Origin: an uncultured Actinomycetes bacterium
GTDB taxonomy: Bacteria; Actinomycetota; Acidimicrobiia; Acidimicrobiales; RAAP-2
Assembly (NCBI GenBank): GCA_903828785.1
Contig: CAIKNP010000019.1
Span: 1-64,000, forward strand
Direction: 5' to 3'
Length of the DNA: 64,000 nt
The position numbers and the translations under genes were made by a program. This document shows positions 1 through 64,000 of the stretch, piece by piece; positions within the stretch are counted from its first letter, which is position 1, and each line of letters starts with the position of its first letter. The notes under the pieces were generated by a model, which ran no database searches, was not told the origin of the DNA, and saw nothing but the letters and a program-made list of their open reading frames with translations.

Positions 1-137
1 CGGCCCTCATACCCATGGGTCGCATCGGTGAAGTGGCCGATATTGCCGGTGTCGTTGGGTTTCTCGCCAGTAACCACAGTCGTTACTTGACGGGCCAGGT
101 AATCGCCGTCGATGGCGGCCTTTCAATGGGTCTCTAG
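1..137 (+). CDS. fabG: 3-oxoacyl-ACP reductase (SDR family), C-terminal end only
   Basis: The gene begins outside the window; only the last 44 codons are present, read from base 3 to a TAG at 135-137. The visible tail has the SDR C-terminal features of FabG: a P-x-GR-x-G turn, an FLAS helix, and a TGQ segment leading into VDGGL. FabG reduces 3-oxoacyl-ACP with NADPH in the elongation cycle of type II fatty acid synthesis. It is followed directly by acpP and fabF, which supports a FabG role rather than a generic dehydrogenase. The catalytic Ser-Tyr-Lys part is not in view, so the paralogue assignment rests on the tail and the neighbours. Confidence 0.8.
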
Positions 138-198
138 TTCACGTAATCAGCCGTGTTTTTAGTAGAGTGGGTCAAACCACTTTTCAGGGAGAACAAGC

Positions 199-438
199 AT
201 GGACCGCAACGAAGCACTAGTTAAATTCACTGAGAACGTCGTCGACGTCCTCGCCGTTGACGCCGCGCAAGTGACACTCGAAGCTTCTTTCGCCGATGAC
301 CTTGGCGCCGACAGTTTGGACCTCGTCGAGCTGGTCATGGCCCTGGAAGAGACCTTCAACGTGCAGGTTGCCGAAGAGGAACTTAAGGACCTCTCAACCG
401 TCGGTGAGGCCTTCGAACTGATTTACGCGAAGCTCTAA
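199..438 (+). CDS. acpP: Acyl carrier protein
   Basis: This acidic 79-residue protein is the carrier of growing acyl chains in type II fatty acid synthesis. The DSL motif at residues 38-40 places the 4'-phosphopantetheine attachment site on Ser39, in a typical ACP context ([12 protein letters not shown]). Length and the four-helix pattern match the family. An AGGGAGA Shine-Dalgarno stretch lies about eight bases before the ATG. It sits between fabG and fabF, the usual fab cluster order; the fabF start follows the acpP stop without a gap, so the two are probably co-translated. I see no sign of it being a polyketide carrier protein. Confidence 0.96.
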
Positions 439-1638
439 GTGCGCGTCGCAGTAACCCCTACCGGACCCCTTCAGGGTCGACGCGTGGCGGTTGTTGGCCT
501 CGGCGCCATTAGTTGCGCCGGTGTTGGCGTGTCGGCTTTGTGGGACGCGATCCAACTCCCCTACGCTCCTTCGTCGAAGCGAGTTCCTGACTTCAATACC
601 GACCACCTTGGAGGACCCAAGGAGATGCGTCGCCTCGACCCCTTCTCCTTGCTCGCACTCATGGCCGCCGACGAAGCCTGGAAGATGAGTGGTTTAGAAA
701 GTCCCCAAACTGAAGCTGCTTGTATAGTCACGAGCGGTATCGGCGGATTACAGACGATTCTCGCCCAAGTCGACGTCTTGCAATCAAAGGGTCCCCGCGC
801 GGTTTCTCCTTTCATGGTGCCCATGATGATGCCCAATGCCGCTACCGCAGCGGTATCCATGCGTCTAGGACTTGGGGGGCCCTGCGAAACGGTCACAACG
901 GCGTGCGCGGCCGGAACGCACGCCATTGGCAATGCCGCTCGGCTCGTTGCTTCGGGTCGCTCGACGCTCGCCGTTGCCGGAGGCGCCGAAGCCGTCCTCG
1001 TGCAAATTGCTGAATCGGGTTTTCGCAACATGACCGCTCTCTCCAACGAAGATTTCTCGCAACCCTTCGATGTCAAGCGAAATGGCTTCGTTATGGGTGA
1101 GGGTGCTGGCATTCTGGTTCTCGAAGAGTGGGATCACGCCATGGCTCGAGGAGCGAACATCCTGGCCGAAGTTGTGGGTGCCGCCTCTACCGCCGACATG
1201 TACCACATCACCGCTCCGGACCCTGCCGGTGCGGGAGCAATTCGTTGCATGGAAATCGCCCTGGCCGACGCCGACCTAACGCCAGCCGACGTTGATCACA
1301 TCAACGCCCACGGTACATCTACCCCACTCAACGATCTCGCTGAGTCCATTGCCTGTCGCCGGATATTCGGTGAGCACCGCCCCTTAGTCACCTCCGTCAA
1401 GGGGCACCTCGGGCATTCCCTGGGCGCCGCGGGAGCCCTTGAAGGCGTCGTTTCAGTGCTCAGTTTGGTGAACCAGGTCATCCCGCCCACGGCGGGTACC
1501 ACCGAAGTAGACCCTGCCATCGATCTCGACGTTGTCATTGGTGCACCCCGCTCGGCTGAGATAGACGTTGTTTTGTCGAACAGTTTCGGATTCGGTGGCC
1601 ACAACGGCTCGGTCGTTTTTCGACGCGCCAACGCTTAG
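439..1638 (+). CDS. fabF: Beta-ketoacyl-ACP synthase II
   Basis: This 399-residue condensing enzyme extends acyl-ACP by two carbons using malonyl-ACP. The thiolase-fold active site is complete: Cys156 in a TACAAGTHA context, His291 in NAHGTST, Lys321 and His326 in the GHSLGAAGA loop. Length is usual for FabF. The GTG at 439 touches the acpP stop codon; a second in-frame GTG at 484 follows an AGGG stretch and would remove 15 residues, but it would also cut into the conserved first strand, so I prefer 439. It is the last gene of a plus-strand fab cluster and converges on the ygfZ-like gene with a 13-bp gap. Confidence 0.95.
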   Translation: MRVAVTPTGPLQGRRVAVVGLGAISCAGVGVSALWDAIQLPYAPSSKRVPDFNTDHLGGPKEMRRLDPFSLLALMAADEAWKMSGLESPQTEAACIVTSGIGGLQTILAQVDVLQSKGPRAVSPFMVPMMMPNAATAAVSMRLGLGGPCETVTTACAAGTHAIGNAARLVASGRSTLAVAGGAEAVLVQIAESGFRNMTALSNEDFSQPFDVKRNGFVMGEGAGILVLEEWDHAMARGANILAEVVGAASTADMYHITAPDPAGAGAIRCMEIALADADLTPADVDHINAHGTSTPLNDLAESIACRRIFGEHRPLVTSVKGHLGHSLGAAGALEGVVSVLSLVNQVIPPTAGTTEVDPAIDLDVVIGAPRSAEIDVVLSNSFGFGGHNGSVVFRRANA

Positions 1639-1651
1639 CCGGATCGCTGCG

Positions 1652-2344
1652 TCAGACTTCCCGGATCGCAATCCCGTCACGCATGGCCTCGCCATCAGTG
1701 AGCAGCGATCGGTGACCAAATCCCAGGCCCCGAACGCCGGAGCTATCCCCCACGCAGGTCGTGACGCCGGTGGGTATCTTGTCACCCACCGGACCCGAGG
1801 ACAGCAGGAATTCATCCACGGCTTCACTACTTGGTCCGGTGAAATGGACCAAGCGAAAAGGCACAGATGAACCACGGGCGTCAAGACGTCCGACCAGTTC
1901 TTGGCCCGTAAAACAACCTTTAGTGAACGAAATCGATCGCTTGACGAAGGTTCCGCCAAAGGACTGCGGCGTGAGAGAGAGGGCGAATTCTGATGGTCCA
2001 GCGAGACCAAGGTCGCACTGCTCACCCACCGTTCGATACGGTCCAGCTGCATTGCCTTCTAACTCAAACGTGCACTGCACGCGTAATGCAAAGCGACGCA
2101 ACTGCTTAACAACCGCTTCCGCCAGTTCCGCACGCAGAGTGAGCGCCAACTCGTTCTCCTCCGTGCGGAAGGTGAAATCAGCCACCACTTCACTCGCTGG
2201 GGTCAGTAGGGCGCCCCATCCCTCAGCTTGCGACACGTCAGCCGCCACTTGGCCCTGGGTGAAGGAGAGTGCGTCGCGCCCTCGAATCCATAGGGTGGCC
2301 CATGGAACGATGGTGCCGGGATCGATCGTCGAGTGGCTGTGCAT
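1652..2344 (-). CDS. ygfZ: YgfZ/GcvT-family folate-binding protein
   Basis: This 230-residue protein carries the diagnostic YgfZ signature KGCFTGQELVGR in its second half, the loop with a conserved cysteine that distinguishes YgfZ from the glycine-cleavage T-protein. YgfZ-family proteins use a tetrahydrofolate-type cofactor to help repair or assemble certain iron-sulfur enzymes. It is shorter than the roughly 325-residue E. coli protein but close to many actinobacterial members. It is a single-gene unit, convergent with fabF and divergent from a small gene at 2394. Iron-sulfur clients elsewhere in the window would include the IlvD-type dehydratase, but that link is only inference. Confidence 0.8.
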   Translation of the reverse strand: MHSHSTIDPGTIVPWATLWIRGRDALSFTQGQVAADVSQAEGWGALLTPASEVVADFTFRTEENELALTLRAELAEAVVKQLRRFALRVQCTFELEGNAAGPYRTVGEQCDLGLAGPSEFALSLTPQSFGGTFVKRSISFTKGCFTGQELVGRLDARGSSVPFRLVHFTGPSSEAVDEFLLSSGPVGDKIPTGVTTCVGDSSGVRGLGFGHRSLLTDGEAMRDGIAIREV

Positions 2345-2393
2345 ACCGCATTACAGTACTGGGGCGACAACTGTCGCAGAACACGGGGACGAG

Positions 2394-2582
2394 ATGGCAG
2401 CCAAGAACGAACTCAGTACGATTACGTCAACCTTGGGTGAATTGGCGACTCGCATATCAGCCTTGGTTGAGAACGAAGGCCCCTCGCTCGAGGGAGATGT
2501 CTATACCGAACTCGTAGCCGCTGAGCGGACCGTGGGTACCCTTTTGCGCCGCCTCCAGCGAGTCGCTCGACGACTGGCCTAG
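2394..2582 (+). CDS. Small conserved-looking protein of unknown function, ahead of mshD
   Basis: This 62-residue protein is too short for most gene finders and I do not recognise a family. It begins MAAKNELST and is predicted mostly helical, with a leucine/alanine-rich N-terminal helix, an acidic middle and a basic end (RRLQRVARR). A GGGGA Shine-Dalgarno stretch sits 5-9 bases before the ATG. The stop is only 5 bp before the mshD start, so the two are very likely one transcript. No membrane segment, cysteine or metal motif is visible. An in-frame extension upstream would run back through the ygfZ gene on the other strand and is rejected. Confidence 0.6.
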   Translation: MAAKNELSTITSTLGELATRISALVENEGPSLEGDVYTELVAAERTVGTLLRRLQRVARRLA

Positions 2583-2587
2583 TCCAA

Positions 2588-3424
2588 GTGATGAGTGCGT
2601 GGACCTTCACCGAACAGCTCTCTTCGAGTGAACGCCTCGAAGTACTCCACTTACTCTTAGAGAAGGACACTGAACTCGGCCGAGAGTCACTCGACGAAAC
2701 GCGACGCCGCGCTGTACTGCACGGCTCCAAGGGACACCACTGGCTGCGTAAAAATGAAGGCCACGTCTGCGACTACGCGCAAGCCGTAGAGGGCGAAATT
2801 CTCGCCCTTGAACGATGCGGCGCCGGCGTAGACGACGACTTACTCTCGATGCTCCTCGATAGACATCATCAAATCGACTGGTGGGTACGCGACGGTGACG
2901 CGGAGCCGACTAACGCCGTGAGAAGTTTGCAATTGTTAGCCATAGATCTTCCCCAACCCGTACTCTCGCTGCCCGAATCCGCCTCACTCGACGCATTCAT
3001 CGTAGGCCGGGACGAAGATGAGTGGCTGTTGAAGAATAACGAGGCATTCATGGATCACCCCGAGCAGGGTGCTTGGCGCCGAGAGGACCTCTTGCGACGT
3101 ATCGCCGAACCGTGGTTTGACTCGGCGGGAATGATCCTTCTGCGAATCGATGGCGTGCTCGCCGGCTCGTGTTGGACCAAGGTACAAGAGCTTTTCTCCG
3201 AGCGATTCGGCGAGATCTACGTCTTGTCGGTATCCCCCGCCTTTCAAGGCATGGGCCTGGGCAAGATTCTGCTGTCGCAGGGTCTCCACACTCTCCAGCG
3301 TCGAGGAGTACGACAGGCTCGGCTTTTCGTCGACGTAAGTAATCACGGGGCCCACCACCTTTATACTTCGATGGGATTTACATTGATGCGCGAAGATCAG
3401 TTACTTCGCTTCAGCAATGACTAG
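2588..3424 (+). CDS. mshD: Mycothiol synthase (GNAT acetyltransferase)
   Basis: MshD acetylates Cys-GlcN-Ins with acetyl-CoA, the last step of mycothiol synthesis. The 278-residue protein has the MshD layout of two GNAT halves: a degenerate N-terminal half and an active C-terminal half. The segment NNEAFMDHPEQGAW followed by EPWF is typical of MshD, and the acetyl-CoA loop SVSPAFQGMGLGK is intact. It is shorter than the roughly 315-residue mycobacterial enzyme. GTG (2588) and ATG (2591) are adjacent starts. mshC lies elsewhere in this window (38297-39418), which supports the pathway. Its TAG stop overlaps the TAG of the convergent VIT1-family gene within a CTAG. Confidence 0.87.
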   Translation: MMSAWTFTEQLSSSERLEVLHLLLEKDTELGRESLDETRRRAVLHGSKGHHWLRKNEGHVCDYAQAVEGEILALERCGAGVDDDLLSMLLDRHHQIDWWVRDGDAEPTNAVRSLQLLAIDLPQPVLSLPESASLDAFIVGRDEDEWLLKNNEAFMDHPEQGAWRREDLLRRIAEPWFDSAGMILLRIDGVLAGSCWTKVQELFSERFGEIYVLSVSPAFQGMGLGKILLSQGLHTLQRRGVRQARLFVDVSNHGAHHLYTSMGFTLMREDQLLRFSND

Positions 3425-4116
3425 TGCCCGAAGTAGTGCCCAACGCCAAAGGTCACAGCGGCGGCCACCCCAGTAATCAACAACTGGGTGAGAGCCCAAC
3501 GCACAATCCCACGACGCGTGAACCAGCCAATGACGCCACCAACGGCGGCTGATCCCGCTGCAGCCAAAGCGACCGACACCCACACCGGATTGACCGAGGC
3601 ATCAAAATACCAAGGGAGTAGGGGTAACAAGGCGCCGAGGGCAAACATCAGTAAGGAAGAGAGAGCTGCCATCCACGGGCTCCCCGTCGCCGAAGGGTCG
3701 ACGCCGAGTTCTTCACGAGCGTGCGTCCTAAGGGCTAACTCGGGGTTGGCCATGAGGTCAGTGGCGAGTCGCTCGGCCAGTTCCTCAGCAATGCCGCGAC
3801 TCTGAAATACTGCACTCAGTTCAGCCCTTTCACCCTCCGGGTCAGCCTCAATCGCTCGTCGTTCAACCTCAATCTCGTAGTCCAGTAACTCTTTCTGAGC
3901 GCGCATCGACAACAACTCTCCGCAGGCCATTGAGAAGGAGCCGGCAATTAGGGCGGCAAGTCCAGCGATGCGCACAACATTGTGACCCGGCGAGGCGCCG
4001 GCGAATCCAAGAATGAACGAGGTGTTGGTCACGAGACCGTCACTGACCCCAAAGATAGACGCGCGGAACCACCCGTCCGCTACCTGGCGATGATGCTCAT
4101 CTTTGTTTTTTGTCAC
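3421..4116 (-). CDS. VIT1/CCC1-family membrane transporter
   Basis: This 231-residue membrane protein belongs to the VIT1/CCC1 family, whose characterised members move iron or manganese out of the cytosol. The N-terminal signature is clear: FRASIFGVSDGLVTNTSFILG in the first membrane segment, then a helix containing SMACGELLSMRAQKE. The middle (about 85-150) is a soluble, acidic helical domain with many glutamates, as in metal-binding members, and three more hydrophobic segments follow. The GTG start is fixed by a TAGGAT hexamer six bases upstream. It is divergent from maoC and convergent with mshD. The transported metal cannot be told from the sequence. Confidence 0.85.
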   Translation of the reverse strand: MTKNKDEHHRQVADGWFRASIFGVSDGLVTNTSFILGFAGASPGHNVVRIAGLAALIAGSFSMACGELLSMRAQKELLDYEIEVERRAIEADPEGERAELSAVFQSRGIAEELAERLATDLMANPELALRTHAREELGVDPSATGSPWMAALSSLLMFALGALLPLLPWYFDASVNPVWVSVALAAAGSAAVGGVIGWFTRRGIVRWALTQLLITGVAAAVTFGVGHYFGH

Positions 4117-4122
4117 GGGGCA

Positions 4123-4167
4123 ATCCTACTGAGTTCTGATCCCAATCTTGCTCGGCAACCGTAGAAT
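4123..4167. promoter_or_regulatory. Divergent leaderless promoters (VIT1 gene / maoC)
   Basis: Two -10-like hexamers face opposite ways in the 57-bp gap. TAGGAT on the minus strand (4128-4123) ends six bases before the GTG at 4116; TAGAAT on the plus strand (4162-4167) ends six bases before the GTG at 4174. The spacing would put transcription start at or next to each start codon. No clear -35 elements are seen. Confidence 0.55.
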
Positions 4168-4173
4168 AAAGGA

Positions 4174-4635
4174 GTGCCCACCCACGTCGAAAGTGTTGAA
4201 GAGTTAGCTTCGATGCTCGGCCGTGAGTTAGGTACCTCCACGAGACGCCAAGTCACTCAGAGCATGATCGACCAGTTCGCCGATCTCACGGATGACCATG
4301 AGTGGCTCCACGTCAATCCGACGATGGCGGCCGAGGGGCCCTTCGGGGCCACCGTCGCACATGGTTATTTGACGCTCTCGCTCATCGCCCCGATAATCCA
4401 CGAGGTCCTGACGACGAGCCATCAAGGCTTTCGGCTCAACTACGGACTCAATCGAGTCCGCTTCCCCCGACCAGTTCTCGTTGATTCGTTCGTTTGGGCC
4501 ACGGTCACCTTGGGCGACTTCCAGCGACTCGAAGGGGCCATCCAGATTCTTCTTGACGTTGTCGTACATTCTTCACATGCCGACGAGCCTGTCTGCGTGG
4601 CCCAAGGTGTCTATCGCTTCTACCTCGACGCATGA
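4174..4635 (+). CDS. MaoC-like (R)-specific enoyl-CoA hydratase
   Basis: This 153-residue hot-dog-fold protein is a single-domain MaoC-type dehydratase/hydratase. It shows the hydratase motif with the catalytic Asp and His in DDHEWLHVNP and the following glycine-rich stretch (GPFGATVAHGYLTLSLI). Related proteins hydrate trans-2-enoyl thioesters to the (R)-3-hydroxy form; the true substrate here is unknown. Its stop overlaps the menG start by 4 bp (ATGA), so it is translated with the menaquinone genes. The GTG start is set by a TAGAAT hexamer six bases upstream; the AAAGGA before it abuts the start too closely to be a normal ribosome site. Confidence 0.82.
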   Translation: MPTHVESVEELASMLGRELGTSTRRQVTQSMIDQFADLTDDHEWLHVNPTMAAEGPFGATVAHGYLTLSLIAPIIHEVLTTSHQGFRLNYGLNRVRFPRPVLVDSFVWATVTLGDFQRLEGAIQILLDVVVHSSHADEPVCVAQGVYRFYLDA

Positions 4636-5321
4636 GCACGAATCTCCCCACCGGTGTCGAAAAGACCAAACTGGTTCGTTCAATGTTTGACACCATTGCC
4701 CCGCGCTACCAAATGGTCAACCGCATCATGACCTTGGGGATGGATCATCGCTGGCGGCGCCGCGCAATTCGCGATTTGCGCCTTCCCGCAGGAAGCGTTG
4801 TTCTCGATGTCGCCGCCGGTACGGGAGATTTTACCCGCGAACTCGCCCGACAGGGCTTCACGGCTGTCGCCGCTGACCTTTCGTACGGCATGCTCCATGC
4901 CGGAGAGAATCTCCCCCATAAGGTGCAGTGCGACGCGACCACCTTGCCCTTCGCCAGCGCTATCTTTCAAGGGCTTACCTGTGGTTACGCGTTGCGCAAC
5001 TTCACCGACCTAGCCGCAGTGCTCAATGAAATGGGCCGGATTGTCGCACCCGGTGGCCGAATTTCACTCCTGGAAGTAGCCGAACCCCGAAGCGGGATTT
5101 GGCGCGCTGGTTTTCGCATCTGGTTTCGCCACGTCGTTCCCTTCGTCGGTTCACTGCTCAGCGACCGCGCCGCCTACCGCTATTTGCCACTCTCCACCGC
5201 GTACCTCCCCTCCGCTGGCGAGTTGACTCGTTTGCTCGGTGAGGCTGGCTTCGTCGCCGTTAATCACCGTTTGGTAATGGGTGGACTCTCCCAGCAATTC
5301 CTCGCCACGAGGTCCCGGTGA
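4632..5321 (+). CDS. menG: Demethylmenaquinone methyltransferase
   Basis: This 229-residue SAM-dependent enzyme performs the last step of menaquinone synthesis, C-methylation of the naphthoquinone ring. The UbiE/MenG signature is present near the N-terminus (YQMVNRIMTLGMDHRWRR) and the SAM-binding loop is VLDVAAGTGDF at about residues 57-67. Length is normal. It overlaps maoC by 4 bp upstream and menF by 4 bp downstream (GTGA), so the three form one translationally coupled operon. Actinobacteria usually have menaquinone only, and the neighbouring isochorismate synthase makes MenG the better name than UbiE. Confidence 0.92.
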   Translation: MSTNLPTGVEKTKLVRSMFDTIAPRYQMVNRIMTLGMDHRWRRRAIRDLRLPAGSVVLDVAAGTGDFTRELARQGFTAVAADLSYGMLHAGENLPHKVQCDATTLPFASAIFQGLTCGYALRNFTDLAAVLNEMGRIVAPGGRISLLEVAEPRSGIWRAGFRIWFRHVVPFVGSLLSDRAAYRYLPLSTAYLPSAGELTRLLGEAGFVAVNHRLVMGGLSQQFLATRSR

Positions 5322-6556
5322 GGTTTCGTCGCTATCTCTCTGCCCCTCTCTCAACCGAGACGCTGCGCGCTCTCGGTGCTCGACAAGGTGCGGTTGTTGA
5401 TAGTCCGGACGTTCTACGCGTGGGCCTGGGCTCGGTAGTTGACTCGCTGGTCCTCGAGCATGGTTTATCAGAAGCGACGCCGATTGCGGCCTTCTTCGAT
5501 CAGCACCACCTCGAGGGTCCCGACGCCCCCGCCGGGACTGGACTCTTGCTCTTCGCTTCGCTCCCCTTCGATCGCTCAGAATCTGGCCACCTCGATCTCT
5601 ATGAAATTACCGTCACGCGCTTTCGCGATGGGGACACTTGGGTCACCATCTGTGACAATGCCCCTGACCTTGAATTGATGCTGGCCGAAGCGGAGCTCCC
5701 TAGCCAGGAAACCCAGTCGGCGACTGCCTTGACCTTACGACCATCGGGCGAAGAATACGCCCACAATGTCGCTCGAGCCGTGGAGCGACTACGCAGTGGC
5801 GAAATGGATAAAGTCGTCCTTGCACGAAGTGTCGTCGGCACCGTTGACGAAGCTATTGACCCAGCCGCGGTCGCCCAGCGTTTGCGTCGTCGCGAAACTC
5901 GGTGCACCATCTACGCCTCCTCGGTACCAGGAGGGCGTCGATTCGTGGGGGCGAGTCCCGAGTTGCTGGTATCGCGTATTGACGGAGACGTGCTCTGCCA
6001 CCCACTCGCCGGTACCATAGCTATCCCGCCACACATTGCGCCCGATGATTACCAAAATTGGCTGCTCGGCAGTGCTAAAAATCTGCGCGAGCACTCCTTG
6101 CTGGTCGATGCCGTCACCACTCTCCTCGCGGAGCACTACGCCGTCGTTACGGCCGATCCAACACCCTCGATTGTTTCCTTACGCACTGTGGCGCACCTCG
6201 GAACGTGGATACGGGCGAGAGAAGCTACGGTCGCACTCACCAATGCCCTCGACCTGATTGCGCTGCTCCATCCCACCGCCGCGGTTGGCGGATTGCCGCA
6301 ACAGCGCGCCCTACAAGTCATCAACGAACTCGAGGGGATGTCTCGTGGCCACTACGCGGGTCCCGTTGGGTGGATTGACGAAAAAGGCGACGGCGAATGG
6401 TGGATTGCCATTCGTGGCGTGATGCTTGAAGGCCGAGACTTCGAAGCGTGGGCGGGCGCGGGCATCGTCAGTGAATCTGATCCGGTCGCCGAACGCGAAG
6501 AGACCAAGGACAAGCTCGCCAGTATTTTGGCGGCCGTATTGGTCGATCGTCTCTAG
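5318..6556 (+). CDS. menF: Isochorismate synthase
   Basis: This 412-residue chorismate-utilising enzyme converts chorismate to isochorismate, the entry to menaquinone synthesis. The C-terminal half has the family blocks in order: KVVLARSV, ASPELLV, HPLAGTI, a LHPTAAVGGLPQ segment, and GPVGWIDEKGDGEWWIAIR close to the end. The HPTAAVGG block is typical of isochorismate synthases rather than anthranilate or aminodeoxychorismate synthases. Coupling to menG by a 4-bp overlap supports menaquinone over siderophore synthesis (EntC). Its TAG stop shares a CTAG with the stop of the convergent glycosyltransferase gene. Confidence 0.9.
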   Translation: MRFRRYLSAPLSTETLRALGARQGAVVDSPDVLRVGLGSVVDSLVLEHGLSEATPIAAFFDQHHLEGPDAPAGTGLLLFASLPFDRSESGHLDLYEITVTRFRDGDTWVTICDNAPDLELMLAEAELPSQETQSATALTLRPSGEEYAHNVARAVERLRSGEMDKVVLARSVVGTVDEAIDPAAVAQRLRRRETRCTIYASSVPGGRRFVGASPELLVSRIDGDVLCHPLAGTIAIPPHIAPDDYQNWLLGSAKNLREHSLLVDAVTTLLAEHYAVVTADPTPSIVSLRTVAHLGTWIRAREATVALTNALDLIALLHPTAAVGGLPQQRALQVINELEGMSRGHYAGPVGWIDEKGDGEWWIAIRGVMLEGRDFEAWAGAGIVSESDPVAEREETKDKLASILAAVLVDRL

Positions 6557-7263
6557 CGGCGAAAAGGTCGTTGAACGGCCCACTTGGTAACGAGCCAGAG
6601 TGCTTCGATCACAATGGCGCCACTCATTTTTGACTCACCTAGTACTCGATCACTGAAAGCAATAGGCACTTCCACAATGGAGCATCCCGCACGTCGGGCG
6701 CGGTACGTCATCTCAATCTGAAATCCGTAGCCGTCAGCCGAAACGGTGGAGTACTCCATCCTTTTCAATGCTGAGGTGGCGTAGACGCGAAATCCGGCCG
6801 TGGAATCAGCAACCCCGAGTCCCAGCATGAGCGACGCGTACTGATTCCCCCCTCGCGAGAGCAAACGTCGACGCAAGGTCCACTTGGGAATTGAGCCACC
6901 TCGTACGTAACGCGAACCAATAACCACGTCGACGTTCTTCGACGCCTCCAAAAGCAGGGGCAGATCTTCGGGGCGATGCGAGAAGTCACAGTCCATTTCC
7001 ACGCAATACTCGTAGCCACGTTCGATGGCCCAGGCGAATCCAGCCCTATACGCCCCACCAAGTCCGTCTTTTTTTAAACGGTGCAGTACGTGAACCTGAC
7101 CTACTTCGCTCGCCAACGCTTCTGCTCGCTGCCCCGTTCCGTCAGGGCTTGCGTCATCGACCACCAAAATCTCGCACTGAGGGACGGTGTCCCGCAGTGT
7201 GCGAAGCATGGACTCGATATTGAGAATTTCGTTATAGGTAGGCAATACAACCAGGACGGGCAC
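6553..7263 (-). CDS. ppm1: Polyprenol monophosphomannose synthase (GT2)
   Basis: This 236-residue family-2 glycosyltransferase resembles dolichol/polyprenol-phosphate mannose synthases, which load mannose from GDP-mannose onto a lipid phosphate for use outside the membrane. Visible features are the N-terminal LPTYNE strand, the nucleotide-binding VVDDASPDGT, and the metal-binding MDCDFSH. No C-terminal membrane domain or fused acyltransferase is present, so this is the bare catalytic form. With pimA, patA and pgsA in the window it is a plausible mannose-donor enzyme for PIM or glycoprotein mannosylation. The GTG start follows a TAGAAT hexamer by six bases. Confidence 0.85.
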   Translation of the reverse strand: MPVLVVLPTYNEILNIESMLRTLRDTVPQCEILVVDDASPDGTGQRAEALASEVGQVHVLHRLKKDGLGGAYRAGFAWAIERGYEYCVEMDCDFSHRPEDLPLLLEASKNVDVVIGSRYVRGGSIPKWTLRRRLLSRGGNQYASLMLGLGVADSTAGFRVYATSALKRMEYSTVSADGYGFQIEMTYRARRAGCSIVEVPIAFSDRVLGESKMSGAIVIEALWLVTKWAVQRPFRR

Positions 7264-7269
7264 CAGATT

Positions 7270-7275
7270 ATTCTA
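7270..7275 (-). promoter_or_regulatory. Leaderless -10 hexamer of ppm1
   Basis: TAGAAT (minus strand) ends six bases before the GTG at 7263. No Shine-Dalgarno sequence lies between them. Confidence 0.55.
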
Positions 7276-7345
7276 GGAGTTATCGTAGACTGCGTAGAAC
7301 GAATTGAGGGCGTCGTTGCCGGGAAAGTGAACGTTTTCTTACGTC

Positions 7346-8398
7346 ATGACCACTAGTGCAAAGAAACGATTCGGCATTCCCCGTCGAGTTCGAGGAATCT
7401 TGAGCGTGGGTTCCCTCATTTTCGTTTTGGAGTACCTCGTACTGCCCGAGTTTGCTTCGGCCCGCCGTTCACTCCACCTGCTTTCCAATCTCAATGCGGT
7501 GATTGTGATCGCTGCGGTCTTGCTCGAAATCGCGGCTATTTACTCCTACGTCGAGCTCACTCGAGCCGTCCTCTATCCGCATTCTCCGAGTCGCTTCAAT
7601 TTGGCGAGAATCAACTTGGCGGGCCTCGCAATAGGTCACGTGGTCCCCGGCGGAGCCGCACCTTCGGGCGCCCTCGCCTACCGATTTCTCAGTCAGCTTG
7701 GCGTGCCCAAGGAGACCAGCGTCTTCGGGCTCGCCGCCCAGGGTGCCGGTTCGGCAGTGGTGCTTAATTTGCTCTTTTGGCTGGCCCTCGTGATTTCCAT
7801 TCCCCTGGATGGCTTCAATCCTCTGTACGGCTTCGCCGCCCTCATCGGCGCCTTCTTACTACTGGCCTTCTTTGGCACGATCGTGCTTCTTACGCGTGGA
7901 CAACGTCACGCCGACGCGTGGCTACAGTTCGCCGTTCGCAAGATTCCCGCGATCAAGGCCGAGAAAGTGTCCGAACTCCTGAATAAAGTCACGGAGCGCA
8001 TAACCCTCTTAATTGCCGCTCGCAGCAATCTGTGGCGGGCCTTCATCTGGGCCAGTTTGAATTGGCTTCTCGACGCCGCTTGTTTGTGGGTATTTGTTTG
8101 GGCCTTCGGGTCGATCATCTCTCCCATTGACTTGCTCGTCGCCTACGGACTGGCCAACGTCCTCGCCGCCATTCCCCTCACACCGTCGGGACTGGGCGTC
8201 GTGGAAGGGGTGTTAATTACCTCCCTGGTGGGCTTTGGGGTTCCCCACTCGCAGGCGATTTTGGCAGTCCTTTCGTACCGACTGGTGAACTTCTGGATCC
8301 CCATTCCCATCGGAGGCCTGTCGTACGCCACCTTGCAGTGGCGTCGCAAACCACCCGCGGCTACAGCAGGCGATTCTTCGCCAGCGCTCGACGCTTAA
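7346..8398 (+). CDS. UPF0104/LPG-synthase-type integral membrane protein
   Basis: This 350-residue protein has about eight membrane segments and the conserved glycine-proline motifs of the UPF0104 family (lysylphosphatidylglycerol-synthase flippase domain): HVVPGGAAPSGALAYRFL near residue 95 and IPLTPSGLGVVEGVL near residue 275. The C-terminal aminoacyl-transfer domain of MprF is absent, so only the membrane part is present. Such stand-alone proteins are thought to move or help build envelope lipids, but the substrate is unknown. Its 3' end overlaps the convergent ppk1 gene by 38 bp, an unusually long overlap for this window. Confidence 0.82.
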   Translation: MTTSAKKRFGIPRRVRGILSVGSLIFVLEYLVLPEFASARRSLHLLSNLNAVIVIAAVLLEIAAIYSYVELTRAVLYPHSPSRFNLARINLAGLAIGHVVPGGAAPSGALAYRFLSQLGVPKETSVFGLAAQGAGSAVVLNLLFWLALVISIPLDGFNPLYGFAALIGAFLLLAFFGTIVLLTRGQRHADAWLQFAVRKIPAIKAEKVSELLNKVTERITLLIAARSNLWRAFIWASLNWLLDAACLWVFVWAFGSIISPIDLLVAYGLANVLAAIPLTPSGLGVVEGVLITSLVGFGVPHSQAILAVLSYRLVNFWIPIPIGGLSYATLQWRRKPPAATAGDSSPALDA

Positions 8399-10421
8399 AT
8401 TCGTCCTGCGCGGAAAAGGCGGTCACCGGTTGGCGACGTCGCCAGCGACGGTCGGAGCCGAGAACCCACGTGGATTCGTCGTCGCGCCAAGTCACTTCGA
8501 ATGCATCGAGCAGATCCGCGCGCAGTGCAGGGTCGTCGACGGGGACAATGACCTCCACCCGCCGGTCAAGATTACGTTCCATCACATCAGCCGAACCCAT
8601 ATACACCCGGTCGCGGTCCTCGCCGGGGTGACCGAAAATAAACAAACGAGAGTGCTCCAAAAACTGTCCGACGAGGGAGTGAACCGAGATATTCTCCGAC
8701 AGACCCTCCACTCCGGGCCGCAGGCAGCAAAGCGTTCGCACCAAAAGTCGAACCTCGACTCCCGCCATCGAGGCGTCGTAGAGGGCGTCAATCACCGAGG
8801 GATCAGTGAGCCCATTGGTCTTAATCAAAATTCGTCCCGCGCTTCCCAAATCACGCTGGCGCTCAATTTCGCTAATCAGGAATTCCCGAATACCAAAAGG
8901 GCTCACCACGATGCGCTCGTAATTGCCAATTTTGGCGAAACCCGTCAAGTAGTTGAAGAGCTCACCGACGTCCTTGGTAATAACGGCGTCATCGGTGAGT
9001 AGCCCAAAGTCCTCGTAATTGCGAGCGGTTTTCGAATTGTAGTTTCCACTGGCAATGTGGACGTATCGCCTCGTCTCGTTTCCTTCCGTGCGCACGACGA
9101 GCGCAACTTTACAGTGCGTCTTAAGTCCCATAACGCCATAGACGACGTGCACTCCTGCGTCTTCCAAGGCCTTCGCCCACGAAATGTTGGCGGCCTCATC
9201 AAACCTCGCCTTGATCTCGACGAGCGCGACCACTTGTTTGCCCTCCTCGGCGGCCCGGATCAGCGATGCCACAATGGGGGAATCACCCGATGTCCGGTAA
9301 AGGGTCTGCTTAATGGCGATAACCGCTGGATCCAGGGCGGCTTGGGCAATGAAAACTTCCACCGAATCACTGAAAGACTCGTAGGGGTGGTGGACCAGTA
9401 GGTCAGCTTCGCGAATGGCGGCGAAGATGTCGACCACGTGTTCGCCAGCGAGCAATCGCTTGGGCGTCAAGGGCGACCACCCTTCGCCCTTCAATTCGGG
9501 ATGATCCAGCGCGTACAGGCTCCAGAAATCGTGTAGTCCTAGCGGGGCATCACTGACGTACACGTTGGACTTGTCCACTTCAAGCTGGGTGGTGAGGAGA
9601 TCCAAGAACTCACTGGACATGCCCTCTTGGATCTCGACCCGCAGTGCTTCGCCGAAGCGTCGTCGTCGCAGCTCAATTTCTAAAGCGACGAGAAGGTCGT
9701 CCGCTTCGTCTTCATCCAAACTCAGGTCGGCGTTGCGCGTAACCCTAAAGAGGTCACCCCGCCCCAGTACCATGCCAGGGAATAGTCGCTGTAAGTGGTG
9801 CAGTATTAAGTCCTCTAAGAGGACCAAGCGTCCGGCCCCGGCGTCTAGAAAACGTGGCAGGGAGCTCGGAACCTTGATGCGAGCGTTACGCTCCTCGCCC
9901 GACTCCTCGTCACGAACCGTGACGGCAACATTTAACGAGAGATTGGAAATCATTGGGAAGGGGTGTCCGGAGTCGACGGCCAGCGGCGTCAACACTGGGT
10001 AGACGTGCTGATCAAAGTAGGCGGTGAGCGACGATTGCGCGCTGACATCCAAATCCACGAAGGGAACGACCGCGACGCCTTTTTGCGCCAGTGCGGGTAA
10101 GAGCACGTCCAAAACCAGCCGATCTTGACGTTCGATCAGGGAGGCCACTCGCTCCCGAATCGCCGCCAATTGTTGCCGGGGCCGAACACCATCCACCGAG
10201 GGAGTTTGCACTCCTGCGGCGACCTTGTCTTGCAGACTCACTACCCGCACCTGAAAAAATTCGTCAATCATGTCGGCGAAGATGGCGATGAATTTGCAGC
10301 GTTCGAGCAAAGGCTGATGGACGTCTTCGGCGAGATCGAGTAGACGTGCGCCAAACTCCAGACGTGACAGTTCCCGGCTCGAAAAGCGATCAGGCCCGAA
10401 GGCCGCAACGTTTGTACGCAA
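8361..10421 (-). CDS. ppk1: Polyphosphate kinase 1
   Basis: PPK1 reversibly makes inorganic polyphosphate from the gamma phosphate of ATP. The 686-residue length and the domain order (N, head, C1, C2) fit. The phosphorylated histidine is His455 in the HIASGNYNSKTARNYED motif and the second catalytic histidine is His590 in FLEHSRLF, matching His435 and His592 of the E. coli enzyme. The start is a TTG preceded by GAAAG; the conserved FSSRELSRLEF segment begins soon after, so little room exists for another start. It is a single gene, divergent from the SEDS gene at 10507 and overlapping the convergent UPF0104 gene. Confidence 0.95.
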   Translation of the reverse strand: MRTNVAAFGPDRFSSRELSRLEFGARLLDLAEDVHQPLLERCKFIAIFADMIDEFFQVRVVSLQDKVAAGVQTPSVDGVRPRQQLAAIRERVASLIERQDRLVLDVLLPALAQKGVAVVPFVDLDVSAQSSLTAYFDQHVYPVLTPLAVDSGHPFPMISNLSLNVAVTVRDEESGEERNARIKVPSSLPRFLDAGAGRLVLLEDLILHHLQRLFPGMVLGRGDLFRVTRNADLSLDEDEADDLLVALEIELRRRRFGEALRVEIQEGMSSEFLDLLTTQLEVDKSNVYVSDAPLGLHDFWSLYALDHPELKGEGWSPLTPKRLLAGEHVVDIFAAIREADLLVHHPYESFSDSVEVFIAQAALDPAVIAIKQTLYRTSGDSPIVASLIRAAEEGKQVVALVEIKARFDEAANISWAKALEDAGVHVVYGVMGLKTHCKVALVVRTEGNETRRYVHIASGNYNSKTARNYEDFGLLTDDAVITKDVGELFNYLTGFAKIGNYERIVVSPFGIREFLISEIERQRDLGSAGRILIKTNGLTDPSVIDALYDASMAGVEVRLLVRTLCCLRPGVEGLSENISVHSLVGQFLEHSRLFIFGHPGEDRDRVYMGSADVMERNLDRRVEVIVPVDDPALRADLLDAFEVTWRDDESTWVLGSDRRWRRRQPVTAFSAQDEFKRRALAKNRLL

Positions 10422-10494
10422 GCTCGTAACTTTCTTTCAATCTGAAACTGTCCAGCTCAATGCTAGGACTACTCTGGCAGGGTGAGACTTACCA

Positions 10495-10500
10495 TAAGGT
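10495..10500 (+). promoter_or_regulatory. Leaderless -10 hexamer of the first SEDS gene
   Basis: TAAGGT ends six bases before the TTG at 10507. The same bases contain AAGG, so a ribosome-site reading is also possible. Confidence 0.4.
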
Positions 10501-10506
10501 TAAGCG

Positions 10507-11853
10507 TTGTCAGTCTCGGTTGAGAGCAGTGGCGCCCTACTGCGGCGGGGCCGTTCGACCGAACTCGTGCTGTTGGTGGCAACGTGGGTCATCATTAGCG
10601 GCTTCTTCATCCTGGCCTCCCTCGGGGCTCAAGGACACATTCCTGCTAACGCCACGTCCTATTTGTCGGTTATGGTGGGAATTTCTCTCGGACTACACCT
10701 GGCCATTCGCTTTCTGGCTCCGCACTCGTCGCAGATCCTGATTCCCATCGCCACCATGCTGAACGGTGTGGGCTTCGTCGAAATCGCCCGTTGGAATCCG
10801 CCACTGGCGTCGCTGCAGGCCTTTTGGTACGGGGTCTCGGCAGTGGCGGTGGTCGTCACACTTCTGCTGGTCCGTCGAGCTCGCGACCTCGACCGCTTCC
10901 GATTCAGCTCACTCGCCATCGCTATCATTTTGATGCTCCTACCCTTAGTGCCCCACTTTGGGCGGAGAATTGGGGGTGCCCGCCTCTGGGTGGTGGGCTC
11001 GCTCTCCTTTCAGCCGGTAGAGATTGCCAAAATCCTGCTCGTCTTCTTTTTCGCCTCATATTTCGCTTCGCATCGAGTATTGCTCTCGACGCCGACTCAG
11101 CGATTTGGCCCCCGATTGATTGTCCCGCCTCGAGTACTTATCCCTATCCTCGTCGCGTGGGGATTGTCAATAGGCATTCTCGGTGCGGAGAACGATATTG
11201 GATTCGCAATGCTCCTCTTCACGCTGTTCATGGGGATGTTGTGGGTGTCGACGGGCCTCAAGACCTACGTGGGCTTGGGGATAGCACTCTTTGGGGTCGG
11301 TGGGTACGTCGCCTACGGCCTTTTTCCCCAGGTGCACTCGAGAATCGGTTTCTGGTTAGATCCTTGGAGCAAGGCGAACCTGCACGTGTCAACCCAGTTA
11401 ATTGACGGCTGGTTTTCGCTGGCCGCTGGTGGGGTCACCGGGACCGGACTCGGGCTCGGTCAGTCCGGCAATATACCCCACATCACTTCTGACATGATTT
11501 TTGCGGCGGTTGGTGAGGAACTTGGTTTTCTCGGCATCATTCTCCTCCTTTGCTTGTTCGTGGCCTTCGTTGGGGAGGGCTTCGCCATTGCCCAACGGGC
11601 CCACTCCGACTTCATCCGCCTCGCCGCGACCGGATTGAGCATGACGATGGGCCTGCAAGCTTTCTTCATCATGGCCGGCATACTGCGCCTCTTGCCCTTT
11701 ACGGGCATTACCCTGCCCTTTGTCGCTTACGGAGGGTCGTCGCTCTTCGCCAATTACATCATCGTCGCCCTCTTGTTACGAATTTCCGACGAGACCAATC
11801 GACCTCGACGAAGTGGCGGCGAGATTGTGGCGCTCACCTTCGCCGACGCCTAG
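10507..11853 (+). CDS. SEDS-family peptidoglycan polymerase (FtsW/RodA-like)
   Basis: This 448-residue membrane protein has about ten transmembrane segments and the SEDS hallmarks: RRIGGARLWVVGSLSFQPVEIAK in the first third, AENDIGFAMLL in the central loop, and the ending PFTGITLPFVAYGGSSL. SEDS proteins polymerise glycan strands from lipid II together with a class B penicillin-binding protein. No partner gene lies nearby, so whether it serves division (FtsW) or elongation cannot be decided; a clear RodA is encoded at 12305. The start is TTG, supported by the first membrane segment beginning at about residue 18. It shares a CTAG stop with the convergent downstream gene. Confidence 0.85.
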   Translation: MSVSVESSGALLRRGRSTELVLLVATWVIISGFFILASLGAQGHIPANATSYLSVMVGISLGLHLAIRFLAPHSSQILIPIATMLNGVGFVEIARWNPPLASLQAFWYGVSAVAVVVTLLLVRRARDLDRFRFSSLAIAIILMLLPLVPHFGRRIGGARLWVVGSLSFQPVEIAKILLVFFFASYFASHRVLLSTPTQRFGPRLIVPPRVLIPILVAWGLSIGILGAENDIGFAMLLFTLFMGMLWVSTGLKTYVGLGIALFGVGGYVAYGLFPQVHSRIGFWLDPWSKANLHVSTQLIDGWFSLAAGGVTGTGLGLGQSGNIPHITSDMIFAAVGEELGFLGIILLLCLFVAFVGEGFAIAQRAHSDFIRLAATGLSMTMGLQAFFIMAGILRLLPFTGITLPFVAYGGSSLFANYIIVALLLRISDETNRPRRSGGEIVALTFADA

Positions 11854-12308
11854 TCGGCCTTTTCGGCCAGCTGCTGCAAAATTGTTTCATCAATCAAAAA
11901 TGGTGCGCCGCTGGGGTGACGCAGCCCAATGGCGAAAGCGTCGCTGGGTCGACAGTCGATGACGCGGCGACCCTTCGGCGTCATTAAATCAAGTTCCGCG
12001 AAGAAAACTCCCGCGTCGTAGCGCACGATGCGCACCGCTATTACGTCAACACCGAGCGTGGTGAGCAGCGTGGTCGCCAATTCACTGCTGGACGGGCGCC
12101 GGGCGGGCACACCGGCCAGAGCGAGGGAGAGAGCGGTGGCTTCCGGAACGCCGAGCGGCATAGTGAAGGTCCGACGGTCCCCCTCGATTTCCTGGAAATG
12201 CAGGCGGGGTGACGGCGTCTGCAGGTCGTAGTCGACCGATTCAAGGGTGATCAAGCGGAAGACCACGTCAACATCGAGTGGCACACCCAGCGGTTCGTCG
12301 CTACTCAT
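11850..12308 (-). CDS. Bifunctional nuclease family protein (DUF151)
   Basis: This 152-residue protein matches the DUF151/bifunctional nuclease family, with the conserved blocks FTMPLGVPEATALSLAL, the mid-domain YDAGVFFAELDL and the terminal IDCRPSDAFAIGLR. Related plant proteins have RNase and DNase activity; actinobacterial members usually sit near wall or DNA-repair genes and are little studied. Its start overlaps the rodA stop by 4 bp, so it is co-translated with rodA as the last gene of the long minus-strand run. Its TAG stop shares the CTAG at 11850-11853 with the convergent SEDS gene. Confidence 0.82.
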   Translation of the reverse strand: MSSDEPLGVPLDVDVVFRLITLESVDYDLQTPSPRLHFQEIEGDRRTFTMPLGVPEATALSLALAGVPARRPSSSELATTLLTTLGVDVIAVRIVRYDAGVFFAELDLMTPKGRRVIDCRPSDAFAIGLRHPSGAPFLIDETILQQLAEKAD

Positions 12309-13447
12309 GCACCACCTCCTCGTCGTGAGACCGACAAGACGGCCCCGCCCGCTAGGTAGAAGACCAGCACCGCCGAACCGCCGTAACTAATGAAGGGAAG
12401 CGGGATGCCCGTCACCGGCATGATACCCATTGTCATTCCAATGTTTTGAAAACAACTGAAGGCGAAAAAGATGAAGACACCAATACACAGCACTCTTCCC
12501 ATGGTGTCGCGTGCGCGTCTTCCAATCACCCACATGCGCCAACCGACGAGGCCCAAGAGAGTGATCAACACTAGGGCGCCCACCAGTCCGAACTGCTCCC
12601 CCACGGCGGTAAAAATGAAGTCAGTTTTCTGTTCGGGAACATAGCCCAGCACGGTCTGCATTCCGCGAAAGGCGCCGGCGCCGAAGAGGCCACCGTTGCC
12701 AATGGCGGACTTGGCGTTCGCCACTTCGTAGAGCAAGGTTTGAATATTGGCGTTCGTCGAGTTCTGATTGAGGAAAGAGGTAAAGCGCGCAATCTGGTAC
12801 TTCTGCAAAACGTCAAAATAGATGGCACCCGCCAAACCAATGGAGCCCACCACGGCGAGGAAGGTGAGAAAGCGGGGCGGTACGCCGGCAATGACCATCA
12901 TGCCCGCCACGACCAGCACAATGATGATCGAGGTTCCTAGATCGGGCTGAAGAACAATGAGGCCAACGGGGGCGACGGCCATCACCAAAAGTCGCGCTAC
13001 GTCGTACATTCGCAGTCCGTCACTGCGACGCGCGCAGAAGGTCGAGACGGAGAGAATTATGGCGAGCACCGTGAACTCACTGGGCTGTACTTGCACAAAG
13101 CCCAAGTTGAACCATCGCTGGGCACCCAGCGCACTCTGACCCAACACGAAGACGCCCATCAGGGACAGTACGCCAATGATGTACACGGGCGTGGCGATTG
13201 ATTCCAGTTTGCGGTAGTCAATGAAGGAGATGAGGCACATCGCAACTATGCCAATCACCACGAAGATGAATTGTCGCTGGAAGTAGTACTGAGGGTTGTA
13301 GCCGCCCATGATAAGACGCTGTCGAGTGGCCGAATAAATGAAGAAGCTGCCGAGGAACCCTAGGGCCGCCAGTCCCGCGAGCAGCGTGATATCAACCTGG
13401 TCGCGGCGAACGGGCCGGTGTGACAGTCGCTCGAGAAGAAGACTCAC
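12305..13447 (-). CDS. rodA: Rod shape-determining protein RodA
   Basis: RodA is the SEDS glycan polymerase of the lateral wall machinery. The 380-residue protein has about ten membrane segments, the ALGAQRWFNLGFVQVQPSEF block, the catalytic-loop aspartate in LQPDLGTS, and the end motif PVTGIPLPFISYGGSAV. I place the start at the GTG 13447, whose GTGA overlaps the aroE stop by 4 bp and has GAGG seven bases upstream; an upstream start at 13498 would add 17 arginine-rich residues lying inside aroE. It is translationally coupled to aroE before it and to the DUF151 gene after it. Confidence 0.92.
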   Translation of the reverse strand: MSLLLERLSHRPVRRDQVDITLLAGLAALGFLGSFFIYSATRQRLIMGGYNPQYYFQRQFIFVVIGIVAMCLISFIDYRKLESIATPVYIIGVLSLMGVFVLGQSALGAQRWFNLGFVQVQPSEFTVLAIILSVSTFCARRSDGLRMYDVARLLVMAVAPVGLIVLQPDLGTSIIIVLVVAGMMVIAGVPPRFLTFLAVVGSIGLAGAIYFDVLQKYQIARFTSFLNQNSTNANIQTLLYEVANAKSAIGNGGLFGAGAFRGMQTVLGYVPEQKTDFIFTAVGEQFGLVGALVLITLLGLVGWRMWVIGRRARDTMGRVLCIGVFIFFAFSCFQNIGMTMGIMPVTGIPLPFISYGGSAVLVFYLAGGAVLSVSRRGGGA

Positions 13448-14223
13448 GAGATTGCCTCGAGCAGATCGTGCCCACTTTGCTCCACGCCCCACCACCACTG
13501 CATCGTCAACGCGGCCTGGTAAGCCAGCATCGCGAGACCACTACTCGTACGGCAACCGTGATCCGCGTAGGCCTGGCGCCAGGGAGACCACAAGGGGTCG
13601 TAGGTAACGTCAATGGCGACGGTTTCGGCGCTGACGCCGCGGTCAACGAATGCTGCTACCCGCGTCGAACTTGGAGTGGTGTTGATCACTAGGTCAAGCG
13701 CGCCATCGAATTCTTCGAAGGTCTGGACGATGGGCGAGATTTGGCGTAGTCGTTCAGCACTTTCAGGGTTTCGCGCGCGAACGGTAATGGATGCGGCACC
13801 CTGGGTCGCGAGGGCGTCAACGATTGCGAGTGCGGAGCCACCGGCACCGTCGATGAGCACGCGAAGGCCTGCGGCCGAGACACCCCATTCGCCTTCCAGA
13901 GCCGAGATGAAGCCCGGTCCGTCTAAGGCACAACCTTCGAGGACGCCATCACGGAAACGGAGGGTGTTGACCACACCCAGTCGCTGGGCGACGGGATCGA
14001 GGCCAAGGCAGATTTCCGCGGCCACCTTCTTTAGCGGCATCGTGACCGACAGGGCGTCAAAGGGGTTTCCCATCAGCGACACCAATTCACCGGCTCTCTC
14101 GAGGGGCAAGGGAATTCGTTCGGAGCTGCCGATGAGTCCAGCCCGCCGTAGTCCGAATTCGTGCAACTGAGGCGACAAGGAGTGTTCGATGGGAAAGCCC
14201 ACGACTCCTACGCGCCAGTTCAC
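13444..14223 (-). CDS. aroE: Shikimate dehydrogenase
   Basis: AroE reduces 3-dehydroshikimate to shikimate with NADPH in chorismate synthesis. The 259-residue protein has the substrate-site SLSP at residues 15-18, the catalytic Lys65 in SVTMPLKK, Asn86 in VVNT and Asp101 in ALDGPGF, essentially the E. coli numbering. The Rossmann loop is IDGAGGSALA, a variation of the usual GAGGA. The gene is flanked by rodA and mltG with 4-bp overlaps on both sides; an alaS-ruvX-mltG-aroE order is widespread in actinobacteria. Chorismate made here feeds menF, trpE and pabA in this window. Confidence 0.93.
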   Translation of the reverse strand: MNWRVGVVGFPIEHSLSPQLHEFGLRRAGLIGSSERIPLPLERAGELVSLMGNPFDALSVTMPLKKVAAEICLGLDPVAQRLGVVNTLRFRDGVLEGCALDGPGFISALEGEWGVSAAGLRVLIDGAGGSALAIVDALATQGAASITVRARNPESAERLRQISPIVQTFEEFDGALDLVINTTPSSTRVAAFVDRGVSAETVAIDVTYDPLWSPWRQAYADHGCRTSSGLAMLAYQAALTMQWWWGVEQSGHDLLEAIS

Positions 14224-15221
14224 GCGACGCCCCTGGCGGCAGCGAGACGCTCGTTAGCGAGTTGCTCGGCGAAGGTCGCAGCGAAGGCCATGGTCCCATC
14301 CTTGCTCACCAGTACAAAGTACAGCCAGGGTCCCGGTGGCGGATTCAGCATGGCGCGCAGGGCGTCGGTCGAAACCACACAAATTGGCGTAGGTGTCAGG
14401 CCCGCATTCAGGTAACTGTTGTACGGCGACGTCGTCGCCAGCATGCTCGGCGTCACCCTACCGCCGTCTCGCTGCAGTGCGTAAAGAATTGTTGAGTCCA
14501 TCTGCAAAGGGGTGCCCCGTGAGAGGCGGTTCAGAATCACGCGGGCAACGTCGGGCATATTTTTGACGTAGTAGCCCTCTTTTTCAACGATCGAAGCCCC
14601 CACGAGCAGCTGATACGCGTCAAGACCGTTGCGTCTTGTCGAAGCGTTGAGGCCCACCGAAGCCGCCTCGCGGGCGAAGCCCTCTTGCATAGCGGCCAGC
14701 AACTGGGCGGGCGTCTCGTGGGGCGCGATGACGTACTCTCCCGGCCCTACGAGCCCCTCCAGCGAGCGAACCGGAGCGTACTGACTAGCCGAGGCCGCCT
14801 GGCAGGCGGCCCTCAGGAATCCGTCGGCATAGACGCTTCCTTCATCCTGACTCAAGGTGACCGCCAATTCGTGCAGGGTCAAGCCAGGTCTCACCGACAG
14901 AACCACAGAATTGGGCCCTGCGGCCAACACACTACGTAGAGCGCTAAAGGAATCACCCTGGGGAAGCTCGTAATCACCAGCGCGCACCGAGGGCGAGCCA
15001 AAAATGGCCAGATCAATCTCGAAAGCCGTTGGAGATGCCAATACACCTTCCCGGTGCAAGGTGCCCACAATGGTCGTCATTGAATCGCCGTAGTGCACGA
15101 CCACCAGGACCGATTTATGCGACGCTCCCAGCGGATACATCTGCAGAGCGAACCACACTCCGAAACCCAACAGGCCGACAAGACCCGCAATGATGACACG
15201 CCCCAGCAGTCGCCTAGCCAT
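14220..15221 (-). CDS. mltG: Endolytic murein transglycosylase
   Basis: MltG cleaves nascent glycan strands at the membrane and is thought to set their length. The 333-residue protein starts with a short basic cytoplasmic end and one transmembrane helix (about residues 9-26), then a LysM-like domain and the YceG catalytic domain. The catalytic Glu213 lies in ASIVEKEG, followed by VILNRL and the PYNSYLNAGLTPTPI block. I chose the ATG at 15221, an 8-bp overlap with the ruvX end; an upstream extension would run inside ruvX. Coupled to aroE by a 4-bp overlap. Confidence 0.92.
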   Translation of the reverse strand: MARRLLGRVIIAGLVGLLGFGVWFALQMYPLGASHKSVLVVVHYGDSMTTIVGTLHREGVLASPTAFEIDLAIFGSPSVRAGDYELPQGDSFSALRSVLAAGPNSVVLSVRPGLTLHELAVTLSQDEGSVYADGFLRAACQAASASQYAPVRSLEGLVGPGEYVIAPHETPAQLLAAMQEGFAREAASVGLNASTRRNGLDAYQLLVGASIVEKEGYYVKNMPDVARVILNRLSRGTPLQMDSTILYALQRDGGRVTPSMLATTSPYNSYLNAGLTPTPICVVSTDALRAMLNPPPGPWLYFVLVSKDGTMAFAATFAEQLANERLAAARGVA

Positions 15222-15624
15222 TACGGGCCTCAATGAAGTGTTCCAACAAAACCACCGCGGCGGCTGAGTCAATGCGCGCGCGACTGTCGCGCTGCGACAC
15301 ACCTACCGACGTGAGGAGGCGTTGTGCCTCCACCGTCGTGAGCCGCTCGTCCCACTGCACCACTGGGACGGTGAGGCTTTGTGAGAGCAGGACGAAGAAG
15401 TCGTCGGCTCGGGTCGTTGACTCACTGACCGCACCCGACAAGGACAGTGGGCGACCAACGACGACCAGCTCGGATTCCTCCTCGGCGACGAGGGCGCGTA
15501 TGCGTGAGGATATAGATTCGTCTACCGGCAGCGCCGGGCGCGGAAACGCCATCGTCTCGAGAGAATCACTGACGGCGATACCGCAGCGCGTCGTTCCGGG
15601 ATCAACACCCAGCAATCGGGCCAT
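15214..15624 (-). CDS. ruvX: Putative pre-16S rRNA nuclease / Holliday junction resolvase-like (YqgF)
   Basis: This 136-residue RNase H-fold protein begins with the active-site strand LGVDPGTTRCGIAVSD and has the later conserved aspartate in QWDERLTTVEA and D-x-x-AA near the end. YqgF proteins trim the 5' end of pre-16S rRNA in E. coli and have been called Holliday junction resolvases by analogy with RuvC. It lies 2 bp after alaS and overlaps mltG by 8 bp, the standard actinobacterial context. Confidence 0.92.
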   Translation of the reverse strand: MARLLGVDPGTTRCGIAVSDSLETMAFPRPALPVDESISSRIRALVAEEESELVVVGRPLSLSGAVSESTTRADDFFVLLSQSLTVPVVQWDERLTTVEAQRLLTSVGVSQRDSRARIDSAAAVVLLEHFIEARNG

Positions 15625-15626
15625 GC

Positions 15627-18176
15627 TTAGAGCGCGGCCGCAGCCTGGAGCACGCGGTCGATCCCGTCGGTGTCTCGACCGCCGGCCAGGGCGAGATCTT
15701 TCGAGCCACCACCGCCGCCGCCCACTAGTTGGGCGAGCGCCTTCACGGTGGCGCCAGCGTCGAGTGAATCGTCACTCGCGACGACCAGAACGACCTTGGC
15801 CTCGAACACTCCCACGAGAACCACGGCTCGCCGACCCCGTCGTTGCAGATTCTGGGCCAAGTTCCGCAACTGCTCCCCTGGGTAGCCGTCAACGCGGGCG
15901 ACGAGAATTGGCCGATCAGTCTCGGCGTGCAATTGATCAGCGAAGAGGGAAAGTTGGGACTGGCGAAGGGCGCCCACCTCCTTTTCCATCTCTCGCTGAC
16001 GCTCAAAAACGCGCTCGAGTGAGGGAACAACGTCGTCTAGGGAAGTCTTCAACAGCGACGCCACCGCGCTTAGGGTGCTCTCCATCTCGGCACTGCGGCG
16101 ATACGCCCCCATGGCGCTCACGGCCTCGAGCCGACGAGTGCCGGCTCCGATGGATGATTCGCCAACCACTTGAATTTGGCCAATCGCGCCCAGGCGGTCG
16201 ACGTGGGTGCCACCGCAGAACTCGAGGCTGAATTTACCCGCGCGCACCACCCGAACCGTGTCGCCGTACTTATCACCAAAGAAAGCGATGGCGCCCATCT
16301 TCTCGGCGTCGCTCTTACTCGCGAGCACGGTCTCGACCTCGCCGTCAGCCGTAATTTCTTGGTTGACCAGGGTGAGGATTTCGCCGATTTCTTCTTGACG
16401 CACCCCCGCGTTGTGGGCGAAGTCAAAGCGCAGGCGATCGGGTCCGACGTAGGAACCCTGCTGGCGAACGTGGTCACCCAGCACCGTTCGCAGTGCCGAG
16501 TGCAGGAGGTGGGTGGAAGTATGGTTACGACTGGTGGCCTCGCGACGCTCGGGATTGATTGTCGCGACGCCGACCTGGCCAGGTACTATTTCGCCGACGA
16601 GTGTTCCGCGGTGCGAAAAGAGCCCCCCGGCAACGTTTTGGGTGTCGAGAATTTCGAAACGCCCCGATTCGGTGACGAAACTGCCGACGTCCCCAATCTG
16701 CCCTCCGGATTCTGCGTAGAAGGGCGTAGATTCTAAAAAGAGTTCGCTCGTCCCATTTTCGCCCGAGAGTACCCCAACGACGGTCGTCTCAACGCTGTAG
16801 TGACCCAAGTCTCGACCGATGAAATTCGTAGTGCCGAAGCTCTCAATGAGGGCCCGATACTGAGACTCGTCAGCCAAGTGCAGATTCTTCGACGAAGCAC
16901 GCGCTCGCTCTCGTTGGTCGGCCATGGCGCGGTCAAAGGTTTCACGCTCAACCGCCATACCCTTTTCGGCCACTAATTCACTGGTGAGTTCGATTGGGAA
17001 GCCGTGGGTGTCGTGGAGGCGAAAAGCCACATCCCCGGGAAAGGCCGTCGATCCCGCGCTGGCTACGTCGCGCTGCGCGCTCTCCAGCAGGCTCATGCCG
17101 GTGCGCAGCGTGCGGGCGAAACCCGCTTCTTCTCGCTCCAAAATGGAGACGATGAGGTCGCGATCTTTCACCAAAATGGGGTAGGCCAGTCCCATCTTTT
17201 CAATAGTGGCGTCCACCAGTTGAGCGGTCAAGGCTGCGTCAGAGCCGTTTCGGCGGGCGGCCAAAATGGCCCGACGAATGATGCGTCGAAGAACGTAGCC
17301 GCGCCCCTCGTTTGAGGGCAACACCCCGTCAGCAACCAGCATGGTCATCGCTCGGCCGTGTTCGGCAATTCGGCGAATGGCAATATCGGTACTCTCGTCG
17401 TGCCCGTAGGGCACGCCCACGGCCCGACTCGCCATCTCGAGAAGCGGCACGAAGAGATCCGTGGCGAACACCGACTCGACGCCATTCAGAATTGACAAGA
17501 CCCGCTCGAAACCTGCCCCCGTATCGATGTTTTGCTTGGGCAGGTCGCTCAGGGTCCCACCGACGCCCTTTTCGTACTGCATGAAAACGAGATTCCAAAA
17601 TTCAATGAACCGGTCCTCGCCCCCCAAAGCGGGCCCGCCGTCAGCGCCGAAGGATGGCCCCTTGTCGAAGAATATTTCGGAACACGGTCCGCAGGGTCCG
17701 GTGTCACCCATGGACCAAAAATTGTCCTCGTCGAGGCGCTGAATACGTTCGGGTCGAATGCCAATGAGATCACGCCACAGTTCTTCGGCCTGGTCGTCGC
17801 TTTCGTGGACCGTGATCCACAAGCGCTCGGGGTCGAGTCCGAAACCTTCGGTGATAAGGCCCCACGCCAGTTTGATGGCGCCTTCCTTGAAGTAGTCGCC
17901 GAAGGAGAAATTCCCCATCATCTCGAAAAAGGTCAGGTGGCGCTGCGTCGTGCCAATTTGATCAATGTCGGGGGCCCGGAAGCACTTTTGAATCGATACC
18001 GCCCGCGGCCCCGGGGGCGTTTCCTCTTGCATGAAGTAGGGCTTAAAGGGCACCATCCCGGCCACCGTGAACAAAAGTGACGCGTCGTGAGGAATCAAAC
18101 TCGCCGAGGGCACCACCAGGTGGCCGTTATCGGCGAAGTAATTTAGAAAAATTGAACGAAGTTGCGCAGCTTCCAC
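15627..18176 (-). CDS. alaS: Alanyl-tRNA synthetase
   Basis: This 849-residue class II synthetase charges tRNA-Ala and edits mischarged Ser and Gly. It has the N-terminal catalytic block LRSIFLNYFADNGH through KCFRAPD and TTQRHLTFFEMMGNFSFGDYF, the editing-domain zinc motifs HTSTH and CGGTH, and the C-terminal DHHA1 domain ending in a GGGGGGSKDLALAGG tract. The first 18 codons of the open frame overlap rarA and lack family similarity, so I start at the GTG 18176, 5 bp after the rarA stop. It precedes ruvX and mltG in the same minus-strand operon. Confidence 0.95.
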   Translation of the reverse strand: MEAAQLRSIFLNYFADNGHLVVPSASLIPHDASLLFTVAGMVPFKPYFMQEETPPGPRAVSIQKCFRAPDIDQIGTTQRHLTFFEMMGNFSFGDYFKEGAIKLAWGLITEGFGLDPERLWITVHESDDQAEELWRDLIGIRPERIQRLDEDNFWSMGDTGPCGPCSEIFFDKGPSFGADGGPALGGEDRFIEFWNLVFMQYEKGVGGTLSDLPKQNIDTGAGFERVLSILNGVESVFATDLFVPLLEMASRAVGVPYGHDESTDIAIRRIAEHGRAMTMLVADGVLPSNEGRGYVLRRIIRRAILAARRNGSDAALTAQLVDATIEKMGLAYPILVKDRDLIVSILEREEAGFARTLRTGMSLLESAQRDVASAGSTAFPGDVAFRLHDTHGFPIELTSELVAEKGMAVERETFDRAMADQRERARASSKNLHLADESQYRALIESFGTTNFIGRDLGHYSVETTVVGVLSGENGTSELFLESTPFYAESGGQIGDVGSFVTESGRFEILDTQNVAGGLFSHRGTLVGEIVPGQVGVATINPERREATSRNHTSTHLLHSALRTVLGDHVRQQGSYVGPDRLRFDFAHNAGVRQEEIGEILTLVNQEITADGEVETVLASKSDAEKMGAIAFFGDKYGDTVRVVRAGKFSLEFCGGTHVDRLGAIGQIQVVGESSIGAGTRRLEAVSAMGAYRRSAEMESTLSAVASLLKTSLDDVVPSLERVFERQREMEKEVGALRQSQLSLFADQLHAETDRPILVARVDGYPGEQLRNLAQNLQRRGRRAVVLVGVFEAKVVLVVASDDSLDAGATVKALAQLVGGGGGGSKDLALAGGRDTDGIDRVLQAAAAL

Positions 18177-18181
18177 GGCAT

Positions 18182-19489
18182 TTACTCTACCGGTGAAGCG
18201 TCGTGGCCCGCCGTACGCCGCTGCCGCCACGCTCGGACTTGCTCGGACTCTTCGGCTGAGTCTCCGGGTTCGAAGAGGACGGTCGCCAGCTGTTCGTCGG
18301 GCAGGTATTGTTGCTCGACCCAGTGGGCGGGATAATCATGTGGATACTTGTAGTCCACCCCGTGTCCCAGTGCGGCCGCCGAACGGTAATGCGCATCGCG
18401 CAGATGAGCCGGCACTTGTGTACCGAAGGCCCTCACTGCCTCTAAGCCCTTCGCCAGTGCCGTCGTGGCGGAATTACTCTTCGGCGAGAGTGCCAGAGCC
18501 AAGGTGACGTGAACGAGGGTGAGCTTTGCTTCGGGGAGACCGACGAATTCCACAGCCCGGGCGCCACTTTCGGCCAAGGTCAGCATGGCGTTGTTCGCGA
18601 GACCAATGTCCTCCGAAGCCAAGATCACCAGCCGTCGGGCGAGAAATCTCGCGCTCTCCCCCGCCTCCAGCAGCGTGAGTAGCCAATAGACCGCCGCGTC
18701 GGGATCGGAGCCGCGAACGGATTTTATGAGGGCCGAAACCTGGTCGTAATGCGTGTCTTGCGACTGGTGAACGATGCGGCCGTCTCGGGCTTGGGCAATC
18801 GTAGTGACTTCGATACTCTCGCCCTTGGGCACGAGGACGGTGGCGGTGTCCAGGGTTGTCAGGAGGGACCGCGCGTCCCCGTCAGCACTTCCCACCAGAG
18901 CTTGCAGGGCATCGGCACTCACCACCACGTCTCGCAATTGGGCACCGCGCATGGCCAATTCGCTGAGCGCTTCGTCACTGAGGGGCTGCAGTCGCCACAA
19001 GGTGGAACGACTCATGAGGGCCGCATTCACTTCGAAATAGGGATTTTCGGTCGTGGCCCCGATGAGGACCACCTCACCGGACTCCGTCGCCGGCAAGAGC
19101 AAATCCTGTTGCGACTTGTTGAAACGGTGCACTTCATCGATGAAGAGCACCGTGAGTTCACCGCGTTCACCAAGCCGCGATCGGGCTCGTTCGATCGCCT
19201 CTCGAACGTCCTTCACCCCACTGGATACCGCCGACAGCGCCTCCGAACGATATCCCGCGGTTTGAGCGAGCAGGCGCGCCAGGGTCGTCTTGCCGGTTCC
19301 CGCTGGTCCCCAGAGGATCATTGAGTGCAGTCGCCCGCTTTGCACCATGCGACGCAGCGGACCGTCCGCGCCAACCAAATGATCTTGACCGACGACTTCA
19401 TCCAAGGAACGAGGGCGCAACAACTCGGCCAAGGGCGCCGTGGCCCGCAAGCGGTCGGCGGCGGCGTTATCGAAGAGAGACGTACTCAG
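18182..19489 (-). CDS. rarA: Replication-associated recombination protein A (AAA+ ATPase), probable CTG start
   Basis: RarA (MgsA) acts at stalled forks and single-stranded gaps. Visible parts are Walker A GPAGTGKTT, Walker B LFIDEVHRF, sensor ATTENP and the C-terminal tetramerisation domain with YPHDYP. A conventional start would be the TTG at 19450 (422 residues), but the frame stays open upstream and encodes a family-like beginning (STSLFDNAAADRLR). No ATG, GTG or TTG exists in that extension; a CTG at 19489 overlaps the aspS stop as CTGA, the same coupling as the ATGA/GTGA junctions in this operon. I therefore give 435 residues from CTG, with the TTG as the alternative. Confidence 0.85.
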   Translation of the reverse strand: MSTSLFDNAAADRLRATAPLAELLRPRSLDEVVGQDHLVGADGPLRRMVQSGRLHSMILWGPAGTGKTTLARLLAQTAGYRSEALSAVSSGVKDVREAIERARSRLGERGELTVLFIDEVHRFNKSQQDLLLPATESGEVVLIGATTENPYFEVNAALMSRSTLWRLQPLSDEALSELAMRGAQLRDVVVSADALQALVGSADGDARSLLTTLDTATVLVPKGESIEVTTIAQARDGRIVHQSQDTHYDQVSALIKSVRGSDPDAAVYWLLTLLEAGESARFLARRLVILASEDIGLANNAMLTLAESGARAVEFVGLPEAKLTLVHVTLALALSPKSNSATTALAKGLEAVRAFGTQVPAHLRDAHYRSAAALGHGVDYKYPHDYPAHWVEQQYLPDEQLATVLFEPGDSAEESEQVRAWRQRRTAGHDASPVE

Positions 19490-21225
19490 GCCTTCGGTGC
19501 GAACTTCAAACGAAGTTCCCTCGTCTGACGTTCAGTGATCTGCTTGGGGGCTCCCGTCATTACATCGGCACCCGATTGCGTCTTGGGGAAAGCGATGACT
19601 TCTCGAATGTTGTCTTCACCCGCAAAAATTGCCGTCAAGCGATCGATACCAAAGGCGAAACCCGCGTGGGGCGGGGCCCCGTATTTGAATGCACCAAGGA
19701 GGAAGCCAAAGCGGCTCTCGGCCACTTCGTCACTAATACCCAAGGCGGTAAATATCTTCGATTGAATGTCACCACGGTGAATGCGCACCGAGCCCGAACC
19801 AAGCTCCCACCCATTAAGAACGAGGTCGTAGGACTGCGAGCGTACCTTCAGTGGATCAGTGTCGATTAAGTCGATGTCTTCGAGATTGGGCATCGTGAAG
19901 GGGTGGTGCGCGGCTTGGAGATAGCCGTCTTCGTCGACACCTTCAAACATGGGAAAGTCAGTGATCCATACGTAGTGGTGCGGACCCTGCGAGACCGGCG
20001 GGGCCCCCAAAACCAGACGCAGAGCGCCCAAAACTTTGCAGGCCAATTCGTACTCATCGGCGACAATAAGAATCAAGTCGCCGACCTGGGCGCCATCCAC
20101 CGCCGCAATAGCCGCCGCCTCGGCGTCGTTCAAGAAGCGCGCCAGCGGCGAATCAAGTCCGTCGGCGGTGACCCGAAACCACGCCAGGCCCTTGGCGCCC
20201 AATGCCTTGGCCTGTTCGGTGAGGGTGTCGAGGCGCGAACGCGTGAAGTCCGCGCCACCGGGCACTCGCATCGCCTTAACGACCGGCGCCGAGAAGGCCT
20301 TTACTTCAGTTGTTGCGAAGGCTGCGGACAGGTTCTGCAAAACCATGCCGAAACGAAGGTCGGGCTTGTCGGTGCCGTAGAGGTCGAGGGCGTCACTCCA
20401 CGTCATGCGCTCGATGGTCGGGGGACGCTCGCCAGTGGCCATCTCCGCCGCGTCGAGAACTGCTTCGGATACGAAGCGGAAAATATCCTCCTGCGTCACG
20501 AAACTGGCCTCAATGTCCATCTGGGTGAACTCAAACTGACGATCAGCGCGCAGATCCTCGTCGCGCAGACAACGAGCAATTTGGTAGTAACGGTCGAAGC
20601 CACCGACCATCATCAACTGTTTGGCGATCTGGGGACTCTGGGGTAAGACGTAAAAGTCGCCCGGGTGCAGCCGCGAGGGGACGACGAATTCGCGCGCTCC
20701 TTCGGGAGTGGGCGCCCACAGGAGTGGTGTTTCGATCTCACAAAAACCCTGACGGTCCATAGCCGCTCGCAGAGTGGCGTTCACCTTGGCGCGCAGTCGA
20801 AGGTTGTGCTGCATCTTTTCCCGCCGCAAGTCCACGTAGCGATAACGGAGGCGAATAAGTTCATCCACCTCGGAACGCTCGTCCAACTGGAAGGGCGGGG
20901 GTTCCGCAGCGGAGAGCACCTCAACGACGCAATCGGTCAATTCCACTTCTCCAGTTGCCAGCTTGTCGTTGACGGTGCCCTCGGGGCGAGCGGTAACGGT
21001 GCCGCTCACCCGAATGACGTACTCACTTCGCACGTCGACCGACCCGGGAACCACGCACTGCACCAGCCCACTACGGTCTCGAAGATCGACAAAAGCCAGG
21101 TGCTCGCCGTGTTCGCGACGCTTGGCCACCCAACCACACACCGACACCCGTTTTCCGATGTCGAGCCTGGTCACCGATCCGCACAGCAGGTCTCGGAGAC
21201 TCGTCGATTCGTAGGGATTTGTCAT
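19486..21225 (-). CDS. aspS: Aspartyl-tRNA synthetase
   Basis: This 579-residue class IIb synthetase is of the bacterial type: N-terminal OB-fold anticodon domain (residues about 15-105), the QSPQIAKQLMM flipping-loop region, the GAD insertion in the middle and the terminal GFAFGIDRLTAIFAG motif 3. If the organism lacks AsnRS it could also charge tRNA-Asn for GatCAB, which cannot be judged here. It starts 4 bp after hisS and its stop is embedded in the CTGA at the rarA start. Confidence 0.95.
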   Translation of the reverse strand: MTNPYESTSLRDLLCGSVTRLDIGKRVSVCGWVAKRREHGEHLAFVDLRDRSGLVQCVVPGSVDVRSEYVIRVSGTVTARPEGTVNDKLATGEVELTDCVVEVLSAAEPPPFQLDERSEVDELIRLRYRYVDLRREKMQHNLRLRAKVNATLRAAMDRQGFCEIETPLLWAPTPEGAREFVVPSRLHPGDFYVLPQSPQIAKQLMMVGGFDRYYQIARCLRDEDLRADRQFEFTQMDIEASFVTQEDIFRFVSEAVLDAAEMATGERPPTIERMTWSDALDLYGTDKPDLRFGMVLQNLSAAFATTEVKAFSAPVVKAMRVPGGADFTRSRLDTLTEQAKALGAKGLAWFRVTADGLDSPLARFLNDAEAAAIAAVDGAQVGDLILIVADEYELACKVLGALRLVLGAPPVSQGPHHYVWITDFPMFEGVDEDGYLQAAHHPFTMPNLEDIDLIDTDPLKVRSQSYDLVLNGWELGSGSVRIHRGDIQSKIFTALGISDEVAESRFGFLLGAFKYGAPPHAGFAFGIDRLTAIFAGEDNIREVIAFPKTQSGADVMTGAPKQITERQTRELRLKFAPKA

Positions 21226-21229
21226 GGGT

Positions 21230-22510
21230 TCACTTACCTAAGGTTTGGCGCAGTGTGGCCAGAATTTCTTCGCGAAGCACCACTCGTTGGCTCTGCTCGA
21301 AATCCGCACTGCGGAGCTCTCTAATCGTAATCTCTCCTGCGGCCTCTTCCTGGGGACCTACCAGAAGGGCAACCTTGGCGCCGGATTTGTCCGCCAACTT
21401 CATTTGGGACTTCATCGACCGGTTGTCGTAGGCGCGGAGCGTGGCCCAGCCGGCGCCCCGTAGTTGATCAACCAAGACGGTGGCCACGTCGTGGCCCGTC
21501 GTATCAACCACGAAGATGTCAATGTCGCGATTGATAAGGGGCTGGTCAACTCCTTCGGCGGCCCGGGCCAGCAGAATACGCTCAATGCCTGATCCAAAAC
21601 CAATCCCACTGGTCGGTTTCCCGCCGAGCTCTTCGGCCAATTGGTCGTAGCGCCCGCCCCCGCCAATGGCGTTCTGGGCCGAACCGAGCGCGTCGGCCAC
21701 AAACTCAAAGGTCGTTCGGGTGTAGTAATCAAATCCCCGCACCAAGCGAGGCGTCAACACGGACTCGATACCAATAGCGGACAAGCCAGTTCGCACTCGC
21801 GCGAAGTGGTCAGCGCACGGGGCGCAGAGGAAATCGGGTAGGGATGGTCCGTCGTCCGTCACCGCGATGCACGAGGGGCGCTTGCAGTCCAACACGCGCA
21901 GAGGGTTTTCTGCGTAGCTTTGCCGGTGGTCATCACAGAGTTGCTGACGGTGTTCGTGCAATTCCTCGCGCAAGACATCAACGAATCGTTCTCGACATTC
22001 CACGTGTCCCATGGAATTAATTAAAAGTCGAACCTGGGTCAGCCCTAAGGCCTGGTAAAAGCGCCACGCGAGGGATATGACCTCCACGTCCACCGCGGGG
22101 TCATCGGTGCCGAGCACCTCGACGCCGAGTTGGTGATGCTGGCGGTAGCGTCCGGCTTGGGGCCGCTCGTAACGAAAGGCGGGCGTAACGTACCAGGCCC
22201 GAAAGGGAACGGTGGGCTGGTGCTGGACGAAGGCCCGAACGATGGGCGCCGTTCCTTCCGGGCGAAGCGCATAGCTGCGTCCACCACGATCCTCAAACAC
22301 GTACATTTCCTTGCTGGCCACGTCGGACTTTTCGCCTATGCCTCGGTGGAAAACCCTGACGTCTTCAAACATTGGCGTGTGAATCATCGAGAAGCCGAAG
22401 CGATAGGCGAATTGAGCGAAGTGGGCCACCACCCCTTCCCAAAGGGGCGACTGGTCAGCCATAACGTCGTGCGTTCCGATGGGTGACTGTAGAGGCTGAC
22501 GTTCGCTCAT
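21230..22510 (-). CDS. hisS: Histidyl-tRNA synthetase
   Basis: This 426-residue class II synthetase charges tRNA-His. The family blocks are all present: GTHDVM at the N-terminus, LRPEGTAPIVRAF (motif 2 region), YRQHHQLGVEVLG, and the histidine-specific LVRGFDYYTRTTFEF, then motif 3 GIGFGSGIERILL and an anticodon-binding C-terminal domain. It overlaps the end of rel by 4 bp and is followed 4 bp later by aspS. The rel-hisS-aspS order is shared with mycobacteria in outline. Confidence 0.95.
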   Translation of the reverse strand: MSERQPLQSPIGTHDVMADQSPLWEGVVAHFAQFAYRFGFSMIHTPMFEDVRVFHRGIGEKSDVASKEMYVFEDRGGRSYALRPEGTAPIVRAFVQHQPTVPFRAWYVTPAFRYERPQAGRYRQHHQLGVEVLGTDDPAVDVEVISLAWRFYQALGLTQVRLLINSMGHVECRERFVDVLREELHEHRQQLCDDHRQSYAENPLRVLDCKRPSCIAVTDDGPSLPDFLCAPCADHFARVRTGLSAIGIESVLTPRLVRGFDYYTRTTFEFVADALGSAQNAIGGGGRYDQLAEELGGKPTSGIGFGSGIERILLARAAEGVDQPLINRDIDIFVVDTTGHDVATVLVDQLRGAGWATLRAYDNRSMKSQMKLADKSGAKVALLVGPQEEAAGEITIRELRSADFEQSQRVVLREEILATLRQTLGK

Positions 22511-24717
22511 GATCCCTTGGGGTGCCCCGGCAGTTGGCGGAAGGCGTCGAAGACACCATCGACGCTCTTGAGGCCCGAGAGCAGCGAGTTGAGGTGACCG
22601 GGATCGGCCAACTCCACGTCAAAGAGCATACGGACAATTCTCGAGCCGGACGTGACCGAGGAACTCGAAACAATGTTGAGGTGGAACTCCGCGAATACCT
22701 TCGACGTGTCGTACAGCAAGCGCGCTCGGTCGAAGGCCATTATCTCCAACGAAACGCGATACTGACCGTGCGCCGCTCCGTCCCACTCGACATCAATCAC
22801 TCGTTCGCCCAGTCGCTGCGCCAGTGCCACCGCGTTCGAACAGTCGTCACGGTGCACCGAAACGCCCCGACCCTGGGTAATGAAGCCCATTATTGCGTCA
22901 CCCGGCACGGGTGAGCAGCATCTCGCCAGCGTGATCATCACGTCGTCAAGTCCCTCGACGTAGACGCCCGAACCCTTACGACTTGAGCGGTGAGCAATCG
23001 GGGCCCGCGTGACCGTGGTGGGTAACTGCTCCTCTTCGCCACCGGCCAACTCACGAGTCATGCGCTGGATGATGGCCTGCGGGGAAATCTGATGACTGTC
23101 GATTGCCAGGTAGAGACCTTCGATGTTCTCCAAGTTCATCTGCTCAATAACGGTCCGCAGGGCCGCCGAGGCAAGCGAGGACGATATGGGCAGGCCTTCC
23201 CGACGAAGTGCGCGCGTCATCTCCTCGCGACCCGATTCAATCGCGTCTTCGCGTCGAGATCGCTGGAACCACTGACGAATCTTCGATCGAGCTCTCGAGG
23301 ACTGGGCCACATTCAACCAATCACGCGAGGGTCCCGCTTCGTCAGTTTTGGAGGTCAGAATCTCGACGACGTCCGCCGAATGCAACACGGTGTCGAGTGG
23401 TACCAGACGACCGTTGACCTTGGCTCCTATGCAGTGGTGCCCGACTTCGGTGTGCACTGCGTAGGCGAAATCGATGGTCGTGGCCCCCTCAATCAAGGGA
23501 ACCACCCGACCCTTGGGCGTGAAGACGTAGACCTCGTCTTGACCCAAATCCTGCTTAAGGGCTTCGAGAAAGGCAATGGGGTCAGGTTCGTCCTCGTGAA
23601 CGTCAGCGAGACGCTTGAGCCAAGCGATCTCGCGGGAACTCGCCCCTTCTTTGTAACTCCAGTGCGCCGCTACACCGAATTCGGCGCGCCGATGCATCTC
23701 GTGAGTACGTATTTGCACTTCAATTGACTTACCCAAAGGTCCAATCACCGTGGTGTGTAGGGACTGGTAGAGATTGAACTTCGGCGTATTGATGTAATCC
23801 TTGAAACGCCCCTGCACCGGTGTCCACAGGGCGTGAATTGCACCCAGGGCCGCCCAGCAGTCTCGCTCGTCGTCAACAATGATGCGCAGACCCACCAGAT
23901 CGAAAATTTCGTCGAACTCCTTACCGCCCACCACCATCTTTTCGTAGGTTGACCAGAAGTGTTTAGGGCGACCGGTAGTGGTGGCGGAGATGGAAAACGC
24001 CTCGAGTTTGGCGCGCAGTACACCCATGACTTCGGCCAAATACGACTCGCGCTCCGGCTGTCGCGCGGCCACCATTTGCTCAATCTCGGCGTACTGCTTC
24101 GGGTGTAGCGTGGCGAAGCTGAGATCTTCAAGTTGCCACTTGAGCGACTGCACCCCCAGCCGGTGAGCCAGAGGGGCGTAAACATCGAGGGTCTCCTGGG
24201 CGATGGCCCGCTGGCGATCCATCGGCATCACCGAAATTGTTCGCATGTTGTGCGTGCGGTCCGCCAGTTTTATCATCAACACTCGCCAGTCCTGCGCCAT
24301 GGCGATGAACATCTTGCGGATGGTCGCGGCCTGCTGTTGCTCCTTCGAGTCGAATTCGAGACGGTCCAACTTCGTTACCCCGTCGACAATGGTCGAAACG
24401 GTTTCGCCAAACTCAGACGCAATCCACTGGGTGGTGACGATCGTGTCCTCAACCGCGTCGTGGAGCAAGGCGGCCGCAATCGTCGTGTCGTCGAGGCCTA
24501 GTTCCGCCGTTATCGCCGCAACGGCAATGGGATGGGTGACGTAGGGTTCACCCGTTCGTCGTAGCTGACCCTGGTGGGCGGTGATAGCGGCGGCACCCGC
24601 CAGACGAATGAGTTCATCTCCCCCGTCGCTGTGGTGCGCCAGGTACTGGGTGACCAGCCGGTCAATCGAACCCTGGAGGGCTGGATCTCGGGGGAGCGTT
24701 ACGTTCAGACTGACCAC
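22507..24717 (-). CDS. rel: Bifunctional (p)ppGpp synthetase/hydrolase Rel
   Basis: Rel makes and degrades the alarmone (p)ppGpp. The 736-residue protein has an intact HD hydrolase site (HDAVEDT at 86-92), a synthetase domain whose RFKD motif is the form found in bifunctional enzymes rather than RelA-only synthetases, YQSLHTTV and EVQIRTHEMH, then a TGS domain (VYVFTPKGRVVPL), a zinc-finger/helical region with CCSPVPGD, and a C-terminal ACT domain. The GTG start at 24717 is preceded by TAGGCT six bases upstream, so it probably opens its own leaderless transcript with hisS and aspS behind it. Confidence 0.95.
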   Translation of the reverse strand: MVSLNVTLPRDPALQGSIDRLVTQYLAHHSDGGDELIRLAGAAAITAHQGQLRRTGEPYVTHPIAVAAITAELGLDDTTIAAALLHDAVEDTIVTTQWIASEFGETVSTIVDGVTKLDRLEFDSKEQQQAATIRKMFIAMAQDWRVLMIKLADRTHNMRTISVMPMDRQRAIAQETLDVYAPLAHRLGVQSLKWQLEDLSFATLHPKQYAEIEQMVAARQPERESYLAEVMGVLRAKLEAFSISATTTGRPKHFWSTYEKMVVGGKEFDEIFDLVGLRIIVDDERDCWAALGAIHALWTPVQGRFKDYINTPKFNLYQSLHTTVIGPLGKSIEVQIRTHEMHRRAEFGVAAHWSYKEGASSREIAWLKRLADVHEDEPDPIAFLEALKQDLGQDEVYVFTPKGRVVPLIEGATTIDFAYAVHTEVGHHCIGAKVNGRLVPLDTVLHSADVVEILTSKTDEAGPSRDWLNVAQSSRARSKIRQWFQRSRREDAIESGREEMTRALRREGLPISSSLASAALRTVIEQMNLENIEGLYLAIDSHQISPQAIIQRMTRELAGGEEEQLPTTVTRAPIAHRSSRKGSGVYVEGLDDVMITLARCCSPVPGDAIMGFITQGRGVSVHRDDCSNAVALAQRLGERVIDVEWDGAAHGQYRVSLEIMAFDRARLLYDTSKVFAEFHLNIVSSSSVTSGSRIVRMLFDVELADPGHLNSLLSGLKSVDGVFDAFRQLPGHPKGS

Positions 24718-24723
24718 GGAGCC

Positions 24724-24729
24724 AGCCTA
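24724..24729 (-). promoter_or_regulatory. Leaderless -10 hexamer of rel
   Basis: TAGGCT (minus strand) ends six bases before the GTG at 24717, within the short gap between secF and rel. It would give rel-hisS-aspS a promoter independent of the sec genes. Confidence 0.5.
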
Positions 24730-24733
24730 CGCC

Positions 24734-25876
24734 TCATCGACGCTTTTGTTTGCGCGGACGAGGAGCAATCACGGAGCCGTCGGGGCGTCGAGCCCCCGGC
24801 GCGGCGGTGCGCGCCACGCCCGATCCTCGCTGCGCCGTTTCCGAGCCCATACGAGCCGCACTGGCCGCGCTGTACACCTCGTGGGCCCCGCGAGCAGCGA
24901 CGCGCTGCGCAAGGTCTTTGAACCGGGGCTCGCGCTCCTTCAGTATTGCGACCAAGGGGCTCGCGATGAAGATGGACGAGTAGGCACCACTCATGAGACC
25001 AACGAAGAGCGCTAAACCGTAGTTCTGCAAGGTAGTGGCCCCCAGCAAATAGGCACCAACGAGCAGCACCGACAAGACCGGCAAAATGGCCACCAGTGAG
25101 GTGTTGATCGAGCGAGCCAGGGTCTGGTTCATCGAAAGATTCACCATCTCGGAGTAATTGAGGGAGCCGGACTTGAGAATGCCTCCGGTGTTGTCACGCA
25201 CTCGGTCGAAGACCACCACGGTGTCGTAGAGCGAATAACCCAAGATCGTCAAAATAGCGATGACCGTGTCCGGCGTTATCTGAAAACCGAACAGTGAGTA
25301 CACCCCAATGGTCACGAGCAAGTCGTGCAACATGGCGACGAAGGCCGCCAGGGCCATCTTCGGTTCAAAGCGAAACGAGATATAGGCAATGACCGCCACG
25401 AAGAAGGCCAGTAGCGCTTCTATGGCCCGATTAGTAACTTGCCCGCCCCACGTCGGCCCGACGCTGGCGGTAGATACCTGATTGAAGGTAACGCCCGCCA
25501 CCTTGGCCATGGCGGTCGCTACCTGATCGGTGACGGTGACCTGCGCAGTCTGCGAAAGTTGATTCAGGTTTGCCGACACCTCGTAGGTGGAACTGCCGAG
25601 CTTTTGAACGACCGGATTGCTCAGACCCGCCTTTTCCACAGCAGCGGTCATGGAATTTACCGTGGCGTGAGGTGCCAAGACTTCCCAAGAGGTTCCCCCC
25701 TTGAAGTCAATGCCGAGGTTGAAGCCGCGAACACCGAGCGACAGCAGGCCAATGACAATGATGGCAATAGAAACGCTGAACCACACCTTGCGTCGACCAA
25801 CGAAGTCAACGGTGGTGAGTCCCTGGTACAGGCGACTAAAACCGGACGACGTCTTTTCTAGGGTCACATCACTCAT
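24734..25876 (-). CDS. secF: Protein translocase subunit SecF
   Basis: SecF pairs with SecD in the membrane and uses the proton gradient to complete Sec-dependent export. The 380-residue protein has six membrane segments, the periplasmic start FNLGIDFKGGTSWEV and the D4-type motif TILGYSLYDTVVVFDRVRDN. The C-terminal tail is a basic extension of about 65 residues. I start at the ATG 25876, eight bases after a perfect AGGAGG, which overlaps the secD stop by 8 bp; a GTG nine bases upstream is too close to that ribosome site. Confidence 0.94.
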   Translation of the reverse strand: MSDVTLEKTSSGFSRLYQGLTTVDFVGRRKVWFSVSIAIIVIGLLSLGVRGFNLGIDFKGGTSWEVLAPHATVNSMTAAVEKAGLSNPVVQKLGSSTYEVSANLNQLSQTAQVTVTDQVATAMAKVAGVTFNQVSTASVGPTWGGQVTNRAIEALLAFFVAVIAYISFRFEPKMALAAFVAMLHDLLVTIGVYSLFGFQITPDTVIAILTILGYSLYDTVVVFDRVRDNTGGILKSGSLNYSEMVNLSMNQTLARSINTSLVAILPVLSVLLVGAYLLGATTLQNYGLALFVGLMSGAYSSIFIASPLVAILKEREPRFKDLAQRVAARGAHEVYSAASAARMGSETAQRGSGVARTAAPGARRPDGSVIAPRPRKQKRR

Positions 25877-27389
25877 GCGCGGCACCTCCTGCGATTCCCG
25901 CCGCCATTGACAAAGCGGACTCCCCTTGCGAACTACGACGTCCGAGGAGAATAACGAGCGGACGAGTGAAATACCAGGTGAAGAAAATGTCCATCAAGGT
26001 GGACAGTCCCAGAAAGAAAGCGAATCCGCGAACGTCTCCAACGGCGATGAGGTAGAGCAAGATTGCGGCGAGGAGACTAACGAAGTCGGCGGCCAAAACG
26101 GTGCGCCACGCCGACTTGAATCCACGGTCCACTGACGTGCGGATGGACCTTCCGGCGCGAGCCTCGTCCTTCAGCCGCTCGAAATAGACAATGTAGGAGT
26201 CCACGGTGATACCAATGGACACAATTAAGCCAGTCACCCCCGATAAGGAGAAGGTGGGCGCGATGGCCGTATGCGCCAGTGCTGAGATCACCGCCCACAA
26301 GAAAGCGGCGGTCGCCGCGAGGCCGAGCAGAATAACTAAGCCGAGGGCACGGTAATACAGCAGAACGTACAGCATGACCAAGGCCAAGCCCACGAGACCG
26401 GCGCCGAGGCCGGCAATGAGCGCACTGTGACCGAGAGTTGGCGACACTGTTGTCGTGGTCAAGGGAATCAGGCGAACGGGAAGGGCGCCAAACTCCATGG
26501 CGATGGCGAGTTTCTTCGCTGAGGCTTCGGTGAAGGAACCAGAAATCTGACCCTGCCCACCGTAACTTATCCAGCTACTATTCGCCGGAAGAATGAGCGG
26601 GGCCGACTGTACGACGCCGTCAAGTTCGATGGCCAGCAGTTGGTGAAAGTAGGTTTTGGTCACTGCGTCCCACGCCGGACTTCCGGCCTTCGTCAAGGTG
26701 TACGCGACCACCCACTGCCCCGCTTGGTCCAGTGAGGCGTAGGCCTTACCTATCGAGGTACCCGTAAGCACCGCTGGCCCCAGCACGTAACGCGCCGTCG
26801 ATCCCAGGGACGGGAGCAACACTTCGTTGGCGGCGTTATCCGCGTTGGGCACGGTTGACGCAATCGCGCTGAATTGGGGGTCTGGGGCAACGTTATTGCT
26901 GGTGAATCCGGCGGGCGTATTGGGGTTTGGCAACACGGCCAGGTTGGCCTGGGAGTCCAAGTACTGCGCTTTGCAACTCGGTACGTGCCCAACGGCCACG
27001 GCGTGCAATTTCTTGCCCGTCAAGGCTTGGCAGAGGACCGGGCGGAAAAGCAGCTGCGCCGTCTCGCCCACCGCGGCCAAAACGGCTCGAGCGTCCGTAA
27101 CTCCCGGCGCCGAGACCACGACATTCTTGCCCTGCAGTTGCACGGTCGCGCCAGAAACACCGAGTCCGTTCACCCTATTGTTCAGAATTGTTACCACTTC
27201 TTGCATTTGCGCCAGCGTGGTGTTGGGCGTCGCGGGCTTGTAGACCACTGACAATCCACCGGCCAGGTCGAGACCCAATTTCGGTCCCCACCCCATGCCC
27301 AATGTGGCTCCGAGCGAGCCAAAGGCAATTACCAATGAAAGCACCAAACTCGTCAGAAGCGTACGTCGTGATCCCACCGCCGGAGCCAT
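25869..27389 (-). CDS. secD: Protein translocase subunit SecD
   Basis: This 506-residue membrane protein is the partner of SecF. It has an N-terminal helix, the LGLDLAGGLSVVYK strand that opens the large P1 periplasmic domain, and six C-terminal membrane segments with the conserved SGVTGLIVSIGITVDSYIVYFERLKDE motif region. The periplasmic domain carries a serine/asparagine-rich insertion typical of actinobacterial SecD. The start is 2 bp after the yajC stop and it overlaps secF by 8 bp, so yajC-secD-secF is one unit. Confidence 0.94.
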   Translation of the reverse strand: MAPAVGSRRTLLTSLVLSLVIAFGSLGATLGMGWGPKLGLDLAGGLSVVYKPATPNTTLAQMQEVVTILNNRVNGLGVSGATVQLQGKNVVVSAPGVTDARAVLAAVGETAQLLFRPVLCQALTGKKLHAVAVGHVPSCKAQYLDSQANLAVLPNPNTPAGFTSNNVAPDPQFSAIASTVPNADNAANEVLLPSLGSTARYVLGPAVLTGTSIGKAYASLDQAGQWVVAYTLTKAGSPAWDAVTKTYFHQLLAIELDGVVQSAPLILPANSSWISYGGQGQISGSFTEASAKKLAIAMEFGALPVRLIPLTTTTVSPTLGHSALIAGLGAGLVGLALVMLYVLLYYRALGLVILLGLAATAAFLWAVISALAHTAIAPTFSLSGVTGLIVSIGITVDSYIVYFERLKDEARAGRSIRTSVDRGFKSAWRTVLAADFVSLLAAILLYLIAVGDVRGFAFFLGLSTLMDIFFTWYFTRPLVILLGRRSSQGESALSMAAGIAGGAAHE

Positions 27390-27391
27390 CG

Positions 27392-27721
27392 CTACTTGTT
27401 TCCTTCAACGTCGTCGTCACTCGGAGCACTTTCCGGCACTACCGGATTCACCCGGCGTGCGATAGCGGAGGGGATGAAGTGCAGATCGTGACCGTTGGGC
27501 GTACGCAACACGACCTCGTCGTCAGTACGCTCCACCACCGTGCCAATTTGGCCGCCGATGGTGTGTACGACGTCACCCACTTCATAGTTACGGGCCTCGA
27601 GTCGCTGCGCTTTTGCTTTCTTGGATCGCGGGCGCAAATAGAAAAAGTACATCCCGCCAAAAACGACGAGATAAATGATGATCAGACCCGAGCCACCCTT
27701 GTTACCAGCTGCTACCAACAT
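27392..27721 (-). CDS. yajC: Preprotein translocase subunit YajC
   Basis: YajC is the small accessory protein of SecDF. The 109-residue protein has one N-terminal membrane helix (about residues 10-30), the motif FYLRPRSKKAKAQ just after it, and the soluble domain with VGDVVHTIGGQIGTVV. I choose the ATG at 27721 because GGAAGGA lies five bases upstream; a TTG six codons earlier has no ribosome site. It heads the sec trio and follows ruvB by 54 bp. Confidence 0.93.
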   Translation of the reverse strand: MLVAAGNKGGSGLIIIYLVVFGGMYFFYLRPRSKKAKAQRLEARNYEVGDVVHTIGGQIGTVVERTDDEVVLRTPNGHDLHFIPSAIARRVNPVVPESAPSDDDVEGNK

Positions 27722-27775
27722 GATTGTCCTTCCGATCAATGACTCTAGAAACCATAGTCGCTGGAAAAGACCCGC

Positions 27776-28819
27776 CTAGACCAGGCCGCCACCGCGGGGC
27801 ACCACGCCGAGGTGCCGGTAGGCCTTTTCCGTAGCCACTCTCCCCCGCGGGGTACGAATCAGAAATCCCTCACGCAGTAAGTAGGGTTCGTACGCATCTT
27901 CAATGGTGCTGGGTTCCTCACCGCAGGCGTGCGCCAGAGTCGTGATGCCCACCGGCGTCGCCGAAAATTGGCCGGTGAGAAGAGAAAGTATGCGTCGGTC
28001 GATCTTGTCGAGGCCGAAAACATCGACACCAAAGAGGTCCAAGGCTCGCGCGGCCGCCGAGGCGTCAACCAAGGAGGAACCCTCCATAGCGGCGACGTCA
28101 CGTACCCGGCGCAGCAAACGATTCGCGATTCGGGGCGTTCCCCGTGATCTGGACGCAATAATCGCGTCCGCTACACCCGACAGGGGAACGCTCAGCAGGG
28201 CCGCGGAACGAGCAACGATTTGACGTAACTCGTCATTGTCGTAGAGGTCGAGTTGGCCGACGAAGCCAAAACGGTCCCTTAGTGGCGCCGCCACGAGCCC
28301 CGTTCGGGTCGTCGCACCTACCAAGGTAAAACTCGGCAATTCGAGGCGCAGTGAGCGGGCCGACGGCCCCCGGCCAATCATCACGTCAATGCGCCGGTCT
28401 TCCATGGCGGGATACAGGACTTCTTCGACGGTTCGAGAGAGGCGATGGATCTCGTCGATGAACAAGACGTCACCAGCCTGCAGGTCCGTAACCAGGGCCA
28501 CGAGGTCACCGGGCCTCGACAACACTGGACCGGAAGTTACTCGGAGGTTTGATCCCATTTCGGCGGCCACGATTGACGCCAGCGACGTTTTCCCCAGTCC
28601 TGGAGGTCCAGCAAAAAGCAGATGGTCGGCGTGTTGACCCCGAGCGCGCGCCGCCCCGAGAACAATTCGCAAATGTCCAATGAGGTCGCGTTGACCAATG
28701 AAATCGTCGAGGGTCGGGGGACGCAGTGACACCTCGACGGTACGCTCCGATTCCGTCGCCACCGGCATCATTACCCGCTCATCGTGAGTGCTGTCGAGGT
28801 CAATTTCGCGTCGACTCAT
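27776..28819 (-). CDS. ruvB: Holliday junction branch migration ATPase RuvB
   Basis: RuvB is the hexameric motor that drives Holliday junctions through the RuvA complex. The 347-residue AAA+ protein has Walker A GPPGLGKTS, Walker B LFIDEIHR, sensor 1 GATTRTG and the C-terminal winged helix that ends ...FLIRTPRGRVAT. It overlaps ruvA by 4 bp, the third gene of ruvC-ruvA-ruvB. A LexA box at the ruvC start suggests damage-induced expression. Confidence 0.96.
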   Translation of the reverse strand: MSRREIDLDSTHDERVMMPVATESERTVEVSLRPPTLDDFIGQRDLIGHLRIVLGAARARGQHADHLLFAGPPGLGKTSLASIVAAEMGSNLRVTSGPVLSRPGDLVALVTDLQAGDVLFIDEIHRLSRTVEEVLYPAMEDRRIDVMIGRGPSARSLRLELPSFTLVGATTRTGLVAAPLRDRFGFVGQLDLYDNDELRQIVARSAALLSVPLSGVADAIIASRSRGTPRIANRLLRRVRDVAAMEGSSLVDASAAARALDLFGVDVFGLDKIDRRILSLLTGQFSATPVGITTLAHACGEEPSTIEDAYEPYLLREGFLIRTPRGRVATEKAYRHLGVVPRGGGLV

Positions 28820-29385
28820 GACCGCCTCAGCAGTCCCAGGGCCATCTTTAGTGCTTGGGCGTCGTCATCAGGCAAGCTCACGTTCTTCAGCGCGTCACGA
28901 ATTTCCGCACTGGTGTACCCCCAGCTCTTTAGTACTTCATCGATATCACCCGACGACGTGGGGGCCGCCCCCTCTCTTTCGGGCATAATCAATTTTCCCT
29001 TTAACTCCAAGACAATGCGGCTCGCCGTCTTTGGGCCGACTCCCGGTATGGTTCCCACCTTTTTGACGTCACCATCCTCAATTGCTTTCGCTAAGACATC
29101 CGACCCCAGGGTGCGCAATGCGGCGAGGGCGGTAGACGGGCCCACGCCCGGAGTAGCCAACAAGGTCTCGAACAAGCGACGTTCCGCTAATGAATCAAAG
29201 CCGTAGAGGATGAGAGCATCCGGTCGCACCACCGTGTGGACAAAGATCTCCACCTCGGTGCCCACACCCGAAGGTTGGGCACTCGCCATAAAGACCTCGT
29301 AGCCCACCCCGTTGACGTCGATAATCGCGGCGTTAGCCCCCAGTTGCGGTTGGTGAAGGACCACACCGCGCAAGTATCCGATCAC
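28816..29385 (-). CDS. ruvA: Holliday junction DNA-binding protein RuvA
   Basis: RuvA binds the four-way junction and loads RuvB. The 189-residue protein begins with the OB-fold (MIGYLRGVV...), contains the two helix-hairpin-helix motifs (TPGVGPSTALAAL and IPGVGPKTASRIVLELK), and ends with the short RuvB-binding helical domain. Overlaps by 4 bp on both sides couple it to ruvC and ruvB. Confidence 0.95.
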   Translation of the reverse strand: MIGYLRGVVLHQPQLGANAAIIDVNGVGYEVFMASAQPSGVGTEVEIFVHTVVRPDALILYGFDSLAERRLFETLLATPGVGPSTALAALRTLGSDVLAKAIEDGDVKKVGTIPGVGPKTASRIVLELKGKLIMPEREGAAPTSSGDIDEVLKSWGYTSAEIRDALKNVSLPDDDAQALKMALGLLRRS

Positions 29386-29891
29386 ATTTGCACCGCCGGA
29401 TAGCGACGTTCCACGCGCTCAATAATGAAGTACGTCATGGCGAGCGCCAGGGCGTCAGCGGCGTCAGCCGGACGAGGAACTTCGGTCAAACCGCACAGTC
29501 GAGCCACCATGGCCTGCACTTGGGGCTTCTTAGCCGCTCCGTAGCCGGTCACCGCCATTTTTACTTGTTGCGCGGTGAACTGGCGCACCGGAATGCCCAA
29601 GGAAGCGGCCAGTCCGACGGCGATACCACTCGCCTGAGCGACCGGAATAGCGGTATTGGCATTCTTTTGAAAAAACACTTTCTCAACGACAACGGCGTCG
29701 GGCGAAAAATCATCGAGCAGGGACGCCATCTCGCGGTGCAGGTGCCCAAGTCGCAACTCAGTGGCATCTTGGTGGGGAGATTCAATCACGCCAGCGCGCA
29801 CCGCACGGAAACTTTCGGGCTGGTCAAAACTTCCCTCAACCAGTCCGAAGCCACATCGGGTCAAACCCGGATCGATACCTAATACGAACAT
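29382..29891 (-). CDS. ruvC: Holliday junction resolvase RuvC
   Basis: RuvC cuts Holliday junctions symmetrically. The 169-residue RNase H-fold protein has the four acidic residues in their usual contexts: GIDPGLTRCG, VVVEKVFF, and the paired aspartates in ADAADALALA. Its ATG at 29891 lies within a 14-bp palindromic LexA box, and a TAGTAT hexamer ends seven bases before it, so the messenger is probably leaderless and directly repressed by LexA. It leads ruvA and ruvB. Confidence 0.95.
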   Translation of the reverse strand: MFVLGIDPGLTRCGFGLVEGSFDQPESFRAVRAGVIESPHQDATELRLGHLHREMASLLDDFSPDAVVVEKVFFQKNANTAIPVAQASGIAVGLAASLGIPVRQFTAQQVKMAVTGYGAAKKPQVQAMVARLCGLTEVPRPADAADALALAMTYFIIERVERRYPAVQM

Positions 29892-29898
29892 ATGTTCG
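29885..29898. promoter_or_regulatory. LexA (SOS) box across the ruvC start codon
   Basis: CGAACATATGTTCG is a perfect 14-bp palindrome matching the CGAAC-N4-GTTCG box bound by LexA in actinobacteria and Bacillus. The ruvC ATG lies inside it and the -10-like TAGTAT (29904-29899) abuts it, so a bound repressor would cover the transcription start. Confidence 0.85.
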
Positions 29899-29904
29899 AT
29901 ACTA
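29899..29904 (-). promoter_or_regulatory. Leaderless -10 hexamer of ruvC
   Basis: TAGTAT (minus strand) ends seven bases before the ruvC ATG. The seven bases between belong to the LexA box. Confidence 0.6.
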
Positions 29905-29932
29905 CTGCCTCAAGGAGCGTCGAACGAGGAAA

Positions 29933-30682
29933 TTATCCCTCGTAATTCGCCAGCATTTCATCAGAAATGTCGAAATTCGCGAAGACATTTTGGACGTCGT
30001 CGTGATCATCGATGGCATCCATGAGCCGAAGAATCTTGGTGGCCTCGCTATCGGAGGCTACGGGAATCAGATTCTGCGGGACCAAGGTCAGCTCCGAGGT
30101 GACGACGCTGAGACCGAAACCCTCGAGTGCGTCGCGCACCATGGCCATCTCGGTGGCCTCAGTCGTGACCACGAAATTCTCATTCTGCTCAACGAAGTTT
30201 TCGCCACCCGCTTCGAGCACCCATTCGAGCAGTTGGTCTTCGTCAAGGGGACCCTTGACTTCAATACTGCCCTTGCGATCGAATTGCCACGAAACAGCCC
30301 CCGGTTCGGCAATCGAACCACCATTTTTCGAAAGAACGTGCTTAATTTCAGCGCTCGTTCGGTTGCGATTGTCAGTCAGAGTTTCAATGATGATGGCTAC
30401 GCCACCGGGTGCGTAACCTTCGTAGGAAATAGCCTCGTAGCGCACTCCTTCGAGTTCGCCGGTGCCACGCTTGATGGCTCGCTCAATCGTGTCCAGCGGC
30501 ACCGAAGCTTCCCGAGCCTTCTGGTACATCGTTCGCAAAGCGGCGTTGGTCTCGACGTCGTTGCCGCCTTCGCGGGCCGCGACTTCAACCTGACGAATCA
30601 ACTTGGCAAAAACTTTGGCGCGCGCAGCGTCCTTGGCACCTTTGCGGTGCTTAGTGGTTGCCCATTTCGAGTGGCCTGACAT
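29933..30682 (-). CDS. yebC: YebC/PmpR-family protein (TACO1-like)
   Basis: This 249-residue protein belongs to the YebC family, described as transcription regulators and more recently as ribosome-associated helpers for difficult sequences such as proline stretches. The signature start SGHSKWATTKHRKGAKDAARAK and the acidic central domain are typical, and length is normal. AGGAGG-type ribosome site GGAGGAATT precedes the ATG. It sits directly upstream of ruvC, the usual bacterial arrangement, but the ruvC promoter makes its expression separable. Confidence 0.94.
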   Translation of the reverse strand: MSGHSKWATTKHRKGAKDAARAKVFAKLIRQVEVAAREGGNDVETNAALRTMYQKAREASVPLDTIERAIKRGTGELEGVRYEAISYEGYAPGGVAIIIETLTDNRNRTSAEIKHVLSKNGGSIAEPGAVSWQFDRKGSIEVKGPLDEDQLLEWVLEAGGENFVEQNENFVVTTEATEMAMVRDALEGFGLSVVTSELTLVPQNLIPVASDSEATKILRLMDAIDDHDDVQNVFANFDISDEMLANYEG

Positions 30683-30721
30683 AATTCCTCCTGCCCCAGG
30701 GGGCGCAAATCATCGTACTCG

Positions 30722-31297
30722 TCAGAACGAGGATGTGAACAACTCGTGAACGCCAAGGTTCGTGGTGAGTTCGGGATGAAAGGAGCAACCCCAGGCCGAC
30801 CCGTGACGAACGAGGACGGGGTGAACCCCGTCTCCCCGGTCGTAGGTCGCTAGGACTTGCACGTCACCCCACTGCGTAATGCGCGGAGCGCGAATGAAGA
30901 CTCCGGGAACGACGCCTACGCCCTCGACCTCAATTGGTGTTTCGAATGAGGCAATCTGTCGGCCGTAACCATTGCGCTGCACCGTAATGTCCAGCAGTCC
31001 AAAAGACCACTGGTCCTCTCGTCCCCCCACCATCGTTGAACTCAGCATGATGAGTCCCGCGCAGGTCCCGAGCACCGGCAATCCGTCCGTGAGCGCCCCA
31101 GTGAGCGACGAGCGAAGGCCCGAGGTTCCCAGCAGATAGGCGATCGTGGTCGACTCACCCCCGGGAATAACGATGCCGTCGAGCCCTGCCAGGTCACTGG
31201 GCGTGCGAACGTACACGACTTCAGTGCCGCAGCCCGCGAGAGCGGAGGCGTGTTCTCGCACGTCGCCCTGCAGGGCGAGTACGCCGACGCGCTTCAT
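30722..31297 (-). CDS. pdxT: Pyridoxal 5'-phosphate synthase glutaminase subunit
   Basis: PdxT hydrolyses glutamine and passes ammonia to PdxS. The 191-residue class I amidotransferase has GVLALQGDVREH at the start, the substrate motif PGGESTT, the nucleophile Cys79 in GTCAGLIM and the His-Glu pair in SFHPELT. It shares one base with the pdxS stop (TAATG), so the two subunits are co-translated. Confidence 0.95.
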   Translation of the reverse strand: MKRVGVLALQGDVREHASALAGCGTEVVYVRTPSDLAGLDGIVIPGGESTTIAYLLGTSGLRSSLTGALTDGLPVLGTCAGLIMLSSTMVGGREDQWSFGLLDITVQRNGYGRQIASFETPIEVEGVGVVPGVFIRAPRITQWGDVQVLATYDRGDGVHPVLVRHGSAWGCSFHPELTTNLGVHELFTSSF

Positions 31298-32184
31298 TAC
31301 CAGCCGCGCTCGGCCAGTCGGACTTCCAGCGTCGAGGTCTCGAAACCCTTCATGGCGGCACCCAATCCGGTAGAAACTCGTGCGACGACGGAAGGGTCAA
31401 GATAATGCGTTGTGGCTTCGACAATCGCCTTCGCCATCAAAATCGGGTCATCGCTCTTAAAAATGCCCGAACCAACGAAGACCGCTTGGGCCCCCAATTG
31501 CATAACCAATGCCGCGTCGGCGGGGGTGGAAATACCCCCAGCGCAGAAGAGGGGAACCGGCAATTGGCCAGTTTCGGCAACCTCTTGAACGAGGGGAAGT
31601 GGAGCCTGCAGGTCCTTAGCGAGGGCGAAGAGCTCCGCACTGTCTGCGCTGGCCAAGCGGCGCATCTGGGCGTGGATCGTTCGCAGGTGGCGCACGGCTT
31701 CGACCACGTTTCCGGTACCGGCTTCACCCTTTGAGCGAATCAAACAAGCGCCTTCGCCGATACGGCGAAGTGCTTCACCCAAGTTGGTCGCGCCGCAAAC
31801 GAAAGGTACGGTAAAGGACCTCTTGTCGATGTGATTCTCTTCGTCCGCCGGCGTCAGAACTTCGGACTCGTCAATGTAGTCAACGTCGAGGGCCTGGAGA
31901 ATCTGGGCTTCGGCGAAGTGCCCGATGCGGGCTTTGGCCATCACGGGAATGGTCACCGCTGCTTGAATTTCTTGAATCATCTGCGGATCACTCATGCGCG
32001 CTACTCCGCCATCTCGGCGGATATCCGATGGCACTCGCTCGAGAGCCATCACGGCCACCGCTCCCGCATCTTCGGCAATTCGAGCTTGCTCAGGGTTGAC
32101 GACGTCCATAATGACGCCGCCGCGGAGCATGTCGGCCAGGCCGCGCTTAACGAGGGACGAACCAGTAGTTGAGTGTGAAGTCAT
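31297..32184 (-). CDS. pdxS: Pyridoxal 5'-phosphate synthase subunit PdxS
   Basis: PdxS builds pyridoxal phosphate from ribose 5-phosphate, glyceraldehyde 3-phosphate and ammonia. The 295-residue TIM-barrel protein is highly conserved: [16 protein letters not shown] at the N-terminus with the catalytic-lysine regions [15 protein letters not shown] and [14 protein letters not shown], and the ribose phosphate loop [17 protein letters not shown] hexamer six bases before the ATG indicates a leaderless pdxST transcript. Confidence 0.96.
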
Positions 32185-32190
32185 ACCCCC

Positions 32191-32196
32191 AGCCTA
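32191..32196 (-). promoter_or_regulatory. Leaderless -10 hexamer of pdxS
   Basis: TAGGCT (minus strand) ends six bases before the ATG at 32184; the gap is a C/G run with GGGGGT reading towards the start. Confidence 0.5.
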
Positions 32197-32210
32197 GCGG
32201 GAGGGCTTGC

Positions 32211-33110
32211 TTACCACTCTTCGAGAGCGAGGGCTCGAATCTCAACATCGTCGAGGTCACTGAGGTCATTGGCATCGCGATCACTCGCCACATCGAAGAA
32301 CACGTAGCGCCACTGGTCGTAGTTGGGCGAGCAGAAGAAGGAGTCCCTCGCTACCACCTGGCGCGCACATTTTCGCAAAGCACCCGCCAATCCCAGGGGG
32401 TAGCGAATGGCGGCTGCGGCGACCTCGTCGGCGCGGTAGGCCACGCCCACACCCGCCAGCTCCCGACGTAACTGAGGGGTAAGTTTGGCCGTCGCTGACG
32501 CCGACTGACGGGGCAAGACCCCTAGTCGCTGGCGGGCCAGCAAATGTGCCACCACCCCTTCGAGCTCGATGAGTTCAAAATCTGCCATAAGCGCGTTGGT
32601 CACGAAGAGCGAAAGTGAAGGGCCGTTTTGCACCAAAGTGGCGTTATACGCCGAATCATCCACGATGAAGGCACTCACTCCGGTCACGCCAAAGGTTGCG
32701 GTGAGTCGATCCACCACGGTTACTAAGCGCTGGCGATCAGTCGACGTACCCCCCGGCGAAAAGGCCGCGAGCATGGTGGCGCCCAAGGTCTCACCCCCAG
32801 CGACGTAGTGGGCCAAGGTACGACGAAGGTAGAAAGCGAAGACGGCAGCCGAAACCACCGCGACGAGTGCGAAGAGTGGCGACAGCGCTATCAAACCCAG
32901 AGCGAGGACCAGCCAGACCACCATTGCCGCGAGAACCGGGCGCATGCGCCGTAGTGCGAACTGACGGGGAAACTTGGCGTGGGTTTCCCTCTCGGCGGCC
33001 GATGGCGTGTAGGGATTTTGCCAAGTGGGATCCAGCACCGGCGCCACGTAATCGGGACGGCGGCGCTTAGCGTCGTTCTTTCGTGAACGCGAGCGCTGTG
33101 CAGTGGCCAT
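32211..33110 (-). CDS. Membrane protein resembling an M48 peptidase without its zinc site
   Basis: This 299-residue protein has a basic N-terminus, two membrane helices at about 57-97, then a soluble domain whose layout resembles HtpX/M48 metallopeptidases: SAFIVDDSAYNATLVQNGPS (like the NAF segment), ELIELEGVVAHLLARQ where the family has HExxH, and YRADEVAAAAIRYPLGLAGAL where the third ligand (a Glu ahead of AD) is expected. His189 is kept, but the HExxH glutamate and second histidine and the third ligand are all replaced, so proteolysis is unlikely. It lies between pimA and pdxS; TAGCCT six bases before its ATG overlaps the pimA stop. A pseudo-peptidase role is my inference. Confidence 0.6.
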   Translation of the reverse strand: MATAQRSRSRKNDAKRRRPDYVAPVLDPTWQNPYTPSAAERETHAKFPRQFALRRMRPVLAAMVVWLVLALGLIALSPLFALVAVVSAAVFAFYLRRTLAHYVAGGETLGATMLAAFSPGGTSTDRQRLVTVVDRLTATFGVTGVSAFIVDDSAYNATLVQNGPSLSLFVTNALMADFELIELEGVVAHLLARQRLGVLPRQSASATAKLTPQLRRELAGVGVAYRADEVAAAAIRYPLGLAGALRKCARQVVARDSFFCSPNYDQWRYVFFDVASDRDANDLSDLDDVEIRALALEEW

Positions 33111-33116
33111 GAACCA

Positions 33117-33122
33117 AGGCTA
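33117..33122 (-). promoter_or_regulatory. Leaderless -10 hexamer of the M48-like gene
   Basis: TAGCCT (minus strand) ends six bases before the ATG at 33110; its TAG is also the stop codon of pimA. Confidence 0.4.
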
Positions 33123-34214
33123 CCGGCTCGAGAAGCCTCGCTGGACCGACTCGTAGATCGATTCGTACTCTTCCACCAGCTTCGCCATCGACCACGTCTG
33201 GGCGTGCTCACTGGCGGCGGTGAGAAATCCCTCGGTTGCGAGCAGGGCCTGCGCCACCGCGCGCTCCAAATCGGCCGCATCGCCCGGAACGAAAAGGTGT
33301 GCGTGCTGCTGAGCCGCGGCGGCGTAACCGGCAATGTCACTCGCGACCACGGGAATCTCCGCGGCCATGGCTTCGAGGAGCACTAGCCCGAAAGACTCCC
33401 CACGCAGGGCCGGAGAAATGGAGACGGAGGACTGGCGCAGCAAGCGACGCTTCTCTTCGTCGCTTACCGACCCGCGAAAGGAGATAGCGGGGTCGCGGTA
33501 GCGAGTACGAAGGGCATCTTCTTGGGGGCCGCTTCCCACCACCAACAGGCGCCAGGGCGTGACCCCCGGGCGCTCGTTGTGAGCGAGTACGGCTTCAATG
33601 GCCACCGAGGCGCCCTTTCGCTCCTCAAGTCGTCCAATACTTATGAGCGTCGGCTCCGATGGCACTACACGCGCCGGGGTGCGAAAGCGCTCGAGTTCGA
33701 AACCGTTAAACAACACGATTGGCTCAATCTTGTAGGTCAAATTTGCCGTACGAGCGGCTTCATCGGAGACGGCGACGCTGGCGTCCAGCTGGCGCGCCAT
33801 ACGTCGTAAGTAAGGACTCGCCAGTCGCATCACGGTGCTGACCCCACTGCGATGAAAGGTGCCCACCACTGGAAAACTGTGGGTGCGGAGGGTCTCCCAG
33901 CCAAAGCGCGGCGCGAAGGGCTCGTGCAAATGCACGACGTCTGGGTGGAATTCAGCAAGAGCGCGAGCCACCTCAGCGGAAGCAGACTTACTCAGGGCGA
34001 GCGGCGCCCTCGAACCATTGGCGGGAACTGAAGTCATTTCGCCCACGCGCAAAACGGGAGCGGGAGTGTCGTAGCTCGCACGATCCTCGTTGTTGGGCGC
34101 CACCACCAGCACCTCGTGCCCGCGGGCACTCAGCGAACGGCTCATACCTAGAACTTGCTCTTGCACTCCCCCAAAAACACTGAGAGCGTAGGGACTGACC
34201 AGCGCTACTTTCAC
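33120..34214 (-). CDS. pimA: Phosphatidyl-myo-inositol mannosyltransferase (GT4)
   Basis: PimA transfers the first mannose from GDP-mannose to phosphatidylinositol on the inner leaflet. The 364-residue GT-B enzyme shows SPYALSVFGGVQEQVLG at the start, HLHEPFAPRFGWETLR, the GRLEERKGASV hinge and the E-x7-E motif in ALRGESFGLVLLEAMA. I start at the GTG 34214, which overlaps the preceding acyltransferase stop by 4 bp (GTGA). The pgsA-patA-pimA order is that of mycobacteria, which makes PimA better supported than a generic GT4. Confidence 0.9.
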   Translation of the reverse strand: MKVALVSPYALSVFGGVQEQVLGMSRSLSARGHEVLVVAPNNEDRASYDTPAPVLRVGEMTSVPANGSRAPLALSKSASAEVARALAEFHPDVVHLHEPFAPRFGWETLRTHSFPVVGTFHRSGVSTVMRLASPYLRRMARQLDASVAVSDEAARTANLTYKIEPIVLFNGFELERFRTPARVVPSEPTLISIGRLEERKGASVAIEAVLAHNERPGVTPWRLLVVGSGPQEDALRTRYRDPAISFRGSVSDEEKRRLLRQSSVSISPALRGESFGLVLLEAMAAEIPVVASDIAGYAAAAQQHAHLFVPGDAADLERAVAQALLATEGFLTAASEHAQTWSMAKLVEEYESIYESVQRGFSSR

Positions 34215-35098
34215 GCTGGTTCCCGAAAGCGATCCTCGAGAACGTGCCACTGCTCCGGGGCTCTGCGAATAAAGGCTTCAAGTTGATTGGCGATTTCTTG
34301 GGTGAGTCGCGTTACGTCTTCACGCAATCGGCCCTGGCGCTCTACTTTCAAGGGAGGAGCAACCACAAGATAGTGACCGTCGCTTGGACCGATGTAGGTA
34401 CAGGCGACGACCAGCGCCGCCCCCGAACGCAGGGCCAATGTAGCGGGTCCCGCGGGCATGGTCACCCGCCTTCCAAAGAAGTCGACCTCGATTCCACCAC
34501 CTTGGATATCACGATCGCACAAGAGCGCGACGATTGAGCCGGCACTGAGCGCATCCAGAAGTGATGCAGTGGCGCTGGCGTTCAAGGGAATTACTCGAAG
34601 GCCCACTTGCTGGCGCTTGGCCACGAAAAAATCGAAGAGCGCTGGTGGCGTCAGTTCTTCCGCCACCACCGCCAGGGGAATTCCACGGGCGGCGATTGAC
34701 GCCCCACCCCACTCCCACGAACCGGTGTGAGGCAACGCCACCACCACTCCTCGGCCCTGTTCGTAGGCATCGAAAAGATGATGACTACCCTCCCCCATGG
34801 CGAATCGTTCACTGAGCACCTCGGGCTTCAAGCCCGTCAACTTGGCACCCTCAACCCAGTAGTGACCGTAACTCGCAAAGACTCGGTCCACCACCTCGGC
34901 CAAGCGGTCACCCGCTAAGGCAGACCCCGCTCCGGTGCTGATGGCGACGATGTTCCTCTCGACGCGCGGGCGAGCTGATGAATGCCGAGCGAGTCGCGGG
35001 GCCAGACGATTCGCCAGCGCCAGCGACCACGACAAGGGGATTCGCTCGAGCACCCCGCTTAAGACGGTGAAGACCAAGACCTTCGAACGACCACCCAC
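34211..35098 (-). CDS. patA: Phosphatidylinositol mannoside acyltransferase (LpxL-like fold)
   Basis: This 295-residue membrane-associated acyltransferase belongs to the lauroyl/myristoyl acyltransferase superfamily. The catalytic His124 and Glu129 form the Hx4E motif in LPHTGSWEWGG, as in mycobacterial PatA that acylates the mannose of PIM. Placement between pgsA (3-bp gap) and pimA (4-bp overlap) supports that role over a lipid A enzyme, as nothing else suggests an outer-membrane lineage. Confidence 0.88.
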   Translation of the reverse strand: MGGRSKVLVFTVLSGVLERIPLSWSLALANRLAPRLARHSSARPRVERNIVAISTGAGSALAGDRLAEVVDRVFASYGHYWVEGAKLTGLKPEVLSERFAMGEGSHHLFDAYEQGRGVVVALPHTGSWEWGGASIAARGIPLAVVAEELTPPALFDFFVAKRQQVGLRVIPLNASATASLLDALSAGSIVALLCDRDIQGGGIEVDFFGRRVTMPAGPATLALRSGAALVVACTYIGPSDGHYLVVAPPLKVERQGRLREDVTRLTQEIANQLEAFIRRAPEQWHVLEDRFREPA

Positions 35099-35101
35099 GG
35101 C

Positions 35102-35746
35102 TTAGGACCGCGCGTTTCGACTCGCTCGACGAGGACGTCGCCCTTGCACGCCCTCGGCGGCTGACGTCGAAGCCGCTTGCTGCCACACTCGGTAGAAACG
35201 GCCGACGGCGGTCATAGTCGTCAGGACCAAGAGTGCCCACAGTACGGGAATGAATATGGCGTGGTTGCTCAGCGCCACCCCGATGAGGACGAGACGCTCT
35301 GCTCGCTCCATCAATCCGCCCTTGGCGGGAATGCCGAGACTCTCGGCCTTCGATCGTTCGTACGAAATTATGAAAAACGTGGTGACGAGGCCGAAGGGCA
35401 GCAGTACGAGAGGGCCGGGGTGGTGTACTTCAATCCAGTACGCCACACCAGCTAAGAGAGCCGCGTCGGAGATGCGGTCAACGACGGAATCAAAAAAACT
35501 GCCCCGTTGGTTGGCGCGCGCGGAGGCTTTGGCCACCGCGCCATCGAGGAGGTCGTGGACGCCAGACACGATTAGGAGGGCAATCGCCCACCAGAAGAAA
35601 TTCGTGGCGATGGCCCAGCCCGTCGCGAGGGCAAAGAGTAGACCCGAAGTGGTGAGGACGTCGGCTGAAAATCCGAGGCGGCTCAAACCTCTGCCCACGG
35701 GGGCGATGCCCGCATCAACCCGTTGGCGAAATTTTCCGTCGAACAT
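35102..35746 (-). CDS. pgsA: CDP-alcohol phosphatidyltransferase, probable phosphatidylinositol phosphate synthase
   Basis: The 214-residue membrane protein has the CDP-alcohol phosphatidyltransferase motif DG-x2-A(K)-x8-G-x3-D-x3-D with Asp65, Asp68, Gly69, Gly82, Asp86 and Asp90; position 73 is Lys where Arg is usual. In actinobacteria the enzyme at this locus makes phosphatidylinositol phosphate from CDP-diacylglycerol and inositol phosphate, supplying PimA. It has about six membrane helices. GGGAG precedes the ATG. The HIT gene lies 22 bp upstream. Confidence 0.88.
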   Translation of the reverse strand: MFDGKFRQRVDAGIAPVGRGLSRLGFSADVLTTSGLLFALATGWAIATNFFWWAIALLIVSGVHDLLDGAVAKASARANQRGSFFDSVVDRISDAALLAGVAYWIEVHHPGPLVLLPFGLVTTFFIISYERSKAESLGIPAKGGLMERAERLVLIGVALSNHAIFIPVLWALLVLTTMTAVGRFYRVWQQAASTSAAEGVQGRRPRRASRNARS

Positions 35747-35768
35747 TATTCTCCCGACTCGTTCAACA

Positions 35769-36302
35769 TCAGTCTACCGAGGGGTCGTCGGGGCCCATCG
35801 TGGCCAAGACCTGGCTGACTTTGTTCCAGGTGGATTCGAGGGACTCCGAGAGAACCCGCGTTTCGCCAATGGTGCTCATGAAATTCGTGTCACCGCTCCA
35901 TCGTGGCAGCGCGTGCAAGTGCAGGTGCTTAGGAATTCCCGCGCCCGCCGCCCGACCGAGATTGGCCCCGACGTTGAGACCGTCGGGTTGGTAGGCCCTC
36001 TCGAGCGCCGTCACCATACGTCGCTGCGCCAAGGCCAAGGCGGTGTACTCAACCACATTCAAGTCAGCGAAGCTCGCGACGTGACGATTGGGCAGGGCCA
36101 GTAAGTGACCCGATCCGTAGGGAAAGGCATTGAGCACGATAAACGAGTGCTCGTCCTGCCACAGTATGCCCGAGTCGATCCCCACTCCTCGAAGCAGCAA
36201 ACTGCAAAAAACGCAGTCGCCCTCATCGCGGGCGTTCGCCGAAGCCTCGGGGCTGGTCACGTAGGACTCACGCCACGAGGCCGCGAAGCGATCAAGTCCC
36301 AC
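35769..36302 (-). CDS. HIT-family hydrolase/phosphorylase
   Basis: This 177-residue protein has the HIT signature HLHLHALPRW with the nucleophilic histidine, and an N-terminal zinc-type CVFCSLL pair. HIT proteins act on nucleotide phosphates such as Ap4A. I start at GTG 36302, where CGGAG lies eight bases upstream and the actinobacterial beginning (GLDRFAASWRESYV) starts; it overlaps the thrS stop by 11 bp. The order thrS-HIT-pgsA is conserved in mycobacteria. Confidence 0.9.
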   Translation of the reverse strand: MGLDRFAASWRESYVTSPEASANARDEGDCVFCSLLLRGVGIDSGILWQDEHSFIVLNAFPYGSGHLLALPNRHVASFADLNVVEYTALALAQRRMVTALERAYQPDGLNVGANLGRAAGAGIPKHLHLHALPRWSGDTNFMSTIGETRVLSESLESTWNKVSQVLATMGPDDPSVD

Positions 36303-38280
36303 GGGCCAACTCCGGTGAACCGTGGGTGGAAATTTCATCCAGTAGACGCTGGCGGAAATCAGTGAGCAAAACGCCACGTTCCGGGTCGTTGGCGCCGCGA
36401 GCATTGATACCGACCGTGGCGTTCGTCACGTCATCGTCACCAACGACCAAGATGTACGGCACCTTCTCCAGCTTGGCCCGGCGAATGCGCGCGCCCAGTG
36501 GTTCGTTGGCTGCTTCGACCACGACGCGCACGCCATCGGATTTGAGCGCACCCGCTACCGCGTAGGCGTAGTCGTCGTGCGAGTCACGCACCCCCAGGAC
36601 CCTGACCTGCTCGGGACTCATCCAGGTGGGCAAATTGCCTGCGTAGTGCTCAATCAAGATCGCCATGAATCGCTCGACGGAACCAAAGAGGGCTCGGTGG
36701 ATCATGATGGGACGGTGGCGCGCGTTATCGGGCGCGATGTAACTCGTTTCAAATCGTTGTGGCAACTGAAAGTCGAGCTGGATGGTCGACAGCTGGTGCG
36801 TCCGACCAATAGCGTCTCGCGCCTGCACCGAAATCTTGGGACCGTAGAACGCACCACCACCGTGGTCCATGACCAGTTCCAAACCAGCGGTTCCCGCGAC
36901 TGCCGCCAAGGTCGTTTCGGCCTCACGCCATTCTTCGTCCGAGCCCACGGCCTTTTCGGCGGGGCGCGTCGAGAGTTCGAGGTAGAAGTCATTGAGGCCG
37001 AAATCCCGCAACAAGTCCAGCACGAAGGTCAAGAGGCTCACTAGTTCGTCGTGCATCTGTTCGCGCGTGCAGAAAATGTGCGCGTCGTCTTGCGTGAGGC
37101 CACGAACACGGGTGAGTCCGTGCACCGCCCCCGACTTTTCGTATCGATAGACCGTACCGAATTCAAACATTCGCAAGGGCAATTCACGGTACGAACGCTG
37201 GCGCGCCTTGAAGATAAGGACGTGGAAGGGGCAGTTCATCGGCTTGAGGTAATACTGCTGACCGTCGTCGAGTTCCATCGGTGGGTACATACCGTCGGCG
37301 TACCAGTGCAGGTGACCCGAGGTCTCGAAGAGTTCGGCTTTCGTGATGTGGGGCGTGTTGACGAACTCGTAGCCAGCTGCCACGTGGCGAGCCCGCGAGT
37401 ACTCCTCCATGACTCGGCGAATGGTGCCTCCCCGTGGGTGAAAAACGGAGAGTCCTGGCCCCAGCTCGGTGGGGAAGGAAAACAGGTCAAGTTCTTGACC
37501 CAATCGACGGTGGTCGCGCTTCTCGGCCTCTTCCAGCTGAGTGAGGTGAGCGGCGAGGGCCTCTTTCGATTCCCACGCCGTTCCGTAGATGCGCTGCAAC
37601 TGTGGACGCTTTTCGTCGCCGCGCCAGTACGCACCAGCCACGCGCATCAACTTGAAGTGACCAAGGCGAGCAGTGGAGGGCACGTGGGGACCCCGACAAA
37701 GGTCCTTGAAGGTCGGTGAGTTGTAGTAGGCCGAGACGACTGAACCGGACACCTCGCTGGCGTCTTCGGGTGACGCACCATCACGAACGCCCGAAATTAT
37801 CTCCACCTTGAAAGGTTGATCCGAGAAGACCTTGAGCCCTTCCTCGTAGGAATACTCCTCACGAACAAAGGGCTGGTTCTCCGTCACGATGGCGCGCATC
37901 TCGGACTCGATGCGTTCGAGGTCGTCATCACTGAAACGCGCGCCCCCAGGTAAGGAGAAGTCGTAGTAGAAGCCGTCGGTAATGGCCGGACCAATGGCGT
38001 AGTGTGCACCCGGCCACAGTCGCGTTACCGCCTGGGCTAAAACGTGCGCGGTCGAGTGTCGAAGTACTTCTCGCCCAGGTGCACTGGCCGGCGTCACAAT
38101 AGCGACCGTCGCGCCCGCGGGCAGTGGCTTCGACAGGTCGGTCAATTCGCCATTTACCGTGGCGGCGAGGGCGTCTTTGGCGAGGCGTGCGCCAATCTGC
38201 TCAGCCAGGTCCAGCGCGCTCTGCCCCTCTTCTAGGGAACGAGTGCTGCCATCGGGCAGGATAATTTCGATTACCGACAT
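36292..38280 (-). CDS. thrS: Threonyl-tRNA synthetase
   Basis: This 662-residue class II synthetase has an N-terminal TGS domain (IEIILPDGSTRSL), the editing domain HSTAHVLAQA, the catalytic core with zinc ligands in MNCPFHVLIFK, TRVRGLTQDDAHIF and motif 3 IHRALFGSVERFMAIL. An in-frame extension upstream of the ATG at 38280 overlaps mshC and has no similarity, so I exclude it; AAAGG lies five bases before that ATG. It is followed by the HIT-pgsA-patA-pimA genes. Confidence 0.96.
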   Translation of the reverse strand: MSVIEIILPDGSTRSLEEGQSALDLAEQIGARLAKDALAATVNGELTDLSKPLPAGATVAIVTPASAPGREVLRHSTAHVLAQAVTRLWPGAHYAIGPAITDGFYYDFSLPGGARFSDDDLERIESEMRAIVTENQPFVREEYSYEEGLKVFSDQPFKVEIISGVRDGASPEDASEVSGSVVSAYYNSPTFKDLCRGPHVPSTARLGHFKLMRVAGAYWRGDEKRPQLQRIYGTAWESKEALAAHLTQLEEAEKRDHRRLGQELDLFSFPTELGPGLSVFHPRGGTIRRVMEEYSRARHVAAGYEFVNTPHITKAELFETSGHLHWYADGMYPPMELDDGQQYYLKPMNCPFHVLIFKARQRSYRELPLRMFEFGTVYRYEKSGAVHGLTRVRGLTQDDAHIFCTREQMHDELVSLLTFVLDLLRDFGLNDFYLELSTRPAEKAVGSDEEWREAETTLAAVAGTAGLELVMDHGGGAFYGPKISVQARDAIGRTHQLSTIQLDFQLPQRFETSYIAPDNARHRPIMIHRALFGSVERFMAILIEHYAGNLPTWMSPEQVRVLGVRDSHDDYAYAVAGALKSDGVRVVVEAANEPLGARIRRAKLEKVPYILVVGDDDVTNATVGINARGANDPERGVLLTDFRQRLLDEISTHGSPELARGT

Positions 38281-38296
38281 CAGGGCCTTTCGTCCA

Positions 38297-39418
38297 CTAC
38301 AGCGTAATGCCGAGCAACGCGGCCGCGGGGCCGATGTTGAAACCGCCGTACGCGGCAGCGTCGACCATGGCCAGCGCCTCGGGCGTATTGACATCTTCGT
38401 CCAGCGCGGCGCGCACCTCGTCCAAAATCGAACTCGAACGCCCACTCAGCAGCGAACTGCGCCAAGTGGCCAAGCGTGACTGCGACTGCGCCAGGAGTTC
38501 ACCACGCCACTCCCAATCGCTGCGGTAGTGCTGCGATAGGAGGGCCAGTCGCACGGCCGCGGGTTCCGACTCTTCGGCCAGTTCAGCAACGAATTTCAAA
38601 TTACCGAGGGATTTGGACATCTTGGTTCCGTCGAGCCCCACCAGGCCAACGTGCATCCACGTCTTTACGAAGGGCTGGCCCGTTGCGGTTTCGCTCTGGG
38701 CCGCTTCGCAGTCGTGATGGGGATAGGCCAAATCACGGCCACCACCGTGGATGTCGAGGGTGGCACCCAAGTCGCGCATCGCGAGCGCTGAACACTCAAT
38801 GTGCCAACCTGGACGACCGGCGCCCCAGCGCGAATCCCAGGAAGGTTCATCCTCGAGTGACGGTTGCCAAAGCACGAAATCGAGACCATCGCGTTTTCGA
38901 GGATCAGTCGGATTGCCTCCGTGTTCCGCCGCGAGGGCGAGCATGGTGGAACGGTCCGCGTGGCTGACCTGGCCCAGGCGAGGAAAAGTCGAGGCTTCGA
39001 AGTACACCCAGCCGTCAACTTCGTAGGCGGAACCGGCTTCGAACAGTTGGTCAACCAGGGTCAAAATTTCTGGAATGGCACCGGTCGCCCGAGGCTCGCT
39101 GTACACCGGTAAGAGGTTGATGAGTTGCATGTCGCGATCGAACTTGGCCATCTCGCGCGCCGAGAGGTCGAGGTAATTCACATTCAGCGATCGCGCTTTA
39201 CGTAGAAGGTCGTCATCGACATCAGTGACGTTGCGCACGCATCGGGTCTCGAAACCCGCGTCGCGCAGCCGCCGCTGCACCACGTCAAAGGCCAGGTAGA
39301 CGAAGGCGTGCCCGAGGTGAGCGGAGTCGTAGGGGGTAATGCCACACGAGTACATCGTCACTACCGACTCGGTATCGAGATCAAAGACTCCCCGTCGAGC
39401 GGTGTCAAAAAGACGCAT
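38297..39418 (-). CDS. mshC: Mycothiol ligase MshC (cysteine:GlcN-Ins ligase)
   Basis: MshC joins cysteine to GlcN-Ins, the third chemical step after GlcNAc-Ins formation and deacetylation. It is a shortened cysteinyl-tRNA synthetase relative. The 373 residues, against about 460 for CysS, lack the tRNA-binding end. The first block is SCGITPYDSAHLGHAFVYLAF, with GITPYD rather than the GVTVYD of CysS; the HLGH signature, zinc ligands (Cys25, the GWHIECS cysteine and PHHDCE) and KMSKS are present. mshD, an mshB-like gene and a mycothiol-using oxidoreductase homologue in the same window support MshC. It starts within the npdG stop (TGATG). Confidence 0.88.
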   Translation of the reverse strand: MRLFDTARRGVFDLDTESVVTMYSCGITPYDSAHLGHAFVYLAFDVVQRRLRDAGFETRCVRNVTDVDDDLLRKARSLNVNYLDLSAREMAKFDRDMQLINLLPVYSEPRATGAIPEILTLVDQLFEAGSAYEVDGWVYFEASTFPRLGQVSHADRSTMLALAAEHGGNPTDPRKRDGLDFVLWQPSLEDEPSWDSRWGAGRPGWHIECSALAMRDLGATLDIHGGGRDLAYPHHDCEAAQSETATGQPFVKTWMHVGLVGLDGTKMSKSLGNLKFVAELAEESEPAAVRLALLSQHYRSDWEWRGELLAQSQSRLATWRSSLLSGRSSSILDEVRAALDEDVNTPEALAMVDAAAYGGFNIGPAAALLGITL

Positions 39419-40068
39419 CAGGCACCCATACCCGCGAGCTTGACGTAGGAGTGTGCTTTGTGGCGAATGTTAATTGAAATACACACCGACGTGAAGGCTT
39501 CCACCGCGCTGGCGAGGGACATGGACCCCGCCACGATTGACCGCAGTCCGGGCATTTCGTTAACCACGTCAGCCACCATTTGACGAGCATCGGCGTCGTC
39601 ACCGAAGATCACAACATCGGCGTCCAGTCCCGAATCAAGATTCTGCATTTGCGCCGCCGGGAGGTGGTGAAAAGCGCCCACCACGTGGCTCGCCGGCAGG
39701 GCGAAGGCGATCTGGGCCGCCATCGAACCGCGAGGTGGGTACAGAGCTATCAACTCCCTTCCCTCGCGCGTGAGTGCGTTCACCATTGAAATCACCGTCT
39801 TTCCCTGCAGGACTTCGCGAAAGGCAGTGACGGTCGCCACAGCCGAATCCCATGGCGTCGCCACGACGATCAGGTCAGCCGCGGCGGCTTCTTCGTTACT
39901 TCCGCCGTTCACCTGGCCCACGCCCCGAGGGGCGAGTGAGCTGGCAATGTCGCGCGCCCGATCACCGTCTCGCGAGCCAATAGTGACCTGATAGCCCGCT
40001 GACGCTAAGCGAAGAGCAACTCCCTGTCCCGCGGGACCAGTTCCTCCGAGAATTCCAATGGTGGTCAT
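39418..40068 (-). CDS. npdG: F420-dependent NADP oxidoreductase (NpdG/Fno)
   Basis: This 216-residue Rossmann protein swaps hydride between coenzyme F420 and NADP. It has the N-terminal dinucleotide motif GILGGTGPAGQGVALRLA, the NADP-phosphate site GSRDGDRA, and the conserved VVATPWDS and HLPA blocks of the family. It implies F420 use in the cell, as is common in actinobacteria. The ATG at 40068 has AAAGGA five bases upstream. It overlaps mshC by one base and is divergent from fabI by 40 bp. Confidence 0.9.
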   Translation of the reverse strand: MTTIGILGGTGPAGQGVALRLASAGYQVTIGSRDGDRARDIASSLAPRGVGQVNGGSNEEAAAADLIVVATPWDSAVATVTAFREVLQGKTVISMVNALTREGRELIALYPPRGSMAAQIAFALPASHVVGAFHHLPAAQMQNLDSGLDADVVIFGDDADARQMVADVVNEMPGLRSIVAGSMSLASAVEAFTSVCISINIRHKAHSYVKLAGMGA

Positions 40069-40096
40069 GAGTTCCTTTCGATGGAGACAGTTTAGG

Positions 40097-40102
40097 TACG
40101 CT
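40097..40102 (+). promoter_or_regulatory. Leaderless -10 hexamer of fabI
   Basis: TACGCT ends six bases before the ATG at 40109. The intervening AAGGGT could instead be a weak ribosome site, so this case is less certain. Confidence 0.4.
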
Positions 40103-40108
40103 AAGGGT

Positions 40109-40897
40109 ATGGGAATTCTCACAAATCATCGAATCTTGGTCACGGGCGTTCTCACCGACGACTCCATTGCTTTTTCTATCGCCAAGCGCGCACTGGAGGA
40201 AGGCGCCACGGTTGCGCTCTCGGGAGCCGGTCGCGGCCTGTCGCTCACCGCGCGCACCGCTCGAAAACTCGCCAAGTTTGGCGAAGTGGGAGAAATTATT
40301 GAACTGGACGTCACGGTTCCCGAGCAGATTGCATCGGCCGCCACCGAGATCGAAGCCCGGTTTGGTCGCCTGGATGGATTGGTGCACGCCATTGGCTACG
40401 CGCCGGCCTCCTGCCTCGGCAGCGGAATGTTAACGTCACCTTTTAGCGACGTCGCCACCGCCATGCACGTATCGACCTACTCCCTCGCTGCTCTGGTTGG
40501 CGCCTTTCGTCCACTGATGCAGAAATCGGAAGCCTTGGGCGGGGCCTCGGTAGTCGCACTGGACTTCGACGGTACGCGGGCCTATCCCATGTACGACTGG
40601 ATGGGCGTCATGAAGGCGGGCCTCGAGTCCCTGGGTCGCTACCTCGCCCGCGAGGTCGGTCCCGACCACATTCGCGTCAACATGGTCGCCGCGGGTCCCA
40701 TTCGCACGATTGCGGCCAAATCGATTCCCGGCTTCCACGTTTTTGAAGATACCTGGCAAGAGCGCGCCCCGCTGGGTTGGGACGTCAACGATTCCTCCGC
40801 CGTCGCCGACACCACCGTGGCTCTCTTATCCCCACTCCTGCGCAGCACCACCGCCTCGATCATTCACGTTGACGGTGGCGCCCACGCGATGGGCTAA
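40109..40897 (+). CDS. fabI: Enoyl-ACP reductase (InhA-like)
   Basis: This NADH-dependent enzyme does the last reduction of each fatty acid elongation cycle. The 262-residue SDR protein is closer to InhA than to E. coli FabI: RILVTGVLTDDSIAF at the start, VVHAIGY-type strand, Tyr162 and Lys169 in YPMYDWMGVMK (InhA Tyr158/Lys165), AAGPIRTIA and the C-terminal IIHVDGGAHAMG. It has no fab genes beside it. The stop codon is back to back with that of the convergent ABC gene (TAATTA). Confidence 0.94.
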   Translation: MGILTNHRILVTGVLTDDSIAFSIAKRALEEGATVALSGAGRGLSLTARTARKLAKFGEVGEIIELDVTVPEQIASAATEIEARFGRLDGLVHAIGYAPASCLGSGMLTSPFSDVATAMHVSTYSLAALVGAFRPLMQKSEALGGASVVALDFDGTRAYPMYDWMGVMKAGLESLGRYLAREVGPDHIRVNMVAAGPIRTIAAKSIPGFHVFEDTWQERAPLGWDVNDSSAVADTTVALLSPLLRSTTASIIHVDGGAHAMG

Positions 40898-42772
40898 TTA
40901 TTCTTGACGAGCGAATTGGCGCTCGTACAGGTCGTGGTACAAGCCGCCCATGGCGAGCAGTTCCTCGTGAGTGCCCCGTTGCACAATGCGCCCGTTGTCG
41001 ATGACGAGAATTTGCTGCGCTCGGCGAATAGTCGAGAGGCGGTGCGCAATGACTAACGAGGTTCGTGTGTTCATCGTCTCCTCCAGGGCCTTTTGCACGA
41101 GGGCTTCTGATTCATTATCGAGGTGCGCCGTCGCCTCGTCCAGAACGACCAAACGAGGTGATTTCAGTAAAAGGCGCGCGAGCGCGACGCGTTGTTTTTC
41201 CCCGCCGCTCAATCGATAGCCCCGCTCCCCCACGACGGTGTCGAGTCCCAGGGGCAGGGTCGCCACGAAACTGGCAATTTGCGCCGACTCGAGGGCGTGC
41301 ATCATTTCCTCCTCTGTCGCGTCGGGCTTCGCGAACAAGAGGTTTCGTCGTATGGTGTCGTGGAAGAGGTGAGCGTCTTGGGTGACGACCCCCACGGTGT
41401 CGGTGAGCGACGCGTTGGTGGCTTCACGAACGTCCAAACCGTTAATGGTCACCACACCCGCCGTGACGTCGTAGAGGCGCGACACCAACATCGAAATCGT
41501 GGTCTTGCCCGCACCGCTGGGTCCCACGAGAGCGGTCACCGTACCCGGCGCCACGGTAAAGGTGACGTCGTGCAGCACCGACGTTCGAGCAATCCGTTCC
41601 AACTTCGCCACCGATTCCAATGACGCGAGAGAGACGTCCTCGGCGCCCGGGTACTCGAAGCCTACCTCGGTGAAGGATAACGAAGCCGGCCCCGCGGGAA
41701 TGACGGTGGCCGACGCCGACTCAGTAATCATCGGTTCAAGGTCGAGCACTTCGAAGAGTCGTTCGAAGCTCACCATTGCTTCCATCACGTCAATGTTGAC
41801 GTTCGACAGTTGGGTCAGCGGGCCGTAGAGGCGACCAAGGTAGGCAGTGAGGGCCACCACCGTGCCCACGGCCAGGGCGCCGTGCAACACCTGCACGCCA
41901 CCGAAACCGTAGGCAAAGGCCGTCGACAAGGACGCCGTCAGGGACAGAGCGACGAAGAAGAAACGACTAAACATGGCTTGGCGTATGCCAATGTCTCGAA
42001 CCTGGCTGGCGTGATCGTTGAAGTAGGCCCGTTCGTCATTGGGTCGCCCAAAAATCTTTACCAGCATTGCGCCAGCGACGTTGAAGCGCTCGGACATCAC
42101 GGAATTCATCTCGGCGTTGAGTTCCATAGCGCGGCGAAAGAGTGTTCCCAATTTTCGACCAACGGTGCGAGCGGGCAGGAGAAACACTGGCAGCAAGAGG
42201 AGAGCGATGAGCGTAATCTGCCAGCTCAGAATAAACATGGTGCCGAGGATGATCACCAGCAAAACGATGTTGCCCACCACGTTGGAGAATAAGTCCGTAA
42301 AGGCTTGCTGCGCGCCCACGACGTCGTTGTTGAGTCGAGAAATCAGCGCACCCGTTTGGGTACGCGAAAAGAAGGCGATGGGCATGTTTTGTATGTGTGA
42401 AAAGACTCGAGAGCGCATGTCAAAAATGAGACTCTCTCCAACGATGGCCGACACCCGACGCTGGTAGAGCGAAAGCCCGGCGTCGACGATGGCTAATAAA
42501 GCGGTGTAAACCGACAAGACAATGACCAAGTGTTCGTTACGCCCGATAATGCCCTTATCGATGATGGCGCGAAGAAGTAAGGGGGAAACCGAGGAAACGA
42601 CCGCATCGACCACGACCACGAAGAGGAAGATAATGAGCATGACGCGGTAGGGCCGGGCGTAGGTGAGCATTCGGGGTAGGGTCCCCTTCTTGACTCGATG
42701 CTCGAGCAACTTGCGGTCTTTGACCAGCGAGCGCATTCCCGCTCGACCGCCACCGCCTCCATGCATACTCAT
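40898..42772 (-). CDS. ABC exporter, fused membrane and ATPase domains
   Basis: This 624-residue half-transporter has a basic start, six membrane helices (about 50-350) and a nucleotide-binding domain with Walker A GPSGAGKTT, signature LSGGEKQR, Walker B RLVVLDEAT and the H-loop IAHRLSTI. An insert of about 30 residues lies between the strand FEYPGAEDVS and the Walker A strand. Such proteins export lipids, drugs or peptides; the substrate is not visible. GAGGGAGCG precedes the ATG. No partner half-transporter is adjacent, so a homodimer is likely. Confidence 0.92.
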   Translation of the reverse strand: MSMHGGGGGRAGMRSLVKDRKLLEHRVKKGTLPRMLTYARPYRVMLIIFLFVVVVDAVVSSVSPLLLRAIIDKGIIGRNEHLVIVLSVYTALLAIVDAGLSLYQRRVSAIVGESLIFDMRSRVFSHIQNMPIAFFSRTQTGALISRLNNDVVGAQQAFTDLFSNVVGNIVLLVIILGTMFILSWQITLIALLLLPVFLLPARTVGRKLGTLFRRAMELNAEMNSVMSERFNVAGAMLVKIFGRPNDERAYFNDHASQVRDIGIRQAMFSRFFFVALSLTASLSTAFAYGFGGVQVLHGALAVGTVVALTAYLGRLYGPLTQLSNVNIDVMEAMVSFERLFEVLDLEPMITESASATVIPAGPASLSFTEVGFEYPGAEDVSLASLESVAKLERIARTSVLHDVTFTVAPGTVTALVGPSGAGKTTISMLVSRLYDVTAGVVTINGLDVREATNASLTDTVGVVTQDAHLFHDTIRRNLLFAKPDATEEEMMHALESAQIASFVATLPLGLDTVVGERGYRLSGGEKQRVALARLLLKSPRLVVLDEATAHLDNESEALVQKALEETMNTRTSLVIAHRLSTIRRAQQILVIDNGRIVQRGTHEELLAMGGLYHDLYERQFARQE

Positions 42773-42820
42773 GTCGCGCTCCCTCGTGATCGCCCTCGTC
42801 CGCGAGCACTGCGCAACAGC

Positions 42821-43456
42821 CTAGGCACCAAGGGCGCTCAAGAGAATCAGTCCACCGAGGGTAACCATGACCGCGGCGGCAACCACGCGCATGCGAATCA
42901 AGCGATGGGGGGCGTTCGCTAACCACTCTCTCGCGGTGCCCGCGATGAGCCCCCAGGTACTGTCGGAGCAGAAGGCAATAAGGGCGAAGACGCAGCCAAA
43001 CACGACGAGCTGTTCGGTGACGTTCCCCTGCGCACGGTCCACAAAGTGCGGAAAGACTGCTCCAAAGAAGACCAGGGATTTGGGGTTAAGAATCCCCACG
43101 GTGAATCCCTGGCGAACAATCTGCCAGGCGTGCGGTTCCGTCGTCTCGGGTTGGGTCATCTTGAGGGCTGCGGCTTCGCGGTGACGCCACGCTTCGTAAC
43201 CGAGGTAGATCAAATACCCACCGCCCAGCAGTTGCAGCGCGACGGAAAACCAGTGGGAACGCTGGAGCAAAGGTCCCAAGCCGAAGGCGATGACCATGGA
43301 AAGCAACAAGGTGCCTAGGGAGTTGCCCAGCACGGTGAGCACCGCCACCCGTCGACCCCAGGCCACCGCTCGAGCAATGGTGAAGGTAACACTAGGACCC
43401 GGCACAATAATGATCACCAGTGAGGCAAAGAAAAATTGAAGGAAGTGACCGCTCAT
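42821..43456 (-). CDS. LysE/RhtB-family amino acid exporter
   Basis: This 211-residue protein has six membrane segments and the LysE/RhtB start FFFASLVIIIVPGPSVTFTIA, then GNSLGTLLLS and FTVGILNPKSLVFF, the conserved NPK turn. Family members export lysine, arginine, threonine, homoserine lactone or leucine. It overlaps the upstream YczE-like gene by 4 bp, which in turn overlaps the IlvD-type gene by one base, so a link to branched-chain amino acids is possible but inferred. The start is ATG 43456; an upstream extension would run inside the neighbour. Confidence 0.86.
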   Translation of the reverse strand: MSGHFLQFFFASLVIIIVPGPSVTFTIARAVAWGRRVAVLTVLGNSLGTLLLSMVIAFGLGPLLQRSHWFSVALQLLGGGYLIYLGYEAWRHREAAALKMTQPETTEPHAWQIVRQGFTVGILNPKSLVFFGAVFPHFVDRAQGNVTEQLVVFGCVFALIAFCSDSTWGLIAGTAREWLANAPHRLIRMRVVAAAVMVTLGGLILLSALGA

Positions 43457-44103
43457 TGTGGCACCCTGGCCAGTCGGCCAACCATATTGAGATTGGCACC
43501 GACTAACAAACCAACCGTGGTTGCGAACACGGCGGTTCCTAGGCCAATGGTTCCACCAAGGAGCCACCCAGCGGTGAGTACAGTCAATTCGAGTGCGCTG
43601 CGTACGTAGACGACCGAAATGTGAAAACGGTTATGGAGGCTGGTCATCAAGCCATCGCGCGGGCCCGGACCAAGACCCGTCGTCAGGTACAAAGCCGAAC
43701 CCAAGGCGGCCAGTTCAACGCCAATCACGATCATGAGAAGTCGTAACCACCCCGCATCGGGCGTCGCCGTAAGTCGCACGGTCTCGTTGAGCACAAAGGA
43801 GATGATGAGCAGGTTCGCGACGGTTCCCAGCCCCGGTCGCTCACGCAAAGGGATCCAGAGCAACAGAACGAAGGTCGAAATGAGCACCGTTGACCAGCCA
43901 ATAGAAATGTGGGCTCGCAGAGCAACTCCTTGCGCGAAGACGGTCCACGGTGATGCCCCCCAGTGAGAAGCAACGAGCAGGCCCTCACCGAAGCCGTAGA
44001 CCGTGAGTCCGCCCACCAACGGGGCAATCATTCGTGGCTGCAGGGCCCAGGTCGACGTCGCGCGCCATCGGGTGTGAGGAATTCTATGGCTAAGGATCGC
44101 CAC
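43453..44103 (-). CDS. YczE/YitT-like integral membrane protein
   Basis: This 216-residue protein has five membrane segments and the glycine-rich blocks of the YczE-type family: GGLTVYGFGEGLLVASHWGASPWTVFAQG and LTTGLGPGPRDGLMTSL. The role of the family is not established; YczE in Bacillus affects a nonribosomal product. The GTG start at 44103 shares a base with the TAG of the upstream dehydratase gene, and it overlaps the exporter gene by 4 bp. Confidence 0.8.
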   Translation of the reverse strand: MAILSHRIPHTRWRATSTWALQPRMIAPLVGGLTVYGFGEGLLVASHWGASPWTVFAQGVALRAHISIGWSTVLISTFVLLLWIPLRERPGLGTVANLLIISFVLNETVRLTATPDAGWLRLLMIVIGVELAALGSALYLTTGLGPGPRDGLMTSLHNRFHISVVYVRSALELTVLTAGWLLGGTIGLGTAVFATTVGLLVGANLNMVGRLARVPQ

Positions 44104-45902
44104 TAGGAGCTAGCCATTCCGGCTCCATCAAGTGCTGACGATGCCGTAGCGCGCATGCGTTTGAGCATGCGATGCGTCACTGCCGCCACGGAAGGATGCA
44201 CACCACCATTGGATTCAACCAGGCGGTTCCAGAGAGCCATTCGCGTGGCGTACACCTCGGGATCACGCAGCTCCACGCACTCGAGCAGGTCGTCGTTGAC
44301 GTTCACCAATATGGTGTCGCCGTTCTCCACCAGCGCAATCGGTCCGCCAATGTACGCCTCGGGGGCAACGTGCCCAATGACCAAGCCAACGGATCCACCA
44401 GAGAAGCGCGCATCAGTCATCAGGGCGATGGTGATACCCCGAGTCCGACAAAGGGTAGTGATTTTTGAGGTGGGGTCGAGCATCTCGGGCATGCCCGGCG
44501 CACCGCGCGGTCCGACGTAACGAATGACCACCATGTCACCATCTTGGAACGATTCACTATTGCTGATCAGAGCATCAATGAGTGCGTGCTCGCTGTCAAA
44601 AACCCGAGCCTTCCCGGTAAAGACACCTTCGCTAATGCCACTCTCAACGCCGGCTAACTTGAGGATCGCGCCTCCAGATGGTGCCAGATTGCCTCCCAAG
44701 AGTCGCAACCCTCCGTTGGCCTGAAAGGGCTCGCTGGGTGGAAAAATCACTTCACGATCCGCCCTCGGTGGATGGTGGCGCTCGACCTGCTCGGCCAAGG
44801 TTTCGCCAGTGCACGTGATCGTCGATCCGTCGAGCAAGCCCGCGTCGAGCAGCTCACGAACGACCGTCGGTAGGCCTCCCGATGTTTCCAGGTCCACCAT
44901 CGAATACGCCCCGAAGGGACGCATGTTTACGATGACCGGGACCTGACGCGACAGCGCATTGAATTCATCGTGGCTGAGCACATCGTTCCAAAGGTGTAAA
45001 CCGGCGGCTCGGGCAATCTCCACGCTGTGCAACATCACGTTGGTCGAACCACCCATGGCCATGACAACGGTGATGGCGTTGCGCAGTGCGGCCGGCGTCA
45101 CGATGTCGCGTGGCCGAATGTTTCGAGCCGTCATGACGTCCAGGCAGTTCACCAACTCGTCGGGAAATTCGTTCAGGCGTCGCGGGTCGTCCGAAGCCGG
45201 TGCCACCATGTGCAGGGGCTCGAGTCCGAGCACGGCAATGAACGTTTGCATGGTGTTGTAGGTAAACATGCCGCCACAGCTACCCTGACCAGGGCAGGCG
45301 TTAAGCGTGTATCGCTCACGAAGCACTTCGTCACTACTACTCGCCGCCTGAAAAGCAGTAACTAAGTCGATACGATCACCGGTAAGCGGATCGTGACCGG
45401 GCTTGATTGAACCGTCCGAGAGAATCACCGCTGGGACGTTGTGCTCTAAGAGAGCCGCTACGGTCCCCACTGGTGGTTTGTCGCACGCGACGACGGCGAA
45501 AAATGCCGCGACCTGATTCGCCGCCAGGTGAGTGGAGACCGAATCATTCACAATTTCACGGCCAATCAAGGAAAAACGCATCTCGGGGGTGCCATTCAAT
45601 TGACCATCCGAAACGCCCACGGTGAAGGCCGGAGAAATCAAGCGGATCGCACGAGCGTCCGCCTTGATTCGCTTCGCCACCGCCGTCTGAATGGCCTCTA
45701 CTTTCTCGCGGACACCGAGATAACACTGCGAGTCACCGAGATTACCCAGAACGGCCCATACGGGTCCGTAAATATTGGCCGGGTCTTCGCCGAGGAATCG
45801 GGCGGTTCCCACGCGCTGAACGTCACGACCCGGATTCGAGGATCGAAGCGAAACTACTTGTTCGTGCTTGGGCGGCAAAGAAGACTTGGATTCGGCGGTC
45901 AT
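44103..45902 (-). CDS. ilvD: IlvD/Edd-family dehydratase, divergent dihydroxy-acid dehydratase
   Basis: This 599-residue iron-sulfur dehydratase would make 2-keto acids for valine and isoleucine synthesis if it is a true IlvD. Three cysteines expected for a [2Fe-2S] cluster are present (Cys60 in DSQCYLG, Cys140 in ACDKPP, Cys209 in GQGSCGGMF), with the cluster-side lysine in CDK and the alkoxide serine in TDARFSGGS. Several blocks depart from common IlvD, for example GVSDGQLNGTPEMRFSL and CDKPPVGT where CDKTxPG is usual, so a sugar-acid dehydratase is an alternative. TAAAAT six bases before the ATG fixes the start; a GTG one codon upstream is less likely. Confidence 0.8.
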   Translation of the reverse strand: MTAESKSSLPPKHEQVVSLRSSNPGRDVQRVGTARFLGEDPANIYGPVWAVLGNLGDSQCYLGVREKVEAIQTAVAKRIKADARAIRLISPAFTVGVSDGQLNGTPEMRFSLIGREIVNDSVSTHLAANQVAAFFAVVACDKPPVGTVAALLEHNVPAVILSDGSIKPGHDPLTGDRIDLVTAFQAASSSDEVLRERYTLNACPGQGSCGGMFTYNTMQTFIAVLGLEPLHMVAPASDDPRRLNEFPDELVNCLDVMTARNIRPRDIVTPAALRNAITVVMAMGGSTNVMLHSVEIARAAGLHLWNDVLSHDEFNALSRQVPVIVNMRPFGAYSMVDLETSGGLPTVVRELLDAGLLDGSTITCTGETLAEQVERHHPPRADREVIFPPSEPFQANGGLRLLGGNLAPSGGAILKLAGVESGISEGVFTGKARVFDSEHALIDALISNSESFQDGDMVVIRYVGPRGAPGMPEMLDPTSKITTLCRTRGITIALMTDARFSGGSVGLVIGHVAPEAYIGGPIALVENGDTILVNVNDDLLECVELRDPEVYATRMALWNRLVESNGGVHPSVAAVTHRMLKRMRATASSALDGAGMASS

Positions 45903-45908
45903 CACTTG

Positions 45909-45914
45909 ATTTTA
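45909..45914 (-). promoter_or_regulatory. Leaderless -10 hexamer of the ilvD-type gene
   Basis: TAAAAT (minus strand) ends six bases before the ATG at 45902, with no ribosome site between. Confidence 0.6.
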
Positions 45915-45951
45915 GTCAGCTGGCACCTCGGCAAAGCCACCGTCGTAGTAG

Positions 45952-46025
45952 TGGGCGCTGGGGGACTCGAACCCTCGACCTCAGCCGTGTGAAGGCTGCG
46001 CTCTAACCAACTGAGCTAAGCGCCC
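45952..46025 (-). tRNA. tRNA-Val(CAC)
   Basis: The 74-nt minus-strand cloverleaf has acceptor GGGCGCT/AGCGCCC, D arm with GCTC/GAGC, anticodon stem CAGCC/GGCTG and loop TTCACAC, giving anticodon CAC (GTG codons). The T stem GAGGG/CCCCC has one A-C mismatch. CCA is not encoded after the discriminator A, unlike the other two tRNAs in this window. Confidence 0.93.
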
Positions 46026-46075
46026 GTACTCTACGCAGTCTACTCTCCCCCACCACGCGGCTCACTCGCGGACTG

Positions 46076-46081
46076 TAGCCT
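46076..46081 (+). promoter_or_regulatory. Leaderless -10 hexamer of the gene at 46089
   Basis: TAGCCT ends seven bases before the ATG at 46089; the gap TAAGTGG holds no strong ribosome site. Confidence 0.4.
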
Positions 46082-46088
46082 TAAGTGG

Positions 46089-46745
46089 ATGAGTGACAAC
46101 AACGAACTTCCTGCTGTCTCCAGACGGCCCCGATTCTCCGTCTTCGGACAACCCCAGCCCGGTGGTGCGTCGCGCGAGCAAGTAATGGGTGTCGACAAAC
46201 TTGAGCGTGGACTTAGTTTCTTCGCCGCCCTGATCGCTCTGATCTCCGCGGCGTTCATATTTCCTAATTACATTTCCGGCAAGACGACCTACCTTATTCA
46301 GCAGGTCAAGCCCAACGCTCAGGAGATCTGCGCTAAGGGATACACCTTGTTGCACTCGGGAAAGATCAACGAGTGTCAGAAGCACGTAGCGCAAACGCAT
46401 TCGTACTGGACCTTTTTGTTCTTCGCGTCCGCGGTTATGGGACTGCTCATCCTGTTCGCCGCGTGGCGCCGTAGTCGCCCTCTCCTGATCGTGCTGTCGC
46501 TCCTGTTAGGAGCCGCTTCAGGAACCGCCGGCTTTCTCTTTCTTGGACTCGGTGCGTGGCTACTGATCCGGGCCTTTCGCCTCAATCGTTACGGCACAAG
46601 TTCGATGAAGGAAGCGAACAAGATTGCTCGCGAGCGTGTGCGAACGCGGACACCGCGCGCCAAGCGAGGGGTCGAGGCAGAATCAGCCAAGCCCACCCCA
46701 GAGCCGTCGAAGCGGTACACCCCCAAAAAACGTCCCCGCCGCTAA
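46089..46745 (+). CDS. Membrane protein of unknown function with basic tail
   Basis: I do not recognise a family for this 218-residue protein. It has a proline-rich cytoplasmic start, a first membrane helix at about 41-59, an outer loop of some 45 residues with two cysteines (Cys81 and Cys95 regions, EICAKG and NECQKH) that could form a disulphide, two or three further helices between about 105 and 165, and a 50-residue tail rich in Arg, Lys and Pro. It is 2 bp ahead of the plsC-like gene, so the two are probably expressed together. Confidence 0.7.
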   Translation: MSDNNELPAVSRRPRFSVFGQPQPGGASREQVMGVDKLERGLSFFAALIALISAAFIFPNYISGKTTYLIQQVKPNAQEICAKGYTLLHSGKINECQKHVAQTHSYWTFLFFASAVMGLLILFAAWRRSRPLLIVLSLLLGAASGTAGFLFLGLGAWLLIRAFRLNRYGTSSMKEANKIARERVRTRTPRAKRGVEAESAKPTPEPSKRYTPKKRPRR

Positions 46746-46747
46746 CC

Positions 46748-47485
46748 ATGTCACAACTGGGTCTCGATTATCCAACGCAGTGGGGTCGCCGATACACCGC
46801 TCGCTTTGTTCGCGATCTCTACCTGACCCTTTTCGTGGCTCCCACCATTCGACGAATTGGCCAACTTCGCGTAGACGGCATTGAGCACCTGTCCGGTGGC
46901 GATCCCTTCATTTTTGTGGCTAATCACATTTCACACATGGACACACCCATCGTCTTGAGTGCCCTGCCACGATCACTTCGGAAGCGAACCATCGTTGCCG
47001 CGGCGATGGATAACTTCTTCATGAACAGGCGCAAGGCCTTCTTCACCGTGCTTTCCTTCAACGCCATCCCCATTGACCGCCACAAGGTGAATCGCCGTTC
47101 ATCGCAACTCGCTATTGATCTTCTGGAAGACCGATGGAACATCTTGATCTACCCCGAAGGCGGGCGTAGCCCCGACGGTAACTTGCAAGAATTCAAAGGT
47201 GGGGCGGCGTATCTGGCCGAGCGTTCTCGGCGGCCGGTGATACCCGTCTACATTCATGACGCCGGCTACCTTCGCGGAGCTCGTTACGCTAAGGCGCCAA
47301 AATTCACCGGTGCTGAGGGCCAAAATACCCACCCGGTGTCGGTGACCTTCGGGGCCCCCCTCATGCCCTTCGTGGACGAAAATATTCGCCGCTACGGGGC
47401 GCGCATTGAAGAAGCTGTCGCCGAGTTGGGGCGACGCGTTAGTGGTGACCCGACCTACGGGGTGCGCCCTTCAGACGAGTACTAG
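46748..47485 (+). CDS. plsC: 1-acyl-sn-glycerol-3-phosphate acyltransferase-like protein
   Basis: This 245-residue acyltransferase has the PlsC motif I NHISHMD with His60 and Asp65 (Hx4D), motif II around FNAIPIDR, and motif III YPEGGRSPDG. Enzymes of this type add the second acyl chain to lysophosphatidic acid, though actinobacteria often have several paralogues with other acceptors. I use the ATG at 46748; a longer frame starting within the upstream gene is rejected. Its TAG stop forms a CTAG shared with gatD. Confidence 0.87.
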   Translation: MSQLGLDYPTQWGRRYTARFVRDLYLTLFVAPTIRRIGQLRVDGIEHLSGGDPFIFVANHISHMDTPIVLSALPRSLRKRTIVAAAMDNFFMNRRKAFFTVLSFNAIPIDRHKVNRRSSQLAIDLLEDRWNILIYPEGGRSPDGNLQEFKGGAAYLAERSRRPVIPVYIHDAGYLRGARYAKAPKFTGAEGQNTHPVSVTFGAPLMPFVDENIRRYGARIEEAVAELGRRVSGDPTYGVRPSDEY

Positions 47486-48159
47486 AGGCCCAAGGCCTGG
47501 CGGCGAGCCAGGTGTAAACGGTCGGCCACCGAGACGTAGGGGTCGAGCTCTCTGCCTAAGGCCGCACTCAGGATTTCATCAGCCAACCAGGGATTCATGG
47601 CCAGAGCCGGCCCGTGCGCGTAGGTAGCCCAAATGTGCTGAGTTCGAACGCCGTCGCTCTCGCCATCATTGCCCCGTCCTCGACACACGGCACCCAGCGG
47701 CCGCACGCCTTCTCCCAGGGTCGTCACGCCACCGTGGTTTTCAAATCCAACCAAGACCGCATCGCCAACTGAAAGCGCTAAGTCGCCCACGGAGCGAACC
47801 TGGCCACGTTGCGTCACCGCGTCGATCAAGCCCAGTCCTTCAAAATTGTCACTTCCGGCCACCGCAAAACTGGTGCCAATAATCTGCAGGCCGGCGCACA
47901 CGGCGAAGAGATGCGCACCGTCATTGACTCGTCGGACGAGATCACTCGCCCTCAGCAGGTCGCAGGCGAGACGTTGGGGGCCATCTTCCCCACCGCCCAG
48001 TACGTAGACGTCCGCCTCGGGCAGACTCTCGCCCACCTTCATCACCACAATCTCCGCAGGAAGTGAACGCGCCCGCACCCGGTGCGCCAACACCCGGGCG
48101 TTGCCACTGTCGCCGTAGGTACCCAGCAATTCCGGTAGGAGGAGGCCAATCGTCAGCAC
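47482..48159 (-). CDS. gatD: Lipid II isoglutaminyl synthase, glutaminase subunit GatD
   Basis: GatD supplies ammonia to MurT for amidation of the D-Glu residue of lipid II. The 225-residue protein resembles CobB/CobQ amidotransferases: LLLPELLGTYGDSGNARVL at the start, the nucleophile Cys88 in FAVCAGLQIIG and the catalytic histidine in FENHGG. I start at GTG 48159, a 7-bp overlap with murT (GTGCTGA); the TTG at 48180 lacks a ribosome site. Its TAG shares a CTAG with the plsC-like gene. Confidence 0.9.
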   Translation of the reverse strand: MLTIGLLLPELLGTYGDSGNARVLAHRVRARSLPAEIVVMKVGESLPEADVYVLGGGEDGPQRLACDLLRASDLVRRVNDGAHLFAVCAGLQIIGTSFAVAGSDNFEGLGLIDAVTQRGQVRSVGDLALSVGDAVLVGFENHGGVTTLGEGVRPLGAVCRGRGNDGESDGVRTQHIWATYAHGPALAMNPWLADEILSAALGRELDPYVSVADRLHLARRQALGL

Positions 48160-49364
48160 GGTGTCGATACCGCCAGCCAATGTTGAAAAGTGGTGTAGTT
48201 CGCAATGAGGGTGACGGTGTCGCTTCCCGTAGCCAGGGTCTCTTCGTCATCGATGACACGGTGGTCTACCCCGTCAATCGCTAGTCGGGTCGCCAGATCG
48301 AGTCGGCGCTCTCCCAAACAGTGCACGGTGCGACCAGCGAGCCATTCGAACGGCGCGTCGTAGAGCCACGAAGGGTCTCGGCCGTCGGCAATCTGGGCAT
48401 TGATGGCCACCCAAATTTCTCCGGACGAGTCAAGGTCCGCCAGCAAAGCGGCGACGCCCGCTGGGTTCTTCGCGAGCAAAAGACGCAGCGTGCGTTCCCG
48501 CCAGCGTCGCACGCCGTAGCGTCCTTGCACCACGGACACCGCACTGAGCCGACTCGCCACGCGCGCTTGATCTTCTCCCACTCGCTGTAGGGCGACGATG
48601 GCGAAGGCGGCGTTGACGCGATTGAACAGCCCCGGCAATGTCGTCTCCACCGGCACCGCGACGTCACCGACCACAATGTTTCCGCTTTGGTCGACCGACG
48701 AGTACGCCACGGGCTGCGCGAAGCCACACGAGCACGACCAACGCTGAGCGAAGGTCAGCGGCTGGGCGCACTTAGGGCAAGCCGAGGCGTCTTCGTGCCA
48801 CGCCGAGGGGACCGCCACGTAGAGAACCTTCGCCGCTAACTCGGTCGCAAAGCACACCAGCGGGTCGCTCGCGTTTGCCACAAAGGTGACGTCCGGCGAA
48901 AGCGCCACCATGTCGCGCCACCGTTGGGCGAGGGCGCGCACTTCGGTGGCACGGTCCAGTTGGTCGCGAGAAAGATTCAGCAAAACAACGACCGCCGGCC
49001 GCACTTGGGCAACCACTACGTCCAACCACGCTTCGTCCGTCTCGAGCACCACCCGTGGGGCGGAATTACTGGCGAGGGCCGCCACGTGACCCGCCATCAT
49101 GTTGGCCCCCGTAGTGTTGTGGGCTACTGGCGAAGCCCAAGCGGCGGCCAGCATGGCTGAGGTCGTGGTCTTGCCGTTCGTGCCCGACACCACGATCACC
49201 TCGCGATCCTGCGCCAAATGGCGCAGCAGCGAAGGGTCAATTCGCAGTCCCACTCGACCACCCGCAACCGTCCCTTGTCCCCGACCCAGGAGACGGGACA
49301 AAGCGTTCACCAAGCGAAGCCCCACGACTGCGAGACGCGAACGTAGTGAAAGGCTTCGTTTCAT
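48153..49364 (-). CDS. murT: Lipid II isoglutaminyl synthase, Mur ligase subunit MurT
   Basis: MurT is the ATP-using partner of GatD. The 403-residue protein has the Mur ligase P-loop SGTNGKTTTS, the middle-domain NLSRDQLDR, an inserted zinc ribbon CPKC...CSCG (about residues 215-235) typical of MurT, and the DUF1727 C-terminal domain. The ATG at 49364 is supported by TAGCGT seven bases upstream; 23 further in-frame codons upstream run through a hairpin and lack similarity. Confidence 0.9.
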   Translation of the reverse strand: MKRSLSLRSRLAVVGLRLVNALSRLLGRGQGTVAGGRVGLRIDPSLLRHLAQDREVIVVSGTNGKTTTSAMLAAAWASPVAHNTTGANMMAGHVAALASNSAPRVVLETDEAWLDVVVAQVRPAVVVLLNLSRDQLDRATEVRALAQRWRDMVALSPDVTFVANASDPLVCFATELAAKVLYVAVPSAWHEDASACPKCAQPLTFAQRWSCSCGFAQPVAYSSVDQSGNIVVGDVAVPVETTLPGLFNRVNAAFAIVALQRVGEDQARVASRLSAVSVVQGRYGVRRWRERTLRLLLAKNPAGVAALLADLDSSGEIWVAINAQIADGRDPSWLYDAPFEWLAGRTVHCLGERRLDLATRLAIDGVDHRVIDDEETLATGSDTVTLIANYTTFQHWLAVSTPC

Positions 49365-49371
49365 AACCGCC

Positions 49372-49377
49372 ACGCTA
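49372..49377 (-). promoter_or_regulatory. Leaderless -10 hexamer of murT
   Basis: TAGCGT (minus strand) ends seven bases before the ATG at 49364. The hairpin at 49396-49429 lies where the -35 region begins. Confidence 0.45.
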
Positions 49378-49395
49378 ATAGAGTCCGGAAAATAC

Positions 49396-49429
49396 AAAAG
49401 GACCAACCTGGGGGGAGGTTGGTCCTTTT
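49396..49429. terminator. Perfect 14-bp inverted repeat, terminator-like hairpin
   Basis: AAAAGGACCAACCT, six G residues, then AGGTTGGTCCTTTT form a perfect stem of 14 bp. On the minus strand it is followed by a T-rich stretch (TTTTGTATTTT), like an intrinsic terminator. It lies upstream of both divergent genes, murT and the LysR gene, so it does not end either. Confidence 0.6.
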
Positions 49430-49510
49430 GCAAAACCTACGCTTCATCCGGGGGGTGGACGAAACGGGCTACATCAATTATCGCCATCGCGGGACTATCT
49501 CGCAAGCGCA

Positions 49511-49538
49511 TTGACTTGATACGGCGTATCTGTATACT
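49511..49538 (+). promoter_or_regulatory. LysR-gene promoter with internal palindrome, leaderless
   Basis: TTGACT (49511-49516) and TATACT (49533-49538) are separated by 16 bp, a near-consensus sigma-70 promoter. TATACT ends seven bases before the ATG at 49546, so the transcript should be leaderless. The spacer holds GATAC-GGC-GTATC (49519-49531), a possible operator. Confidence 0.75.
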
Positions 49539-49545
49539 AAATACA

Positions 49546-50460
49546 ATGGAAATTCGCCAATTAGAAGCGCTGGTCGGCATTGCCGAGCATGGTACGTTTT
49601 CCAGCGCCGCCGAGGCTCTTGGCACGGTGCAGTCGAACATTTCGAATCGAATCGCGAGGCTCGAAGCCGAATTGGGCTGTGAGCTAGTGGAGCGATCCAG
49701 TGGCAGCATTACCGAATCGGGCATGGTCGTGGTCAATCGCTCTCGGCGCATTCTCACCGAACTTTCGGCCATCGCCGCCGACGTGCATGAGCTGAATTCT
49801 GAAGTTCGAGGAATGGTCTCACTGGGCATGATCGGCACGGCGGGGCGTTGGCTCGTGCCGCTGCTTCTCGACACCCTGCGCGAGCAATACCCGCACATTT
49901 CCTTGCGTGTCACCGAGGGTACCAATTCGGTGATTGAACCCCAAGTTGTGGCCGGCCAACTGGACCTGGCGGTCCTCGCTTGGCCCTTGGAGGCGCACGA
50001 ACTCATCGAGACCGATTTGTATTCCGAAGACCTCGTGCTCATTATCGAACGCTCCCACGAACTGGCGCAACGATCCAGCATCACGATGAAGGATCTGGCC
50101 GGGCTCAACCTCCTGCTGCCCTATTCGGGTACGCCCTTGCGTCGTGAAATTGACGACGCGAGTCGCAACGCCGGAGTCGAGTTGCACTCCTCGCTCGAGA
50201 TGGACGGCTTACGTACCATTGCTTCGCTCACCTTCGACGGCCACGGCCCTTCAATTTTGCCCTCCACCATGCTTTCGCGTCACTTGCGACCGACCTTCGC
50301 TGCGGTTCCTATCGAGGGGCTGGAACAACGGCGTGTGGTGCTGGCCCGCCGCCGATACGGTTTTCCCGCTGCGCACATTCGCGCAGTTACTGAGGTTCTG
50401 GGTCGCGTGGTTCAAGAGACCAGCCAAGTGCCTCACGGCGTCGTCGTTTCGCACGCGTAA
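49546..50460 (+). CDS. LysR-family transcriptional regulator
   Basis: This 304-residue regulator has an N-terminal winged helix-turn-helix (MEIRQLEALVGIAEHGTFSSAAEAL with TVQSNISNRIARLEAELG as the recognition part) and a two-lobe effector-binding domain from about residue 90. The effector is unknown. The ATG is set by the promoter seven bases upstream; a long in-frame extension to 49099 crosses murT and is rejected. It heads a tight plus-strand run: alkA, an M20 peptidase, a mycothiol-linked DsbA-like protein and peptidase E, which may be its targets. Confidence 0.9.
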   Translation: MEIRQLEALVGIAEHGTFSSAAEALGTVQSNISNRIARLEAELGCELVERSSGSITESGMVVVNRSRRILTELSAIAADVHELNSEVRGMVSLGMIGTAGRWLVPLLLDTLREQYPHISLRVTEGTNSVIEPQVVAGQLDLAVLAWPLEAHELIETDLYSEDLVLIIERSHELAQRSSITMKDLAGLNLLLPYSGTPLRREIDDASRNAGVELHSSLEMDGLRTIASLTFDGHGPSILPSTMLSRHLRPTFAAVPIEGLEQRRVVLARRRYGFPAAHIRAVTEVLGRVVQETSQVPHGVVVSHA

Positions 50461-50473
50461 GCAGGTCGGTCCC

Positions 50474-51106
50474 GTGTTAGCCGCCGTGAATCGACGTCAG
50501 CATGCTCTTTGGCTGGTCGAACGTGACTCCGCATTCACGGACCTGGTGTCCGCGGTGGGCGCTCCTCCCGTCCGCCGAGCCACCGCTGTCCCGCAACGTT
50601 TTCCGACGCTCATCCGCTCCATCACCCACCAATTGCTCGCCACCAGCGCCGCCGAATCAATCCACCGTCGCGTTGTGGCTCTCTGCGACGGCGACGTTTC
50701 GGTTGATACGGTCCTGCGCGTGGGTGCGGACGAACTGAAAACCGCCGGTCTCAATCGGGCCAAGGCCAACGCCATGGTCGAATTGGCGTACTACGTTCAG
50801 TCCGGACTTGTCGATTTAAACACGCACGGTCGTCGCCGTGACGACGAAATTATTCGGGAGCTCACCGCGGTGAAGGGTATCGGACCGTGGACCGTTCAGA
50901 TGTACCTCATGCACACCTTGGCTCGTCATGACGTTTGGCCAGTGGGCGACTACGGCGTTCGCAATGGTTGGAGCATCCTGCATCAACTCCCGGAGACCAT
51001 CACGCCCAAAGAACTCGCCGTCGCCGGCGACATTTTTAGGGGTTTTCGTTCCGATGTTGCTTGGTACTGCTGGCAAGCCGCCGATCGGCGCCGAGCCGCC
51101 AAGTAA
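50474..51106 (+). CDS. alkA: DNA-3-methyladenine glycosylase II-like (HhH-GPD)
   Basis: This 210-residue base-excision enzyme removes alkylated purines in characterised relatives. The helix-hairpin-helix LTAVKGIGPWTVQMYLM and the catalytic aspartate in WPVGDYGVRNG are in place, followed by a tail with YCWQAADRR. It lacks the N-terminal domain of E. coli AlkA, as do many actinobacterial forms. The GTG at 50474 lies 13 bp after the LysR stop; the true start could be slightly later. Confidence 0.85.
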   Translation: MLAAVNRRQHALWLVERDSAFTDLVSAVGAPPVRRATAVPQRFPTLIRSITHQLLATSAAESIHRRVVALCDGDVSVDTVLRVGADELKTAGLNRAKANAMVELAYYVQSGLVDLNTHGRRRDDEIIRELTAVKGIGPWTVQMYLMHTLARHDVWPVGDYGVRNGWSILHQLPETITPKELAVAGDIFRGFRSDVAWYCWQAADRRRAAK

Positions 51107-51115
51107 CCTCGTCGT

Positions 51116-52534
51116 ATGCCAATCACACTTGAGGACTTTGAGCGCGATGCTCTTCCTACCCTTCTGCAGTACGCCACCATTCCCTGCCAATCGCCGGCCT
51201 TCGATTCACAGTGGCAAGAGAACGGACAGATCGATCTCGCCACCGAATTAATCGCCGCCTTCGCGCGAGCCCGAAACTTCGCGGCCGCCGACGTGACCAT
51301 CCACCGACTTGAGGGGCGCACCCCACTGCTCTGCGTCACCATCGAGGCGACATCCGACGACGAGGAGTCCGAGGACGATCGGGGTACCGTCGTTCTTTAC
51401 GGACACCTCGACAAGCAGCCGCCATTAGGCCAATGGTCCGAAGGTCTCGATCCCTACGCCCCCGTGCGTCGAGGCGATCGGCTGTACGCCCGCGGCGTGG
51501 CCGACGACGGCTACTCGGCGTTTTCGGCGCTCTTGGCCGTCGAGTCGCTCGAGAACGACGGTGTCGCTCACCCTCGTTGCGTCATTCTCATCGAGGCGAG
51601 CGAAGAAAGCGGTAGCCCGGACCTCGACGCCTACCTCGACTACTTGGCGCCCAAGCTTGGTCACGTTGAATTGATGATCTGCTTGGACTCAGGTGCTCTC
51701 ACCTACGATCGGCTGTGGCTCACCACGTCCTTGCGCGGTGTGCTCATGACGACCGTGAAGGTGGAAGTGCTCGAACGAGGGATGCACTCGGGCGTCGCTT
51801 CGGGCGTGGTGCCTTCATCATTTCGCGTCCTTCGCGAATTATTGGACCGCATTGAGGACAGTCGCACGGGTGAAATACTCCCGGCCGCATTGCACTGCGA
51901 GATTCCGTCGTCGGTGCGAAGCGCCGCCGACTTCGTCACCCAAGAAGTTGGCGATGTCGCGCTGGACGGGCTTCCCATTGTGGAGGGACTTCGCCCGCTC
52001 GGAACCTCGGCCGCCGAGCGCGTTATGCGTCGAACGTGGCAGCCCACGCTTTCGGTCGTGGGTATGGCCGGTATCCCCACCCCCGACATTGCGGGCAGTG
52101 TTCTGCGCGCGTCGACTACCGCCACCTTGTCAATTCGCATCCCGCCGCTCGTCGACGCGCACGCGGCGCTCGAAGCAGTGAAGAATGTACTGACTACTGA
52201 CGTACCCCACGGGGCTCGAGTCACCCTCTCGCGCTTTGAGGCCGCTGACGGATGGGCCTCACCCGAACCGAGTGACTGGCTCGCGCGCGCTATCAATGAT
52301 GCATCGATGGCCGCTTTCGACGCGCCTCCCGGTTTCTTCGGTGAAGGCGGCACCATTCCCTTCTTGGCTTCTCTACAGAAGCGCTACCCCGCCGTGCAGT
52401 TCGTCACCACCGGGGTCCTTGGTCCCAACGCCAACGCGCACGGAATTGACGAGATGCTCGACCTGCCCATGGCGGTGGGCGTGACCAATGCGGTCGCTAC
52501 CGTCCTTGCCGCTTTCGTTCTGAGGAATCAGTAA
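51116..52534 (+). CDS. M20-family dipeptidase (carnosinase type)
   Basis: This 472-residue zinc peptidase has the M20 ligands in order: His97 in YGHLDKQP with Asp99, bridging Asp130 in ARGVADDG, the Glu163-Glu164 pair in EASEESGS and Asp191 in CLDSG, then a lid/dimerisation domain and a final histidine in NAHGIDE. It probably cleaves dipeptides or acylated amino acids in the cytoplasm. It starts 9 bp after alkA and overlaps the next gene by one base. TAACCT, formed by the alkA stop, is six bases upstream. Confidence 0.88.
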   Translation: MPITLEDFERDALPTLLQYATIPCQSPAFDSQWQENGQIDLATELIAAFARARNFAAADVTIHRLEGRTPLLCVTIEATSDDEESEDDRGTVVLYGHLDKQPPLGQWSEGLDPYAPVRRGDRLYARGVADDGYSAFSALLAVESLENDGVAHPRCVILIEASEESGSPDLDAYLDYLAPKLGHVELMICLDSGALTYDRLWLTTSLRGVLMTTVKVEVLERGMHSGVASGVVPSSFRVLRELLDRIEDSRTGEILPAALHCEIPSSVRSAADFVTQEVGDVALDGLPIVEGLRPLGTSAAERVMRRTWQPTLSVVGMAGIPTPDIAGSVLRASTTATLSIRIPPLVDAHAALEAVKNVLTTDVPHGARVTLSRFEAADGWASPEPSDWLARAINDASMAAFDAPPGFFGEGGTIPFLASLQKRYPAVQFVTTGVLGPNANAHGIDEMLDLPMAVGVTNAVATVLAAFVLRNQ

Positions 52535-53139
52535 TGACCCAAGCCGTCGATCTTTGGGTTTGTCCCATTTGCCCCTGGGCCTGGATTACTTCACGATGGC
52601 TGAAGGAGGCTTCCCAGGTGCGCGATATTGACGTTCGTCTCCACGTGATGAGCTTGGCCGTCCTCAACGAAGGTCGTGATCTCCCCGAGCAGTACGTCGA
52701 GACGATGCAAAAAGCGTGGGGACCGGCGAGAGTAATGGTTGCGGTGGAGCAACGCTACGGCAGCGAAGGATTAGAAAAGTTCTACGACGCGTGGGGTCAG
52801 GGTTTTCACGTGAGAAACGAGCGCGACGACTTCGACGCGGCGATTGTGGCCGCACTTCTTGCCGCCGACCTCGACCCCTCGTTGGCGGAGATTGCCCATT
52901 CCGACGACATCGACGGCGACCTGCGCATCTCGCATCACGCCGGCATGGACGCGGTCGGTATGGAAGTAGGAACACCGGTGATCCACGTTGGTGACGTGGC
53001 ATTCTTCGGACCAGTGGTTACTCCCGCCCCCAAGGGCGAGGACGCTGGACGGCTCTACGATGGCGTCGTGGCCGTCGCCTCAATTCCCGGTTTCTTTGAA
53101 CTCAAGCGGACCCGCACCCTTGGTCCTCTCTTCGACTGA
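52534..53139 (+). CDS. DsbA-like oxidoreductase related to the mycothiol-dependent nitroreductase Rv2466c
   Basis: This 201-residue thioredoxin-fold protein matches Rv2466c, a mycothiol-dependent reductase, through ITSRWLKEA, LHVMSLAVLNEGRDLPEQY, SHHAGMDAVG-x5-GTPVIHV and the end FFELKRTRTLGP. The active site differs: the Rv2466c CPWC becomes CPWA (Cys13, Ala16), while a new cysteine appears at residue 10, making CPIC. Length is typical and no signal peptide is present, so it acts in the cytoplasm, probably with mycothiol. It lies between the M20 peptidase and peptidase E genes. Confidence 0.88.
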   Translation: MTQAVDLWVCPICPWAWITSRWLKEASQVRDIDVRLHVMSLAVLNEGRDLPEQYVETMQKAWGPARVMVAVEQRYGSEGLEKFYDAWGQGFHVRNERDDFDAAIVAALLAADLDPSLAEIAHSDDIDGDLRISHHAGMDAVGMEVGTPVIHVGDVAFFGPVVTPAPKGEDAGRLYDGVVAVASIPGFFELKRTRTLGPLFD

Positions 53140-53142
53140 ATC

Positions 53143-53877
53143 ATGACTGTCAAACGAATTCTGGCCACCTCCGGCGGATTTGTCGCCGGTCCGACACAGG
53201 ACACGGTGCGGGTGGGTGACATGTTGCTCGACGCCCTAGGGCGGACGGGTAAAACTCGTCCCAGTGTTTGTGTCGTCCTCACGGCGTCGGGTGACCCCGA
53301 CTCCTATTACGCGCGCTGTTTCGAAGCCTTCGCGACCGCGGGATGTGACATACGCCAGTTTCGTCTCTTCCCACAGCCTTCGGCGGATCCCATGGAACGC
53401 TTAAGCTCCGCCGACCTCGTTTGGGTGGGTGGCGGCTCGGTCGCCAATCTTCTCGCGCTGTGGCGCTTGCACCACGTCGACGACGCAATGCGTGCGGCCT
53501 GGGAGAAGGGCGTCATTCTCGCCGGGGTGTCGGCGGGTTCACTGTGCTGGCACACCGGTGGAACCACTGACTCCTTCGGGCAGTCCCTGCAACCAATCAC
53601 CAATGGCCTGGGCCTACTCCCCTACGCCAACGGCGTGCACTACGACGCGGAGGCCCAGCGACGCCCCTTGCTCGAGCAGCTCATTCGTGAAGGCACGGTT
53701 GACCCGCTGGCCTACTGCACCGACGACCACGTCGGTGTCTGGTACGAAAACACTGACCCTACCGAGGTCGTGGCTGACCGAGCGATGGACCCGGTCAAGG
53801 GGCCGGCCGCCTACCGCGTTGAACTCCAAGGTGACGACGTAGTCGAGACGCGCGTAGCGGTAGGCGAATCGTTTTAG
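53143..53877 (+). CDS. pepE: Peptidase E (S51 family), alpha-aspartyl dipeptidase-like
   Basis: This 244-residue serine peptidase has the class I amidotransferase-like fold with nucleophile Ser130 in AGVSAGSLCW, the VWVGGGSVANLL strand and the later DDHVGVWYE block that carries the conserved histidine. Characterised relatives cleave Asp-X dipeptides. It follows the DsbA-like gene by 3 bp and ends the plus-strand cluster; its TAG overlaps the TAA of the convergent pabA gene by 4 bp (TTAG). Confidence 0.87.
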   Translation: MTVKRILATSGGFVAGPTQDTVRVGDMLLDALGRTGKTRPSVCVVLTASGDPDSYYARCFEAFATAGCDIRQFRLFPQPSADPMERLSSADLVWVGGGSVANLLALWRLHHVDDAMRAAWEKGVILAGVSAGSLCWHTGGTTDSFGQSLQPITNGLGLLPYANGVHYDAEAQRRPLLEQLIREGTVDPLAYCTDDHVGVWYENTDPTEVVADRAMDPVKGPAAYRVELQGDDVVETRVAVGESF

Positions 53878-54539
53878 CGAGTTGGCGTAGGCAGAGACTG
53901 GCGACGCACCTCGGCCGCTTCGTTCAATACGCGCGCTCGCGCCAATGCCCCCTCGACACCACAGCGCTCGAGCCAACGAGCGACCAGCAGGTAACCCTCC
54001 TGGGTGAGTACGGACTCGGGGTGAAATTGCACTCCTTCGAGGGGAGCACTTCGGTGGCGCAGTCCCATAATGAGGCCTTCAACCTCCGCGGTCACCACGA
54101 ATCCCTCGGGCAAGGTGTCGCGTTCCACCACCAGCGAGTGGTAGCGGCCCACTACCAGGGGATTGGCAAGACCAGCAAAGACACCTTCACCGTTGTGCGT
54201 CAGAAGGCTGGATCGACCGTGGAGGAGTTCGGGGGCCAACACCACCCGACCGCCAAAAGCCTCAGCCAAAGCTTGGTGACCGAGGCAAACCCCGAGCAGG
54301 GGTGGTCCCTCGCTCGCGCAGTGGCGAATGATGTCGAGCACGGCCGGCGTATCTCGCGGGTGACCCGGACCGGGCGACACCAGCACGCCGTCGAAGGGCG
54401 TGGCCGCCAGGTCCGCCACCACAACCTCGGTGCTTCGCCGAACCACGACCTGCGCCCCGAGTTCCTCGCAATACTGCACCAGGTTGTAGACGAAGGAGTC
54501 GAAATTATCGATAACGAGAATGGTGGGCCGACCGGACAC
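53874..54539 (-). CDS. pabA: Anthranilate/aminodeoxychorismate synthase glutaminase component
   Basis: This 221-residue class I amidotransferase supplies ammonia to TrpE and/or PabB. It has IDNFDSFVYNLVQY, the oxyanion motif SPGPGHP, the nucleophile Cys85 in LGVCLGHQAL and the His-Glu pair in FHPESVLT. With trpE starting 45 bp away in the other direction, it is probably the TrpG partner, possibly shared with folate synthesis. The GTG start follows TAGAAT by six bases. Confidence 0.9.
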   Translation of the reverse strand: MSGRPTILVIDNFDSFVYNLVQYCEELGAQVVVRRSTEVVVADLAATPFDGVLVSPGPGHPRDTPAVLDIIRHCASEGPPLLGVCLGHQALAEAFGGRVVLAPELLHGRSSLLTHNGEGVFAGLANPLVVGRYHSLVVERDTLPEGFVVTAEVEGLIMGLRHRSAPLEGVQFHPESVLTQEGYLLVARWLERCGVEGALARARVLNEAAEVRRQSLPTPTR

Positions 54540-54545
54540 CGCTTC

Positions 54546-54578
54546 ATTCTACGAGTTGCGTTCCTCACTTACTAACCT
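54546..54578. promoter_or_regulatory. Divergent leaderless promoters of pabA and trpE
   Basis: In a 45-bp gap, TAGAAT on the minus strand (54551-54546) ends six bases before the pabA GTG, and TAACCT on the plus strand (54573-54578) ends six bases before the trpE ATG. The two would be controlled by shared DNA. No attenuator or leader peptide can fit. Confidence 0.6.
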
Positions 54579-54584
54579 GTCTCT

Positions 54585-56087
54585 ATGACCCCACTCAGTC
54601 GAGACCAGGTTGCCGAACTTCGGCGCGAAGGTTTCAATACCATCCCCCTGTACAAAACCTTGCAGCTCGACCGCGATACCCCCGTGTCGCTGTACCAGCG
54701 TTTCGGCGACGGGCGGGCTTTCTTTCTGCTCGAGAGCGCCGCCCTGGGCGAAGCCAGCGGTCGCTATTCCTTCATCGGACTTGATCGTCAGTGGCGCCTG
54801 CGAGCCGAGCCCGACGACCAACGATTGCGCGGTGAAACAAGTGCCGCGCTCGATCCGATAGCAGTCTTGCGCGAGAAGCTCGCGCAGTTTGTGCCCTATC
54901 AGCCCAGCGACCTGCCCTCTTTTCTCGGTGGCGCCGTGGGCTTCGTTTCCTACGATTACGTTCGGCGCCTCGAAAAACTGCCCAAGGACTTGGGTGATGA
55001 CCCCTGGCCCGACTTCGACTTTTCATTTCCCGGTGCCTTGCTCATTTGCGACCACCTCCGCCACTCCACTACCGCGGTTGTCCTAGCGACTTTTCTCGAC
55101 AACTCTGACGGAGACGAGTACGCTCGGGCGAAAGTTCAGTTGGACGAGATCATTGCCGTCCTACTCGCTCCTCAGCCACCCCACGACCCAGCGGTCGAAC
55201 GACTCGTCGCCCAGGCGCCGGGAGAGAAGGCCAGCATCGATATTAGAGCCAAAGCCGCCTCGTATTCGAACGTCACCCTGGAGGAATACAGCGCCAAAGT
55301 TGAGCGAGCCAAGAAACACATTCTTGATGGGGACATCTTTCAAATGGTGCCGAGTCAGCAGTTTCGTCGACCGACCTCGGTGGACCCGCTCACCCTCTAC
55401 CGAGTGCTGCGCTCCCTCAATCCCTCGCCGTACATGTACTTGTTCGACTCCGGTGACGGGCAATTGGTGGGTGCCTCACCCGAGATGCTGGTTCGCGTCA
55501 ATCAGGGCGTCATCACGACCCGACCGATTGCCGGAACACGTCCTCGCGGAAAGAGTGACGAGGAAGATCTGCAACACGAACGTGAGATGATGAACGACGA
55601 AAAAGAGATCGCCGAGCACGTCATGTTGGTCGACCTGGGACGAAATGATGTTGGGCGAGTGGCCGAACCGGGTTCGGTAGAGGTTGAGCGGCTCGCGCAC
55701 GTCGAGCGCTTCAGTCACCTCATGCACATTGTTAGTCAGGTGCGCGGGCGTCTGCGTGAGGGACTCGACGCCATCGATGCCTTTAACGCCCTCTTCCCCG
55801 CTGGCACCCTCAGTGGGGCTCCCAAGATTCGCGCGATGCAGCGCATCGACGAAGCCGAGGTGGCCGCCCGCGGACCATACGGTGGAGCACTTGGGTACTT
55901 TGCCCTAAACGGTGACTGCGATTTCGCGATCACCATTCGAACAATCGCCCTTCGTCACGGCTACGCCACGGTGCAAGCCGGCGGAGGAGTCGTGGCCGAT
56001 TCCACTGGACCCGGCGAGTACCAGGAGTGCATTTCAAAGGCTTCGGCACCCCTGCTCGCCCTTGAACTCGCGGACCCCTTGTCCTAA
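54585..56087 (+). CDS. trpE: Anthranilate synthase component I
   Basis: TrpE makes anthranilate from chorismate, the first step of tryptophan synthesis. The 500-residue protein has the N-terminal feedback-site region LLESAALGEASGRYSFIGL, then the chorismate-binding domain with IFQMVPSQQF, GASPEMLVR, RPIAGTRPRG, LVDLGRNDVGRV, FPAGTLSGAPKIRAM and DFAITIRT, and the end GAGGVVADS-like AGGGVVADSTGPGEY. The LLES motif suggests inhibition by tryptophan. No other trp gene adjoins it; the decayed region follows. Confidence 0.95.
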   Translation: MTPLSRDQVAELRREGFNTIPLYKTLQLDRDTPVSLYQRFGDGRAFFLLESAALGEASGRYSFIGLDRQWRLRAEPDDQRLRGETSAALDPIAVLREKLAQFVPYQPSDLPSFLGGAVGFVSYDYVRRLEKLPKDLGDDPWPDFDFSFPGALLICDHLRHSTTAVVLATFLDNSDGDEYARAKVQLDEIIAVLLAPQPPHDPAVERLVAQAPGEKASIDIRAKAASYSNVTLEEYSAKVERAKKHILDGDIFQMVPSQQFRRPTSVDPLTLYRVLRSLNPSPYMYLFDSGDGQLVGASPEMLVRVNQGVITTRPIAGTRPRGKSDEEDLQHEREMMNDEKEIAEHVMLVDLGRNDVGRVAEPGSVEVERLAHVERFSHLMHIVSQVRGRLREGLDAIDAFNALFPAGTLSGAPKIRAMQRIDEAEVAARGPYGGALGYFALNGDCDFAITIRTIALRHGYATVQAGGGVVADSTGPGEYQECISKASAPLLALELADPLS

Positions 56088-56089
56088 GG

Positions 56090-56251
56090 GGGCGGGACTA
56101 CGCGTCCCAGTCCTTCGCCGAGAACGCCGAGCGTCCTCCCTACTCGCGGCGCGAGCGCTTCGTGCCGACCACCGGTGATCAGGTCAAGCTGGTCGTGAAA
56201 GGGAGCGGAATTCTTCTAAGGTGGGAGTGGGAAAGTAAGGGGCAAAGATGA
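56090..56251 (+). other. Open frame without a start codon near its beginning; possible gene remnant
   Basis: After trpE a frame stays open for 53 codons with protein-like composition (for example RERFVPTTGDQVKLVVKGSG) up to a TGA that overlaps the next ATG. It has no ATG; an in-frame GTG at 56162 has no ribosome site. I do not recognise it. It may be the 3' remnant of a lost gene or chance. Confidence 0.25.
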
Positions 56252-56550
56252 GCAATGCAGTCGGAACGTGGAATGCCACTCTCGATTCAATGATTGGCAC
56301 CATGTCGGTTGTCTTCGTCTTTGAAGAAGGCGAGGACGGTTTGAGTGGTCACGCCAGTAACGATTCCGAAACGGTACCCATGCTCGCTATTGCTCAATCG
56401 GGCAACACCGTGACGTAGACACAAGACGTCACCAAACCCATGCAACTGTCACTCAAGTTCGAGGTGACGATTGACGGTGACCAGATGATTGGAACCGCCA
56501 AAGCTGGCTTCTTGCCGGCGGCCAAAATCGCCGGAGCACGAGCCTCGTAA
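56248..56550 (+). pseudogene. Small beta-rich protein interrupted by one in-frame TAG
   Basis: An AAGGGG ribosome site precedes the ATG. Fifty-six codons (beginning MSNAVGTWNATLDSMIGTMS) run to TAG at 56416-56418; the same frame continues for 43 codons to TAA, ending TIDGDQMIGTAKAGF...GARAS. Both halves together look like one approximately 100-residue domain with repeated T/G-rich strands ending in a G-x-R-A tail, a layout I associate with small conserved hypothetical proteins. The position of TAG (TVT-stop-TQDVTKPM) suggests TGG (Trp) changed by one G-to-A step. Readthrough or a sequencing error are alternatives. Confidence 0.65.
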
Positions 56551-56781
56551 TAGTCGCTCAATCGTCGCCGCCGGGAGCGCGGGCGAGCAGGTGTCGCTAT
56601 TAGGTATCGAAACACTGGGCGTGAGACCTTTACGCTGCGGGAACTATGTTTTGTGCTGCTAGGAGTCCCTGTCGACCCTGATCAGCAATAGCCCCGAGCC
56701 GCCTACTAAACGGAGTTGTTCCTAGAGATGGCCAGTTGTACCATGCGGGTCAGGTGCAGTTTCGATAGGAGTTGAGAACTT
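56551..56781. other. Non-coding stretch, nothing recognised
   Basis: No convincing start, ribosome site, hairpin with T-run or RNA gene is visible here, except a possible ribosome site (AGGAG) 9-13 bases before the ATG at 56782 that belongs to the next entry. Confidence 0.5.
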
Positions 56782-56996
56782 ATGGCAAATTGGGAAATGA
56801 CCTGTAGTTGCGGCGACACAATGCAAATGGAAGGCTCGACCAAGAGGAAGCCGTTGACAAGCTGCTGGGCTTCATGACGCCCGAGGCGACGATGGCCCAC
56901 TTGGGCGAAAAGCATTCGGGTCAAGCAATGCCGACGCCGGAAGAAATTCGAATGGGCTTTCTGTCGACAGCCCAAAAGGTCTTTGGCCTGTCGTAG
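56782..56996 (+). pseudogene. Small DUF1059-like protein with a one-base frameshift
   Basis: From the ATG the frame reads MANWEMTCSCGDTMQMEGSTK and then runs into a stop, while the +1 frame continues EEAVDKLLGFMTPEATMAHLGEKH to a TAG at 56994-56996. Restoring one G between 56844 and 56845 (AAG-AGG to AAG-GAG-G) joins them into an approximately 71-residue protein with a CxC pair near the start and a Hx4H at HLGEKH, as in small DUF1059-type proteins. An AGGAG stretch precedes the ATG. A sequencing error is possible; the neighbour is also broken. Confidence 0.6.
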
Positions 56997-57288
56997 CCCT
57001 CAAGAATCAGTACGCCTGATTACCGCAATCGGCCCAGTTGGTCAATTTGCTATTGGCCACCCTCCAACGGCAACGCACGCTTCGAAACGTCCTCGCGCTT
57101 TGAGATAGACGGCTTCTCAACCGACCTTTCCACCAGTAGTGCGCGTCACCGGACCGTGCATTAATTCTGCGAGGGCGCAAAGTACGTAAAATGCTCGCCG
57201 AAAAGGGGCGCTCGGGTAGTAGTCGAGACCACGAGAACTCAGTGATTGTGGGGAAGTCGCAAAAACCATGCGGATGTAGATCAAAAAA
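56997..57288. other. Non-coding stretch before tRNA-Val(GAC), nothing recognised
   Basis: This 292-bp stretch shows no gene I can support. A minus-strand open frame here begins inside the tRNA and has no family features. Confidence 0.5.
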
Positions 57289-57365
57289 TGGTGGGCCGTA
57301 CAGGACTTGAACCTGTGACCCCTTCCATGTCAAGGAAGTGCGCTACCAGACTGCGCCAACGGCCC
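57289..57365 (-). tRNA. tRNA-Val(GAC)
   Basis: Minus-strand cloverleaf: acceptor GGGCCGT/ACGGCCC, D stem GCGC/GCGC, anticodon stem CTTCC/GGAAG with loop TTGACAT (anticodon GAC), T stem ACAGG/CCTGT. CCA is encoded (57291-57289). It would read GTC and GTT codons. Confidence 0.95.
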
Positions 57366-57414
57366 CTAAGGATTTCCAGCCTACCACTTGCGCCGTGGTC
57401 CATCGGTCGGTGGC

Positions 57415-58080
57415 TTAACCGAGGTGTGCGTCGACCTCGTCTGCCGACATCGACCGCACTGCCCGACGGATACTCGTCCAGTCATTCGTGTTGGCGGCTA
57501 CCTGAGCGAAGAACACTTCACAGGCGGCCAGGGCGTCGTTCAATGCGTCGTGACCGCCAACACGAACGCCATAGTGTTCGCTCAGGGCGGTGAGGTTGCG
57601 TCGTCGAGGATTTGCGGCCCGAGATTCCATGGCAATGTCGTGCGAGATCACGTCAATAATGCGCAAGCTATTGGGATCAAGATTTTCGTCTTGTAAGTTC
57701 TTATTCAGCACTGACTGATAGCTCTTCATCAGCATGTCGATGTCAAAGTGTGAAACATTAGCGCCGCATATTGACGCCCCCATTTGGTGGTGTCGGCGTA
57801 ATACACCCGCTGCCCTGATGAGACCCATCTGGACGCTGAGGGCTTCGCCCCGATGGTAACGATCGAGAAGCGAATCGTACGAGATTCCGTGCACTCGCTC
57901 CGCGCCGGGCGAGATTGGAACGTCGGGAACCACGAAAAATTGATCAGCCCACTCGAGCGTGCCATTCCTAAACAGGCAGAAGCCGTACGAAATGGCTCTC
58001 TCGGACGAGGTCGAAAGCCCGGTGGTCTCAGTGTCGAATCCCAGGAGCAGCTCGGGAACGTGCAAATGCTTCGTCGTCAC
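57415..58080 (-). CDS. DnaQ-like 3'-5' exonuclease (DEDDh)
   Basis: This 221-residue exonuclease has the DEDDh motifs: Asp16 and Glu18 in FDTETTGL, the NVSHFDIDML block with the second aspartate, and the final GGHDALNDALAA carrying histidine and aspartate. It is a stand-alone domain without a polymerase or helicase partner. Such proteins act in replication editing, repair or RNA trimming; no context decides which. The GTG start has GGAG upstream. It is separated from the NagD-like gene by 35 bp. Confidence 0.85.
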   Translation of the reverse strand: MTTKHLHVPELLLGFDTETTGLSTSSERAISYGFCLFRNGTLEWADQFFVVPDVPISPGAERVHGISYDSLLDRYHRGEALSVQMGLIRAAGVLRRHHQMGASICGANVSHFDIDMLMKSYQSVLNKNLQDENLDPNSLRIIDVISHDIAMESRAANPRRRNLTALSEHYGVRVGGHDALNDALAACEVFFAQVAANTNDWTSIRRAVRSMSADEVDAHLG

Positions 58081-58115
58081 CTCTCCACCCTTTCACAGAC
58101 CTGCGACAAGTGAAC

Positions 58116-58934
58116 CTAATTACCGTGATGCGCTTCGAGTTCGTCGGCCAGCGTGGCTACCGAATCAACGATGCGAGAGGGACGGAAGGGGAAGCGATCG
58201 GCGTCTTCGCGGGTACTCACCCCCGACAGCACGAGAACGGTGTGCAGGCCAGCCTCGAGCCCGCCGATGACGTCAGTGTCCATACGGTCACCAACCATGG
58301 CCGTGCTTTCTGAGTGGGCGCTGAGCACGCGCATGGCAGAACGAACCATCAGTGGGTTGGGCTTACCAACGAAATACGGCTCCTTGCCGGTAGCGCGACT
58401 AACCAGGGCCGTCAATGCCCCGGTAGCGGGCATCGTTCCTTCGAGGCTGGGTCCCGTTGGGTCGGGGTTGGTCGCAATGAAGCGTACGCCTGCTTCGACG
58501 AGGCGAACGGCCTTGGTCACCCTTTCAAAGTTGTAGTTGCGGGTCTCCCCGATAACCACGTAGTCGGGGTCGTTATCCGACAAGGTGTAGCCGGCTTCGT
58601 GCAGAGCCGTGGTCAATCCCACCTCGCCGATCACGAAAGCCGACCCCTTGGGGCGCTGGTCAGCGAGAAATCCGGCCGTCGCGAGCGCGGAAGTCCAAAT
58701 GCGGTTTTCGGGAACATTGAGGCCTCGGTAGGCCAAACGAGCGGAAAGGTCGCGTCGGGTGTACATCGAATTGTTGGTCAGCACGAGAAATGGGGTCCCA
58801 GATTTCTCCAGAATGTCGAGGAAGCGATTGGCACCCTCGATGGGGTGCTCTTCGCGAACTAGAACCCCGTCCATGTCTAAGAGCCACGAGGCAACGTCCA
58901 CGGCGCTCTCTACATTTGGCCATTTCGACGTCAT
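58116..58934 (-). CDS. HAD-superfamily phosphatase, NagD-like
   Basis: This 272-residue hydrolase has HAD motif I LLDMDGVLV, motif II VLTNNS, a C2-type cap in the middle, motif III lysine in YFVGKPNP and motif IV VGDRMDTDVIGG. Relatives dephosphorylate small sugar phosphates or nucleotides such as UMP; the substrate is unknown. I start at ATG 58934, with GAGG seven or eight bases upstream; a further in-frame ATG at 58970 lacks one. It is monocistronic or paired with the exonuclease gene downstream. Confidence 0.87.
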   Translation of the reverse strand: MTSKWPNVESAVDVASWLLDMDGVLVREEHPIEGANRFLDILEKSGTPFLVLTNNSMYTRRDLSARLAYRGLNVPENRIWTSALATAGFLADQRPKGSAFVIGEVGLTTALHEAGYTLSDNDPDYVVIGETRNYNFERVTKAVRLVEAGVRFIATNPDPTGPSLEGTMPATGALTALVSRATGKEPYFVGKPNPLMVRSAMRVLSAHSESTAMVGDRMDTDVIGGLEAGLHTVLVLSGVSTREDADRFPFRPSRIVDSVATLADELEAHHGN

Positions 58935-59011
58935 AGTTAATCCTCTTTTCATCACCAGCCTAATTCGCATCCGCGGTGGGTGGCGGCCAATGGTTTTTGC
59001 GACGAAGAAGT

Positions 59012-59049
59012 GAAACGGCCCCGTGCGCCAAGAGCGACGGGGCCGTTTC
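59012..59049 (-). terminator. Intrinsic terminator after tRNA-Cys
   Basis: GAAACGGCCCCGT and ACGGGGCCGTTTC form a 13-bp perfect stem with a 12-base loop, five bases beyond the tRNA-Cys 3' end on the minus strand. The arm ends in TTTC, with a weak T tract. It separates the tRNA from the NagD-like gene. Confidence 0.75.
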
Positions 59050-59054
59050 TATTC

Positions 59055-59128
59055 TGGAGGCGGCGTCCGGAGTCGAACCGGACTACGGGGCTTTGCAGGC
59101 CCCTGCCTAACCGCTCGGCCACGCCGCC
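59055..59128 (-). tRNA. tRNA-Cys(GCA)
   Basis: Minus-strand cloverleaf: acceptor GGCGGCG/CGCCGCC, D arm GCC/GGC with AGCGGTTA loop, anticodon stem GGGGC/GCCCC with loop CTGCAAA (anticodon GCA), T stem TCCGG/CCGGA. Discriminator T with encoded CCA. Confidence 0.95.
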
Positions 59129-59250
59129 AGAACGTCCATCCTACAACCCAATTTGATTAGTAACGACCGCGCTGGCGATTCGAAGGTGGTCCAGCACTCG
59201 ACTACTTTGTCCAAAGGCCGCAATGGTGGTCGGCCAAAATTCTCAGGTCC

Positions 59251-59256
59251 TAGAGT
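59251..59256 (+). promoter_or_regulatory. Leaderless -10 hexamer of the L,D-transpeptidase gene
   Basis: TAGAGT ends seven bases before the GTG at 59264, with no ribosome site between. Confidence 0.55.
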
Positions 59257-59263
59257 TAGTGGT

Positions 59264-60304
59264 GTGAAACAAAAATTTGTTGCCGGCCTTATTGGCGTCG
59301 TCGCGGTTGCCACTTGCTTCACGAGTGCCGCCTTGGCATCTACTCCACAAGTAGTGACAGCTAAGGCAGTGCTGTTCAGCAATCCTTCCAAGCACCGCCC
59401 CCTTATGCGGATCATTTTTCCACAGGCCGTGAAGGCCAGCGCCTTGCCCGAACTTCAGACCACACCGGCGCTCACCACCAAGTGGGTCCAGTTGTCCGCC
59501 AATGTGGTTGAGGCCTTCATCACCGGGGCAATGCCTTCCCCCTTCGGCTATTCGGTAAACGTTCCCGCTAGCTACCAATGCGCTTCCGGTGGGTGCACCT
59601 TGAATGCCTCGACACCCCAGCTGACCACGCAGCACTACACGCTCCCGTGGGCTGCTCAACTCTTGGCCGAGTTGAAGTACCTCCCCCTCGCATTTGTCCC
59701 AACGGTCGTTTCGTCCAACCCAGCGGTGTGGGTGCCCGGCCACTTCGTGTGGAAGTATTCGCTACTCACCTCCACCCTGCAATCACAATGGAGTACCACT
59801 CGGCCCTCGGTGGTCCTCACCGGTGCCGTCATGAACTTCCAAAATACCCTCGGCCTGCCCGTAACGGGGGTGGTCGATCCTCCAACGTGGACGGCCCTCC
59901 TGTCGGCTGCTTTGCACCATAAATACGATCCCGTGGCGTATAACTACGTGCGAGTTTCCCAGGCAGTTCCCGAGACTCTGACCCTCTACATCGCTGGTCG
60001 CCCGGTGTACAAGAGCCTCGTGAATACCGGCATTCCTGGGGCCACCACGGCTCCAGGCACTTACCCCGTCTACCTGCGCTACGTGACGACAACCATGAGG
60101 GGGACAAACCCCAACGGCACGCCGTACAACGACACCGGCATTCCATGGGTCTCGTACTTCAATGGCGGTGACGCTCTTCACGGCTTCATCCGCTCTTCCT
60201 ACGGAACTCCCCAGAGTCTCGGCTGCGTGGAGATGCCCTTCGCCAATGCGGGCAAAGTTTGGCCACACACCCCGCTGGGGACGCTCGTAACTATTCTTCC
60301 CTAG
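59264..60304 (+). CDS. Secreted L,D-transpeptidase with peptidoglycan-binding domain
   Basis: This 346-residue exported enzyme has a signal peptide (KQKFVAGLIGVVAVATCFTSAALAS), an unassigned domain with a possible disulphide (YQCASGGCTL), a PG-binding_1 domain near 205-235 (MNFQNTLGLPVTGVVDPPTW) and a YkuD domain at the end with His306 and Cys321 in LHGFIRSSYGTPQSLGCVEM. It would make 3-3 crosslinks between stem peptides or attach proteins. The GTG start follows TAGAGT by seven bases; a longer frame upstream lacks a signal at its start. Its end overlaps dinB by 14 bp. Confidence 0.9.
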   Translation: MKQKFVAGLIGVVAVATCFTSAALASTPQVVTAKAVLFSNPSKHRPLMRIIFPQAVKASALPELQTTPALTTKWVQLSANVVEAFITGAMPSPFGYSVNVPASYQCASGGCTLNASTPQLTTQHYTLPWAAQLLAELKYLPLAFVPTVVSSNPAVWVPGHFVWKYSLLTSTLQSQWSTTRPSVVLTGAVMNFQNTLGLPVTGVVDPPTWTALLSAALHHKYDPVAYNYVRVSQAVPETLTLYIAGRPVYKSLVNTGIPGATTAPGTYPVYLRYVTTTMRGTNPNGTPYNDTGIPWVSYFNGGDALHGFIRSSYGTPQSLGCVEMPFANAGKVWPHTPLGTLVTILP

Positions 60305-61625
60305 CGTCGGGCCCAAAGGCGTGCCGACCACGTTGAACCGCTACGTCAACTATGCCGAAGCGCAATTCACTCGCGAGCCCCACCGCGTCAACACCGTAGC
60401 GCTGGCGAATTTCGTCGAGCGTGTCTCGTAGGGCTTCGTTGGCAACTTGCTGACTACGAGACGCTTCCACCGCCCCCGAACGACCAGTGCTGTCGTCGTC
60501 CATTCCGAAACTCAATTGCACTTCATTACGGTCACGCTCCACAAAAGAAGAGAGGTGCAGGGCCAGCAGTCGAACGGGCAAGACCAGGTTGACACTTTCG
60601 AGCAACGCCATCCCCACCGCCGCGATCGCCCCCTCGGCGTCTATGCCAAAGGGTAAAGACTGAGAACGCTGCACCATGGACAAATCGTCAAAACGAACAC
60701 CGATAGTCACCGTGCGAGCAACCTGCCCTCGGCCCCGTAGGGCGCGAGCAACGACACCGGCGTGGTGCAAGACTTTGGGGCGAAGGGCCTCGAGACCCAC
60801 GAGAGACTGCCCAAAGGTCTGGTCGTGCCCCAGTGATTTCATGGCGCGCTGCACGACGACGTCTCCCAAGTCCTCCCCTTGAGCGTACGAAGTCAACATT
60901 GCGGCCATGGCCGGACCGAAGTGATGCGCCAGCGTCGCCTGGTCAACCCCGAGGAGGTCTCGCACCATTCGCAGACCGAGTTGATTGAGGCGTTTCGCCG
61001 TTGCGGGACCCACCCCCCAAAGTGCGCGTACCGGTAGTTCGTTCAGCCACTGCTGTTCGAGCGCGGGACTGACCCACACCACCCCGGCGCCAGCCAGCAG
61101 TTTGCCGTTCACCACGTTCGGCTTGGACTCCTTCGACGCCAACTTGGCGAAGAGTTTATTTCGAGCAACCCCGATCCCCGAATCCAAACGCAACTCGTCC
61201 ATCAGTCGCTGACGCAGGTTTCGGGCCGCCTGCAAAGGTCGCACCCCCAAGGAGGAGAGTCCTCGAAGGTCGGCGAAGACCTCGTCGAGGCTGATGGGTT
61301 CAAAGAGCGGGGTCACGTCATTCACAATCTGGTGAAACTTCGCCGAGTACTCTTCGTAACGGTCGAATCGCCCCGGCAGCACGACTAGGGCGGGACACAG
61401 CCGCTTGGCGGTGACGGTGGGCATGGCGGACCGAACCCCGAATCGACGAGCTTCGTAGCTCGCCGAGGCGATCACACCGCGCTCGCCCGCCCCACCCACA
61501 CACACTGGTCGACCCCGTAATGAAGGATCGTCGAGAATCTCAACCGAAGCGAAGAAGGCGTCGAGATCAACGTGAAGAAGGGGGGCCTCGTCTATTGAGG
61601 GGTCGTCAGAATGCGAATTCGACAC
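60291..61625 (-). CDS. dinB: DNA polymerase IV
   Basis: This 444-residue Y-family polymerase copies past lesions. Palm motifs are complete: Asp20 in HVDLDAFFASVE and Asp114-Glu115 in SLDEVF; the thumb has GVGPATAKRLNQLG, and a little-finger domain follows. The C-terminal 60 residues lack an obvious clamp-binding LF motif. I use GTG 61625, which overlaps the deacetylase gene by 20 bp; a start at 61652 is also open. It is last in a minus-strand run headed by two LexA boxes, which fits SOS induction. Confidence 0.92.
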   Translation of the reverse strand: MSNSHSDDPSIDEAPLLHVDLDAFFASVEILDDPSLRGRPVCVGGAGERGVIASASYEARRFGVRSAMPTVTAKRLCPALVVLPGRFDRYEEYSAKFHQIVNDVTPLFEPISLDEVFADLRGLSSLGVRPLQAARNLRQRLMDELRLDSGIGVARNKLFAKLASKESKPNVVNGKLLAGAGVVWVSPALEQQWLNELPVRALWGVGPATAKRLNQLGLRMVRDLLGVDQATLAHHFGPAMAAMLTSYAQGEDLGDVVVQRAMKSLGHDQTFGQSLVGLEALRPKVLHHAGVVARALRGRGQVARTVTIGVRFDDLSMVQRSQSLPFGIDAEGAIAAVGMALLESVNLVLPVRLLALHLSSFVERDRNEVQLSFGMDDDSTGRSGAVEASRSQQVANEALRDTLDEIRQRYGVDAVGLASELRFGIVDVAVQRGRHAFGPDAREE

Positions 61626-62313
61626 AGCGAAACGATTCCGCAAACGCCACACCGACGGGTCTACCGGCCTGGGCGGCCCGCGAACGCACCATCTGAGCTA
61701 TACCCTCAGCGTCTTCGCCCACTTGCGAACGATGGGCGAGGACGGCCGCAATCTTTGATTCGATAGCACTGCCAATATCAATAGCCACATCGGGCTCGTG
61801 CGTTCCGGTCAACAGCAATGTCGCCACCGGGTGCGCCTCACCGGCCGAAGGAAAATACAGCGGCATCGCTGCAGCGGGTGCCACTGAGTCAAGCAGAGCC
61901 CAACCCGTCTCACGATGATCTCGGTGGTTCACGTAGACACCGCCGAAGAAAGTGGCCGTGGGGTCCGGTCCTAAGACCACTTCAGCCTTCGCAGCGCGGA
62001 TAATAGAAACGAGTATCTCCCGGAGGTCTTCGGAGTTAGAAATCTCGCCATCGGGAAATCCTAATTCGTGCACTTTCGATACTCCAAGCAGGGCCGCCGC
62101 CTGCGTCAACTCGGCACTACGAATAGCCGCGATGTCACCCTCGACGATTTGATTGATACGAGTACCTTTGGCACCGTCACAGACAACCACCAGGTGAACC
62201 TCTGACCCGCTCGCCGCCCATTGAGCCAGACACCCGCCCGCCGCGACGTCGGCGTCATCAGGGTGGGCGTAGACGGCTACGACACTGGCGGGACGATACG
62301 ACGCTAGGCGCAC
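61606..62313 (-). CDS. PIG-L family zinc deacetylase, MshB/Mca-like
   Basis: This 235-residue LmbE-type deacetylase has the metal motif AHPDD at residues 16-20 and the second pair in NHRDHRETG. In actinobacteria such enzymes include MshB, which deacetylates GlcNAc-Ins for mycothiol, and Mca, which cleaves mycothiol conjugates. It is shorter than MshB (about 300 residues), so the name is open. It lies 2 bp after nrdR and overlaps dinB. Confidence 0.85.
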   Translation of the reverse strand: MRLASYRPASVVAVYAHPDDADVAAGGCLAQWAASGSEVHLVVVCDGAKGTRINQIVEGDIAAIRSAELTQAAALLGVSKVHELGFPDGEISNSEDLREILVSIIRAAKAEVVLGPDPTATFFGGVYVNHRDHRETGWALLDSVAPAAAMPLYFPSAGEAHPVATLLLTGTHEPDVAIDIGSAIESKIAAVLAHRSQVGEDAEGIAQMVRSRAAQAGRPVGVAFAESFRCVEFAF

Positions 62314-62315
62314 GA

Positions 62316-62786
62316 TTAGCTGCGCAACTTCGGTGCGGTCGTTTTGATCAACATGCCAAGCTCCTTGGCGAAATCATTGGCCTCGGCAAATCCCTTGTAC
62401 ACCGAGGCGAAACGAACATAGGCCACGTCGTCGACCGTGCGAAGCGCCTCGAGCGCCGCCACGCCAATCTCTTCACTCGTTACGTCGCGATTTAGCAAGC
62501 GCATTGATTCTTCAATCTTCTCCACCATGGCGGACATCACTTCTTCGTCAACCGGCCGGTTCTTGCAAGCGCTGCGCACGCCTTTAAGAATTTTGGACCT
62601 ATTGAATGGCTCGCGATCGCCGGAACGTTTCACCACGTTCAGCACAACTTCCTCAATGCGTTCAAAGGTGGTGTATCGCTGCGAACAGGCTGAGCACTCC
62701 CTTCGGCGCCGAATGGCGACGCCATCTTCGGCAACTCGGGAATCGACGACGCGGTCGTCATCGGTGGAACAAAAGGGGCACCGCAC
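62316..62786 (-). CDS. nrdR: Ribonucleotide reductase repressor NrdR
   Basis: NrdR represses nrd genes according to ATP/dATP levels. The 156-residue protein has the zinc ribbon with Cys3, Cys6, Cys31 and Cys34 (RCPFCSTDD and RECSACSQRY) and an ATP-cone from about residue 49. In mycobacteria it lies behind the lexA-divergent LysM gene; here too it follows a LysM gene, by 30 bp. No nrd genes are in this window. Confidence 0.95.
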   Translation of the reverse strand: MRCPFCSTDDDRVVDSRVAEDGVAIRRRRECSACSQRYTTFERIEEVVLNVVKRSGDREPFNRSKILKGVRSACKNRPVDEEVMSAMVEKIEESMRLLNRDVTSEEIGVAALEALRTVDDVAYVRFASVYKGFAEANDFAKELGMLIKTTAPKLRS

Positions 62787-62816
62787 GAGCCCACGTTACT
62801 CCAAATACGGAATTTT

Positions 62817-63254
62817 TCAGGGAATTAAAATGTGTTCACCGGTCAGCACGACACTCGAACGGATTTGTGAACGCAAAACGACGAAGGCTCGGTGAGGGTT
62901 TAGTGGATTGACTTTCTCGGCGATGCTGCTCAGCGTGTCACCAGCCTGCACGACATAGACCTGTCCGGGCGCAAGTTGGCTGCCGGTTTCCATCTGAATA
63001 GGCAATCCAGTAGCTGTCGTACCGCCAAAAGCGTGACCGGGACCGCACAGTGCCGTGATCGTAGCGAGAATCGCTACGACGAGCACTACTCGTCGTCGGC
63101 GCTTCAGCATGGCTGCTCGCGCTGCTCGACGTTGCTGGACCAGTGGTCCTGAACGGAAGGTACGAAGCTCGGGAGCCGGCTGAGGAACCAGTCGCAAGTC
63201 TGGTCGACGAGGTGCGTCGAACTCGAAGTCATGGTGTAGTTCGGTAACTGCCAT
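62817..63254 (-). CDS. SOS-controlled LysM membrane protein (ChiZ/YneA-like)
   Basis: This 145-residue protein has a cytoplasmic start of about 50 residues, one membrane helix (55-72) and an external LysM domain at 99-144 (VYVVQAGDTLSSIAEKVN). The same architecture and position upstream of nrdR are found in the mycobacterial cell-division inhibitor ChiZ and in Bacillus YneA. AAGGAG lies six to eight bases before ATG 63254. Two LexA boxes overlap its promoter, so it should be induced by DNA damage and delay division. Confidence 0.85.
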   Translation of the reverse strand: MAVTELHHDFEFDAPRRPDLRLVPQPAPELRTFRSGPLVQQRRAARAAMLKRRRRVVLVVAILATITALCGPGHAFGGTTATGLPIQMETGSQLAPGQVYVVQAGDTLSSIAEKVNPLNPHRAFVVLRSQIRSSVVLTGEHILIP

Positions 63255-63273
63255 TTGGTGCTCCTTCATCTAT

Positions 63274-63287
63274 CGAACATCTGTTCG
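63274..63287. promoter_or_regulatory. LexA box 2 of the LysM gene
   Basis: CGAACATCTGTTCG matches CGAAC-N4-GTTCG. It starts just downstream of the -10, over the transcription start. Its reverse complement is identical to the other box 24 bp away. Confidence 0.85.
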
Positions 63288-63289
63288 TA

Positions 63290-63318
63290 ATTATAAACGA
63301 ACAGATGTTCGTATGCAA
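63290..63318 (-). promoter_or_regulatory. SOS promoter of the LysM gene
   Basis: On the minus strand TTGCAT (63318-63313) and a consensus TATAAT (63295-63290) are 17 bp apart. LexA box 1 fills the spacer. Transcription would start near 63283, giving a leader of about 30 bases. Confidence 0.85.
63298..63311. promoter_or_regulatory. LexA box 1 of the LysM gene
   Basis: CGAACAGATGTTCG matches the SOS box and occupies the spacer between -35 and -10, so LexA binding excludes RNA polymerase. Confidence 0.85.
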
Positions 63319-63326
63319 ATAAACTT

Positions 63327-64000
63327 CTAAGAGCCCTGAATCTCCAGTAATTTCCGCCCAACTCGACCAAAGTCATTGGCTGGGCCAGAGAATCCCTGCA
63401 GACCTCGAGCTACATCTTCAACACTTCGCACCAAACGGATCCGGTGGCGACGAACCTTCTGGGCACAGGCTAGAGAGAGGGTGTCACAGGGATGATCGTG
63501 CGAGTCAGTCACTTGTCCGTCAGTTACCCAAACAATGGGCTCGCCATTGCGTCGCAGTGAGCACGCCCAGTCCAAGGCGGGACCGTCCACGCCGTTTCCC
63601 ACGTTGCCACTGGGGATACTGGGTACGACCCCCCGACCATCGGCAAGGACCCAGGCGTTTGGCGTTTGGCCCAGATCCCCAGGACGATGGCTGTAGCCCA
63701 GAATCACCGCATCGGGAGCGACTTTTAAGAGCGATGTGAGAGCCTCTGGTGCGATATCCATGGAGCCGGATTGATCAATCAAGACGACGCCTCCACCCAC
63801 TCGACGCCTATTGCTGAAGGCCCGCTGTAGGGGGTCCGTCAGCAATCGAGATGGGTAGCGCAGTGCGACCCCGGTGGAGGCTGGCCTCGTCCCTCGCCGC
63901 AGCGGTCGTCGCCGCACTGTGAGGTCCTGGTCTCCGACGGACACGAGCAGTGGAGCAAATCGCATGGTCGGTGCGCGTCTGCTTCCGGGGGCCAGGCTTC
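63327..64000 (-). CDS. von Willebrand factor A domain protein, 5' end outside window
   Basis: The frame is open to the window edge, so the start is uncertain; an ATG at 63965 would give 212 residues, but related proteins are longer. It contains a MIDAS metal site, LIDQSGSMD, with later VWA blocks (GNGVDGPALDWA and IVWVTDGQVT). The segment before the VWA part is arginine-rich. VWA proteins bind partners through a divalent metal, often with an AAA+ ATPase; none is in view. It ends 73 bp before the LysM gene. Confidence 0.7.
   Translation of the reverse strand, partial: SLAPGSRRAPTMRFAPLLVSVGDQDLTVRRRPLRRGTRPASTGVALRYPSRLLTDPLQRAFSNRRRVGGGVVLIDQSGSMDIAPEALTSLLKVAPDAVILGYSHRPGDLGQTPNAWVLADGRGVVPSIPSGNVGNGVDGPALDWACSLRRNGEPIVWVTDGQVTDSHDHPCDTLSLACAQKVRRHRIRLVRSVEDVARGLQGFSGPANDFGRVGRKLLEIQGS

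Follow-up and report, generated by a model that had tools for sequence, protein, structure and literature searches.

The locus at the end of the window, by which we mean the whole stretch of 64,000 nucleotides analyzed here, raises the question of whether a single LexA-repressed promoter drives four consecutive genes encoding a LysM protein, NrdR, a PIG-L-type deacetylase and DinB. The first-pass annotation had proposed such an SOS operon, and this reading is strongly supported by the genome-wide distribution of LexA boxes and by conservation within the genus and across the order; we assign a probability of about 0.85 to the full mechanism set out below. The boxes and the promoter stand upstream of the four genes, all on the minus strand (63318 to 60291):

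63290..63318, minus strand: promoter found by a sigma-70-like scan, TTGCAT (63318-63313), 17-nt spacer, TATAAT (63295-63290)
63298..63311, minus-strand reading: LexA box 1, CGAACATCTGTTCG, perfect, inside the –35/–10 spacer
63274..63287, minus-strand reading: LexA box 2, CGAACAGATGTTCG, perfect, over the expected transcription start
62817..63254, minus strand: LysM gene; Arg-rich N terminus, one transmembrane helix, C-terminal LysM
62316..62786, minus strand: nrdR, repressor of ribonucleotide reductase genes (TIGR00244, 170 bits, cut-off 124.65)
61606..62313, minus strand: PIG-L/LmbE-type zinc deacetylase (PF02585, AHPDD and NHRDH motifs intact)
60291..61625, minus strand: dinB, Y-family DNA polymerase IV (PRK02406, 271.5 bits, cut-off 256)

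The first-pass annotation had given the coordinates, strand and spacing of the promoter and its two boxes correctly, and the gene spacing described there was confirmed, with gaps of 30 nt between LysM and nrdR and 2 nt between nrdR and PIG-L, followed by an overlap of PIG-L and dinB. This overlap measures 20 nt when dinB is taken to start at GTG 61625, which is most likely the start, rather than at the mechanical ORF start (61652). For the LysM gene, ATG 63254, which lies behind AAGGAG and to which the relatives align, appears more likely as the start than 63269. When positions 60000-63500 were scanned, the TTGCAT-17-TATAAT promoter was the only sigma-70-like match, so that no second promoter of this type was found inside the operon, and terminators inside the operon occurred at chance level only. 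This includes the junction between LysM and nrdR, where a separate promoter or terminator had been named as evidence against a common unit. Promoters outside the sigma-70 pattern could lie inside LysM, nrdR or PIG-L.

We searched the whole genome (1.56 Mb) for the box pattern. The 10-base core CGAACN4GTTCG was found at 10 sites, compared with one for the reversed control pattern. Six of these have the stricter form CGAACANNTGTTCG and the other four do not, and all six are located at SOS-type promoters, namely twice at LysM and once at each of the following positions (recA, ruv, imu and SRAP were named by reading translated ORFs, without model scores):

C7:48436: recA
window 29885: ruvC, at the head of ruvCAB
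C19:65500: lexA
C23:73665: region common to imuA'-imuB-dnaE2 and an SRAP gene

Exact boxes alone were used, since a search of the window allowing two mismatches yielded matches at background level (54 found, 54.7 expected). Chance is excluded as the source of the twin boxes, and their distribution argues that they are real LexA operators, to which LexA would bind.

Conservation within the genus was pronounced. Twin perfect boxes were located upstream of LysM in all 22 genomes of the genus for which an nrdR gene was detected, and the order and coupling were kept wherever the contig was long enough. A wider scan with a PIG-L alignment produced 80 loci; most of the titles name Acidimicrobiaceae or actinobacterial metagenome genomes, and bog, permafrost and lakes are among the places of origin. 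Because some contigs are shared with the first set, the two sets are not independent. The order nrdR-PIG-L-dinB was kept in all 80. Two perfect boxes were present in 78 of the 79 loci whose contigs cover the promoter, the remaining one (L118) having one perfect and one one-mismatch box, while the contig of the eightieth (L108) starts inside nrdR. The two perfect boxes are 22-26 bp apart next to nrdR in 77/80 loci, and in L128 they persist on the far side of an inserted 3.4-kb ORF that separates LysM from nrdR. Among the relatives, the LysM promoter slot, 27 kb in total, holds 155 perfect boxes, versus 6 in 909 kb elsewhere, and 20 further perfect boxes were found at the lexA/AAA promoter. The –35 and –10 hexamers are in register at 84 double boxes of relatives, with a spacer of 17 in 72 of them. 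The spread of box distances (22-26 bp) amounts to about half a helical turn, from which we infer that two LexA dimers bind independently and do not form a single rigid cooperative complex.

The lexA gene, which had been noted as missing from its expected place, was found beyond two genes at the edge of the window:

C19:65513-66163, plus strand: lexA (TIGR00498, 183 bits, cut-off 110.95, match C19:65534-66157)
C19:65500-65513 and C19:65458-65471: boxes belonging to lexA
C19:64658-65374, minus strand, outside the window: AAA_5 ATPase gene
63327 to C19:64661, minus strand: VWA-like gene (window part 63327..64000)

It is in divergent orientation, 1.5 kb past the end of the window and at a distance of 2.2 kb to the twin boxes, and its product, containing S24 peptidase and LexA DNA-binding domains, is a LexA of the CGAAC-box type. 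The AAA_5 and VWA-like genes between lexA and the operon are directed away from lexA. The locus is the known actinobacterial lexA neighbourhood plus an insertion, and this insertion appears to be confined to the genus of the window, since L179, from the family's other genus, lacks the AAA-VWA pair.

Because most relatives have a divergent lexA close by, the twin boxes might be thought to act only in lexA autoregulation or chromosome structure, with the operon expressed constitutively. We consider this highly improbable: lexA has its own boxes, and the twin boxes are positioned exactly over the –35/–10 elements and start of LysM, where they are retained even when lexA is kilobases away. Three genomes of the genus (L065, L098 and L099) lack the AAA-VWA pair and have a liv transporter operon between lexA and the cluster, and twin boxes still stand at LysM, which argues that these boxes serve the operon and not lexA alone. 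The arrangement of lexA, boxes, LysM-nrdR, in some cases pfkA, and PIG-L-dinB is met again outside the genus, in genomes from across the order. The other families have lexA and LysM-nrdR pointing away from each other; 24/31 loci carry at least one perfect box in the interval, and 36 boxes were found in the 26 kb between lexA and nrdR versus 0 in the remaining 460 kb. A PIG-L orthologue was detected in 61 of 118 genomes sampled over the order, with a same-strand dinB at most 300 bp downstream in 24 genomes (11 families) and at most 8 kb downstream in 43 genomes; the orthologue is rare outside the order, where one genome of another order in the class has dinB ~0.9 kb downstream.

A different division of the unit, in which LysM and nrdR alone belong to the SOS response, as in mycobacteria, while PIG-L and dinB are there for historical reasons and are expressed mainly from an internal promoter, draws on these other families. 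There, pfkA is often found between nrdR and PIG-L. In several families further genes stand there as well and PIG-L-dinB is kilobases away from nrdR, with no LexA box near PIG-L, so that in these families PIG-L and dinB need not follow LexA. Moreover, eight genomes have a PIG-L orthologue and no DinB match. However, this division is unlikely for the genus of the window, in which the nrdR-PIG-L gap is –1 to 3 nt and PIG-L overlaps dinB in 22/22 genomes, the fixed order and the lack of a sigma-70-like internal promoter described above pointing the same way, and dinB is often an SOS gene, such as dinP in Streptomyces venezuelae (PMC9380542). SOS control of the whole four-gene unit is therefore the reading we retain as likely, with LexA binding, co-transcription and damage induction predicted from the sequence.

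The PIG-L protein belongs to the PIG-L/LmbE superfamily (PF02585, 89 bits, cut-off 28.2), and its metal-motif residues H17, D19, D20, H130 and H133 (HPDD...HxxH) are invariant in the alignment. The first-pass annotation had called the gene mshB/mca-like and had the SOS response alter thiol metabolism through it. Membership of the family, together with MshC-like (415 bits) and MshA-like (328 bits) genes that make a mycothiol-like thiol possible in this genome, would suit an MshB or Mca enzyme, but the protein scores far below the corresponding equivalog cut-offs (TIGR03445, 37.8 versus 224 bits; TIGR03446, 43.4 versus 277), whereas two other genes of the same genome match MshB at full length with 175 and 139 bits. 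The cut-offs for BshB1 and BshB2 were likewise not reached (TIGR04001, 92 versus 182.5 bits; TIGR04000, 62 versus 195). A search of the MshC family over the order gave matches everywhere, derived from cysS and never above the cut-off, which did not separate mycothiol makers. Neither the label nor the thiol-metabolism step is supported; a mycothiol role for this protein was rejected on the model scores and the better MshB/Mca-like genes elsewhere in the genome, and we regard it as quite unlikely.

The structural comparison also leads away from MshB. For the AlphaFold2 model (pLDDT 90.5), the nearest solved structures are the Pyrococcus diacetylchitobiose deacetylases (8bgn, 3wl4 and 3we7) and LnmX (5bmo), with Z ~31 over 228 residues, ~28-33% identity and the metal motifs kept, followed at lower ranks by BshB (Z 27.6) and then MshB (Z 23), although a fold ranking of this kind does not decide the substrate. 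The fold is shared over the whole chain, whereas the operon context is DNA damage here and chitin or natural-product metabolism for the chitobiose deacetylases and LnmX. As no leader sequence is apparent, the substrate is probably a cytoplasmic compound of the N-acetylhexosamine type, which is the weakest step of our reading.

According to the proposed mechanism, one LexA dimer in the –35/–10 spacer and a second over the start would block the sigma-70-type promoter until DNA damage causes RecA-triggered self-cleavage of LexA and frees it, whereupon the four genes would be transcribed as a single message. We observed directly the boxes, promoter, gene order, conservation, families and intact active-site motifs; the role of each protein is a prediction. 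The LysM protein would most likely act like ChiZ and YneA and delay septum formation. It has a small single-pass topology, with one hydrophobic stretch near residue 60 and a YVVQ.GDT motif; the Pfam LysM match is marginal in the window protein (20.7 bits, cut-off 20.9), was obtained at E ≤ 0.01 in 6/10 members and is clear in some relatives. The division halt proposed by the first-pass annotation is plausible, on the ChiZ/YneA-like topology, the promoter and the position only. NrdR, in which both Pfam domains (zinc ribbon and ATP-cone) are present, would adjust ribonucleotide reductase expression. Since NrdR represses ribonucleotide reductase and bound nucleotides govern its activity, the direction of dNTP change cannot be read from induction of nrdR, which need not raise dNTPs. 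DinB, with invariant Y-family catalytic acidic residues (D29, D123 and E124) and encoded by the sole DinB match at E ≤ 1e-30 in the genome, would perform lesion bypass, and the PIG-L protein would act as a cytoplasmic zinc deacetylase.

Parts of this arrangement have precedents. The Rv2719c-nrdR-Rv2717c operon of Mycobacterium tuberculosis was reported to be LexA-controlled (PMC4181829); it likewise begins with a membrane LysM protein (Rv2719c, chiZ) followed by nrdR, but its third gene is Rv2717c, where PIG-L and dinB stand here, and the AAA-VWA pair between lexA and the operon is a further difference from M. tuberculosis. Inhibition of division after damage has been published for ChiZ and YneA (PMC13396833; PMC3989709), and YneA of Bacillus subtilis, which is SOS-induced and single-pass with an extracellular LysM domain, blocks division (PMC13396833); the single-pass topology is alike, although the LysM match is marginal in our protein. 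LexA control of ruvC-ruvA, dnaE2 and dinP was reported in Streptomyces, the motif of S. venezuelae LexA being tCGAAC-N4-GNNCGa (PMC9380542). There, dinP encodes a DinB-type polymerase under LexA, as proposed here, but it is listed with dnaE2, whereas in our genome dinB ends the nrdR operon and dnaE2 belongs to a separate imuA'-imuB-dnaE2 unit. In the open-licence literature, we found no description of the PIG-L-dinB tail, its depth of conservation or the AAA-VWA insertion, no text linking PIG-L with LexA, and no account of an acidimicrobial SOS regulon. For LysM-nrdR, LexA control has been reported before, in M. tuberculosis; the extension by PIG-L-dinB looks new.

These results extend the idea of the mycobacterial lexA/chiZ-nrdR operon to a deep, mostly uncultured actinobacterial order. 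In this lineage of soil and freshwater actinobacteria, a conserved and uncharacterised enzyme joins likely SOS genes. We tentatively suggest that PIG-L may be a new kind of SOS effector: LexA would control its induction, it would deacetylate an N-acetylhexosamine, and it would contribute to damage survival together with DinB or the LysM protein, its linkage to dinB predating the divergence of the families of the order. As the order comprises many genomes, the PIG-L-dinB linkage gives a clear, testable prediction. If PIG-L does aid damage survival, the SOS response would gain a deacetylation step, on small molecules or the cell envelope, that current models lack.

The promoter region of lexA is shared with two genes that are transcribed divergently from it and that lie between lexA and the LysM operon (LysM, nrdR, PIG-L and dinB):

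63327-64000 of the window, continuing on the same contig (C19) to C19:65374 (locus L011), minus strand: AAA_5 ATPase gene and VWA-like gene, the latter without a Pfam match

This region contains a perfect LexA box and a GTTTG-type box, spaced by approximately 41 bp and both retained among relatives, and the AAA_5 and VWA-like genes may be under SOS control as well. A short recurring motif resembling AACGGTCGG was also observed directly 5' of the AAA start, within the stretch separating lexA and AAA, in five loci (L024, L026, L039, L040 and L011). The AAA-VWA pair is present in the window's genus and absent from the other genus of the family; it is missing from the relatives' loci L065, L098 and L099, in which a livKHMGF-type operon lies between lexA and the LysM operon.

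Further LexA boxes were found elsewhere in the genome:

29885-29898 of the window: perfect LexA box, overlapping the ruvC start at the head of ruvCAB
C23:73665-73678 (another contig; locus L016): single LexA box, flanked on one side by imuA'-imuB-dnaE2 and on the other by an SRAP/HMCES-like gene in divergent orientation

Within the LysM operon of one relative, LysM is separated from nrdR by an inserted ORF of 1138 aa (L128:2989-6405), which probably encodes a secreted subtilase-like protein. At the other end, dinB is convergent with a plus-strand YkuD L,D-transpeptidase gene, the ORF ends overlapping by 14 bp (60291-60304 of the window). Loci L088 and L126 each gave two separate dinB matches instead of one, possibly reflecting frameshifts or assembly errors.

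The window also contains a ligase gene whose MshC score exceeds its own cysS score:

38351-39448 of the window: MshC-like ligase gene (415 bits; cut-off, 485)

The co-occurrence of this gene with an MshA-like and two MshB-like genes suggests a mycothiol-like thiol.
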